Origin: Cymodocea nodosa
Taxonomy: Eukaryota > Streptophyta > Magnoliopsida > Alismatales > Cymodoceaceae
Assembly: GCA_036874045.1 (NCBI GenBank)
Contig: CM072345.1
Span: 7,961,501 to 8,025,500, forward strand
Direction: 5' to 3'
DNA length: 64,000 bases
Shown: positions 1 through 64,000 of the stretch, piece after piece
Layout of the letters: each line of letters begins with the position of its first letter
How positions within the stretch are numbered: the first letter of the stretch is position 1
The notes under the pieces: model-generated
The model's database searches: none
The model's input: the letters and a program-made list of their open reading frames with translations, nothing else
Told to the model about the DNA's origin: nothing
Position numbers and translations under genes: made by a program

Positions 1-130
1 CTTTAAAAAAAATTCAACTTTATAATTTCTAACTTTACAGGTAGCACGAACATTACCTTTGGCATTAGTTTTCATAAACTCGGCCATATATAATCAGCTT
101 CCGTTTCTCCGGCGTATTCTTACCCTCGGT

Positions 131-1462
131 ATGTTATTCCGTCGTCTGTTGCGTGTTGTCTGCCCTAACTCACTTGCTCCTCTGGAACTTCCCTCCACCT
201 CGGCCGCTGCCGCCTTCTCCGCATCTCCCGACGGACCCGTGCTCAAGATCGGAGACGTGCTGAGCCTGCGGCGGCGGTTCTCCGAGACGGACGTGACGGA
301 GTACGCACGGGTGAGCGGCGACGCCAACCCCCTTCACTTCGAAGACGACTTCGCCCGCAGTGTTTCCCAGTTCGACGGCCGTGTCGTCCATGGGATGCTC
401 ATCGCGTCCCTCTTCCCCACCGTCATCGCCTCCCATTTCGTAAGTAACAAACACGGCCTTCCTCTTCTACCTCCTCCCCTTTTTATGCTTCTGTTTTTCG
501 TCGACATGCTAAAGCTTTGGCCCTTGAGCAAATCTGACACGGCAATGCTAGGGTTTTTTTTTTTTTTTTCCGCCGCGGTTGGAAGAGGTCGGAGTTGCAG
601 GGGCTAGTGATATTTGTTTGGTCTCGAATGAACAGACGTTGAGAATATTGTGGATGTTTTTTTTCATCAAAACAAGTTTTTTCATGACTATAAATTCTAC
701 AGATAAGGAAATGCTCAAACTGAATTTTGTTTAATTTCCCTTTCCTTTGTGTTAAACGTTTCCTAAACATGTTGAGAGAAAAACAGAAGTTACCTAAATT
801 CTTGAGAAGATTGCCTACAATCAATGACCATGTGACCCTTCAAGGAATAGGTTTCCGTTCTTTTTCACTATCATCCAATTCTCCATCTATATTTGATACA
901 TCTCTTTTTTTCGTTGAATTGATACTCAATAAGATAATGACATTTTATACCTTGTTTTCACTCTTTAAAATATTGGTTGTTACTAGTGTAAATAAATAAA
1001 TGCACTTTCAAGAGAGAATTCCATTTTAATTGTGTTTATTTCTAAAATATGCAAAATGCACATATGCTGTTCTTGCTTATGATAGTGACTTAATTCAGAA
1101 ATTACTTTTGCAATATTACCGTGAACATTCTGCTTGCATCGTTTTCTGATATTTTTTTCCTAAATAATGCTTAGCCAGGAGCGGTATATGTCTCACAAAC
1201 ATTGCAATTTAAAATGCCAGTCTACATTGGAGAGCAAGTTGTAGCTGAAATTCGACCAACTATTCTGAGGAAGAACAAAAATAGATATCTGTGAGTGTCA
1301 TGCAGTAAATTCATGTCACTAGATTTAATATAAAATGAACCTAATATGTGAATCTTTGCGTTTGGTAGAGCAAAGTTCATGACAAAATGCGTGACCAACG
1401 GAGAACTTGTGCTTGATGGTGAAGCTATGACCATACTACCAACGTTAACTTTAAAGGAATAG
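131..1462 (+). CDS. mtHD: Mitochondrial 3-hydroxyacyl-ACP dehydratase (MaoC/hot-dog fold)
   Basis: Three exons, 131-439, 1175-1290 and 1369-1462, join in frame with GT-AG introns to give 172 aa. Residues 62-75 carry the hydratase-2 signature (S-G-D-A-N-P-L-H then F-A), with the probable catalytic Asp64 and His69; G-R-V-V-H-G-M-L follows near residues 83-90. Exon 2 encodes the conserved P-G-A-V-Y-V-S-Q stretch. The family dehydrates 3-hydroxyacyl-ACP in mitochondrial type II fatty-acid synthesis, which feeds lipoate synthesis. The N-terminus (MLFRRLLRVV, Arg-rich, no acidic residues) looks like a mitochondrial presequence. An in-frame ATG at 59 would add 24 aa; I chose 131 because the presequence is cleaner, but 59 is possible. 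It converges on CPN60A. A peroxisomal enoyl-CoA hydratase 2 is less likely because there is no C-terminal SKL-type signal (it ends L-T-L-K-E). Confidence 0.93.
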
Positions 1463-2449
1463 AAGGTAATAAAGACTTGCATTGAGTTTGTATTAATCTT
1501 TGCTGTTATCAAGTAAACAATAGAGACTTTTCTGTTGCCAAGTTTTTTTTTACATCTCTAGCTTGAAAATCTATTATTGATAAATCACCGAAGAAAATCT
1601 TAATATTTGATAATGTCATGCAATTGTTGTTCTTAGTTCATATTGATAATCTCATGCGGTTGTTATGTGATTCTCTGCCAGTGACTAAGCTGTTGACCGA
1701 ACAAGCGGTGATTCAAAACTTGTGGTTGCTCTTTTTTTGCACTGCTACGGTTACATTATCCGTTTATAAGCTGAGGAAGCACTCTTTGTTAACCTTGATA
1801 AGTTCTCGTTAAAACCAAGCTTGCAAGGAGTTAACCTTTGCACTTGGTTTATTACAGTTGAGGCACGCATCTGAAAAAGAGTGTTATAGCATACTTTCTG
1901 ATGCCTTTATCGATCCAACTGAATAGTGACCCCTTTTTGAGTAGACTCTGTTTCTTTTTGAACATATGCATTTCTCAAATCAATTTTACGTAGTTGAGTT
2001 GATTAGAATTATGTAATCTCATACTTCATATTAGAGTTAAAATTTTGATTACAACATTTTTTTATCAATTTTCAATAATTTAATTGTTTTCATGAACAGT
2101 GAGGGTAATGCCTGTATTATCAATGAAAGTAAAAATTCAATTATTATAAAAAAATTAAATTTTTATAGATAACATATTACTTGACCCAGCTTGGTCACGT
2201 TCTCATCACTGGCGTCCGAAAGAAACCATCTATGTTGTACCATCTAGTTCGGTGCAGCAAATTTTTTATGCGACTTTCACAAACTACTTTTTTAAGTTTT
2301 TTTTTGGAGCACCCATATTTGTGTACATCATGCTTATGTATCATGTCATTGTCACCTAATCTCCTCGTTTTGAGCTTCAATAATAATTATCAATTTTATT
2401 ATATTTTGTATAAGTATTATTATTATGTTAGCCCAGTGAATTATTTTTG
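1463..2449. other. Dehydratase 3' flank, AT-rich intergenic
   Basis: Follows the dehydratase stop codon. It probably includes the 3' UTR and then AT-rich DNA. Short ORFs show no conserved motif. I see no further gene or clear repeat. Confidence 0.5.
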
Positions 2450-2858
2450 CTTCAATTAGTTTTCCCAGTGAGTGATGAGCCTTTACCGTTCCAATACACA
2501 ATCAACAACACTTCCAAAACCATCAGAACGGCTTTTTCTCCGGCAGATAGATCCAAGGGGCTCATCTTGCCACCGAGGCAAATATAACCTTCCTTATCCG
2601 TTGGTATGTATGCGTTCTTCATCGGAGAGAACTGTACCACGACAATGACCGATGGACGGTCTCGGTAAAAATAGAACTACGAAATCCAAAATTGCCACAC
2701 GAATGCCAGACTGCAGGGCATGGGCAGAGTCGCAACCAACGGAATCACATACCCGGGCCTCTCATTCTGAGCACTTGTATTGTTCTAACAAAGAAAGTTA
2801 AAAATCTTACCTCGTACCATTAAACTGCAAGGCGCCTATGGTAAGGAAGCATCGCCGA
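2450..2858 (-). other. Probable 3' UTR of CPN60A, GC-richer island
   Basis: Lies directly downstream of the CPN60A stop on the minus strand and is clearly GC-richer than the flanks. A minus-strand ORF at 2452-2640 (62 codons) matches no family I recognise. The simplest reading is CPN60A 3' UTR, perhaps with a small intron. A captured gene fragment cannot be excluded. Confidence 0.4.
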
Positions 2859-5800
2859 CTAAACGGTAAGACCCTGTGGAGCGGCGGCAGCCACCGAAGC
2901 CTTGGGCTTGGGTTTTTCCACCACAATGGCTTGCGTTGTCAGGACCATTCCAGCAACTGATGCAGCATTCTGCAGCGCACATCTTGTCACCTTTGCAGGA
3001 TCGATCACTCCAGCTTCGACTAGATTCTCGTACTTATCGGTCATCGCATTGTACCCGACTTCCCACTCACTGCTCGTGATCTTCTCCACCACCACCTCGC
3101 CTTCAACTCCAGCATTGTTTGCAATCAAAGACGTCGGAGCTATGAGGGCCTGTGTTTCATCAAATTGCTAAGAAAAGTACATGGAGAAACAAATCAAAGA
3201 TACAAGTGACGAAAATCTTAACCACCTTACCAATAGAAGGCTTTGGACGATTTTTTATCATCTGTATTCTCTCTTACTAATGATCTTCCCTTCCATCTTA
3301 CCAATTCTACTTGCCATTCCTTAATCTTGGCTATTTTATCGATCGTTTGAGAATATAGAAGTAATTTTATATTTAGAAACAGTTATTAACTTGATTATCT
3401 GAAAATCATTCAACAGATGTTGAGGTAGATAATCTCAACAAGATGCAATCAATAGAGGATCAACAAGCAAATTTGCAAGAGAATAACCAAAGCTGCTCCA
3501 GCAATACTTGGAATGTTGGTCATCCTCCCGCTCTTGAGACTCCCACCCTTAGAAGATGGACTGATGAGGATGACAATGGAGGCGAAAATTAATTTACTCT
3601 CCATGCATCCTTCGTTTTCCCTTTTTGTACCCTCCTGTTTTTTGGCTATATGTGGTGCTCTCCTTCCTTGGAGTCTTGAACCCTTTTGTTTTGTTAAAAT
3701 TTTGATCTACTTTGGACTTCTTCCTAGCTATGATTTCATAACTGGGATTTACTTCTTATTTATATTTTCAATCTTGCAAAAAATTAAAAAAATCTTAACC
3801 ACCTTCAGGTGGCATCAAGCAGCATACCTTCTGTACGATATCAGCACCCAGCTTCTCATCTGCATCCTCAATGGTGTCCTTGATGGCAGGAATGCAAGTA
3901 GAGAGATGGACATAGGCAGCACCACCACCAGGAACTATTCCTTCCTCAATGGCAGCGAACGTAGCATTCTTAGCGTCCTCGATTCGGAGCTTACGGTCTT
4001 CAAGCTCTGTCTCGGTTGCAGCCCCAACCTTAATGACTGCAACACCACCAGAAAGCTTGGCGATCCTCTCAGCCAGCTTTTCAGAATCATAAACAGAATC
4101 CGTTTCGGCAAGATCCTTCTTTATCTGGTTAATTCTTGTCTGGATTTCATCCTTTGTTGCTGCATCTGCAATGATGGTAGTACAAGTCTGTGCAATGGTA
4201 ACCTTCCGTGCCACACCAAGCTGTTCTACTGAAGCATTCTCGATGAGAAGACCAAGGTCTTTGGCTTGAAACTCAGCACCTGGATAAAGAGAAAGAAAAC
4301 AGAAGACAAGAGCTTGAAGAAAATAACATGCAAATAAAAACCAGATAGGTGCTTGAAGAAAATAGTATGTCAACAAAAACTTTCAGATCCCATTGCTTAA
4401 AAATAGCATTATATAACACTAGTCCTAAACCATCTTTTTATAAAGAATCATTGTCCACGACTAACAGCATATAAATCAATGGCAACGAAACTAAGAAAAT
4501 GCTGTGACCCAAAAGAACAAAGTCCACCATAATGACCAAACTTCAGCCAGACTCAAAACTCTTACGAATTTAATACCTGTCATGATAGCTATGTCCTGAA
4601 GAAGAGCCTTTCTTCTTTCACCAAAACTTGGGGCCTTAATCGCCGCAACATTGAGAATACCACGTAGTTTGTTCACAACAAGGGTAGCCAATGCTTCACC
4701 AGTGACATCTTCTGCAATAATTAGTAGTGGAGCTCTCAATTGTGTAGTCTTTTCCAACAACGGAATTATTTCCTTCATTGATGAAATCTTCTGATCGGTA
4801 ACCAGAACTCGAGCATTATCAAATTCAACAATGAGCTTCTCTGGATTGGTAACAAATTGTGGAGATACATAGCCTCGATCAATCTGCAATCAAGGTTGCA
4901 AAAATAGAAATACGTAAGGGGCAAGTAGACGTGAACTCGTTTCAATATAGAGAAAACCTACCTCCATTCCTTCCTCAACATCCACAGTGGTTTCAAAGGA
5001 TGATGAAGATTCAATAGACAAAACACCATCTGGTCCAACTTTATCAATGGCATCAGCAATCATTGCACCAATGAAATCATCATTGCCAGCTGAGATAGAG
5101 GCGATAGCTGGAAACATATACTTTAAAATGTTAGTGCCAAAGAAACTTTCCAGGGACACATGCTTGTGTGGTTCGGTGGTGAGGGGTCCTCACAACCGCC
5201 TCCTTCCACACGAGTTTGAATCCCCTATGGGATTCGAAACACACGGTACATTCACAAACCTTTCAAAAAAAACTTTTCAAGGAAAAGATGTGGAGAAAAC
5301 AGCATCATGGTGTACATCAGCATTTTCCATAATTCATTATAATTAAACCGTACTTGTTCTATATTTTTATACGCAAATAATTTTATCGGAAACCAATATA
5401 CCTTCAATGTCATTACGACCATTGACAGGACGAGATTTCCTTTCCAATTCATCAACAAGTGCATTCACAGTTTTGTCAATTCCCCTCTTGATAGAGACTG
5501 GATTTGCACCAGAAGTGACACTCAATAATCCAAGATTGATGATTTCACGAGCAATAACTGATGCAGTAGTTGTTCCATCCCCAGCTGAGTCATTTGTTTT
5601 GCTGGCAACCTGAAGTATCATTAGGAACAAATAAGCGTAAGCTTGTATAAATGAAAAGGAGCAGAGCATTACTAACTCAAGTGAGATCTGTTACAAAATA
5701 TGCCAAAAGATCTGTTAGAGAAACAAAATAAGCGAATAGACCCAACCTAAGACCAAAAACTATCAAGAACACTCATAAGCAAAAGAACATGTAGGAAGCA

Positions 5801-6538
5801 ATTTACCTCTCATATCAGAGCAGCACCAGCATTCTCCATCGGACTAGCAAGTTCAATGGCACGAGCAATTGTGACTCCATCATTGACAACCTTGGGGTTT
5901 CCAAACTCATCAAGGACAACATTTCTCCCTTCAAGAAGAAAACAACAGGTACATGCTGTTTCACTTCAAAGTACATGCCATTTCACATTCTTTCAAGATA
6001 ATTATATTTCTCAAAAACATCAACGGATATCACGACACAAATACGGTTTCCCGCAAAAGATAGAATTCAAACAGAGCAGTAGGTTTCCACGTGTCCCAGA
6101 AGAAAGAAAAAGGTGCAAAGAATCCAAACCACACGATCCCAGATTAAAACGTAACCCTCGTTTCTTCATGTTGTGAAACCGGTGATAAGACGGTTCGTGA
6201 AGTACTTACCACGAGGTCCGAGGGTGACACCGACAGCGTCGGTAAGCTTGTCAATCCCAGCCTGCAAAGAGCTCCTGGAGCTCTGGTCGAAAGCAATCTC
6301 CTTCGCCGAAGCTGTCACCACAAGCCTATTCCCAGAACCCGGCCTGTGGCTCGCTCTCCTCCCCTGGCTCAATCTACTCCGGTCCGCCTGCTCCTCCAAG
6401 ACCACACATAACGGAGACGTCAAAACACGCACGACAAAACAACAACAACGGGAAAGAAGGCAAGGGCGGCGAACGAGAACGTACCTGGCGGGGGTACCTG
6501 TGGATGGAGGAGGTAGAGACCGCACTGGCAGACGCCAT
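2859..6538 (-). CDS. CPN60A: Plastid chaperonin 60 alpha (Rubisco-binding protein alpha), interrupted by one TGA
   Basis: Eight exons join in frame on the minus strand: 6538-6485, 6387-6210, 5928-5807, 5609-5402, 5107-4962, 4883-4577, 4279-3828 and 3149-2859 (1758 nt, 585 codons plus stop), about the length of known plant CPN60A. Exons 1-2 encode a Ser-rich transit peptide. The mature part has the group I chaperonin nucleotide motifs: [19 protein letters not shown] and the late V-P-G-G-G-A. The product forms the plastid Cpn60 ring with beta subunits and folds Rubisco large subunit and other stromal proteins. All introns are GT-AG. The anomaly is in exon 3: codon 117 is TGA (5812-5810), where the family has Arg in A-L-I-R-E-V. 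No other lesion is visible, so this is either a recent null allele or a base-call error. Introns 4 and 7 contain retroposed insertions. Confidence 0.95.
3229..3788 (+). mobile_element. Retroposed segment in CPN60A intron 7 with 17-bp TSD and A-rich tail
   Basis: The 17 bases AAAATCTTAACCACCTT occur at 3212-3228 and again at 3789-3805. Between them is about 560 bp foreign to the intron, ending in an A-rich tail on the plus strand just before the second copy. That is the mark of LINE-mediated target-primed insertion. Inside, after a possible acceptor at about 3412-3415, an open stretch to a TAA near 3590 encodes a Gln/Asn-rich and acidic C-terminus (ending [10 protein letters not shown]). The source gene is unknown to me. 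It looks like a retrocopy of a transcript's 3' end plus 3' UTR. A non-autonomous LINE derivative is the alternative. Confidence 0.65.
5157..5269 (+). mobile_element. tRNA-type SINE in CPN60A intron 4
   Basis: A segment of about 113 bp has an A-box-like GTGGTTCGGTGG (5168-5179) and a B-box-like GAGTTTGAATCCCC (5212-5225), then a short A-rich tail. It is flanked by near-identical AAACTTTCCAGGGA (5143-5156) and AAACTTTTCAAGGA (5270-5283), with two mismatches, read as a diverged TSD. This structure fits a short tRNA-derived plant SINE. The family was not identified. Confidence 0.6.
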
Positions 6539-6699
6539 TGTCGATTGGGAATCCGAGCTTCCAGGTCGAGGAGGGAGAAGAGGGTGAGGACGAAGGGAAC
6601 GCCCTGCGGATAAGAAGTGAGGTGGTTCGAGCCTTCGAGGTCGACTCTGAGGAGTTTCCAGAAGATTCTATTGCGAGTCTGGCGGCAGCATTTCTTGCG

Positions 6700-8680
6700 T
6701 GTTTTTTTTTTTCACGATAATCAAAATATAAAATACCACTTATCACGTATCGGAACTGGACATTTCATCACTAAATTAATATTCTTTCCATATTCAAAGT
6801 TGTTCTAATAGAATTTTAACAATTCCTGAGGGGTAATTAGGCTAATATAATTGAACAGTGGTAAAAATTATTCTTGTTTTCTATTTCTTATCTTTTGTTT
6901 GGCTCATAACACTTATTGCATTTTCTTACATGTTTTCGTATAGAGATGTATTTAGAAATATCAAATGGAATAGAATCATTGAACGTATACCTTCTCTCAA
7001 ACGAAAAAAGGAAAATGACCAAGGCATAACTTATGGTTTATAATCTATTCGTGTCATATTAATTAACAAAATGATTTGACTCTATTAATTTATGTTAATT
7101 AATATCTTTTAACGCATTGAATTACAAAAACTAAATAAAGCTTAATTCGCGGTACGTCATTTCTATAAATAGTATGTTGATTTTAATATAAAGTCTTAAG
7201 TTTTTCAAATTTAACATGTCGATTTTATAATCGATATATTAAATTTAATACAAATAAAACACAAAATTTTTATCAAATTTTTAATATATTATTTTTATAA
7301 ATGGTATGCTAATTTTGAAATCATATCATATCATGTCGTATTATTTTTATTCGTACCCAACATGATTGAAAAAATCAGGGGCAACAACATGATTAAATCC
7401 AGTCAACTTGACAAGTCTAGGAGTATTTTTATTTTATTATTTATTTCTTAAATTTAAAATTTAAAATTTTTTGAAAAAAAAATTCCAATTATGAAATAAA
7501 AATGACAGAAGAGTCATAAGCACTGTAAAAGAATTAAATTACTTAATTTAAGTTGATATTTAGTTTAATTTATAGATGCCCTCACGTGATCATTGCGCAT
7601 TTTATTTGGTTAAGACAATGAGATACAATATTTTATAATTCATTTTATTATACACGTTTTATAATCTCAATTGCGAAAAAGGAGGATTGTGAGGTACCTC
7701 GCTTACTGTATTATTATTAATAATCTCATTGATCTTGAGCATAATCAAATTGTGTAAGATAAGCCTCATTGCTAATGTAAGCAAATTAAGTATTTTTAAT
7801 TAAGTTCAAGAAGTTACTATGAGTAAAGCCATTGTACCTAAAATCCTTGTAGAAATTATGTAATATTGCATTTGCTTCCTTTTTGCATTCATGGCTAGGG
7901 TGGTCCATGTTTTGCACTCTTATGCTTTAAATTCTATGTAGCACACAATTGCATTTTGTTTTATTTGTTTGATAACTTAATTAACTTTAGATTAATACAG
8001 ATGAGCACAATTGCACTTAATTAACTTCTCATCTTCTCCATTTCATTATTTTTTACACTTAAGTCTACATACTTTACACATATTTACTATACACACATCT
8101 AGACCTTAAGACCTGTCTATCTTATCAAGATAACTTGAAAGATCAAGTAATTCAAATATATAAAATGTCTAACATTTTTTTTACGTATACACATAGTATT
8201 TATCTAAACTTATGATTTATCAAATCATAACTTTAAACATTTAAGTATCATTCATTTTGCTTATACATGCATGTAAGTTTTTTCAAATTTATTATTAAAA
8301 TTAAATTACGTGGTAACTTTATTCTTTTATTTTTTCGTCGACTATAGCAAAGCTCAAAAAAAAGGAAAGAGGATTCTTTCTCATGTTTTTAAGGTTAAAT
8401 TTGCATTAGAGTTCATAAGGCAAATGTATTTAATTTAGATTATAAATTGATCATCCCATAATTTTAACCGAATAAGGCCATAATATCTATCATCGTAAAA
8501 GAGTAAAAGATCAATTAAGCAATTTTAAGTTAATCTCTAATCTAGTGTACACAGTTATAATATAATAAATAAATGCTAAATAAACACACTCTCCGTCAAC
8601 AAAAGCTGAAAAAATATTCATAATTTCGTACATGTAAATCCGAAAACATAATAAGAAAATAATTATTTATAAATAAATGT
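6700..8680. other. AT-rich spacer between CPN60A and TCP (both upstream regions)
   Basis: Divergent intergenic region of about 2 kb between the CPN60A 5' end and the TCP promoter. It is very AT-rich with poly-A/T runs. No coding homology and no convincing transposon ends were seen. It must contain both promoters. Confidence 0.5.
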
Positions 8681-8776
8681 TATAAAAAGGAAATAATTAA
8701 TATTAAAAAAAAAAAAACCTCTCACTAAACCCTAAAACCCCTTCGTCATCGTACATAAAAACCCCGAAACGCCCCC
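8681..8776 (+). promoter_or_regulatory. TCP gene core promoter and 5' leader
   Basis: A TATA-like TATAAAAAGG lies at 8681-8690, so transcription would start near 8715. A telo-box-like AAACCCTA at 8728-8735 sits in the expected leader, before the ATG at 8777, which is in a good context (CCCCCATGGC). The placement is an inference from spacing. Confidence 0.45.
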
Positions 8777-9457
8777 ATGGCTTCTCCGACCACCACCGAG
8801 AGCTCATATCGTCTTTTCGCTTCCATGGCGTCGGAGTTGATGCTCTGCCACCAACATGATCATTCCCATTCTTCTTCCGATGCCAAAACCCTACCTTTAG
8901 GCTCACCCCTTTCGCAGCAGTCACTGCCTCCACCACCAACTTCTGACGCCCCCACCGCCGCCCGGAAACTGTCGAAGAAGGCATCCAACACCAACAGCAA
9001 GGACAGGCACACGAAGGTGAACGGCCGTGGCCGCCGGGTCCGCATGCCGGCCCTCTGTGCTGCCCGGATCTTCCAGCTTACGCGAGAGCTCGGCCACCGC
9101 TCCGACGGCGAGACCATCGAGTGGCTCCTCCGGCAGGCCGAGCCGTCCATCATCGCAGCCACAGGTACGGGGATCGACCCCTACCCTTCTCCTGCGACGA
9201 CGGCTCGGTCTCCGATCTCCTCCACGGCTTCGCAGCGTTCACTCCCATCGTCTCCACGCCCCTCCCTCGCTGCTTCGTCGGGTACTCCAACCGCCACGGT
9301 CGCGCTAGGGTACTACCCGTTGAATCGGATGGATTTGTTCGGCGGCGCCGGTGGCGGGTCGTTCCACAACCACCACATGCCTTACTTCACCACGATGCTC
9401 ATGAGGCCGCCCGGGTCTGGGGACCACGACGACCACAGCTCCGCCTTGCAGGTGTGA
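8777..9457 (+). CDS. Class I (PCF-type) TCP transcription factor
   Basis: Intronless ORF of 226 aa. The TCP domain spans about residues 75-131: basic region [17 protein letters not shown], helix [14 protein letters not shown], then [22 protein letters not shown]. The short basic region and the [11 protein letters not shown] end mark class I. Class I members bind GTGGGNCC-type sites as dimers in the nucleus and tune growth and cell-cycle genes. Cys94 is the conserved class I cysteine that makes DNA binding redox-sensitive in studied homologues. The flanks are low-complexity (Ser/Pro N-terminal, His/Gly C-terminal). It is short for the class, so TCP11-like is a guess. A second in-frame ATG lies at codon 17. 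Confidence 0.95.
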
Positions 9458-10271
9458 AGTGTAACTAGCGGTGCGATCTCGCCCTATTTCCCCCTTTTTT
9501 CTTTCTTCTTTTCATTGCAATTATTTATGGATACACAGAAAGAACTCTTTCTAGGGTTTTCGTTGCTTGGGGCGTCGAGAAAGATGGGATTTTTGGGTAT
9601 ACCATCAAATCAAATTAATTATAACCTCAATCAACCAGGCCATGTTGGGAATTTCTCTCCTGGTTTCTGTGTACCTTTACTTATGGTTTTTTTTCTTACT
9701 AAAATTGATTATTAGCATGCATGTGAAGGAGAGTGGTCTATCAGTGGTAGGTGGTTCAAGGATTGATTACTTAATTAGATTGGTGGTCTAGCAGATGAAT
9801 GGTCTAACTAACTAATCTGAAATTAGATTGATTTTTTCAAATAATGGAATTGATTACATAAACCAGCTAGTTGTCTTATTGATCTGAATAATCAAACGTC
9901 ACGTTGATATCCTAAACTATTGGTAGGATTACTTGCAATTGCGTTTATCCTTTCATTTGGACATGTCTCTGAATTTAAAATCTCTCAACGGTAAAAATTA
10001 CATTTAAATTGAATAAATGTTTTTCATTTGTAAACATTGATTTTAAATATAATTTTTATCCTTGACAAATTTTAAGTTAATGTATTTAAATTGTAAGATA
10101 AATAAATGTATACAATAAAATATGAATACACATTTAGATTATTTTGAATTTTATTTGATGTTGATAATGAAAGTGTTGTTATAAGTATATTATTTAATTA
10201 TAATATAGTATGCAATACTTTTTAAAGTATTTACTAATTATCTAACTCAAATAATTAAATTATTTAATAGT
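9458..10271. other. TCP 3' flank, AT-rich
   Basis: The probable TCP 3' UTR runs to about 9720. AT-rich DNA follows up to the left Harbinger arm. No gene recognised. Confidence 0.5.
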
Positions 10272-13115
10272 TACTTCGTATCGTTAATCACTCATTTATC
10301 CTCATTAAATCACAAAAGTTGTAAAAAATATTTTAACTTATTTTATAAATCTTTTTGATAATTATAAGTTTTATGTGATTATGACAAATCTAATAATCTT
10401 TTTATATAATCTATTTTTTCATTATTATAAATATAACTTGTATTATTTGAAAGTAAATTTGAGATGTTTATCATTTCTATTAAGAGATTTTTTTTAAAAA
10501 AATAGATGTTTTCATCTTTTTTTTGTCTCTTCTTCCTCTTTATTAATTAACATTGAAATGTTTTCAATTTGGTGAAGAAGTATTTCATTAAAATTTATCT
10601 TTACCTACAAAGTAATAAGAAAATTAATAACTTATCGTAATATTCTTAAAGGTGTTAATGGATTAATCTAGCTTAAAAAGTATCAATCTGTTTGGACTAC
10701 GGGTTGAGTTGGGTTAGGTTGAAATTTTTTAAATTTTTTTGGGATAGTTCAATCTAAATTTTTTTTGAGGTAGTTTGGTTCGACTTAAAATTTTTTTGAG
10801 ACAATCTAACTTGAACCTATAGTTTGGCTTGCTTTTATAATTATTTTTTTATTTTATTTTTTTGTTTGATTGAAGGTTAATTTTGATTTGATCAAAAAAA
10901 TTTATTTTTTTTTGACCAAAGTTAAAAAATTAAAGTTTAACTTGAGTTTGATTGAAGTTTTTTATTTTATTTTTATCTAATTGAAGATAAACTTCTATCT
11001 AATTGAAGTTTTTTAATTTCTTTTAATTGAAGTTTAACTTTGGTCTAATCGAAGTTTTTTATTTTTTTTTAATTTAATTAAATCTTACATTAAGTCTAAT
11101 TAAAGTTTTTGATTTTTGATTTTTATTTTTTATTTTAAATTAAAATAAAAAGAATTATAATTTTTTTATAATAATTCATCATTTAAATATATTATTTTAT
11201 TTATAAATACATAAATATCAAACTTAAGTTATCATTCATAAATTATAATTTATTACGTTAACGTCAATATCATAAACATCATCACATCATCAATATCATT
11301 TATAATTCATCATCTATCTAATATATTTAAACATAAGTTATAAAGTTAAAATAATTATTTTATTTTTGAATTTAAATTAAAAATATATTGTTTTTTAATT
11401 ATATTAAATATTTTTATATTTAATGTATATAATTATATTTAAACATTTAAATTTATAAATTTATCATTAAAATCATTTTATTATTATCTACGAATATAAG
11501 TAAGCTCTTAGTCTTTAATACATATTAATATTTTTAAAATTTCATCTTTTAATTTTACTCTTCTATCATCTAATATATTCACTAATACTACATGTATGTT
11601 CAAATGTTATAAAAAGAAGTTAGAATTGTTAGTAAATCTATAGTTATTAATGATAAAATAGGAAATATGTGTTTTTTTGTTTTTCACTAATTTATTATAT
11701 CAAAATTTAGAAAATTAAGATTATCTTTTATTAAATAATTATGATTAAAATTTTTTTTTTTTTTAATTTGTTATATTAAAATCACTATGTTCATTATTAA
11801 ATATATTATAATCAATTATTGATGTTGATGATAGGATATTTTGTGTTTATTATGTTTCATATTTTGTAGTATATATATCAAATATATTAATTAAATTTTA
11901 TTTTATATTTTCAACTATTACATCAAATTTTATGTTTAAACAAATTTATATTATATTTATTAATCTTTTAACAACTTTTATTTTAAGCCTACAAGTTAGC
12001 TTGCTTAACCTGAATTAGCTTGCGAGTCAATTCATGCTCAGATTAAATTAAGTTGATTGGGCTTGTAGGTCAGCCTGACTTATGAGTTAATTTTCTAATA
12101 TATTATAGTTTAACTTGATTTGATTTTTTAAATTAGGTCAAGTTAGATTGGCTACAATGACCTAGTCTAATTGACATCTCTAAATATTCTACCAAAATTA
12201 TCAATTTTTTACATACAAATATATAGGATAAATTTATTCTACAATTGAATAACAAATAAATAATAGAAAGTCATTTCACATTCACTTGAACGTAATAGAA
12301 TATTATCCTTTTACAAAAATATAGTAGTATAATATTTAAATAGTATGTTAACATAAACATATAACATCATAAAATTTAAACATTTTACTTATTCTAACAT
12401 AGGTGAAACTTTAATCATCTATGTTGCATTTCTTTTGCTAGACTTAAGAATATTTGATTCATTTTTGGTCTTTAAAATAACTTTGTAGTTTTATATTGCT
12501 TCATTGTAGAAAGACATTTAATCTCAAGCGATGTTATGATTACTTCGTCTAAATAGTATGTGAACTTAATTTTATATGTTAACATTTGTTATTAAACATC
12601 AATTATACTCTTGTATAAAAATCATCTTTTTAAAATATTCATTACACATATTTATATTAACATTATCTGTTTCGTATGTGTATAATAGCATTTGTTACGT
12701 CTTTAAAAGATTTTATAATAATTTGTTGAAATTTTGCATGAGATCATATTCGCTTATCATTTTTTCTACTCTCAATTAAAACATGTGTATTATTTTCAAA
12801 ACTATACGATTAAGTCAACATGTATGTCCATTGTTTATTATATGTTGTTAAGGGTGTTGAAGTTTGCATCTTGAGTATTAAGTACAAATTCTATATTATC
12901 TATCAAACTATTAGTGTATTGTTTAATCATATTTTCATTATCCATATTGTCTTAAAAAATTTACTATAATTACTTATAAATGAGATATGATTTTTTTTTA
13001 CAATTTTTACATTTTAAATGTGATTAAAAAAAAATTCTAATTAAAAATAATGTTTAAAGTAAGTCATAAGAAATTTAACATTAGTGAACTCTTTTTATGT
13101 TTCATCATCTATCCA
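10272..13115 (-). mobile_element. Decayed PIF/Harbinger copy, left arm of inverted repeat (interrupted by hAT)
   Basis: Read on the minus strand, 13115-12183 and 10646-10272 align by eye along their whole length with 15110-16395 on the plus strand, about 1.3 kb once the hAT insertion is removed. The partner runs into recognisable Harbinger transposase, so this is the same element inverted. This copy ends near 10272, before the conserved transposase core. The reading frames are full of stops. The match continues on both sides of the hAT insertion, which confirms the two halves belong together. Confidence 0.75.
10647..12182. mobile_element. Non-autonomous hAT-type element, 8-bp TSD
   Basis: A segment of 1536 bp is bounded by TAAAGGTGTTAAT and the inverse of TAGAGATGTCAAT (10 of 13 matching), and flanked by an exact 8-bp duplication AATATTCT (10639-10646 and 12183-12190). 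The TIR type and 8-bp TSD fit hAT. The interior is AT-rich with motifs related to the ends and no transposase. The related Harbinger copy at 15110-16395 shows the site without the insertion. Confidence 0.75.
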
Positions 13116-13129
13116 ATATGTTACTATAT

Positions 13130-14140
13130 TAAATTTCATCCTCAATGTTCAATATGTAAACTTAGCTTTTCCACACAAAATTACATATGAAAGTTTAGAA
13201 ATAAAAAATTTTCATAAAAGAATTTATAACGGTAGTAGTTTTAAAACTTTCTATAGAAATTCATAGAACTCCATTTTCAATGTATAAATACTTGTTGAAA
13301 AGGTTAACTACTAAAGTTTATTAGAAAAATGTCAATTGTAAAATTAAATATCAAATGTATATGTGATTTCTAATGTAAATCACTAACATAAAAATTACAT
13401 AACAAAAATTTAATTGACACCCTTGAATTTAAAAATTCATATCTTCTTAAAATCATAGTTTTCAGGAAAAATAAGAGCTCATTATGTTTAAATAGTGTGT
13501 AGTAGTAAATTTTAGATTTCAAAATTAGATATTTTATTTTTTTGCACAATTCTGTTATATTAAAATTATCCTTAATCATAAGAAAAATTGTTGCAATTAC
13601 TTCATGTAAATTAGGAATACATGTGACCACCAATGTGCCACCACCACTAGCATAATAATTACATTACATTTTAGAGAATCACTTTGAATCAAAATTATTT
13701 TGACATCAATTAACGTAAACTTAACTTTTTCGTACAAAATTACACATGAAAGCCTAGAAATAGAAATTTTGCATAAAAAAATTTATAATAACAATGATTT
13801 TAAAAATTTCTATAGAAATTTATAGACTTCCATTTTTAATATATAAATACTTGTTAAAAAGGATAACTATTGAAGTTTATTAGAAAAATGTCAATTCTAA
13901 AATTGAACATTAGGTGTACATGTAATTTCTATTATAAATCATTAACATAAAAATTTTAGAATAGAAAACTACTAGACACCCTTAAATTTAAAATTCATGT
14001 CTCCAATATATTTTAGGTTCAATCATGTAAATACTCAAAAGAAAGCTTAAAATCCATAGTTTTAAAGAAAAATAAGAGTTTGTTAAGTTCAAATCTTGTG
14101 TAACAACAAATTTTAGAATTAGATATTCTATCTTTCTACA
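13130..14140. repeat. Two diverged direct copies of a ~430-bp unit
   Basis: 13130-13560 and 13700-14140 align in direct orientation. Shared stretches include TATAAATACTTGTTRAAAAGG, GTTTATTAGAAAAATGTCAAT and CACTAACATAAAAAT-like blocks. The offset is about 560-570 bp. The unit sits between the two Harbinger arms. No coding content was recognised. Confidence 0.7.
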
Positions 14141-15109
14141 TAAGTAGAAATCACAATACTCATAGTGAATTGATCCAAGTCAATACTGTTAATTCCTATA
14201 TTTGTAAAGATTGAACAAATCAAACTACACACATTAATCTCTATTGACAAATACCAAACATAACATTAAATCCACACTAAAATTGATAGTTACAAACATT
14301 AACTATCATTAATTTATTAAAATACTATGTAAAAATAAAAAATGCACCTTCAACTATTGGTTGAAAGGAAGGATATTTGTGTGACCATAGATAAGCTTGA
14401 TTTGGTCTTGACTATCAAGGAAGGAGATCGTACAAATAGATAGAGATGAGACAATACCTCAACTTGTCGTGATGATTGGAATGAAGGATGTTTGCACGTA
14501 CAATAAATTAGATTATTAGGATAATAACTACTAGGAAATTTTTCTACCAGTGGCATAAATTTTTTTTTATGATAGTTCTGTCATCATTTTAGATACAATG
14601 ATGTGATTTTCAATGTGTTAACAAAATAATTTAATGTTTGTATTCTTTTATTAGGCAAACCCTAATGATTTTATACATGTAGGATTGCATAATAATATTG
14701 TTTTATTATAATATTTTACATTGTAAGTTGATGGATAATATTATTACATAATTTAATATTTATATTCTTATCTACTAATTTGTGTTATAGAAATAACACT
14801 TGTTCTTAATGTAGATATAGCTACTCTTAAAAAAAGAAAGAGTGTTGAAAGATGAAGTTCTATAAGTTGAAATATTGAAGTAGATATATTTTTCTTAGAT
14901 ATATTGATAGAGATGTTAAATGAAGGAAATAAAAAAAAATTATAATGAAAAGATAAAAGTAGCACTTAAGATAAAATAATAGAAAAATACAATAAAAGAA
15001 ATGAAAGTATCATTAAGAAAATGTAGAAATTCATATTAAGACTTAACGACAAATGTATCTTAATTATACAAAAATTGCAAAACAAAGTGGATGATGTTGA
15101 AATTTCATA
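14141..15109. other. Spacer between the Harbinger arms
   Basis: AT-rich sequence joining the direct repeats to the right Harbinger arm. Minus-strand ORFs of 65-102 codons are hydrophobic AT-rich artefacts without family motifs. Confidence 0.4.
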
Positions 15110-17580
15110 CAGAGGCATAATGACAGATGATAAGATATAGAAAGAGTTCATTAAGGTTAGATTTATTATGACTTGTTTTAAACATTTTAAATTTTTTATA
15201 AAATTATTTTTAATTAATTTTTTTTTATAGTCACATCTAAAGTATAAATGTTGCAAAGGAAAATCATATCTCATTTATAAGCAATTGTAGTAAATTTTTG
15301 AAGATAGTATGACTAATAGAAATATAGTTAGACAACAAACTGATAGTTTAATAGATGATATAGAGTTTATGTTCAATACTTACAATGTAGACTTTAACAC
15401 CTTACAACATACAAGAAACAATAGACATAGATTCTAACTTATTGCATAGTTCTAAAAATAGTGTACGAGTTCTAATTGAAAGGAAAAAAAAGGACAATCG
15501 AGCACAATGTCATGTAAAATTTCAACAAATTATTGTAGAATCTTTTAAAGATGTAATAAATGATATTATGCATGTGTTAAACAACATCAACATAAGCATG
15601 CGTAATGAATATTTCAAAGAGATGTTTTTCATATAAAAAAGTGTGGTTGATGTTAGCATTATAAAATTAAGTCTACATATTATTTAAACGAAATCATTAC
15701 AACATTATTTAAGATTGAAAGTTTTTCTACAATTAAGCAATATAAAGCTACAAAGTTAATCCAAAGGTCAAAAATGAGTCAAATATTCTTAAGTCTATCA
15801 AAAGAAATATAACATGGATGGTTAAAGTTTCACCTAGTATAAAATATTTGTGTAAGTGAAATGTTTAAATTTATGATGTTATATGTTTATGTGGATATAC
15901 TATTTAAATGTTATGCTACTATGTTTTTGTAAAAAGATAATATTCTTTATATTGAAGGGAATGTGGAATGACTTTTAGCTATTTGTTTGTTATTTAATTA
16001 TGTAATGAATTTGTTTCATATGTTTGTGTGTCAAATTTTGATAATTTCAATGGAGTATATTATGTTAAGTTAATTTTCTTATTACTTTGTAGGTTAGGAT
16101 GAATTTCAATGAAATATTTCTCCATTTGGTTGATAACATTTTGATATTAATTAATGAAGAGATTAAAAGAATGTGAAGATGTTTACTTTTTTTGTGGAAT
16201 CTTTTAACTAGTATATCAAGTTTACTTTCAAATAATGCAAGTTGTATTTATAGTAATGAAGAAGTAGATTACAATTATTAGATCCATTACAATCACATCA
16301 AGTTTATAATTATCGAAAGATTTATAAAATGAGTCAAAGTATTTTTTATAGCTTTTGTGATTTAATGAGAAATAAAGGAGTGATTAGAGATACCAACAAT
16401 ATCATTGTGAAGGAAAAATTTACTATGTTCTTTGTGATCATTGGGCAAAATCAATGGTACAAAATAACTACAAAGTGATTTAGTTGTTTGAGTTTGACAA
16501 TTAGTAAATATTTTAATGAAGTTTTGCTTGCTATATTACCTTTAAATGATGTACTTATAGCAACACATTTATCATCAATGCTAAGCAAACTTTAGAATGA
16601 TTCAAATTTGTAATCATATTTTAATGTACTTATTTATAAGTGTATTTTTTAGTATTTTTAGGTTATTTTTAACAATGTTCATTTTTGTTTAATATTTATA
16701 GGATTGCATTAGTATTATTGATGATATACATATCAAAATAATCATTTATGTAGAAGAAATAACATGATTTAGAAAGAGAAAAAGTGAATTATCTTAAAAT
16801 GTTATAATAGTATATAATTTCGACATGAAATTTATATATATATTAAGTGATTGGAAAGGATCAACAGCTAATGTTTATTTTCCAAGATGTGATAAGTAGA
16901 CTTAGAAGGGGTTAAGTTTCCTTTTTGTTTGTATGTTAGCGTACGTGGGAAATGGTGGAAAGGAATTTATAAAAATTTTGTCTATATATAAGATGAACTT
17001 TTTCATATCACCAACGTCTTTCCAAACCTTTCCCTTTTGAATCATGCATTGTGGCCCCTAATTTTTGAACTTCTATTGTTCGCTTCTGTTGTCGTTGCTT
17101 CCATCGTCATCACTTTCGTCATTGTTGTTTCCATCGTCATCTTTATATAATTAAATGTCATGTTCATATGAAACACATGTGAAGATTGTGATTACATGTT
17201 TTTTACTTTATAATTTCATTTGAAGGGTTGATAAAGATGATTTACTTAAAGATTTGTAAGATGAGTTAGAAGAATTAAATATTATTGATGATATACAACT
17301 AACAATAGTATATATGAATGAACATTCATAGGTTGGAATGAGTCAAGAACAAAAAAGAAGTAGCTGATAAGATGCGTGAAGATATGATGATGATGTGAAA
17401 TTGAAAGACCATTTATGTTGTACCTTTTGATTATTCTATACATTGATGTTTTAATAATATGAATACTTTATATCTTTAGATTATTCTTTACATTCATGTT
17501 GTAATACTTTGAATATTTTGTACTTTTAGATTATTATTTTTATTTATGTTGTAATAATTTAAATAAGTATATTTTTTAAA
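15110..17580 (+). mobile_element. Decayed PIF/Harbinger transposon, right copy
   Basis: Plus-strand reading with many stops and frame changes, but in family order. Around 16330-16480 it resembles the N-terminal transposase helix region. 16470-16560 matches the ISKYFNEVLLAILPL-type segment. 16700-16850 resembles the D-x-I-G-A-I-D-G-T-H block (here D-C-I-S-I-I-D-D-I-H) and the following N-V-L-x-x-x-x-F-D block. 17230-17400 is a SANT-like tail rich in Lys/Glu. The element cannot be active. A low-complexity TCGTCAT-rich tract lies at about 17090-17150. TIRs were not located. Confidence 0.7.
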
Positions 17581-20030
17581 TTTATTAATATTTTTTTTTA
17601 AATATCAAATTACATATTAATGTATCAATTACATAATTTTAGGTAGTATTTAACAATTTATTTCATTGTTTTTTCAATTTTCAAGCATTTTGACGTGTGT
17701 TCAGAATAAAATTGTGTATAATATTAGTAGTTAGTGAATGATTAATTGCATAATATTTAGTTTATCATATAAAAATTAAGTAATTATGTTACAAATATAT
17801 AATTATACGTCTTAATTAAAAAATATATATAATTTCAAAGAATTAGCATTAATTAAGTATTAAAATATTAAAAGTTTAGTACATATGATTTTATAAAAAT
17901 TTACAAAATTTCGTAAAATTACTTAAGTAAGTTTATGGAGCCTTGTAAAATTAAGAATTATTTCACATGTCAACTTTTAAATGATTAAGAATTACTTTTT
18001 TTACATATTAAATGTTATAAAAGTATTTATTTTATTAAACTACAAAATTAAATGAATTCGTTGAGTTAAGCTTAACTCAACAAGATCAGTCCATTAAGTT
18101 ACAGTTAAATCAACGAAGTAAGTTCATTAAGTTATACTAACTCCATAAATTAGTTACTAATATTCAATTGTGAGTAGTTGCAAGAAAATGAAATTTGAAT
18201 AAAACCACATCGCAAAAACCATACCATGATCTAAATCGTGGACAAAATAAGTAATCACTATCATTAATACGAAGGAAAGAGATTAAATCAGTTATTTAGG
18301 TAAAAACAATTATTACTAAAAGAAATATAAAAGGAAAAGAGAAAGAACGAAGATAAGTGTAGGGAGAGAAAATACTAACTATAGAAAGTGTCTAATTGTT
18401 CCTTAGCTTCCACCAATACCATCATCTACCATTCATTGGAAGTCTGTAATGATATTTTTCAGATGTTGAGTTGATTTTAAGCTAAACATGATGACTAACA
18501 ACCATTGTGAGTAGTGATCACGTCACAAGAATGAAAATCATTTTCACTAAGCATTGAATCATCTCTCAAGAAACAGTAAAGCTTCTAACCTTAGTTTCAA
18601 GTTGATACCTTTATACTAAAGAGTAGGATCAACTTACAAAAGTCTTGGTTCACGATCTTACAAGGAGAGGAGTGTGTGATAGTAAGTAATTAAGTTTTCA
18701 ATGATGTAACCACGTTGCATGAAGTAACGGGAGTTCTTACTATCATTAAAGAATTTACCTTTCGCCATTCATTCATCTTTAGAAATATATCACAACAAAA
18801 ATTCATTATCAATTTTTGTGTTTATCAAATCTGTGTTGTATCATTTGTTTTATATTGTCAGTAATGTTAGTATTGTTAGTATTTGGTTGGTGGTTTGAAT
18901 TTCGTTTGCTTAAATATAAGTTTATAATTTTTTTTATAAATAAACAAACTATTTTCACAAATTAGATAATCTAATTTATTTTTAACTACAAGTGTATAAT
19001 GTCTATTGCATAAATATGTAAGTACAGGTCAATCTCATAGAGACTAAGTAAAAATTTCGTACTATTTTGATTTTTACAGTTAGAGGTTTTTATATATTGA
19101 ATTACATAATCTATTGATTTACTCCTAATTCAATAGACTTAGTTCATTAGGTTATAGTTAACTCAATAGACTAATCTCATAGACTTATCTTAGACTCAAT
19201 GGAGTAAGTTCGTTGAGTTAAGTTTAACTCAACAAATTTCTCGAAAAATTATATCTAATAAAATAATATAAATATAATTTTTTTATTCAATTAAAATCAA
19301 AGAATCTCTTACCTAATCGACTTTTGATTTTCTTATTTTCTTAATTTCAATCGAATCAATATTTTTCTTCGATCAAATTGACACATTTTTTTTTCTTCAA
19401 TAAAATTGAGACTCTTGATTTTATTGGACAAAAACACAAATAAAAGTCTATATATTCCCTACTTTAATTTGATTGATAATTTCTCTCAATAAAATCACTA
19501 TGATATTAAAATATATTAATAATAATATATAGACTAATTAATAAAGACTATAAGAAAATCTTAAGTCAAAGTGAATAAAGGTGGAATTATAAAAATAAGT
19601 ATACTAATATACTTGAAGAAATATGAAAAGAATTTGTTGAGGTAACTAAAATATAATTGTTTATATTTTTTGATTATATTTAAGGTAATATGTCATTATA
19701 CATTTATTTCATACTTCCAATATTTTCAAATGTAGAAATATCCTAATTATAAGCAATGCAAATGTAAGCTCTATTTTATCTATGAGTAACTTCAAACACT
19801 TTTATTTTGAAATGTTATTATTGGCATTGAACTATATTTCATATACTATTTGAACTGTTTTTATTTGTTGTTGTATCTTTGTTTGTGATGAACTCTTTTA
19901 ATTTGGTTTAGTTATTTTTAAATCAATATTAGTTGTTATGTTATTGATTTTGTTTTTTAAATAATATCCACAAGTGTAATCAAGTCTATATATTATGATG
20001 TTTTGTATAAGTGATATATTTTGGAAATGA
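17581..20030. other. AT-rich repeat-derived DNA with palindromic GTTGAGTTAAG motifs
   Basis: No gene recognised. A perfect 22-bp palindrome GTTGAGTTAAGCTTAACTCAAC lies at 18060-18081. A copy with one changed base is at 19212-19233. Both are surrounded by degenerate repeats of TTAACTCAATAGAC and TAAGTTCATTAAGTT types (18090-18160 and 19110-19260), which suggests ends of one unclassified element. Confidence 0.5.
17700..17875 (+). repeat. Dispersed repeat, copy A
   Basis: About 170 bp, directly repeated at 34571-34735 (shared blocks: ATAATATTAGTRGT, AATGATTAATT, TATAATTTCAAAGAATTAG). The two copies lie 17 kb apart, one inside a gene intron. The family is unknown. Confidence 0.65.
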
Positions 20031-21380
20031 GTTCAAATGAAAGCATCTTTCACTTTAAGATATTATTAAAAGAAAAGGAGGAAGCAAGGAAGAAGTGAAA
20101 ACTAATGATGTGTGCATGAAGATTTATTAGTGTAATTATAAGTACTTCTAGTAAAAGTTCAATTACTACTAATCTCATTTATAGCAAAGAAAAGCAAGAT
20201 TACATTAAAAGATTATTAAATCTTAATTTACCAAGTCAAGTATACAATTGTAAAAAAATATATTATATGAGTTAACATGTATCTTATAATTTTATTACCT
20301 GTTAAGAAAGGAGAGTAATACATGATGATAAGAATATCATTATGGAAGAGAAATTGATATTATTTATGTTGTAGTTGAATAAAATCAAAAGTATGAAGTA
20401 ACATAAGAATGTTTTCATTGTTTAGCTTATACTGTGTCTTCAATAAAATGTTGAATAACATATTACAATTAAGTTGGTTACTTTTAGTTAAACATTTATC
20501 AACATATAATAAGATTCATAATGATGCAAATGTTTTCTTATAATTGAAGGTAAATTATTATACTATTGATAGGTATAATATTATTATTTAGCAAGATTCA
20601 TATGATTTTAACTAATGTTTTTCTCATATTATTAACACATATAAAAGTAGTAATTTATGAAAAAGGAATGGTAAAATTTAGAAATGGAGAGTGAATTGTT
20701 ACAAAATATATTGGTGGTTTTCAATTTTGATATGTTGTTTATGTTGTTATTAGATGAGAAAGATCTACTACTTATGTTAAAGTACTTCAATATGTTATAT
20801 TTCATCTTAATAGCCTTCAAGTTCCACCTAGTATGTACTTTTCAAAAAATTCAAAGAAAAAATAAATTTTGATTTCACTAATATTGAGTTGGACTAATAA
20901 GAATTTTTTACAGATAAATTTTACTTGATAGATGTTGATTCATCAAATCAATTGAAATTTATTTGTCAATTTCAATATATTAGATATCATTTATCTGATG
21001 ATCAACGAACTTCTAATAAATGTTATAGAAAATTTTAATTATAAACATTTACAATTAATCAAATGTACATTTAGAATTGTAAAGTATCAATTTTTAATTC
21101 TATGTGGTTATATATCATTTCTATTTAAAACTTAGGTAAAGATTATGCATACATGTTTTCTACTTCATATTTTTATTCATAAAGCAAACAAATAAAATTT
21201 ACTTAAAGATTTTCAAGATGAATTAAAAGAATTTAAAAATATTTATGCCAAACAAACTTTTGAGAGTATGAAAAGAGAAGTTGACACCATGATTTAACTC
21301 AAAAACAAAAGAAAGAAATAATTGATAATATACATAACCAAATGATATTAGCGAAATTTATGATCTACTTCTAAGAACAA
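20030..21380 (+). mobile_element. Third decayed PIF/Harbinger-like copy
   Basis: Plus-strand fragments follow the same order as the 15-17 kb copy. Around 20320-20480 there is a segment matching the region before the catalytic domain. Around 20915-21010 the reading F-Y-L-I-D-V-D-S-S to I-R-Y-H-L-S-D resembles the late Y-Y-L-V-D-x-G-Y block and the following R-Y-H-L motif of Harbinger transposases. At 21190-21330 a Lys/Glu-rich SANT-like tail matches the one at 17230-17400. It is heavily mutated, and no ends were found. Confidence 0.6.
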
Positions 21381-21399
21381 ATAAACATTATTAAATTAT

Positions 21400-22186
21400 G
21401 AATTTATCCATAAACTTATTATGAGTAATAAATAGTTTTATTTTATTAAATTCACATTCTGTTAATTTCTAATCAATTTTGTTATTTTTTATTTAATTTA
21501 TGATTATGCACAAATACCCTTTATTTCTATTAATTTTATGTACTTTTTATTATTTTTTACGTATACAAATTCTTAATTACGAAACTATAACTAAAAAGGT
21601 CAAAATGAACCTTGCACACAATACCCTCAAGAAGTAGAAAAAGAGTCTAGGTTGAAAAGGTATAACTAAAAAGGCCATCACTTTATGTCCTGAAATTATT
21701 ACTTTCAACATTTCGAGAAAAAAAAATTGCGGCTTACTAATTCCAATTCAAGTAAACTTTACACGAAGATATTGCCAAGAGCTTTATTACACAACCAAAA
21801 CACTTATCATGTAGCAGTAATCAGCATGAACTTGTTCGCATTTATGTACACGTCAAGTAAGGATTGAATGACTATACTTCCTCCATATGCACTCCATTCC
21901 TACAGGACAGACTGAAATTTTGCACAAGCAATGAGTTAGTGCTTTCTTTACAACACTCTATACAAATAACTAGTTTATCATGAACTAATTACATCGATAA
22001 GAAAATTAAAAGAGGGTGATTAAAGACAGCTTATTTTCTGGTGCACTTCGACATCACATCACTATACAAAAAAACTCACAATTGATCAAGCAAAAGTAAC
22101 AAGATATGTAACGTCAAAATAAGTTATGAAGTGTGGCCTCTATAATCTCCATCGTTTACCCTAGAATGCTACTACCTTTTCTTCTT
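21400..22186 (-). other. OTU gene 3' UTR and flank
   Basis: Region after the OTU stop on the minus strand. It probably holds the 3' UTR from 22186 to around 21700. No other gene recognised. Confidence 0.5.
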
Positions 22187-25100
22187 TTAAAGATCCGAAG
22201 TTGGCACCTCTGCACGGAAAAAAAAAAAAAGTTAAAGCAAACGCCTGGCGGTAGCAGTGTAGAAATGCCACAGATCTAATCTTTCTGGACCTTCAAACAA
22301 AATACAGCATGGAGTTTTTAAACAACTACAAATGGCTTAGTGGCTTACCTCCTTCAGGGTAGATCGAATTGTAGTGTACTTCGGCCCAAAAACTCAAAAA
22401 TATTACTGCAAAAAATGCAGCAGTATTAGCAATTAATACGGATTACAAGGATTGTTGCAATGACTGCTGGTGATGGTAATTGATGGTTAGTAAGGTCAAG
22501 ATGAGGGGAAAAAAAAACACTAAAATCATCTCACTTTGTCCCTAGGAACGAAATGAAAAAGGAAACAAAAGCCGTTAAAAAATTATTTGTAAGCCTTTGG
22601 AAAGGCAAGTGTTTATATACATAATAGATTAGGGAAAGCCCACTCTCATATCCCTATTCTAACATCATTACCTACTGAAGTTGAGGAAGCATCAAATGAT
22701 AACGAGAAGACATCCAAGCCACAAATCCTACAGAGAAAACTGCTTTTGCTAGCCCCAGGTGGGGGAAACGACCTTATTACCTAAATGAAAGGTAATTTAT
22801 TGATATAATAACCACACAAAGAATAGCAAAAAAGTACCACTTTCAGTCCAAAGAGTGTATAGCAAATTGGAGAAGTCTTCCTCCACTTTTGGGGAGAATA
22901 AAATGGAAATTTGTTTGACCAAAGAAGATTGAATTATGGGAAAGTGGATAGAACCCCAGATCCAAAAAAAGAACATCTATAAACAAAGAAAACATAAGAA
23001 AAAACTATTACTAGAATAGCATCAACACAAAACTGAGGGGCAAACAACAATCAAAGTGCTATTAATTAGGCTACTGCAAGGATATAAATATTTCATAAAG
23101 AAAATGTCGGATAAATTAGTTAGCAATAACCATAGTATGAAATTGGCTTCATTTCCTCTTGCCATGAGAACAGCAAATACGTTTTGTTCATAGTAAGTTA
23201 ATTTTAAACTAATAAACTCCAGGGAAACACTAATCATAGACGAGATGCTGACAAGGAGGTCAAACAATCAGAAAAAGAAACACTTGGAGCCTAAAGAAAA
23301 TAAAAATATGCAAGCATATGCTATATTTGCCAGATTGACAATTTCAAATAATAGAATAATAAACATACAAAACCATCTCACAGTAGGACACGTACCTCGT
23401 TTTGACTTCTGAAGGTTGGGCATGATCTCAATATAACATGTATCTTTGAATGATGTTATTACAAATATTTTGACACCATACTGCAGCATGAACAACAAGC
23501 ACAAAAATCAATCTTACGTGCGCAAGCTTATCATCAATCAATGTTACGCAGGTTGAAATGACCAGTTTCGTAGTTTTGTATCAAATAATAGAAATGAGAT
23601 TGTAGACCATTTACTTGCATTTTAGATTTTTTCCCATTTGTTGTTGTAATGGGGTCTACTGAGAAAGAAAACCCAGCTCACATGAGGGTTTCTCTTGAAA
23701 AACCAATAAAGTATCATCCACGTATCATATTATATCTTTGAAGAACAAATGGACAAATAAACTGCAAAAAATAAAGCAGAAACTCAGTGCACGAGACTCT
23801 CACTTATGAAGAGTTTGTGAAAGATTCAACTGTATATGTTCTTAATACAAAAAATGAAAAGCTTGCTTCTTAAAATTTAAACCCAACCTCATTAACGTTG
23901 AAACAATGTTTTCCCTAAAAAATGCAAATCAATGGACCTTATTTAATAAAGAAATGACCTTATTTGTGCTTCTTCAATATTTTTATCGATATAACCGGCT
24001 AACCTCCTTTTTTTCCATTTCTTCCACAGACAATGTCATTCCCATCAAGTTTTGATGGGGTTCATTCCAATCAAGTTGATATGAAATTTGAAACCCAGTT
24101 CATACCCCTAAATTCATACGACATTTCCAAAAGAAAAAAGGAGCGAACAGAATAAAGAATGAAACAAAACATATCAAGAGAAATGAAGAGCATACCGAAT
24201 CTGCAGCAGCCTGCAACGTAACATGGTCCCCCCATTCTCCATTACTGTTAAGGATATGCATAGTTCAAAACTCCATAACAGTACTAATGATGAATAAGAT
24301 GTACCAGAATAAACAAGAATATCGTGCCTGGATAATTTGTTCAAGTAATCATTGTAAGCCATTGGCACATACCCGTCGTAAATTTCAGGATGGCACTTCA
24401 GCTGAAAATACAAGAAAGAAATATATCACTTGGTTATAGCCTCATAAAAATTTTAAAATCAATAAAACATGATGTTAATAGGGCGCACAGGTAAAAGAGA
24501 TTAACATGTCATTAAAGCAGTTACATATACCTGGTGAACAATCTGCTCTCTCACAAATTTGTGGTGCTCAACTGTGCGATAAATTTGATCAGATAACGCA
24601 CGGAACTGTATACAAGTGAAAGATAATTAATACAATTGTGAACACATAATACAATTATCACTGTTAAAGATAAAAAATGAGCCTCATCTGTTATTTCTAA
24701 ATAGTTAATTAAATTGCACATGTTCATAATACAATTCTGAACGCTATGAAGTATATTGGAGAAACAAAAGATGTGCATAAAATATTTAATAGTTTTGGAA
24801 AATACTAAAATCTAAAAAATGTTATATGAAAGATATACATTAAAATTAATGACCAATTATTTAGATAGGAACAGGACCCACTATTTAGACGTTTATTGCA
24901 GTTTCCATGGTCCAGCAATGATAGGACTTTCACAAATATAGAATGAAAGTACTGCATAAATTTCAATTTTTCGCATGTTAGATGTTCAAAGCTGAAGGCT
25001 TAAACATTATTTTATAAATTCGCATTGTAGCTTTAGGAGAAGCTACTAAAGTTTTAAATCTATGGAGCACATGCATCAACAAAATTGTGAGGCATTTTTA

Positions 25101-26837
25101 TAAATACATCAATAAAGTAAAAGCCTGTCTAAACTGTAAGTTACTTCAATATGTACTCAAAACTTTCATGCCTAGAATAAAAGTCCAAATTCTACAAAAT
25201 CTCCATGAAAACAAGTTGCATGATTCAGGATGGTTCAAAAAAATAGTTATCTTAGAGTGGAAAATTACTAGCCTGACAGTTACCATCCCCTTGAACCTTG
25301 AGCTCAACCAAATTGTACAAGCGCAACCTGAACCCAAGAAGAAACTTGCTTTGCATTACATATAGCAGAAAAGCAAATCAAGTGCAATTAGGGCCATCAG
25401 CACATACATGTTGAAGGAAAAACAACTCATTTAGCCAAACATAGTTGATATGCCATGGCTACTTCATATCACTAGCAATATAGATAATATGATGTTTCCA
25501 GTGGTCGTAGGAATCCTAATATTTGTGCTGGCATGACATCAACTATTACACTGTTACTGCACAAATGACGACGATGCTAGCAAAAATGACACGATAGGAG
25601 GCACATTAACTCATTTCTTGAAAGGTGGTCCCATTGACTTTAACATAGTCTTATATGTACACTGGGAACAGATTATTTTATAAAATTTCACAAAGAAAAT
25701 GTGTTGATGTAAAACTCAAGTAACATAAATATCCTACCATTCATATACATTGACAAACAAGAATTCAGATGTAAGGTCTATTTGATACTAAAGCTCTGTG
25801 GTAGTACCTCATCCTGACTAGAATATACATGAAATATAACAAAAAGGTGGCACTTTTTCACAACAAGGCTAACAAAAACTAGAAATAACAATTCACAACA
25901 ACAAGAGGATTATTTTGAACATTACCTATCAAGAAGCCTTTCATGATCAGAAGTGGCTGCATCAGTAGAAGGGATCTCTCCGTTAGTCCTTGGAATATGC
26001 TGTACAACAAATCCATTTAACGATTAAAGAAAGAACACTTTTTGTCAAAAGCAACGATTGTTTGGGACCAGATAGAGCACCCTGCTCCAACCCTTCAAAT
26101 CTCCAACGCATATTTAAAGGTCTAAATAGAAGCTTCTATTCAATTTCTTATTGACTTCTACAAGTCTAAAAATTTGCACTGTCAATAGATTTTGTAAAAT
26201 ATTGATTATAAACTTGCTTGTATGAAGAAATAGCTGGATTAAGGTTGGTCAAAGACTCAAATTTGATGTTTTGATCATTTTGAAGCTCAAAAATTTATTT
26301 ACTTTCCTTATGATCAAATATACTTGAAGTACAACTCACAATATAATACACTAGACGTAAGCAACAAAATAAGGTTCATTTTTCATTTGGCATGACTTTA
26401 TATGCCATGAAACCAAGAGGAGCTGTTCGCCTACAATGATGCAAGTGGGCATTCCTTGAGTTTCATTTGGTACAAAATATCAAAACAGTTCGCATAAACC
26501 CGTTTTAGATAAAATCCAGTAGGATAAAGAAACACCAACATAAAGATGTACATTCCCCCATTTGTGTAAAAAATCATTGTACTCTTTTTTCCTTAATATA
26601 TAAAAGAGTAGAAACCTTTAAAGTTTAAACATCTTTGTGTAATTCATAATTGTAAGAAGAAAGAGGTATTTGAGTTATCAAAATAGCAAAATAACTTACA
26701 GGAATCGGAACCATTTGATTCAGTCTCTTGCCCACTTTGCTGTCCAGAGCAGACAAATCATCAGTCAGCTCTGGGGACGAATCTTTCCCATCAGATTGCT
26801 CCTCTCCAGGGATTGAGCAAGAGGAAGAAGATTCCAT
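22187..26837 (-). CDS. OTU-family cysteine deubiquitinase (plant OTU9/10/11 type)
   Basis: Exons on the minus strand: 26869-26700 (coding from ATG at 26837), 25999-25926, 25327-25273, 24605-24531, 24401-24328, 24244-24196, 23480-23396, 22405-22349 and 22209-22187. All join in frame. The OTU domain is intact: the catalytic loop V-Q-G-D-G-N-C-Q with Asp and the nucleophile Cys, then F-R-A-L-S-D-Q, G-E-W-G-D-H-V-T-L-Q-A-A-A, and W-A-E-V-H-Y-N-S-I-Y with the catalytic His. Family members cleave ubiquitin chains. An acidic/Ser-rich linker precedes the domain. Two introns have GC donors (after 25273 and after 24328); the other donors are GT. The normal start probably lay in the upstream exon at 27039-27352, which is broken here, so ATG 26837 is the first usable start. 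The stop (22187-22189) falls just before a K-K-K-R reading. Confidence 0.9.
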
Positions 26838-27038
26838 TTTCTCTGCCTCTTTCTGGAGACCGTCACTCCCTAATATCATAAATAATTTATACAGCAGATT
26901 TGAAATCAGCAAGATCAACTAGCAAATTTGGAAAAAAAGCATGCACGCATTAATTCTCCAACTTATTATAGAATAATATACATAATTTCTGAGTGAAACA
27001 GATTAGATCATGCATGTGCTTCATATTTATTAATATAC

Positions 27039-27352
27039 CATTTGTTTCGAAAATTATTAATGTTCCATAATTATAATTTCTAAGCAATGAACCAAGCCAA
27101 TCTTGTGCAAGAACAGATGCTTATGAGTTATCCCCATCAGCATATGATGGACAGGATGCTTCTGCAACAGCAAGTTGTTGAAATTCTTCTTGAAGAGCAT
27201 ATGCAGTAATATTATCATTCTCTACCATAGTTATCATTATAATGATAGGTATAGTTCTGAACAGTACATTCACAATGTCCAGGACTTCGAAATGGGTAGA
27301 AAGTTAGGATATTGAGATCCCAACGAATTATATCAGGATCTTGCTCATGCAT
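27039..27352 (-). pseudogene. Broken N-terminal coding exon of the OTU gene
   Basis: Begins M-H-E-Q-D-P-D-I-I-R-W, like the N-terminus of OTU9-type proteins, and its 3' end (donor after 27039, phase 1) fits the next exon. The frame shifts near 27222-27230: the opening frame hits TGA at 27215-27217, while the conserved reading resumes one base over (M-V-E-N-D, then A-L-Q-E-E). That second frame has TAA at 27121-27123, before S-V-L-A-Q-D-W. With two lesions, this exon cannot contribute a continuous N-terminus. It may now be 5' UTR or be skipped. Confidence 0.7.
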
Positions 27353-28259
27353 TATAAACATTAGTTCAATAGTACTTGTAAGTACACAAAAAACCTGCTA
27401 AAATTACAAGATTCAGGCTCAGATGGATAGATAATTGCCACAGGTCAGAACCAAAAGGAAACAAAATGTTAATAAAAAACTCTCATCATTTAAAACAAAA
27501 TCTTTACAAACATAAAAGGTATCTTGTGCAGTCTTTTTGAAATATTTACAAGCATATTCACGGATCCATGAAGAAAGGACATGAGAAGGTGGATACCTTC
27601 AGAAAGGACCTTAAAAAAGGGTAACCCAGTACACATTTCCATTGATGTGGAATCTAAAGAGGATCCAATTATATGTATTCTTACCTACATAAACAGAGTT
27701 GTTTCATAGGATTCGAATATGTTACCTCCCGGTCACAATGAACTAAGCCTACTGTAGCACCATAGGTCACCTTTAGAAAAAAATTCATATGCTAAAATCG
27801 GTGCACTACCGTGCATAAGTTCTTTCAAACACAAAAAAAAGAGAATGGATAATCAAAGACAGTGATTCACTTCATCGGTGGAAAGTCAAAGTATCGACTT
27901 AACAGAACGATAACTTTAGAACGAAAATTCCATCTGCACTTTCAAAGTGATTTATATGAATTTCAATACTTACTCCTGCTATTTCCTTAAAAAAAAAAAA
28001 AACACGAGAATACCAAACGGTAGCAGCAATTCCTATGTTTCAGGCAACACCTACTCGATCACAACTACCGTGAATTGCCACCTTTAGAAAAAAACTAAAC
28101 AAACCGTATAGTTTCAAAAGATCGATCCTTTAACCAAGAAATAAAAAACGCAATCGAAGTGAAGTAGGAGCTGAAACCAACGGATCCAGCACCTCACGTC
28201 TGCCATATATTCCACCAAAGTATTCAAATCCATGAAACCATAGACAGAATAGAAGAAAC

Positions 28260-28560
28260 TTCAAAATTGCTTAAGAACAACGATGATGACACCTTGTCTA
28301 TTTTGACTCTACCGCCTTCCCTCCTTCACCACTTCGCCGGAAGAATAGAAGGCAAAAGGAAACCTCCCGCTTACTGCCGCCAAACAAAAGCAATCGAACA
28401 CCGATTCCTGTCGAGAAGAAGCACACAACAATCGTATCGGACACGCGCTTCAATGTTTGGCTTGGAGACGCCACGACGGAGGTGAAGAGGAAGGAGACGT
28501 CACGGCACGGGAGTGGAGCCGCGGAAGGAAAGGCAGATGAGTGGCCACCAAGAAATGGTC
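28260..28560 (-). promoter_or_regulatory. Probable 5' UTR/promoter region of the OTU gene
   Basis: A GC-rich block upstream of the OTU coding exons, bordered by AT-rich DNA on its far side. This is typical of a first non-coding exon and core promoter. A plus-strand ORF here (28267-28485) has no recognisable domain. Confidence 0.4.
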
Positions 28561-28599
28561 GGAAGAGTTCAAATTGGCCGAGCGATTAAAAAACCGAAA

Positions 28600-30540
28600 A
28601 AAAAAAAAGTTTTTTTCAAATATTACGATTTATTTTTAATTTTATTTATTAATGATATAATTTATTTTTATTTATCAACATTATGAATCATACAATTTAC
28701 TTCTACTCGTACGTGTATTTTATCTTATCATTTTCAATCATGTCCCTAACTTCTTTATAAACTTACCAACATTATTTCAAAACAATTATTTTTTACTCCT
28801 TCTGCATATTATTTGTTAATTTCGAACATCTATAACAAAGAATAATATCTTCGTTAAAGTAAATTCACGCACATACATTTATAGATGTCAAATAAAAAAG
28901 ATGATATTTTTAAGAAAAGAGCATTAGGATAGTCTTATATCTACAATATATGGTTAAATATATGATAAATATCTTAACTCGATATTAATTAAATTTAAGT
29001 TTGAAATTTCACATGATATCAGAACAAACGTTTACGTGCTTCTCCACTCGATTTAAAATACAGAGATAGTTGTAGTTATAAGATAAAATACTGAAATAAT
29101 ATTAGGAGTATCAAACCTCAACATTTTGAACAAACCGTAAAAGCAAAGCATGCATGGAATGCCCAGGTTGATAACTTTTAATCAACTCAATCGCCTTGGA
29201 ACCAACAACATACTCCCTGTTTACAGGGATGGACCAATCATGTTGATTGCCTTGACATGTAAGCATTAAAATAAAATTTGAAATTTTTGTTCCAAAAAGG
29301 TGAGCTGACGAAGATAACGATAGGGACTAGAAGGTGGTCTGATTTCAAAACTCTTACTTGATATGTTTTTGCAATTTACATCTTCTTTTTTATTGGCAAC
29401 CGTTATTATTTTATAGTAGTTGTAAAAACTTTATTCCAATTTTCACAGTTGAAGTTGATTGATTTTTTTCTTTTTTAATGAATCTCAAATCTTTATTTTT
29501 TCCGCAAGTTATAAAACTTGATTAAAAATATGATGGAATACACGATCTCTCTTATTCTGAAGTTGATCGGTTGCCGTCCGTTTGCCTTAATGATGGAATA
29601 CAAATCAAATAGTTTTTCTTTGTCAGTATCTAAAAAAATATTGTATATTTCAATTGCTAAAAAAAAAAAGTAGAACATGTGGTCTAATTGAAGAATGAAA
29701 AATTATCAATCACTAGAGTTAACCTTTAGGTTCAATCATTCTCTATTGGGTAAATTGTGGACTTTCAAAGTTGTGAGGTATATTAATTTTTTCTTTCAAC
29801 TATACTTTAGTTACTTGTGTGATGGATATTAAATTAAGCTTCCCATCTTTTTATATGAAAAAAAAAAAAGTGATCTGGCTCTACTGCAAACCATAATTTT
29901 TGGTTTTGAGTTTTGACCTATTATTCTGACTTAACCAATTATAATAAAATCCAATACACTTAATTGATTAGTATAATGATATTTATAATTTATTTATTAG
30001 TAAAAAAATTTCAAATAGAAATTAGTAACGTCTTTTATAGTTTTTTTCTAGTTATTTTAATTTAAAATTTAATCGTTAAAAACGTAAAAGAAAACACCAT
30101 CCTTATTGGAAGAAAAAATTTAATTTCTTTTTTGCAAACAGATCCTTCGTATTATCAAATATTCTTTTTTTCTAACTTTCAAGCGGTTAAATCGGTTAGC
30201 ATCGTATATTACATGCTTTTCATTGGGCTCAAATATTAATGTCCTTTTTTTATTACTTTCAAAAAAAATATTTGGATAGATAGAGGAATGAAAATAAAGG
30301 AAATTTTAGTGGGACGGGAATTTTTAAAATAAAACATTGGAAAACGTAAAAATAATAAGACAGATAATTTGAAATTCATATAAAGTAAAAAGAAATAAAT
30401 AAAGTCATATCGGCATCAAACATAAATGATAAGTTGGTGTTTACGTCATGGCAGAGAAAACACCAAAGATGAATACAAAAATAATACATGGAATATGTTA
30501 TATAAAATATACAACAAATATTCTATATAAATCATACATT
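28600..30540. other. AT-rich intergenic DNA
   Basis: Between the OTU promoter and the kinase 3' flank. Homopolymer-rich. No coding homology or defined repeat ends were seen. Confidence 0.45.
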
Positions 30541-30544
30541 TTTT

Positions 30545-30745
30545 TCTTTTTTTTTAATAATCCTCCCATGTAAGATCAACTACATGTATCCTTTTATTCA
30601 CGTATTTCTATCTATCATCAAATATTTCGTTAAATTACATAATCTTTTATAGAAATTAATAATACATGTTTTCTCTTTTATATTTTTTCTTACCTCCAAT
30701 CTTTATCTCCAAGTTTATAATTGTCTGGATTAGTTATAGAAAAAA
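30545..30745 (-). mobile_element. 3' end remnant of an RTE-type LINE
   Basis: Minus-strand sequence resembles the 3' terminal part of the RTE LINE at 58870-61680: the CATGTA-AGTTGATC-type end, the block reading A-T-x-G-A-T-A-G-A-T-A-G-A-A-A-T-A, and the same order. Only a short remnant. Confidence 0.5.
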
Positions 30746-30769
30746 TAACTAAAGAATTCAAAGAAAAAT

Positions 30770-31060
30770 GCCCCAAGGACACTAGACCATAAAACATATA
30801 ATTATACGTAAAAAATTAATGTAGGAAAGATGTTTATATTTAAATGGATGGATGATAATACTATAAGAGAAAGTTAAAAAATAATTTTGTTCAAAATAAA
30901 ACAGGAGAAAATCAACCTAAAATATTTTAGTTATATCCTTAAAAGGTCAAAGAATGTACCAATCAAGAAGAAGTAGATTTATTAACGTAGAGAAAACCAT
31001 AAAACTACTTGATTAAGAATTACAAGAAAAGATTTAAATTTATATAATTTAATAAAAAAA
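30770..31060 (+). mobile_element. 3' part of an RTE-type LINE, opposite orientation
   Basis: Plus-strand reading with stops shows M-L-R-W-M, an R-R-x-K-N-V-P-like stretch and F-I-N-V-E-R, in the order found at the C-terminus of RTE reverse transcriptases (compare 56600-57020). Truncated at both ends. Confidence 0.5.
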
Positions 31061-31478
31061 AATTAACTATAAATAAAAATACATGAGACAAAAGGACTTA
31101 GGTGAACAGCCCACCCCACCTCACATAATAGAAATATCACACATTGTTATTATACATACCTACCTTCACAGAGAGAAGCAAATGAAGATGCACAGAATGG
31201 AAACTCCACAACTGAAATCAAAATTACATATTTTCCATTTGTATACCACATTACCACTCCTCTAACTACATCAAAAAGAGAATCTACACAGGCTTGTTCC
31301 AGATTCGCTTGGAATAAATCTGAGACACACAAGGAACGAAAGATTCCATCACTAACTACGTTTAGTCACATCTGCAAAAGCGATTTTATGCTGGCTAGAG
31401 TTATACCATCCTGACGATGATAACTCATGTCTAGTGCAAGTTTCAACTTGTATGTCCCGTCCCGATCACCTTTGGTTT

Positions 31479-34400
31479 TCAGAGACGCCACGCAAACCAT
31501 CCTACCTTCGCTTTTAGTTGGCTTACTCTCCTTCTCAAGCTGAGTCTTCTCCTCTTTCCTTCATTTGTCAAACCCTCTTTCATACTTTCCCTCGTATCTT
31601 CCACCAACCTTGTTGAAGGATAAGCCAGTAACGGATGTTGAGGAGGAGGACCAGTGGCATCTGCAGCGTCAACTATCATATGAACCATCTCCAATACTTC
31701 ACTCATCTTCGGCCGAGACTTCGGCCGTCTCAAGAGACATTTGTTTGCGATTGCGCTAAGTTTTATGGCAGATTTTATGGAATGCTGTCCATCAAGACGT
31801 GGATCCAGAATCAAGCGGAATCTCTTTGGGTCGGAAATGTAGGGCTTAATCCATTCCAGCAGTTTTTGTTCTCCCTTTGGCCGGTTGCAATCTATTGGTG
31901 GGCAACCAGTTATCAGCTCATAAAGCACTACTCCATAGCTCCAGACATCACTTTTAGCATTGAGGCGCCCGGTTCGCATATATTCTGGGGCAAGGTATCC
32001 GAGTGTTCCTACCACCTGTTTTAGAGGGAAAATGATTTATTGATTGAAATAGACATGCCTTTTTTCTACCATTCTCAAGTAGATACACTAAATTGCAAGT
32101 TGATGCGTGAAGGAAGATCAAAAAACCGGACATAGACCCTCAAAATAAATGCTCACACTTTCAGTTGTCATGTAAAATAGATATCACATAATAGCTATGT
32201 ATGTTTTACCTCCATTATTTCTTAAATAGCATTCAAATACATACATGATCACAAGTAACAGTAAAATATGAAGTGTGTAATATATTGATATGTATATTTC
32301 AGTAATATATACGATTATGTATGTCAATAATTATGTATATTTTAAATTTTTTCCAAGGAAAAATCCTTTAAAAACCTAACTACAAGATGGATCCTCGTTG
32401 GATCCATTACTTAGATCCAATAATCGTCCAAAACTAAATGCATGGAAGGCATGTCACAACTACGCGCCAAGCCAATACCTTAACAAGTCTAGGTCTCTTG
32501 TGGATATTTTAATAAATAAAGATTCGATTCAATTCTAATACCCATTTCTTGGAATTGGTGCAGTTTGAATTTTCCACATTTCATGCCTCTCATGACATGT
32601 TACATCAAACACCGTGCCCTCATAGGCTCATACTCCACAATAGAATAGGATTGTTAAATATAAAAATTGTCCTATCATTGATGTTAATGTTATTCTCATT
32701 ATCCAATTTGTGATCAAACGTTAAATGTTTTCCTCATGACCACCTATTTAATTGTTAAGTTAGTTGTTAAGACGCCCTTTAATGTACTCTTTGGAGATAT
32801 TCTTTTTCCTTGTTTGTCTTAATCAAACCCTTTTCATCTTCCACCGCAGGTTTTCAATTGTGTTTCTACGTTTAAGATCACTCACCTAGACTTGATAAGT
32901 ACACCATACCTTTATAGGTTATGCTAGGACTTGGGAAAGATGTCCTTGCTACCATCCTCCATAAAAATATACTTGATATTTACTTACATTTTCTGAGTTT
33001 GTCTTTGTCCTATTTTTCCTCTTTCACTAATTAAATCACCTGTCTCTGGCATCTTCCTCATCTAATTGATAGTTCTATTGATACTAGCACCACCAAATCA
33101 TTATTTGCTTTTGTTGTCTCACTAGCTGTAGGCCTACAATCATCATCTATTGGGAGGCCCTAACACCTCAATCCAAATGAAGACTTCTGTTACTGTAGAT
33201 TTGACACCTTTTGATCTACATATTCTCATTGCTCTCAATCAAATAAGTGTTATGTTAGCCTTTTTCTCCAAATTCTATTGCAAGGAACTACTTGGAGGCT
33301 TTAACCATTTGGGTGAGACACAAGATTTATAAGCACAGAATACATAGGAACTCATCCCTCGTCCACATAATTCTGCAGGAGTTGGTAGTCGTCAAGCCTT
33401 TATTATATCAAATGCAAACCAAATGACTTCATCAACAACAGCAAAACTCATCTAGTTAAAAGCTTGCATGTTGTGGCCTTGTTGCTACTACTAATGCAAC
33501 TACCATGATTCTTGTTATACCAAGTGTCTACTTCTATTTAGTTATTTTATTTTTGTGTTTTGGTTGCATTTGAGTTCGTTGTAAGTTGTGCATCTTGAAC
33601 GTTCCAGCTCGAGGATGAATACCACATTTGAAGTTGGATCCTTAATCAGAAAGTGAGAATAGATTTCACATTTGAAGTTGTGTATCTCGCTATGTAATCA
33701 CTATTTATAAAGGTTATCTAATACAAGTAATAACAGTTTCTCTTCTTTCCTCTCTCTCTCTCTATTCGCAGCATAAGATGAATAGCCATGTTCAGCACCA
33801 CTAGCAAAAATATGGAGAGGAATGAAATAAATATGTTCAGAATGGCAAGCGTAAAATCACCAACAAAAAAAAAATTTCTGTACATACATCTGTTGAAACA
33901 TGACTCAATCCTTCTGGAGGTCCATGCCTAGCCATCCCAAAATCAGACAATTTTGCATTCCATTCTTCATCCAAGAGAATATTTGAAGTTTTAAAATCTC
34001 GAAAAATAATCTGTCAAAGCAGCAATCATAATCAACTTGCAAATTCAAATTTCTACGAGCCACTAGGTCAGCTCAGGTAAACTTGCAGAAAAATAAACTG
34101 CACATCATATTTTTCAAGTTTTGCAACAGATCAAATTTACTTATAAATTGGAATAGAACTGCAGAAGAAAGACATGACTGTACTATTTAACTCCAGTACT
34201 CCATACACTAAATTACATTTGAGTGAAAATAAAATCACCTTTCAATTCCAATTATCTCTTCATTTTTATAAATGAAGCATAAAAAACAAGGAGGTCAAAT
34301 TAATTCCACATGCCATTTTGTTGGTGAGATGGATAAAGTGAACTTGTAGATTTTTGGGAACAATATATATCCTAAATCGGATTTCTTTAGGTCTATGAGT

Positions 34401-37400
34401 GCCCTATGAGTCATCAGGTAGAGATGGCTTGAGATATCCCTTTCTAATGAAAACTTAGTGATATTAAGCTTATGAATTATACTCATCTACTCTCTACTGT
34501 AGGTCCAAAGATATCATTCTTCAACTTTAACACTTTCAGATAGCAATGAAACTGAGATGGACACTGTTTAGAATGAAATTGTACATAATATTAGTGGTAA
34601 ATAAATGATTAATTATATAATATTTAACTTATCATATAAGAATTAAATCATTATATCATAATTATACAAGTACACACTTTAACTAAAGAATATGTATAAT
34701 TTCAAAGAATTAGTGATTAATTAGACTTATAAAAGTACACTTAAGCTAACAAGACAGACACTTTGCAATCAGCTCACTTTATAGCATCTTACACTATGGA
34801 GGGTGTTTGATGAAGAGGAATTGGAAACTCTACGATAATCTTTTTATATATATATTAAGAAAAACATACAAGAAGGTATATATACAAGATGAATAGGAAT
34901 AGAAATCCCTACACATAAATGGATCACTAAATGAATCTTGGAGAGACATAAATGGATTCATAGCAAACAACTAACACTCCCCCTCAAGCTGAAGTATATA
35001 TATCAAATATCTTCAGCTTGTTACATAAATTTTCAAAGACTCTTATACCCAAACTCTTAGTGAGAATATCAGCAACTTGGTCCTCGGATCGAGTAAAAAA
35101 AGTAGATATGATTCCCTTCAACACATTGTTTTGAATGAAGTGACAATCAACCTCCACATGTTTTGTTCTCTCATGAAAACTAAGATTGTTAGCAATGTGT
35201 ATAGCGGCTTAATTATTACAATACATGAGCATAGGAACATTCACATCTACGCCAAGTTTGAACAGAAGCAGCTTTAGCCATAGTAACTCAAAAGTAGTGT
35301 TGAACATGCTACGATATTCAACTTCAGCACTGGATTTTGAAACCATATTCTGTTTCTTGCTGTGCCAGGTGACTAAGTTTCCACTAAAAAATGTTAAGTA
35401 TCCAAAAGTAGATTTTCTATTTGTTTTGTCTCCTGCATACCCTACATCCAAATAGCCTTCTACATTCAAATGTCCATGTTTTTCATACAAAAGACCTCTC
35501 CTTGGTGCTTGCTTGATGTAGCCTAACACTCGAGTTACTCCCTACTAGTGAACTTCTCTTAGAGCATGCATAAACTAGTTGAGAAGATTAACAATGTAAC
35601 TAATATCTAGTCTGGTAACAGTCAAGTAGATAAGTTTAGGTGCATTTACACCTACTACCAAGCACTGACTCCTATAAGAACTCTGGAGTTAACTGTGTTT
35701 GGGCGGGAGCAAAATCAGGATGGGTGACCACTTGGGAAGTTCTCGTGCAGTGCCTATGGGCAGTTGTGTTGGCTCTGCTCAAGCATTGGCAAGTTGTAGC
35801 TGTGTCCACCACTTACCAAAGTGGGCTTAACAAGGCCCCCTACAAGCTTTCGTCTTCTTGGATACTCCTGATGTTTGAGTATCCATTGAGACTCACATGT
35901 TATCACCTCTATGGATACTTCTGGTGTATACCAAGCTGTTTGAGTGTCGATGAAGGTTCACCTTCTATCACCTCTAAAGATACTCCTGGTGTTCACCAGG
36001 CTGTTTGAGTGTCTAAAGGAGGACCTTTGAAAAAAAAAAAAAAAAAAAGTAGATAAGTTTTCCCAGAAACCTCCTATACCTCCCTGGATCACTGTATAAG
36101 GGGGATTCCTCACTCCAAAAAGAATGTTCTTGCTCTATTAGAGTGTTCTCTGGCTTGTACCCCTCAAGTCTTATTTCTTTTAGAAGATCTAGGACATACT
36201 TCCTTTGAGACAATGTTAATCATCCCTTGGAATATGCATATTCAATGCCTAAAAAATACCTCAATGTTCTCATATCTTTGGTGGCAAAATGCTTCCAAAG
36301 AAACCTTTTGGTTTCTTCAATGCTTTGAGTATTGCTACCAATCAACATATCATCAACATAACCTGCAAGGATGACAACACCTTAGGAAGTATATTTCACA
36401 AAAACAGAATGATCAACACAACAACTATCAAAGCCATCACTGCACATTACACTCTTGAAAGTCTCAAACCATGCCTTGAGACTCTGTTTAAGGTCATAGA
36501 TAGCCTTGTGAAGATTACAAACCTATGTCTCCTATTGAGCAACATATCCAAGAGATTGTTTCATAAAGACGTGCTCATTGAGATCACCATAAACAAATAC
36601 ATTCTTGACATCAAGTTGAACTAATTGCCAAGAATGGTTGACTACCATAGATAAAAGAACTTGAATGGAGTCAAGGCAAGTCACAAGAGAAAAAGTCTCT
36701 AAGTAGTCAACTCCATACTCTTAAGAGAAGGGGCCACAAGTCGAGCCTTGTACCGATCTACAGTTCTGTCAGGGTGACGTTTGATAATAAAAACTCATTA
36801 ACAAGTGACCACAGTCATCCCTTCAAGACGAGGAACAAGATCCTAAGTGCCACGAGTGAAAAAAGCATGCACCTCTTCATCCATTGCTGCCTTCTAGTGC
36901 AAAATCTACAAAGTCTCATGATGATCCTTGGGTAAAGATTCGATAGAAATGCAAAGGCAAAGTTGCGAAAATTAAGATTAAGGTTGGCATAAGAAATTGT
37001 GTCAAATAAAGGATGTTGTGTACAATGAGGGGTGGACTCATTGACAGGAGTAGAGGTTGAGTCTAAAGCCATAGCTGGAGGTCGTAGTCTGCGACTATAT
37101 ACCCTCAATGGTGGTGGATTTAGGCCATCTTGTACAACATGTTCCTCAACTAGTGGCACATGAGAAGTGAGAGGGACATCACAAAATTCTGCGACTATAT
37201 ACCCTCAATGGTGGTGGATTTGGGCCATCTTGTACAACATGTTCCTCAACTAGTGGCACATGAGAAGTGAGAGGGACATCACAAAATTTAACGGGATCAA
37301 GAACAGAGGAAGCAAGTTGATCAAAAGAAGAGGAATCAGAAACATCATGGTCAAAGTAAGAAGAATACTCAAAGAATGTAACATCCATGGAGGTATAGTG

Positions 37401-40400
37401 CCTCGAAGTTGAATGATAATAGAGTCAATACCTATTTTGAGTATTCGAGTAGCCAACAAAAATGCATTTAAGAGCTCAAGGAGAGAGCTTATCAAAACCT
37501 AGTGTAAGATCTTGAACAAAGGTAAGACACCCAAAGACCCTAAGGGAGATAGAAAAAAGGTCTTGATTTGGACAAAGATGGTGAAGAGGAATATCTCCAC
37601 CTAAAGGAGTTGAAGACATACGATTGATTAAATATACAATAGTAAGAATAACATCAGCCCAAAAGTACCAAGGAACTTTTGTTTGTAGCATGAGAGTACA
37701 AACCACATCGAAAATATGACGATACTTACACTTAGCGACCCCATTCTACTAAGACGTATGAGAACAAGTGGTTTGATGAATTATTCTAAGACTAGAGCAA
37801 ATAATCTGAAAATCAGTTTGCATAAACTCAAGAGCATTATTAGTACACACAATTTTAAGAAACAAAGAAAATTGATTTTATATTTTAGCTAAAAAAATTT
37901 TGAATACATCAGGTATACTCTAACAATCTTTAAGTAAATAAACCCATGAGACTCAAGAATAATCATCGACAAAAACAACATAATACTTGTGACCTTGATG
38001 GGAAACAACTGGATTAAGGCCCCAAACATCATAATGCACAACAACAAACAAGTTTGTAGATGACACTAAACGTAACTGCTTGAAGGTAACATGAGTATGC
38101 TTCCTAAGTTAACAGGATTCACATTCAAAGGGAGAAAAAGAAGACCAAGGTAAAGCTTGACAAAGTTTTTGATACAATAAATGACCAAATCGATAGTGCC
38201 AAAGGAGAGAAGGGTCTATATCCAACAGGCAAGCACCAAACCACGAAGAGCATAATCATGAACCATCAAATAAGCTCCAGAAGTATCAAATCTATGGCCC
38301 AAACTAATCCTTCGTCTTGTGTGTAAGTCTTGAAAGGTAACATGGAAAGGAAAAAAATAGATTAAGCATTGCAATTGTGTGGTAATGGTACTAATAGATA
38401 AAAGATTAAAAGAGAAATCAGAGGCATAAAGAACATCGTTCAACTATATCTTTGAAAAGACTTGGATCTCCCCCTTATCAATTACAGGGCATAAACAACC
38501 ATCAACAATGGTAATAGATGACTTGTCAAGAAGTATGGAAAGTCTATCAAATAAGCTAGAAGTACCTGACACGTGGGATGAAATGTCAGAATCTATAATC
38601 CAAGGATTATCACTATTGGCTATCAAAGTAGTAGCAATACCTAGGATAGGAGATGAAGTATGAGCACTCATAGCTATGGGTCTAAACGCTTGTGCTTGAA
38701 TAAGACAAGCATAACCAACCTGTAAAATGGTGATAGTGTTGTTAGTGGCAAAAGTAACACTATCAACAGCTCCAGAAGTCTCAATACTAAGATTAGCAAA
38801 TTGAGACTTCAAATGGGGAAACTTCTGCCAACATTTTTTAGATCTATGACCAATCTTTCCACACCACTGGCATTTAGGACGTTGGCAATCTCTATAGTAG
38901 TCCTGACCTTTTCCACACCCATCAAAAGAGACAAGAGCCAATTGTTCATGCATAAGGGCTTTTGTAACTATAGGTGACATGGCAGTGATGCATAGGACAC
39001 AAGCAAAAACTTCATCTAGGTCAAGAGTATGCTCAACTCCTAATATAGGCCCCCAAATCTAAGCTGAAACATCAAGATGGAGGTTGACAAGGTAAGTGGC
39101 AATGGCAAGCTCCTTGCAATACCTTCAAAAGGTGGCAATATCAGCTATAGGTGGTTGATAGACATCAAGTTCATTAATTAGTCCATGGAGAATAGTATAA
39201 TGTTCTTGGTAGGTTTTGTCGCCTTGTTGAAGTTTAAAAAGTTGTTCATAAATAGAGAAGACTTTGGAAACATTCTTCTCATATCCATAGATACGACGAA
39301 GATGATCCCAAATGGCTTTGGCAAGTCTTAACATAGTGACACCACGTACAACAGTAGGTTCCATACTTGAAAACATCCAAGAAGTAATGGTGGTGTCATC
39401 TGCATATCAGTCCTTATAGCTCTCATCCTTAACATCCAATGGAAACAGTGTGAGATGATGCTCCTAATGGTGTGTGATGATGATGGTCTCAAAACTACAA
39501 GCCCAATGAATGTAATTAGGTCCATTGAGTCTTTTAGATACTCTAGGTAAGGACCAAATGAGATCTCCACAGGACAAACTGGAAGACATGCTGACAGATG
39601 TCCGCGTAGAACAGTAGCACCTACAGGCAATGTCCATGTGTTGTACAAGCTAACAAGCAATGGTGCAAAACAGACAAGCCAACAAACCTCCAAATCTTCC
39701 ATGCAAGTAAAGCTTTAGGCAGTGTCTGCACAAATGGGTGTTGAGTTGACAAATATCAATGGAACCTTCGACTGAAGAAGCGATAGAACCTCTAACTGTA
39801 GACAAGGAACCAATGGTTGCAAATGGGGAACCACTAGAAACCTACAACAAGGAGGGAGATGACAGACCTCACCTCCTCTCCTTCAGAACCAATGGTCACA
39901 CTATACAAAGTGGTTAGCATTCGATGACGAACAACGCCAACCACAGAGAAGGAAGGAGCTTGACCAACGACTGCTAGAGAGGAACAACCTAGTCAAACCC
40001 ACTCACAGAGTGGAGGATGAGCCCTATGGTGGCAGAACTTGGTTCTAATACCATGTTTGATGAAGAGGAATTAGAAAATCTACAATAATCTTTTTATATA
40101 TATATTAAGAAAAACATACAAGAAGGTATGTATACAAGATGAATAGGAATAGAAATCCCTACACATAAATGGATCCTAGAGAGACATAAATAGATCCATA
40201 GCAAACAACTAACAGAGGGTTATAGAGGGAGTATGCCAAACATATGTGGATACCCTTGCCCCCCATAAAGGTGGGATTTTTCAACAAGCTTGTTATAATA
40301 CAAGAGGCGCCTCTGACGGAACAGACACTAGAGGGGTTGGCAGTTGGCAAGCAAGTGTACTTTTTGTGGAGATGTTGAAACACTTATTTTTTAAGTGCAG

Positions 40401-43364
40401 AGAGATGATAGTCTGGTAGGATGCTTTAGTGGGACCATCATGATGACATTTTGGTGGTGAGAAGACTTTTATGGAGGTGTAGGTCTAGTGTCCAAAGCTT
40501 CAAGGGTGGAGGCAATTATAGGCACTTCTACCCTTGGCTAGTTCATGGTTTAGTTGGTTAGAGAAGAATAAGAGGGTCACCAGAGATAAGAAGCATCCCT
40601 ACCATGTTTAGCAGGAGCAAGTTGCAAAGGCTATGATTGGGTGGACTTGAGACTTGTTACACAAATAGACTCAAATAACTGAATGAGAGGACAGGTGTTG
40701 TTATTGTGGCATTGAGTTTGTCTAGGGCGTCCCAATGTTTGGTGTAGCTTTGAGTTTAGGTCAAGGGTGTTTCAATGTGTGGCTGCAGTCAGTGTAGCAT
40801 TTTCTGTTTAAGTCTGTTTTGTTGTCTATTTTCTTTATTTGCCTAGTGTTTTGTTATGATTTGTGTTATGTTAGTGTGCATATGTGTTGGGGTGTGACTT
40901 GTTTATCTTTATGATAAGCCTCCTTGGACTTTATTTCTTTTATTTAGTTATTGCTTTGTTTACTGCTAAAAAATATTTCAGTAAGAGACAAAATGGTTAA
41001 TGATGCTAAGCCTGATTTTATCTGGATTTGATTGAAAGGACTAGTGGCGGCCATACAGTATTTCATTTTTGCTTCCTTGATCTGCTGATTCTTGATTTGT
41101 TCCTTGGATCTTTTCTTTGATGCTTGTTGTTTCGGCTGTATTCTTATCAGTTTCATTGTAGTTTCTTTTGTTTACCTTTCTAGTAAAATTATTGTTTTAG
41201 TCATTTCAAAAGCAACATAAGAAAGCTCCTTAGTCTACTAGGCCAGTGGGTTCTTAGAAAATAATGTTCCACTAGCACAACAAAAACAAATCTAGCCCCA
41301 TACACACAGACAGGGTGAAGAAACACTAGTTCAGCCTTGAATATTTTCAATTAGATGTTCAATGATGCTTGCAAAACGAACTAAACAAAATCAAAATTTT
41401 GCAGAAATGTGTTTATAAATATACTAATATTTATATGGTTCCGTGAGTTTTCATTTGTGACTGTGACTGTACAGCTAACATCATTTTAAATTTCTGGCTG
41501 CATCGAGTGATTCACATGTTTTGAATATTAATGGTGACAAAGAAGGTCCAAACTCCCTAGTGATTTCACCAGACAGGAAAAGAATGATATGGACAGGGTG
41601 TTACAAAATTAATGCAATCTAGAAATAGCTCATTTCCAAGATTATGAGGAACCCTAGTAGAGGGAACTGTGAGTAATTGTAAACAAAACAATTTGATAAA
41701 TGGATTGATCAAAATGTAGTTTTATTGACAACAATAAAATGAAGGTTGTTTAAAGTCAAGAAAGTAAACCTGGAATTCCATCCCCTCATGCAAGTAGGTT
41801 AAACCACAGGCAGCATCCAGAGCTATTTTTAACCGTGTGGACCATGAAAGAGTTGTAGGTGATTTAAAAGAGAGGTGGTCTTCAACACTTTTGTTGGGAA
41901 TAAATTCATACACAAGAAACCGTTGTATTCCCCTTTCATCATCCTCGGCACCATATCCTACTAGCTTGACAAGATTTGGATGGTCAGCCACCCCAAGAAC
42001 ATTAATCTCTGCCAACCATTCCTTGTAACCCTGATGAGTTTAAAAAAGGTCAGAAAAAAATGAATAGATAATTGAAAGGAAGAGCATGTTCACCTAGAGA
42101 TAATCTGAATACACCACTCATCTGGACAAACAAACAAACTATGATGGACAACAATCATGGAAAAAATGCAAAATGACAACACAACTGTTGAGCATATGTA
42201 ACAATAGGCAAGAAAAATGTTAGATTCGAGATTTTGAAGACCAAAAAACCTGTTGACACTAAATCATTGGAGTTAACTAGACCTTAGACTTCAAATTTCT
42301 CTCTCTTTTTTACCATAAAAAATTATATCGATACACTAATTTATATATACAGCCTGTACTGCAATCCAGTAAAAAAAGATTCAATCATGATTCATAAAAT
42401 ACCAATTCTAAAAATGTAACATGAAAAGAAAATATATTTGAGATCTCAAGTGTCACATTCTAAAGAATAGATAGTCCTTATATACCCTAACTGGGAGAAT
42501 GTGAATCATGTATAGACAAAATCTACATATCCAATTCTGTAATTTTGCACAATTAACTTTATTATTATTATTTCATATGAGGTGAAAATACATTCATGGA
42601 TGTTAAAAAATAAAGCTTTAGATGCATAAATCATGAGAATATGAAGTTCATCCTAATCCATTAAATACTAGATCCATTTGTCAAAATTAAGCATACAACA
42701 GATACATAACTGAATGTGTAGCAAGATAATTAACCAATTAAATGATGGTAAGATGATATAGAAGATTGTAGACAAGCAGATATAAATAGTTAGTTCATGA
42801 TGATTCTCCACAACACCTAAGGATCATATCATAGATGTAGATGATAGGACAATAGTCATGCCACGGTATTTTGGCATACAACAAAAGAGGGTTGTAAAGA
42901 AATAAAGAAAGGGTTATCAGTGCATAACATTATATGTGACTGTGAATAAAGGAATGTCGCATGGCAAGAAGCCTTGCCTGCGGCCCTTGGAGATTCAACT
43001 TTTTGACAGCAATTTCAAGTTTTCCCTGGAGATTGTCAAAATTCTTGATTGTGCCCCTATAAACACACCCAAAACCACCTTCTCCAATCATCATGGATCT
43101 GCTAAAGTTTCTTGTGGCACCCCTCAATTCCTGATAGGTGAAAATTTTGAGATTGCTTGGCCTTTGGGGAAAACTTGGATGTGGAGGCATCTCAGTGGAG
43201 CAAATATTCATAACAGACACAGTTGGAGAACTAAATTCTGAACTGCATTTTTTTGAGCCATATTCTGTCGAGGTATTGCTGTAAAACCGAAATAAAGCAG
43301 ACTTTGCATCGGTCCTTTCTTCTTTCTTACTTCCAGACAAAAAGTGGAACCACTTCATCTTCAT
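31479..43364 (-). CDS. Receptor-like cytoplasmic kinase, RLCK VII-4 (PBL19/20-PCRK type)
   Basis: Four exons on the minus strand: 43364-42978, 42030-41770, 34010-33888 and 32015-31479. They join in frame to 435 aa. Kinase motifs: G-E-G-G-F-G at 94-99, Lys121 in A-V-K-K, F-R-D-F-K with Asp221, D-F-G at 239-241, and A-P-E at 266-268. The [18 protein letters not shown] stretch marks subfamily VII-4, whose members relay signals from pattern-recognition receptors at the plasma membrane to MAPK cascades. The N-terminus (MKMKWFHF) lacks the early Cys I would expect for acylation. The C-terminal tail is basic. Intron 1 uses a GC donor (CAG|GCAAGG). Intron 2 is 7759 bp because it holds a nested Copia element in the same transcriptional direction; intron 3 is 1872 bp. 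No disabling lesion is seen. Confidence 0.95.
33100..33790 (+). mobile_element. Possible LTR-element 3' fragment in kinase intron 3
   Basis: A purine-rich AGCTCGAGGATGA near 33606 resembles a polypurine tract. It is followed by LTR-like sequence running to a CTCTCTCT-ATTCGCA end near 33771. The preceding open stretch at 33150-33332 has no firm homology. No second LTR was found. Confidence 0.3.
34571..34735 (+). repeat. Dispersed repeat, copy B
   Basis: Second copy of the repeat at 17700-17875, same orientation, inside kinase intron 2 just beside the Copia element. Confidence 0.65.
34804..34976 (-). repeat. Copia 3' LTR
   Basis: 173 bp, TGTTTGATGAAG to CAACTAACA. On the minus strand it directly follows a polypurine tract TTGAGGGGGAG (34977-34987). 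Confidence 0.92.
35638..36046 (+). mobile_element. 5S-rRNA-headed retroposon (SINE-like) with poly(A) and 14-bp TSD
   Basis: The first ~120 bp (35638-35757) align from end to end with plant 5S rRNA, including GAACTC, GTTAA, TTGGGCG, GGATGGGTGACC and TGGGAAGT-CTCGTG blocks. About 270 bp follow, including degenerate repeats of GATACTCCTGGTGT...CTGTTTGAGTGTC, then a run of 18 or so A. AAGTAGATAAGTTT flanks it exactly (35624-35637 and 36047-36060). Removing the insert restores the Copia reverse-transcriptase reading K-L-I-Y-L-T-V across the junction. So this is a retroposed RNA-polymerase-III-type transcript, either a 5S-derived SINE or a retroposed copy from a Cassandra-like 5S-bearing element. 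Confidence 0.88.
37089..37288. repeat. Exact-length tandem duplication of 100 bp inside Copia pol
   Basis: 37089-37188 and 37189-37288 are nearly identical; I found one mismatch (TAGGCC versus TGGGCC). 100 is not a multiple of three, so the duplication breaks the pol frame. Confidence 0.9.
40036..40053 (-). other. Copia primer-binding site
   Basis: Minus strand TGGTATTAGAACCAAGTT begins directly after the 5' LTR. It is close to the TGGTATCAGAGC type complementary to initiator tRNA-Met used by plant Copia elements, with two changes. Confidence 0.8.
40054..40214 (-). repeat. Copia 5' LTR
   Basis: 161 bp. Shares the ends and most bases of the other LTR but lacks 12 bp present there near 34925-34937. 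Confidence 0.92.
40220..40640 (+). mobile_element. L1-type LINE 3' fragment (zf-RVT domain)
   Basis: Plus strand reads [17 protein letters not shown] near 40350-40405, the zinc-binding domain found after plant L1 reverse transcriptases. Preceding sequence ([12 protein letters not shown]) fits the domain start. The rest is broken. The Copia element inserted at its left edge. Confidence 0.7.
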
Positions 43365-44400
43365 GCCTTCTTTAATGTATCAACACCGTAGAATCTGCAC
43401 CATAGATCAACAAATTAATCTCAAACCTCCAGTTGGGATAAAAAAAGGCATTTCAATACATGTTACAATCTTGAAATTAAAAGCCATTCAATAAAAAGTA
43501 ATAAAATCATATATTAGCTGTTACAAACAACACATTCAGTAGACGATGTAATTTGGAGAATCGGCGCAGATTTGGTAGATGTTTTCATTCAATTATCAAC
43601 AGCCAACTGCAGATTTAAAATGTGCCTATTTCCATGCTTATTCAAAATCCCAATTTGCTGTTTGCGGTATCCAAACTTAAAAAATCACTTGAGTAGCCAA
43701 ACGCAAGCAAATCCCACGCAAAATCGGCTAAATTTTCCAATAAATAAGTGGGAAGAAAAAGAAGAGATTACCGTTTCAGAAAAGACTACCAAAACAAGTG
43801 AACAATCAGGAAACAACAGATCTCTCACTGAAACCCCCATGTTTACAGACCTACCTGTACCAAACCCACGAAAAAGCGCAAAACTTTGTATACCTCCCGA
43901 GGACCCTCATCTCAGAACACACAGGCAACTCACCTCTCAGTGCTGTCCAAGCCCTCTCTCTCTTAATCTCAAGCCACTGGAAACCTGACGGACCTGCTCA
44001 GATTCACTTGATCATCGATTCATCGATCATGACATCAAGCTCTTTCCACCCGTCTTCCCCCCCCCCCCCCCACCAAAATTATCAACCCACTTCCAGGAGA
44101 GCAATGTAGAGGGTGGTAGGAAGGTACTGGGAAGGGCAGCAAAACCTCTGGAGGCGTATGGATGGTTTGGGAGCGAGAAAGAGGAGGTGGACAGTGGGAC
44201 CAGGAAGAGTTGGAAGTTTGAGTGGAGCAAGGAAAGGAAGAAGACGGGCGGAGCCATGACTTCTGTGAAGTGGATCAGATTCTTGTCTTCTTCGAGCAAG
44301 TAGCCTTTTTTCTTAAGATAGAAAAGTGCAGATATCAGCTTTAAAGACGTTGTAAAATTAGACCCCCCCCCCCCCCACTTTTTTCATAAATCTCTCAGTT
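43365..44400 (-). promoter_or_regulatory. Kinase gene 5' UTR/promoter region with two poly-C tracts
   Basis: Upstream of the kinase ATG. A GGTGCAG acceptor-like site near 43397 suggests a 5' UTR intron. GC-richer sequence at 43840-44300 probably holds the first exon and core promoter. Two long C runs (44057-44071 and about 44363-44376; G runs on the coding strand) bracket it. Plus- and minus-strand ORFs here have no recognisable domain. Confidence 0.4.
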
Positions 44401-46200
44401 TTTATAAATTTTACCCTTGTACCTTTTCTTCTTTGAATGTACGTTAATTTGAGTAAAAATCTTTAAAATAATTTATATATTTATAAAAACTCTACTACAT
44501 TATATAAATGTTATCGTAAAAAGTAGATAATATTTTTAATAAATACACAATCAGGATAAAATCACAAGGAGAGTTCAAAAGAATATGGTAAAAGAAGAAT
44601 CCAAGAGAAGACAAAAAGAAAAATAACAATAAATGAATCTCAAAATGTCAAAAGCAACTTCAACTTATCTCCTAAAGACCTTATCAATTTGATCTGAGAT
44701 GGACACGACGGACGCCATAGAATTATGAGAGTGGTGATTTTAAATAGAAGTAATTTCTTTTGTAACGTCCATGGTCTTATCTTTGGAAAAAATTTCTAAT
44801 TAAAAAATAACTCTGTTAAAGATCTAAAAGAATATTAAAGTGATATTTCACTCAATTTTTTTAATTTTGATTGACGTTTTAGATGCGTTTAATTTAAAGA
44901 TTGGATTTATTCTATTTTTAAAGTTAAGTTTCTGACTCAGAGATTTTAAAAACATGTTTCACATAAAAAAAATTTGATATGATTTTAAAAACAGTACTTT
45001 CTGTCCCTTCTGATGAATAGTCTTCGGGAATACTTTAAAAAACCTTTGCTTTGGGAAGAAGTTAGATTCTAATAAAGTGGATTGACGTTTAAACACCAAA
45101 CTGCTTTTCTTTTTTATATTTACATTATATTACTATTTTCGTAGATTACATAATCTTGCAAAAATAAGATATCTCAACCAAAAGATCTAAACGAGTCTAT
45201 TTTTACCATAAATACTCTCATTCTTTACGTGTCTAAACCAGTATATAAAATTTGATTTTAATATATTATTTGACGAAATTAAACATGTAATTCGTACGAG
45301 AAAAAATAATTAGTAAAATAATCATAATTCATAAAAGAGTAAAACGATAGATCAAAATTAAATTTAACATTACTATTTTCTGACATTTTTTCTCTGTTTA
45401 TGATAGTCATGCGACCAATAAATAACCTCTGCTACGAGATTAGCGGTGCAACCGATGTTTCATCGTTCAACGTCGATGCGAGTTCTCGAACCCGCGGTCA
45501 TCGCACAAAATAATCACGTGACCGACATATTAATGAAATTATTCCACCCGACAATATTTACTCGTATTATTTATAATTCAGCAAACACAACACGATTTAT
45601 AAATCGGCGTACATGGGGAAGCGTACGTTCAACGTTGGACCGCCGCCTTCGTCACTCCTCCGATATTCTAAAACCGGGGAGTGGTTGCAGCACATGTGCA
45701 GGACTCTACAACGTTGAAAGTTTAATTTAAATTTAATTTATAATAAATAATAGGTCTTTCTTTATATATAAAATTAGAATTTTTTTTTTTTTTTCCTTCG
45801 TTTCAACGTGAGACCTTGTTTCCATGTATCTCTTTATTTATAGTTTGTTATATTTTTTATGTGAAACAAGTTTTCATGCTAAATAAAAGTTCTGACTTAG
45901 TGTGAATTAATAGTAAACATAGGGTGTTTGATATTAAAAAATAATGGGTTAATTGTCTAAATATTTCTATTATACTTAATAATTGTTTCAATACCTAAAT
46001 TATAGTAATATTGTATTTATATCTCTCTTATATAAGTTTTATTATTTGTGTATTTCCACTGTCACTTAGATATATCAAATGTAACGGATAAACGTAGGTT
46101 GGCCCAACTCATTCAATTTTTTATTTCTCTTTCACAAAACATATAAAATTTTTAAATTTTAAACTTTTAACTTTCAAATTTATTCAACTCTCAACTCAAC
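44401..46200. other. Intergenic, AT-rich, with a CpG-richer patch at 45420-45720
   Basis: No gene recognised. The patch at 45420-45720 contains many CG dinucleotides and a 94-codon plus-strand ORF (45446-45730) without known domains. The remainder is AT-rich. Confidence 0.4.
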
Positions 46201-46229
46201 TTCTACTTACAAAAATAAGACATAATGTC

Positions 46230-47950
46230 AACAACTTCAACGATATTGACAATGATGATTTTCCAACGTTTCAATTAGAACAACAATACTCTCAAACTTA
46301 GACTATAAAAATTAGAGCATCTTCGAGTGCTACTAATAAACTTAGAATAAAATCTACTTTATAGTTAAAATTTACAATAATTATGAAAAATATGAAAGAT
46401 GACATTATAATGGAAAGAAGGTCTATTACAACATTTGCAATGTAGACTTCACTTAAAAAATTTTAAGTGGTATAAGTTATTTATCTAAACATTTAATTAA
46501 TTGTTCATCTAAAAATTTTGAAAAAAATAAAATGATTTAAACACAAATTAATGTTAACTCTAAAGGTAAATTTACGATCTTAAGAATGCTAGAAAATTAC
46601 ATGCTAAATTTATTATTGTTCAAAATGTAACTATTAATTTTGTTGTTAGTCAACATTTTCAATATTATATTTTACAAGTTTATTGTCCACAATTTAAAAT
46701 GTTTATATAAATACAACTAAGCAATATATTATTGATTTTTATAATAAACTTAGAATGAAACTAATTAATATAATATGTTTTATTGATACATTTATAACAT
46801 GTATATTTGATATTTAGGAGGATAGAACTAAAATAGGATATATTGTTGATACTATATATTTTATTAATAATAATTGAGTTTTATAATAAAGATTAATAGA
46901 ATTTAGAAGAATAAATTATCCACATAATGTTTAATATATTTTTTACACTATTATGAAAATTTTATAGAATTAAAGAAAAAGTAAATAGTATTACTTTTGA
47001 TAATGCATCTACTAATTCTATAATTATCCCTGTGTTTAAAAGAAAATTAATTCCACTAAATAGTTTTGTTTTATTTCACATATATGTCACATAATTAATC
47101 TTATAGCTCAAATAAATATTTAAGAAATAAAACTTTTTGTAGAAAATATTAAAATTACATTAACTTATATTTTAACTAGTAATAGATGTTAACAAGAATT
47201 TAATCATGTATGTGATTATTTTGGTTTACCACATAAAATATATACAATGAATGTTTCTCATAGGTGAAATTCTTTATATTTAATGTTAAATAATTGTTTA
47301 CCTTATAAATAAGTTATAAAAATTTATTATAATAGTAGAATTGATGATAGTACAACACTATTATATGAAAATGATTTTGCAATAATTAATTAATTTTTTG
47401 AATTTTAAAAATAATTTTATAATGTAATAAAATAATTATCAAAAATATATTATTCTACCTTTGTTTATACAATACACTGTTTATATAATATTGAAAAAGT
47501 TTTTAATAATTATGGTAATTTTTCATTTTTTACACCAATAATTCTAAAAATGAAATAGTATTTTTAAAAATATTAGAATAATATACTTTTATATACATTA
47601 AGTGTTTATTTAGATCCTAGGATTAAAAGAAAAGTTGTTAAAAAATTAATAATTGTAATATAAAATTATTTAAATGTAGAACTTAATATAATAATTTAAA
47701 ATATAGAAAAAAAATCTAAACAATATGTTTAATTTATATGTTACGATACATGGAACATAACAAATACAATATAAAACTTATATATCAAACAACCATCATC
47801 AAATCATCAATTCATGATTTTAGTATATTTGTTGATAATTGTAATGATTTTAGCTTAACAAATAAATAAAAATTAATTACTTTTAATAATTCTAATCATA
47901 ACTATTTAATATAAAAAACTTAATTTTCTAGATTTTGATGTAATTAATTG
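46230..47950 (+). mobile_element. Decayed hAT transposase
   Basis: Plus-strand reading with many stops keeps hAT order. An early Cys/His segment resembles a BED finger (46420-46520). Near 47200-47320 the reading is N-V-S-H-R then N-S-L-Y-L-M-L-N-N-C-L-P-Y-K; the W between R and N is a TGA (47265-47267). Y-x-x-x-C-I-V-L-Y-H-I-C-N-I-like and F-T-P-I-I-L-K-M-K-like stretches lie near 47450-47560, and L-D-P-R-I-K near 47612-47630. Ends were not located. Confidence 0.65.
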
Positions 47951-47999
47951 GCAAATAAGACAAAAAAAAAAAAATTTCATCTTTAATGACTAAAGATTT

Positions 48000-49000
48000 A
48001 CTAACAATTCTAATTTTTTCTTTAACATATAAAAATACATTTAGTATTAGTAGTTAAAGATGATATTTTAAAATTTTTAATGTGTGTTAAAAACTAAGAG
48101 GTTGTTTATGCTCATAGGCAATAACAATAAGATAACTTTGTAGATGAATTTGAAATTTGAAATATTTGAATATAATTATGTAAATCAAATGTAAAAATAT
48201 TTGATGTAATATTTATGTCATAACAAGTATAATGTAATTTTAATTTTAATTCATAAATAAAATAATTTAATTTAATTTTATGACTTGTGTTTGATGAATG
48301 ATAACTTAACGTTAATGTATTAATGTATCATATATTTATAAATGAAATAATTTATTTTTTTATGTTGATTTATTCAAATATGGGCTGAACGAATGTTGAA
48401 ATAATATTTATCCAAATGTTGAAATAATTTATGGGCTGAACGAACCCAACCGATATCACTTGTCATCGATTATTGTCAATAATGATTTCATTAAATATTT
48501 ATTTTTCACCATTTTGTCCTTTTTTCACATTAATCTTGGTTTACATAAAACCTACAAATCAACAAAATTAATCGATTAAATCATTGTAGTTTATTTATTA
48601 TCAAGCATTGCTATTATTTATATATGTACGTGTATAATCTACACAGACCAAGATTAATACGAGGAAAGGTAGAAGGGTTCAAAAAATATTAAATAAAGTT
48701 GTTAATAATGACACCTGACGACAGGTAATGATAATAACATACATGGAACCAAACTCGTATAAAGAAAATATAAAGACAATTTTGCTTCTTCTTCTTTTTT
48801 TTAAGAAAAAAGGTAGGAACAACTTCAATAGGCTGCCTTAAAAATGTCAATTGGATTGGTCCCAACCAGCACGACATAATTTAATTGCACTGTTAATTGA
48901 CCAGACATAATTAACTCCTTCGTAGAATTGAAACGCGCACAATTCAGTACGAGCACATGAGTTAATATGGACCAATTAAATTCTTTATAAATTCAGATGT
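48000..49000. other. AT-rich intergenic
   Basis: No gene recognised. GGGCTGAACGAA occurs twice about 50 bp apart (around 48380 and 48432), a small local duplication. Confidence 0.4.
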
Positions 49001-49029
49001 TTGATTTAATAATTCGACACCTCGTTCTG

Positions 49030-49390
49030 GAAATGGGTTAATAATAACCTTTTTGAAAAATCAGATGTCCGATTTTCTATTTCAATATTTAAACTAGAGA
49101 AAACAGAGATAGGCTAGAGAACACCAAAACGAGCTTTCTGGTGACTAATATTGGTGACCTTTTTTAGGAACAGATCAGTCCATGGTTAGTTTTTTAGTAA
49201 ATTGAATGTAAGATTTTCTTATCTGGGTGGTCTAATTTAGATAGAAGATGTCAATGACAGTTTAAAAAATGTCAACGTAGACTTCTGATTAACCAATATT
49301 CGTAGTCCTTTTTAGCAACAAACTAGTTGATGGGTAGTTTTTTAGGAGATCGAATGCTTGATTTCTTATTTCAAGTTAGTCAACAGCTAT
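49030..49390. repeat. Diverged tandem repeat, period ~155 bp
   Basis: Blocks around 49110-49225 and 49270-49385 share ACTAATATTGGTGACCTTTTTTAG versus ACCAATATTCGTAGTCCTTTTTAG, and TTAGTTTTTTAGTAAATTGAATG versus GTAGTTTTTTAGGAGATCGAATG. A partial third unit lies at 49030-49085. Confidence 0.6.
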
Positions 49391-49774
49391 TTTCGTTACA
49401 AAATAAAACGTTCGTTCTAACGCGACGGAATATAATCTAATATGGTTAAGTAGTGTCATCGATCGGCATGATACAATAGAAATAGAAGTAAACTATGGGT
49501 CATACTTGATGGGTCACCTTTTTCTTTTTTTTATATATATATGATACAACACGACCTAATATAAATGGTAACCAAATCTGAAGTCTAATGGGCTGTGCCA
49601 GGCCTTTTGGCACTTTAAGATTAGTCTTGTGCTCATTTCTGGGTTTCTTCAAATATTATTCCAGTAAGTAAATATTTGACTTTGTCAGATGATAATCTAC
49701 AAGAACAATAAAGTTTGTCATACGTGTCGTGGTTGTATTTTGACTTATTTAAATCTTAAAATAAAATATCATCT

Positions 49775-51720
49775 ATCGTATTTAAAGGAATAGCCTATTT
49801 TTATTGGAAATCTATAATATTTTTCGTTGTAATCGTTTAAAACCACGTATCGTTGGATTTGATCTTAATATCTACTTTTCAGGACAAATCATGTGATTCA
49901 AGAGAAAACACAAAGGTGCGATTTTATGAGAGAAATAAGTACACGATCGAAAGTAACAAGTTGAAATATATTTACACTACAATAAGTGTAAACATCAGGG
50001 GTATTATAGTAATTTTTCCTTTTATTATTATTATTTTTGATTATGAAACCAAAATTTCCCATCAATCCCATGTTTTTTCCTTGCACGTCTCCTGTTTTTC
50101 CACTCGCCTCTTCCTCGATTATATATTCGTCGAATCATTGAGCACGTGAAAGAGTTGGTGTGATGGATGACGATTTCAACTAAGTCATATTTAAAGGAAT
50201 AGTCTATTTTCTTTTAGATATCTATAATATTTTTTTGTCGTAACTGTTTAAAATCATATATTGAATTAAAAGTAACGAAATAATAATACGTGTCTAAGTG
50301 ATTTTATGAAAGAAATAAGTATACGATCAAAAGTAAAAAAATTAAAAACATTTATGTTGTAAAAGTGTAAACATCAGGGGTATTATAGTAATTTCTCCTA
50401 TTATTATTATTATTATTATTTTGATTATGAAACCAAAAGTTTCTGTCGATGCCTTATTTCTTCCTCGTGCATCTCCTATTTTTCCACCTGCCTCTTCCTC
50501 GACCTAGCGGTGAGACGACCGTATGCATGTCAAATCATCAAGGGCGTGAAACAGTCGGCGTGATAAATGATGATTTCAGTGAATCATATTTAAAGGAATA
50601 GTCTATTTTTGTTGGATATCCATAATTTTTTTTTTGTTGCAATTGTTTAAAATCATATATTAAATTAAAAGTAACAAAATAATACGTGTCTAAATGATTT
50701 CATAAAGAAAATAAGTATACGATTGAAAGTAACAAGTTGAAATACATTTATATTACAATAAGTGTAAACACCAGGGGTATTATAATAATATCTCCTTTTA
50801 TATTTTTTGATTATGAAACTCCATCGATCTCCTATTTCTTCCTTGTGTTTGTCTCCTATTTTTCCACCCGCCTCTTTCTCGATTCAGCAGTGAGATGACC
50901 ATATATTTATTGAATGATGGAGCGTTTTGAAAACTTAGTGTGACGAACAAAGATTTCGGTAAGTCATATTTAAAGGAATGGTCTATTTTTGTTGCAATAG
51001 TTTAAAATTATATATTAAGAGAGGGTTAGTATAAAAAGTCATGGAAAGTAAAAAAAAGTTTAAACTTTTTTTATTATAAGTCATTAGTGTACGTATCAAT
51101 CGATGAAAAGAATTTCAGAGAATTTTCATTTATATAACACATCTACTTTCCGATTCCATTGATTGCTTTTCCACCTCCTAATTCTCGAAATCTCGACATT
51201 GAAACCTCATACATTGAAATTTTACATGTCATGATTTTTCGTCATCAAAACTTTTCGTTTGAACTTTCCTTTATATATTAAATTTTTCTTAAAATTTTTA
51301 TTTTCTTTTCCATCAGAATTTTTTATCGTATATTAACACCACTTAAATTAAAAGTAGCAAAATAATACATGTTTAAGTGAATTTATGAAATAAATAAGTA
51401 CATGATCGAAAGTAACAAGTTTAAATGCATTTATATTATTTTTTTGATCATGAAATCAAAATTTTCTGTTGATCCCTGTTCCTTTCTTGCACATCTTCTA
51501 CTTTTCCACTTGCCTCTTATTTGATTCAGTGGCGAGATGACCATATATTTGTTGAATAATGATTTCGATGAGTCATCCTTAAAGGAATAATCTGGATGGA
51601 TATCTATGATATTTTTTACTGTAATTGTTTAAAATCATATATCGAATTAAAAGTAACGAAATAATACATGTCTAAGTGATTTTATGAAATAAATAAGTAT
51701 ACGATTGAAAGTAAAAAAAA
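49775..51720. repeat. Tandem array, ~400-bp unit, about five copies
   Basis: The anchor TTTAAAGGAATAG recurs near 49781, 50190, 50590, 50970 and 51579. Each unit then has TTTAAAATCATATATT, GATTTTATGARA-ATAAGTA, GTAAACATCAGGGGTATTATAGTAAT, a TTATTA run, CTCCTATTTTTCCACC and GTGAGACGACC in the same order. Steps are about 410, 400 and 380 bp, then about 610 bp where unrelated sequence (51010-51340) interrupts. No coding capacity. Confidence 0.85.
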
Positions 51721-53920
51721 TACATATTTTTATACAATTCACTGAGAAGTGATGACTATACCGAGAAAAAAGAAAAAAAAAGGTTAGCCTGCGAGAATAC
51801 AAGATTTGGTCAAAGAATAAGTTGACACTCATAAAAGATAAGATGTGGGTTGAAGATCTGGGTGAAAAAAGATGGCCTACGATTCATGAATAGATTTTCT
51901 TTTCGGAAATGATTCGTCTTTCTAATCTCGTGAAATTCAAAAAATAGGACGATGACTCTTCATCATAAAACTACAAAAGCTTGTGTAATTATTATTATTA
52001 TTATTTAAAAAAAATCGTAGTTATTAACGTCGTAAAGTGGTTGCGTTCACGTTCCCAGTTTGTAACAATAATTCAACGAACGTGCATAAAAAATATTCGT
52101 TACGTGGTCTTCCACTCCATCTACAGTTTCCTTTCGTCAATTTGTATTTTCGCGCCAACCTGAATTGAAATGTTTTTCCTACGTGGACTAAGAAATGCCG
52201 GCATTATTATTGTTTATCATCATCTTACTTCGTCCGAATCATCATCTCGTTTGAATGGTTCCACGCGTCTTTTCGATTATAAATTTTAGTTAATATATAA
52301 TGAATGTCTTTACAAGTACAGAAATGTCAACCGTATTATTGTCACCGGAAATAAAAGTTCTACGTGGTTATCGGTGTAATTTAACATAAACTCTGTACGA
52401 CGATAATTTTATTCTTTCACGGTCAATTAATTCTGAGATAATCTTTTAATGTAATATTGAAGTAGATCTACATATATTTATCTATAGATCGTTTGTAAAT
52501 AAAAATAAAGTCACAAGTCGGAAAAAAAGTCCTACCTTACTAACAGCGATGTTACCGAAAGTGTCGACATAAGATGTATTCGCGCGATTTACTTAAGGGA
52601 TAAAATAGTATGTCAAAAAATAATTTAATATATTATTTTTTTAAAATTCTATCAAAAAATATTATGAATATCTACATTTATATTTTTCTCTTATAATTGT
52701 CAGCATCTTTGCTACACACATTTAATTACGAATATTTTAAAATGTGAACTTTTTTTTTGATAAGGCTCGACTCTACTTTAATATTCCCTTGATACGAATA
52801 TTTTTCCTAGATTTTGTTCGTGGCATCTACGATCTTATTTAAGAATTAATTTCGGTGTTTTCCGTTCGATCGAGTAAATAAGAGTTGAAATATATTTTTT
52901 TCCCCCAAAAAATCATAAGTTGCGCGCACGTAGTTTTATTTATTTACTCAAAAATATGCCGACCGTGCTCGTCGTAACCACGACGAGGTCTTATCCGCTT
53001 CATTTTAGCGTAACAATAAATTAGTGAAATTAATCAGTCATCTGTTTTATTATAAAAATAAGATATTTAATTTAAAATTAAGTAAAAGTATTATCATTCT
53101 AAAAATAACTTCTATCAATCTTTATGTTAGTTCATTTTTTTAAAACTTCCGGATAAGTTATTTACCCAATAAATTTTCAGAAACTAGTATTTCAGAAAAA
53201 TATTTTGATTTGATATGCTGGGCGATTTCTTTTATCAAGTAGCATGACTTATGATTAATTTGACATGCCCTCGAGTGGAAAATTTTTTTTGCCAACAAGT
53301 TTTTTTATTATTAAGATAAATTTTTTAATGATGAGTAGAAACTTAAGGATTTTAATTCACGTTAACGGTAAATGTTTTTTTGTCACTACAAAAATATATT
53401 TTGGATAATTTTACCCACAAGTCGACGATTTTTTTTATTTAAATACTTTAAAATAAATCTTTTTTTCATGTCATATATCCACCGAAGAAGTCGACGAGGC
53501 TTCTCTTTAGATTTAAATTTTCAGGTAAGTTCGAAATTTCAAATTCACGTGGTGGGAAAAAGTTGCGCAATGGAGAAAGCTTGATTTTAATTTCTAAATC
53601 ATAATTTATATATCTGAACCTAAAGATATCATCAAACAGATTTCCTCACGAGTTTGTAAAATATCATCCATCATTAGAAAAAAAAAGTGATTTTAGAAAA
53701 TTAAAGGTTAGAACACACGAGTGTATACTACGGTAATAAAAAAAAGCTTATATCATTGTCGATCGCAAGTTCAAATACTTGCAAAATATCTTTGAAAAAG
53801 TTAAAAATAGAAAAATAAATTACGAAGAAAAAGTCAAAAAAGGAAGAGGAGTCATCGTTAAGTCGTTTTTTTTTTGTAAAATCTGTTGGTGGCTCTTTCA
53901 CTTCCCTCCTCTTGTTCTTC
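51721..53920. other. Upstream region of the ABCG gene, AT-rich
   Basis: No gene or defined repeat recognised. Must include the ABCG promoter. Confidence 0.4.
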
Positions 53921-53930
53921 TTCACCTTCC

Positions 53931-53980
53931 TCTTCTTCTTCTTCTTCTTCTTCTTCTTCTTCTTCTTCTTCTTCTTCTTC
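53931..53980 (+). repeat. (CTT)n microsatellite in ABCG 5' leader
   Basis: About 16 uninterrupted CTT units, 100 bp upstream of the ABCG start codon. On the plus-strand transcript this is a CU-rich leader. Confidence 0.9.
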
Positions 53981-54084
53981 ACCGTTCCCCATTCTGCCAC
54001 TCCGTTATTCCTCCACCTTCCTCCAAGCTAGTCCTATCCCTCCTCTCAAGCTCCGCCCTCTCCTCCCCATTGATGTGCCATGCG

Positions 54085-57000
54085 ATGCGACCCGACAGCG
54101 GGACGAAGGCGGCTGCGGCCGTGCTGCTGCTTGCAGTCGCCGTTTTCTTACCGACTGGGTTGTGCCAGAGCGCGATCAGTAGAGACACGGGTCAAGACGA
54201 GGGAAACGAGGCTCTGACGCTGTACATGATCAGCAACTTCTACAACAACCTCGAGAATCTCACTGGCGTCCTCAAAAGTGAAATAGGGGACGAGTTCGAC
54301 TACTGCATTCTTGACTGGTACGTGACGAGATCCCTCTAATAATTTGTATAGAGCTTCCATGGATTTACTGATGTCGTTGAATCGTTGTTGAAAGCGTTCT
54401 TTGTTTGCCTTGCTACTTGTGGTTTTCCATAGGAAGAAGGATTGGAACGAGGCGTTTAATTTCTCGGAGGATTTGGCGTTTTTGTCTAACTGCTTCAGGG
54501 AAACAAACCGCGGTACGATTACCCGTGGAAGGATATGTTCTCTCAGAACAATTTCCATAAACTCCCATTCATTTTTTATTTCCAGAAAATGATTTAGCAA
54601 AGTAATCTGGAGTATAACTGCATTTCAATATTTTGGATTTGCCTGGTGTTCCCCTCTCGTACTGTCGTATAATATGACAATTCTAGCTTCGAAAATAAGG
54701 TTTATACGAGCTTGGTCAGACCAAGCAATTTGTTTGGTTCACTTTCTATCGTTCTCTCTGATAGTCTTCCTACCAATAAGGGATACATTTCAAGTATTTG
54801 TAGCACTGGGCGGAGGACAGGGGCTTATCAAAAATACATAAAATTTTAAATGACGATCGAACAAGCTTATGAAAATTTTTTGGCAAAAAGTTGCATAATT
54901 ATTAATGGATCACATGGTTTGATTAGAGTTTGTGAACCAAACTGAATCCTATCAATTTTAATCATTTAGTTCTATTTTGTATGTTTTGTAAAGATTTTAT
55001 TGTTTAACTTGATTCCTAACTTATGCAATCAATACCTAACTATTTTAATATGATTCCTTTGATGCTGCTCAAAAAATGTTACATATGTGATATATAATAT
55101 ACATATATATTCCACTTGTAAATATTTGTAAACGTTATTTATTTATTTTATGATGATATAATGGAATAAATAGTTATTCATTAGACTTTGGATATTTAGA
55201 TTCATACCAACAAAATAAAAAATTAAACAAAAAGGAAAAAATAGATAAGAAATAAAAGGTACTCCTGAAGTTGAAACATTATTATTCATATTCGTGTTGT
55301 GACATCAATCTGAACCTTCTAGTTTGTTGGTATGTAGACCACCTTCTCAAAATCTTCTTTCACAATGATTATCATTCCTTGCCAGTCTACAAATGACACC
55401 ATCATAGGATCACAGTGTAAGTTGACATTGCAAATATTGCACGATAGTCTATTGTATCATGCTGTCTTTCATCTCCTTCGTTTTCATTGTGAATTTTTGC
55501 CATACCCAAGTCCTCCTCGACAACATTGAGACTTAGAGTGTTGTAAAGGATAGAACCAAAGAGCAAAATTAGTGTGTTGAGACTTAAGAGTTGGAGATAA
55601 TAGATTGAGAGAATAGTCTCTCTCTTTTAAATTCCTTTTTTACAGGATCGGTATATCATCCCTAGACTTTCCACTCATTTCCAACGGCAGCTAGCTGATA
55701 GCATTAGGAATACAACAGATATGATAGTCAGTCCTTGTCCTAGTCCGTGAAGCTTCACCACATTCACTATGAACTCCTGAGCATAACCTTGGTGTGAGTG
55801 CAGATATCTAATTGGAACAAAGTGACTGTACTTAGTTAAATCTATCCAGCATTACAAAAACCAGTAATTTTCCTCTTTAAATTGGTAGTACTTAGGTAAC
55901 CCATCCACCACTACAAAAATCACTGATTTTCCTCTTTAACTCGGTAGTCCAACAAAATCCATGCCAATTCCTTGCTATGCGGAATAGGCAATGGTTGTAG
56001 TAAGCTTCCTGGTTGAAGAAGTCCATCTTATTTCTTTGGCATGTGTCAAACTTTGCACATAGTTGTGGAGGTCCTTAGACATCTCCTTCCAATATACATT
56101 TCTCCTCATTCTTTGATTGGTCTACTCATGTCCTCCATGCCCCATTGTGCTACTGTGGTAAATTCATGAAACAGTTTAGCCTTAAGCTCTGGTGTATCTG
56201 GCACAACCATTCTACCTTTATAAACTAGCACATCATTATACCATTTGTGTTTAAGGCTATTTAGACATCTCTCCTTCCATTATTTCATCAATGTCCACCC
56301 CTTGGGATTCCTTGTACAAATGGTCCACCTCTGTGAACCATTTTGGGACCAGAATTGTGATAGCAGCTAATTTCCCACCGCTCTCCTCTACATTATTTAT
56401 TGATAATCCATCCACAGCCTTATTACTCAGTTCTGCCTTAGCACTCAATAGAAAAGTCTTGTACCATCAACTTTGTGAGGTATTTTTGTTGGTTTGGAGT
56501 ATGAATCTTTTGCGTCATTAATATTTAAGATTCACTTGGTCTATTCTAAATTCTAATGATGAATTTAGCCCCCAACTGATGCTGCTAAAATCACCTCTAC
56601 TCTATAGTAAGAATGTCAATAATTCATTATCATAGGTGAATATATGCAAAATGTTAGTTCAGAGGAGATGCAAATTTTAAGAATGATTAGCAATGAAATA
56701 CAAGGTAAGTTGAAAATGTTTTTATTCAAAATAGAATGAGTTGCATTATTGAGGATAAAATAATAGGAAATCGTGTTCTATGGTTTGGCTACATCCATAG
56801 AAGGCTTATAGGTGTACTTTAAGAAAAGAATAATTAATTAACGTAGGTGAAAATAGAAAGAGGTAGGGGAGGACCAAAAATTACTTGATTTCAAATAGTA
56901 AAAAAATTTCAATTATATAATTTAATGAACATTATAGTTATGGATAAAATAAATGGAAAGAAAGGATTCATGTGATCAATTCTACATACTGGGATCAAGG

Positions 57001-60000
57001 CATTGATTGATTGATTGTTGTCGTTGCTGTTAGGTGGACCAATGCATATTGTATAGTTGATTTGTAAACACAACTATTGGTACACCCATACCTGAGTCAG
57101 AAGCATCACAGTCTATCACAGATATTTTGGAATGCTGTCTTAGTTTAATCTGATTGTTGGTATCCCCTTTTTCCAACAGCCTGGTAAGAGGCTCTGCAAT
57201 CTTACCATATCCTTGAATGAATTTCCTATAGTAACCAGTTAGCACCAAAAATCCCTTAGATCTCTGTATGACTTAATTCATTATGTAGGATCAACATTCC
57301 TGGAAGTTCTATTCAAAAGAAACTTCTCAGAAATGATCCTCAGTTTTCGCTTTTTCTTCAATTATTTCTATTAACACATCACACTGCTTAAGTTAATCAA
57401 AGTGCTTTGTTTTGCATATCCATTAGAGTAAAAATATAGGAAAACTGCCTTTGCACCAAAGTATGCATTCTCTTTTCATGGATCCTTAAACACATAAGTC
57501 TTGGATTGAGCTTACAGAGGATGATATTATCAATGCCACATGGACACAATTTTGTTTGAACAATTAAAATTTCTACACTATTTTAATTCCATTAGATTTG
57601 ATCTCTAAGTTTAACTCATCTATTGGTTGAGAAAACTAAAAGGCCCAATTGAGACCAGTCCAGATGACCACATGTTTCATTAGTCTTTCAATTTATCATG
57701 AACTTAAATGTGTGTTTGTTGTGTAAGATACTGTCTGTTTAATTTTTATGTTGCATAATACTTTATCTGATGGTTTTTATGCACACGATGTTTCATTGGA
57801 GATATGTAGTTTGTTCCCAAAACTTGCATTTTATATGCACGTGAGAGTGTGAACAGGACATTGACATGCTGTAATTTCAATATATTCCCTGAGTACATGT
57901 TTTTTTATTTTACCTGTAATTTTTGGTTTTGATTGACAGACCTTAAAGGGAGACTATGCACAGTGGCAGAAATAAAATTCTACTTCACTAGGTTATACGG
58001 AAATGGAATGACAAGTAACTCCTTAAGACTCAACAAGAACTGCAATTTAACCTCTTGGGCCCCTGGATGTGAGCCAGGATGGGCTTGCACTGTTGGAGAT
58101 GTACAAGTTGATCTGAAAAACTCCGTGGTTATTCCTGACAGAAATCTTGGTTGTCAACCTTGTTGTGAAGGCTTCTTCTGTCCTCATGGCATCACATGCA
58201 TGATACGTAAGGCTTTTGTACATGCCTCAGTTCCATTTGTAGTTTATATTTTGATGCCACAGATACAATCTTTGTCAGTATTGGGCCATTCCAACATTTT
58301 TTACTTTGACGGAATTGCTACTAAGTTTCTGCATTTTTCTACTCATTGTTCTGTTTTTCCTTAAGTTGCTGTAAATGCTAGCTGCTAATCTTTATTTGAG
58401 TTTCCTTTATACCTTTACTCCATAGTGGCACACTAGACATTCATCATGTATTGTATAATATTTGTCCTTAGTTTGGGAAAAGTGACATGCTGCTTTACTA
58501 CTAACTTCCCATCTTTTTCCTCTTCCATATTTGAGTTCCTGATTTTCCATTTTCCACAGCATGTTTTGCAATTAATACAGAAATAGCAAATATAAGACAT
58601 ACTTGTCGAGGCTCAAGTTCCTAACATTGGCCAAGGGCAGCTTGGCATGTGTTACCTATGCAACAACTAGGTGCCATGTATGTGACTATGTACGTTGATG
58701 TAAGATAAAGGCCATGTATGTGCCTATGTACGTTGATGTAAAATGTGTTAAATGTATGTATGATAACACTAAATCAGTTATTAGTTACTAAAATTCATGC
58801 AAGTAAGAAAAAAGGTCATGGTGTCTAGAATTTGTCAATAAAAAAATAATAAATGCATACAACAACAATTTGAGCCATAATTCTACTATATGGGGTTAAC
58901 TAAATGAATCCTTTTCTTTTAAGTATTTCTATCTATTATTAAATATTTAGTTAGATTATATAAATTTAATTTTTTTTTACAATTCTTATCCAAATAATTT
59001 TAGATCTACCTTTACTTTTTTTGCACTAATTAATTCTCTTCTCCTAACTAATGCATTCCTTAGTCACCTAAGAATATAATTAAATTATTTAAGTTGATTT
59101 TCTCTCATCTTCTATAGGTGCAACTCTTACTCTATTTTTAATAAAATCATTTTTAAGTGTATCCTTTATGGTATTACTACTCATTCGTCTAAATATACAC
59201 ATTTCAATAACAATAATTTTTTACATATGGTCATGTTTTACAGCCCAACATTCTAAACTATAAAATATAGTTGGGAAAATAACAGTTTTATAGAATTTTC
59301 TTTTTAATTTTAAGGGTATTCTCCTATCATACAACACTTTTGAAATATTTTTGTATTTCATCCATTTTACTTTACTCTTATGAATAACATCTTTTATAAT
59401 TTCAACATTGTTATTTATTATAAATCTTAAGTATTTAAAAGTCTTGCTTTTATTGATCTCATGGTCATTTAAGTACATATCTTCATCATTAATCCTATTT
59501 TCAGTGAACCTATATTTTATATATTCAGTTTTTGACCTACCCATTCTAAATCATTTTGGCTCTAAAATATTTCTTTATAATTTTAATTTAGGTCGAATTC
59601 TTAACTTACTTTCATCAATTAAAAATATGTCATTAATAAATAGGATACACTAGGATATTTCTTTTTGAATTTTCTTGGTTATTTTATCCGTAACTAAGAT
59701 GAATAGATATGGATTTAGAAAGGACCTTTGATGTAAACCTATGTCTATTGGAAATTTCCTAGTTTCTTCTCCTATGGCTTTAACATTAGCTACCCTTTCA
59801 TACATATCCTTTATAATATCAATATATCCAATTGGTACCTCATTTCTTTCTAAAACTCACTACAATATATTTTTAGATATTCTATAATAAGCTTTTTCTA
59901 AATCACTGAAAATCATATAGAGGCTTTTTTCTTAACTCAAAATTTCTATAAATGAATAGCTTCTATTATTGAACTACTCAACGCCTACTCAAATTGATTT

Positions 60001-63000
60001 TCTATGATTTTAGTTACTTGTCTTAGTTTTGCTCAATTTCCTTGTGATTTATTAGTTTAATACCACAATAATCATTACAATTTTGTTTGTCTTATTTTTA
60101 AATATTGGTATTAAGAAACTCTTTTTCCATTCATTTGACGTCTTCTCTGTCTTTGAAATTATATTAAAAAGTTTACTTAACCACTTAATCTCTACTTGAC
60201 TTATATACTTTTACACTTCAATAGGAATATCATTTGGTTTAGTAGTTTTCCCACATTTTATTTTATTAATGGTTTCTTCTGCCTCCAAACTAATGATTCT
60301 TCCAAAATAACTATAGTTTATTTCCTTTGTACCATTACACAAATTTTGCATGTAAAAGTTTCTTAAGGTAAATTCATCAAAAAGTTTGTTAAAATATCTA
60401 CACTATCTATCTTTTATTTAATTTTTTTACTAAAACTCTACCATCCTTGTCTTTAATACACTTGACTTTAAATTTTTAGATTTTTTTCTCTAGCTTTAGT
60501 CAATTTATATATTATGTTTTCTCCTTATTTTATGTTCAAATTATCATATAATTCCTTATAGACTTTATTTTTAATTTGACTATCAATGTTCTGAGTATTC
60601 TTTTTTATTAGCTTTTACTTCTCTAAATTTTCTTTATTTCTACATTTATGATATCTTTTATAGTTTTTTCTTTTCTTTTATTATCTTTTGTGTATCTTTG
60701 TTCCACTTCTAACTTTTTCTTACCTAGTGGCGCTATCTTGCAATACTCTTAAGATTTCCCTAGCAGTCTTTTCAACGTAAGTAGTCATTTCATTTCAAGG
60801 TTTATTTACTTTCCATCTAATTCTCATATATTTTCATTTAAAATTTATCTTTAATATAATTTCTTTTACACCTTTTAAATTCCACCAGCTAATTTTTAGA
60901 TTCTTATATACTTTAGTTTCCCTCTTCTTAATTTTGATATTAACATCTAATACTAATAATCTATGTTATATGGTTAAGTTTTTTTTTGTAATAACTTTAC
61001 AATCTTTACATATTCTTTGGTCTATTTTTATAGTAAGTGAAAAATCTATTTGACGTGCATTTGAACTATTTCTAAATGTAATTAAATATTTCTCTTTTTT
61101 CCTAAAATAAGTGTTAGTTTTTAAAAGGTTGCAAGCTAAGTTAAAGTGTAAAATTAAATTTCCTCTTCACTTCTTTTACCAAAATCAAATCTTCCTTGAT
61201 TTCTTTCATATTCTATATTTTCTCCTACATGATCATTTAGATCACCTCCAATAAACATCTTTTCACTAGTAGGTAAGCTGTGAATTAAATTATCTAAATC
61301 TTCTCAAAATTTTGTTTAATAGCTTCTCCTAAACCTATTTGTAGAGCATATGCATGAATTATAATAACTATCTCATTTCATATTAAAAGTTTAATTATTA
61401 TAATTCTATATTTTATTCTTATTACCTTAAAAGTTTCATCTATTAAACTTTTATCAACTATTATCCCAACTCCTTTCATATTCCTATATTTTCTTACATC
61501 ACAATTTACAACCACAATTTTTTATTAACCTAGATCTTCCTTCCATCCATTTAGTGTCTTGCAAACATAATATTATTAAATTTCCTTCTTATCATTATAT
61601 CTATTAGTTCCATACTTTTACTAGTCAAAGTTTTTGTATTCCAAGTTACTAGCCTAATTTAATATTTTGGTCAAATATTAGCCACCCTTGTTTATTACGA
61701 CATGAGAACTCTTGTATATTTTCATATGCATTTGGGTGCCAATATAGAGCCCATTGCTTAAGAACATTACACCTAAGGTGTGCAATGCTTCCCTTGTTGT
61801 AATAATGATAAGAACATTCCACCTAGAATGTTAATAATAAATACATAATAAAAATTATAATAACTAATAACGGTAAAAACATTGTTACGTGTGACAATGA
61901 AAATCATAGTAATGTTCTAGAATATGCTATAACATATGCATGATACTACAAAAGTAGATATTAATTTCTATGTACAATATAATATTATTAAAATTTGAAG
62001 AACAAGTTATAACATGCATTTTGTCAATAAAATGCATAATGAAAAATCGTAACAATTAATGTTGTATAATATGTTACATGCATGCATATGTATAAAATTT
62101 GGAAACTAAAGCCATGATTAAATGATTAAAATACACTGAAAAATCATACAACTATTATCACATAACTTTAGAGGGGTTGGAGGAACCCTGGATCCAAATC
62201 TTTTATAAAAGGCTAGCCTTTTTGGGGCACCTTGGTGCCCAAGTGATGCCTAGACATTGTTTGTGCATGCATCTCAATAATCATGATAAAAAATAAGGCT
62301 CCATTTTCCTACCGTCCTACTTGTGTTGACATTTCAATGGCACATTTACCTCAATGGAGTTTTTGATGCACCACAACATATTTGATCTATTTTTTTTTTC
62401 TTGTCTATAATTTTCAATGTCAAATATCATTTTTGTAAGAGAAGTTTTCTAATTTTTTTCTTTTTCCCTTTTTTACTTCCAAATGAAGCTTGCCCTAAGG
62501 GTTCATATTGTCCACGTGGAGTACTCAATAATTTTACTGGGTTATGTGATCCGTAAGATAGTTCACTCTCTCATGTGCCATAATATTTATCATTTACTCT
62601 TTAAATGAAACTTATTGTGATACTTCATTTTAAATTTTTGCAGTTACAATTATCAGCTGCCTCCTGGACGACAGAACCATACATGTGGCGGGGCTGATGT
62701 TTGGGCTGACATAAAGACCAATAGTGACATATTTTGTCCTGCTGGATATTACTGCCCAAAGACTACAAAAATGCTTCCATGTGAAGCTGGGTATTGCGCC
62801 TATTCTGAAATCTCAAAAATTATTATTATGTATTGCAGAAACCTGAGCCTTGACAAAGCTGAATGTTCATGTATTTGGCTTTTTCTGGTCATCAATTGAC
62901 AAATAGTATGATCAACATATGGATTATTGCCATCTTTTTCTGCTCAAAGAAATTATTTCCATCTTTTAGCTTTCTAGACATTGTTTACTGATATCTATTC

Positions 63001-63049
63001 GCATTCTTTTGCAGACATTACTGCCGGAAGGGTTCAACATCAATGGAAA
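54085..63049 (+). CDS. ABCG24/28-type ABC transporter, 5' part (continues past the window)
   Basis: Exons 54085-54317, 54433-54512, 57940-58206, 62489-62552, 62644-62790 and 63015-63049 join in frame with GT-AG introns; the last donor at 63050 leads to exons outside the window. The start M-R-P-D-S-G is followed by a signal peptide (A-A-A-A-V-L-L-L-A-V-A-V-F). An in-frame ATG at 54073 would add 4 aa. The extracellular Cys-rich region then reads C-N-L-T-S-W, G-C-E-P-G-W-A-C, C-Q-P-C-C-E-G-F-F-C-P, C-P-K-G-S-Y-C-P, H-T-C-G-G-A-D-V-W-A-D-I, Y-Y-C-P-K-T-T and H-Y-C-R-K-G-S-T-S. This Cys-rich N-terminus is specific to the large plant ABCG half-transporters of the AtABCG24/28 group (ABCG28 acts in pollen tube growth). 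The ATPase and membrane domains must lie downstream. Introns 2 and 3 are enlarged by Gypsy and LINE sequence. Confidence 0.92.
55300..57260 (-). mobile_element. Ty3/Gypsy fragments, interrupted by a LINE 3' end
   Basis: Minus strand 57248-57030 reads L-T-G-Y-Y-R-K-F-I-Q-G-Y-G-K-I-A-E-P-L-T, the end of Gypsy reverse transcriptase. After the LINE fragment, 56450-55900 continues toward integrase: W-F-x-E-V-D-H-L-Y-K near 56340, and a zinc-finger-like H-x-G-H-x-G-x-x-x-T stretch followed by R-R-N-V-Y-W near 56100. Broken by stops. LTRs were not found. Confidence 0.7.
56600..57020 (+). mobile_element. RTE-type LINE 3' end nested in the Gypsy remnant
   Basis: Plus-strand reading: F-G-Y-I-H-R-R-L-I-G-V, G-R-G-R-P-K-I-T-W-like, then W-x-x-R-I-H-V-like and a GATTGATTGATTGTTGTCGTTG tail region. 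This is the order at the C-terminus and 3' end of plant RTE elements. Gypsy sequence continues on both sides. Confidence 0.65.
58673..58748. repeat. 38-bp tandem duplication in ABCG intron 3
   Basis: GCCATGTATGTG-CTATGTACGTTGATGTAA-type unit at 58673-58710 and 58711-58748, with few differences. Confidence 0.85.
58870..61680 (-). mobile_element. Near-full-length decayed RTE-type LINE in ABCG intron 3
   Basis: On the minus strand, 61650-61560 reads T-W-N-T-K-T-L-T-S-K-S-M-E-L-I-D-I-M-I-R-R-K, the start of an RTE endonuclease. 59700-59560 matches the end of the RT palm. 59544-59221 keeps a 107-codon open stretch including W-M-K-Y, L-Y-D-R-R-I-P-L-K-L-K-R-K-F-Y and S-L-E-C-W-A-V-K, typical of the RTE RT C-terminus. 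The 3' end near 58870 carries a short TTGTTGTTG tail. Numerous stops make it inactive. TSDs were not identified. Confidence 0.75.
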
Positions 63050-63288
63050 GTGAGTTCTAATATTACTCATTTGTCATTTACCTATGACACCATAAATTTG
63101 CACAACCAGTGAAAGTTTGGATTCATCAAGTTGACATTTGAGTCAACTCTTACATACATATTATTTACAACAGTTCAAACTAATTAAATCATCCACAAAA
63201 TTACAAAATATCAAAAATTATGGTTAATTTCACTCAATATATTGTGCTTGTGAAATGCCAGCATGTGAAATTACCATTAATAGTGGAA

Positions 63289-63640
63289 TGTGATGGTCGA
63301 GAAGAAGATTAGGGCACAAGGTGGAAGAGCTGAGAGGAAGATGGAAAAGTCGGCTAATGTATTACACCAATGAGTTACAAGACATAAACCCTAATAAGGG
63401 TTAACACCCTCTTACACAGTAATTACACAACTATCCTTACATTTAACATTTCTCCTCAAGTTGAATCAAATACATCAATCATGACCAGTTTATTACATAA
63501 AAGTTGAATTTTTTTTCCATTTAATTCCTTTGTAAAAATATCAACTTTCTTCTCTAATGATCAACCATAAGGAGTAGAAATGATTCCATTCATTACCAAA
63601 TCTCGAACATAATAACAATCTACTTCAATGTGTTTCTACC
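63289..63640 (-). mobile_element. Copia fragment: 3' LTR plus pol tail, in ABCG intron 6
   Basis: 63289-63448 has LTR form (TGTGATGGTC to ATTTAACA). Next to it on the minus strand is a polypurine-like CTTGAGGAGAAA, then pol-end sequence resembling that beside the larger Copia element's 3' LTR (internal TGTTACATAAA and attcctttgta-aaaatatcaac-type blocks). It stops near 63640 without a second LTR. Confidence 0.6.
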
Positions 63641-64000
63641 CTTACACTTAACATTAATATATATTGTTACCATATTATTAAGGCTCCAAGGTGCTTAGTA
63701 AGAGTCAACATCATAACATTGATTATAAGAGTCAACATTAACATCTAAGTATATAAAAAAAATTGTATCTGTTAATAAATCTTAATACCTAAAATACAGA
63801 TCCTTGCTAGATTTGATGCTGGACCCTAAATATTTCTGGTTATAACAAAATAAGGCAAAGTGTGTAAATGATTCTAGGATAATTTTTTAGTGAAGTATGT
63901 CTGTCCTATTTAGTGAAGTGCCTGTTGCTTTCTAGTTTCTAGGTGCTTGCCTTAAAAAGTATGATGTTTATTAAAAGAATGAGGTCTTGTGATAAAACAT

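Follow-up and report, generated by a model that had tools for sequence, protein, structure and literature searches.

How does a sequence that begins as 5S ribosomal RNA come to lie, with a poly(A) run and a TSD, inside a Copia element of Cymodocea nodosa? The initial annotation of the window, by which we mean the whole stretch of 64,000 nucleotides that was analysed, had offered two answers: the insert would belong either to a plant family of 5S-headed SINEs or to RNA of Cassandra mobilised by a LINE. Our results support the former and lend no support to the latter. We hold with high confidence that the element belongs to a family of plant SINEs that have a head derived from 5S rRNA and move by L1-style retroposition.

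The insert is a complete retroposon of 409 bp (window 35638-36046), and its parts are listed in Table 1. The anatomy initially described, namely a full-length 5S rRNA head, an unrelated body with internal repeats, a poly(A) run and an exact 14-bp TSD, was confirmed in each of these parts. The head (35638-35756) matches positions 1-120 of the Rfam model RF00001 with 38.2 bits (E 0.00026, search of the 64 kb window), a score barely above the gathering cut-off of 38, and it is the sole match in the window at that threshold. The body is not 5S-like, and its two 65-bp repeats (35872-35936 and 35937-36001) are 77% alike. An A run at 36030-36048 closes the copy, and the TSD is exact on both flanks. 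A repeat search of the window found no direct repeats around the SINE that could be an LTR pair. A TTTT stop is absent from the window copy and from 20 of the 26 copies aligned below; the missing stop is weak evidence, as shuffling the window copy likewise yields sequences without TTTT in 10% of cases.

Table 1. Positions in the window of the 5S-headed SINE, its TSD and the Copia element that holds it.
Feature	Position	Strand	Size or basis
TSD, 5' copy, AAGTAGATAAGTTT	35624..35637	+	14 bp
5S-rRNA-derived head; C-box AGGATGGGTG intact	35638..35758	+	RF00001 match and comparison with host 5S units
Body, first non-repetitive part	35759..35871	+	Copy alignment
Body, two 65-bp internal repeats	35872..36001	+	Repeat search, 77%
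Body, 3' end ahead of the tail	36002..36029	+	Similar across the 26-copy alignment
Poly(A) tail	36030..36046	+	Two more A are common to tail and TSD
TSD, 3' copy, AAGTAGATAAGTTT	36047..36060	+	14 bp
Decayed Copia element, recipient of the SINE and not a part of it	34804..40175	-	Pfam matches, LTR pieces, empty paralogue sites

The element that received the SINE is recognisable as Copia by Pfam matches in three of the six frame pieces searched (RVT_2, E 1.1e-11; Pol_BBD; Retrotran_gag_2) and by two LTR pieces (34804-34925 and 40054-40175) that are 97% alike. The site is empty in all 11 Copia paralogues examined (L103-L113, 71-74% alike, which are those with loci among the 39 other Copia matches scored): their flanks are contiguous and contain no SINE match. 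The RVT_2 match and these empty sites bear out the insertion inside another element. It had also been claimed that the Copia reading frame becomes continuous once the insert is removed; this stands for homology across the site and fails for an intact gene, as the frame is also broken by further stops. A tandem duplication of 100 bp, 99% identical, is present in the Copia coding region at 37088-37287 and represents a recent duplication or an assembly fault.

The 5S head was compared with the 5S genes of the host. Units of the host 5S array score about 100-111 bits on RF00001, far from the 38.2 bits of the SINE head. The internal control region of the head is better kept than its 5' part: against five of these units, 38-39 of 49 positions are identical in the former and 28-29 of 48 in the latter, and 15-17 of 21 agree at the 3' end. 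The A-box and IE were judged solely within the comparison of the internal control region, and the units all belong to a single array on contig C1 (from 47 scored of 10,838 candidates), which may not be the expressed one. The C-box of the SINE is the canonical sequence, the same as printed in a passage of PMC10853983. In the alignment to RF00001, several 5S base pairs of the head are no longer standard and helices are unpaired; because of these helices and of a score just over the cut-off, the head is no working 5S rRNA. Retention of the promoter with loss of the ribosomal RNA is what one expects of a retroposon that uses its promoter.

The 5S array itself, whose repeating unit measures about 508 bp, extends over 9.26-11.27 Mb of contig C1 (L081-L086). 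Its commonest C-box, AAGATGGGTG, differs from the canonical one of the SINE, and the array units are possibly decayed. The 5S spacer was rejected as a source of the SINE body: a comparison of the body with six loci of the array, including their spacers, gave no match longer than 13 bases (E 5.9), which is at chance level.

According to the second origin proposed initially, the LTR transcript of Cassandra, whose TSD is 5 bp, would have been polyadenylated and then pasted by a LINE. Cassandra and the SINE both bear a 5S promoter, and Cassandra is the 5S-bearing mobile element described for plants in passages of PMC10886601 and PMC10853983. The anatomy speaks against it, since the latter source describes the 5S-like region of Cassandra as never located at the LTR termini, whereas the SINE opens with its 5S sequence and is not surrounded by an LTR pair. 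Patterns running from box C to the PBS over 70-180 bp were found in the host genome at zero places and at one place, the latter not 5S-like by eye; they are weak tests for an absence of Cassandra, because an assumed PBS motif was matched exactly, with no mismatch allowed. We therefore rejected a Cassandra origin on anatomy and consider it highly improbable.

The host genome searched comprises 374.6 Mb in 28 contigs. With the window element as query, 46 matches were obtained from the 40 scored of 931 candidates, and 44 of them, counting the window copy, are long and 87-100% identical. Places that fit a 30-base pattern of the head with at most three mismatches number 355 (181 forward and 174 reverse), against none for the reversed control; an exact 21-base head pattern had no relatives in viral and bacterial/archaeal contigs. 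We aligned 26 copies (19 interior and 7 telomeric), which are the best matches to the window copy among the 46. They have common ends and A tails. The match begins at AGGTGC or as many as three bases farther on, and in most copies it terminates in GGAC(C/A)TTTG followed by an A run. Exact TSDs of 13-17 bp flank 13 of the 19 interior copies, the window copy being one of the 19, and none of the 342 mismatched flank pairings of these copies reaches at least 10 bp. The remaining six are without an exact TSD of at least 10 bp; when mismatches are allowed, candidates of 11-17 bp appear in L012, L019 and L027, a doubtful one in L020, and none in L015 and L025.

The host genome thus contains copies with a 5S head, poly(A) and variable TSDs, as the initial annotation had suggested looking for. 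The elements are short and non-coding, have a Pol III-type RNA head and occur in many dispersed copies, which makes the family a SINE family. Median identity is 94.8% among the 19 interior copies and 92.2% among the 7 telomeric ones; no date is drawn from this divergence because the copies were picked for likeness to the window copy. In a long subtype, the first part of the body is lengthened by a module of some 140-180 nt (L035, 1510-2040; L047, 950-1480; L051, 1963-2515). By eye, the tails of L015, L021, L022 and L024 consist of an A-run, the word CATTT and another A-run, and those of L010 and L026 have other short words between the A-runs, as if the 3' end had been partly copied twice. Around position 1324 of L015, also by eye, a SINE lacks its first bases and the sequence upstream resembles an inverted SINE piece, like an L1-type 5' inversion.

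The insertion sites of the interior copies share a motif. At the 13 exact TSDs, positions -2 and -1 are pyrimidines and position +1 is A, each in 13 of 13 cases, the leading A of the TSD being partly ambiguous with the poly(A) tail. We read this motif as an L1-type nick; a poly(A) tail combined with a TT|AA-type nick is the pattern of a SINE mobilised by an L1-type LINE.

The same family is present in telomeric repeats. A telomeric unit at most 8 bases ahead of the exact SINE head gave 46 pattern matches that correspond to 38 distinct copies, all of which lie within 100 kb of contig ends (17 ends) and in a single orientation with respect to the telomere. Among the 100 best head places (each with 0 or 1 mismatch, out of 355), 25 are within 100 kb of contig ends, where 1.3% would be expected, and 24 of these 25 have the telomeric orientation; the other 75 are more than 100 kb away, so SINE insertion is not restricted to telomeric repeats. 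The telomeric copies form head-to-tail arrays of LINE, telomeric tract and 5S SINE in one orientation (L011, L033, L038, L047, L053 and L056, at the ends of C1, C7, C14, C15 and C16), with the order LINE-A(n)-CCCTAAA..-SINE-A(n)-CCCTAAA..-next element. In 15 of 17 loci, the telomeric tract and the SINE follow what looks like the 3' end of a LINE, closed by an A run (by eye).

Tails were scored in the 26 telomeric copies with loci, out of 38; L036 and L047 have no scorable tail, and in 23 of the remaining 24 the poly(A) runs into CC(C)TAA-type sequence, L043 being the exception. The register of the 5' junction varies. Flanking repeats of 11-14 bp that are exact in register were found in 12 of 23 telomeric copies (leaving out L036 and L047, without a tail, and L043, with a non-telomeric one), and since mismatched pairs reach at least 8 bp in 37% of cases (permutation p = 0.07 for the count and 0.25 for the mean), these TSDs are not distinguishable from the repeat register.

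Between two telomeric SINEs on C1 (L011) lies a LINE with DUF4283, exo/endonuclease, RVT_1 and zf-RVT domains in several frame pieces, a layout that we take to be that of plant L1 elements. Further copies are present on C2 (96.4% alike over 4,990 aligned bases) and C20 (91.3% over 5,244 aligned bases), and the window contains no match to this LINE. Of 48 exact LINE 3' ends, 30 are no more than 100 kb from a contig end and 18 are interior; 29 of the 30 have the telomeric orientation. Chromosome ends are thus strongly enriched in the LINE, which is nevertheless not confined to them. No telomeric repeats follow the interior 3' ends in any of the 17 fetched of these 18 (by eye). Among three 3' ends near contig ends, that of L080 runs into telomeric repeats, that of L071 does not, and the A-rich tail of L072 passes straight into the start of another LINE.

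The shared sites and orientation suggest that this L1-type LINE mobilises the SINE. When the SINE was compared with eight LINE 3' ends, a check proposed initially, no shared sequence was found and poly(A) alone was in common (best match 15 bases, E 0.16); the LINE is consequently a candidate partner, and the absence of a common 3' sequence fits a relaxed, poly(A)-based recruitment. The LINE was rejected as a source of the SINE body or of its 3' end on the same comparison. Most of eight LINE 3' ends that were folded, for example those of L033 and L044, have a small hairpin (CTATCC...GGATAG) a few bases ahead of the poly(A); it is absent from L034, and the SINE has no such sequence.

We propose that RNA polymerase III would transcribe the SINE from its internal 5S promoter and that the poly(A)-tailed RNA would be picked up by the machinery of an L1-clade LINE. 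The endonuclease would cut at (Y)TT|RR in the bottom strand and free a T-rich 3' end, from which reverse transcription would be primed on the poly(A) tail; second-strand cleavage would produce TSDs mostly of 13-17 bp. Read on the top strand, a single preference of the endonuclease, YY|AAR, could account for the insertion in the window as well as for those elsewhere in the interior and at the telomeric CCCT|AAA. Because the CCCTAAA unit contains the nick site CCCT|AAA, which fits the interior motif, the SINE and the L1-type LINE may also enter telomeric tracts, and telomere invasion would be possible through the ordinary preference of the endonuclease. The telomeric inserts would face one way because only the G-rich strand offers TTT for priming. 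We regard nicking as the probable route into the telomeres.

Two other routes could have produced the telomeric copies. Priming might have occurred on the 3' end of the chromosome itself, as in HeT-A, followed by synthesis of new telomere, and this would agree with the single orientation of all 38 copies, with the poly(A) joined to the telomeric register in 23 of 24, with telomeric TSDs that do not rise above the level of mismatched pairs, and with the right ends of contigs C2 and C20, which fall inside LINE sequence. The same motif, however, accounts for interior copies with clear TSDs, and the left end of C17 is plain CCCTAAA over all 3 kb fetched. Register-exact flanks of 11-14 bp that include a variant unit in L041, L042 and L046 also point away from end priming, although mismatched pairs often show them too. 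We consider priming on chromosome ends unlikely as the origin of the telomeric copies. As for the other contig ends, the left end of C5 starts in SINE-like sequence (by eye, among 14 left ends viewed), six of the 14 begin with N, and the first 100 bases of the left ends of C4 and C24-C28 contain no LINE match.

Alternatively, retroposition into telomeres may be rare, and the arrays may owe their spread chiefly to recombination between chromosome ends that followed a few founding insertions. Some telomeric copies are indeed very alike (up to 98.2% among the 7 compared), and the same element order recurs in the arrays. Junction registers and spacers nevertheless differ among copies, short and long SINE subtypes are mixed within an array (L047, L051), and the median identity of the telomeric copies is not above that of the interior ones. 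As the main process, recombination seems to us rather doubtful, if less so than priming on chromosome ends, and it may add to the array pattern that we attribute chiefly to nicking within telomeric tracts.

The 5S-headed, L1-style SINE family of a land plant and the telomere-invading assemblage of LINE and SINE are real; their class of mechanism is ordinary, while the head, the host and the place are unusual. Movement in the L1 style would in itself be nothing new, because the 5S SINEs of fruit bats are L1-dependent. The arrays constitute a land-plant case of retroelements that invade telomeres of the telomerase type; no other land-plant case of a retroelement in telomeres appeared by title among the matches listed, in mainly open-access literature without preprints. 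From the fit of CCCT|AAA to the nick motif one would expect comparable arrays in other plants whose L1 elements are active, and if such arrays are rare, more than a nick site is needed. Many plants have both L1 elements and telomeres of TTTAGGG, and since no report of such arrays was found in that literature in spite of this, the match to the nick site alone may be insufficient.

The SINE also bears on the origin of Cassandra. Kojima 2024 (PMC10886601) relays in one passage the speculation that the insertion of a SINE3 into an LTR gave rise to Cassandra. Maiwald et al. 2024 (PMC10853983) favour an association of an LTR element with 5S arrays, and for SINEs that have acquired genic promoters they refer to animals. 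The finding of a 5S SINE in a plant shows that a donor of the kind postulated for the 5S of Cassandra can exist there, and this origin becomes testable. No paper on a plant 5S SINE was found by title in the literature searched, mainly open-access and without preprints. A passage of PMC3095306 counts 5S-homologous sequences among SINE3 "including plants", with the Cassandra paper as its plant reference, and the AnnoSINE description (PMC8825457) names 5S as a possible SINE head, with no plant example in the passage concerned. A more speculative reading, which we think unlikely to hold in full, is that the chromosome ends of a land plant are partly built, and perhaps buffered, by repeated oriented additions of an L1 LINE and a 5S-headed SINE into telomere ends or primed from them, and that the SINE exemplifies the plant SINE3 postulated as the source of the 5S promoter of Cassandra.

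Among known systems, the closest in design is SINE3 (zebrafish, Tribolium, HaSE3 of Helicoverpa, PxSE4/5 of Plutella), with a 5S head that contains the internal control region, a non-coding body and TSDs; PxSE4/5 are given a length of 389 bp, similar to the 409 bp of our SINE. In this comparison by description, the differences are a land plant as host, a poly(A) tail and an L1-type nick. In the sections of Kojima 2020 (PMC7245038) that deal with them, SINE3 elements are placed in vertebrates and some insects, with CR1 as the partner of the vertebrate ones, the I clade as that of SINE3-1_TC and RTE as that of HaSE3. Repeated independent births of 5S-headed SINEs are described in passages of PMC10886601 and PMC7245038, and convergence with animal SINE3, instead of common descent, is our default reading. 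The 5S rRNA-related SINEs of Aspergillus fumigatus, likened here from their description in part of PMC5063351, are likewise 5S SINEs outside animals, but from a fungus. The Cassandra TRIM resembles our SINE as plant mobile DNA with a 5S promoter, and differs in the LTRs, methionine PBS, PPT and mid-LTR 5S described in PMC10853983, all of which are absent from the SINE.

At the telomeres, the LINE recalls TRAS and SART of insects, which also reside in telomeric repeats, each with a fixed orientation. These are R1-type in the account of PMC10088271, whereas the LINE described here is plant-L1-like, has 18 of its 48 ends in the interior and is accompanied by a SINE. Zepp1 of Chlorella, compared by description, is the Viridiplantae example in the relevant passage of the same source, which mentions no SINE with it; it shares with our LINE the association with telomeres and the green lineage, but belongs to an alga.
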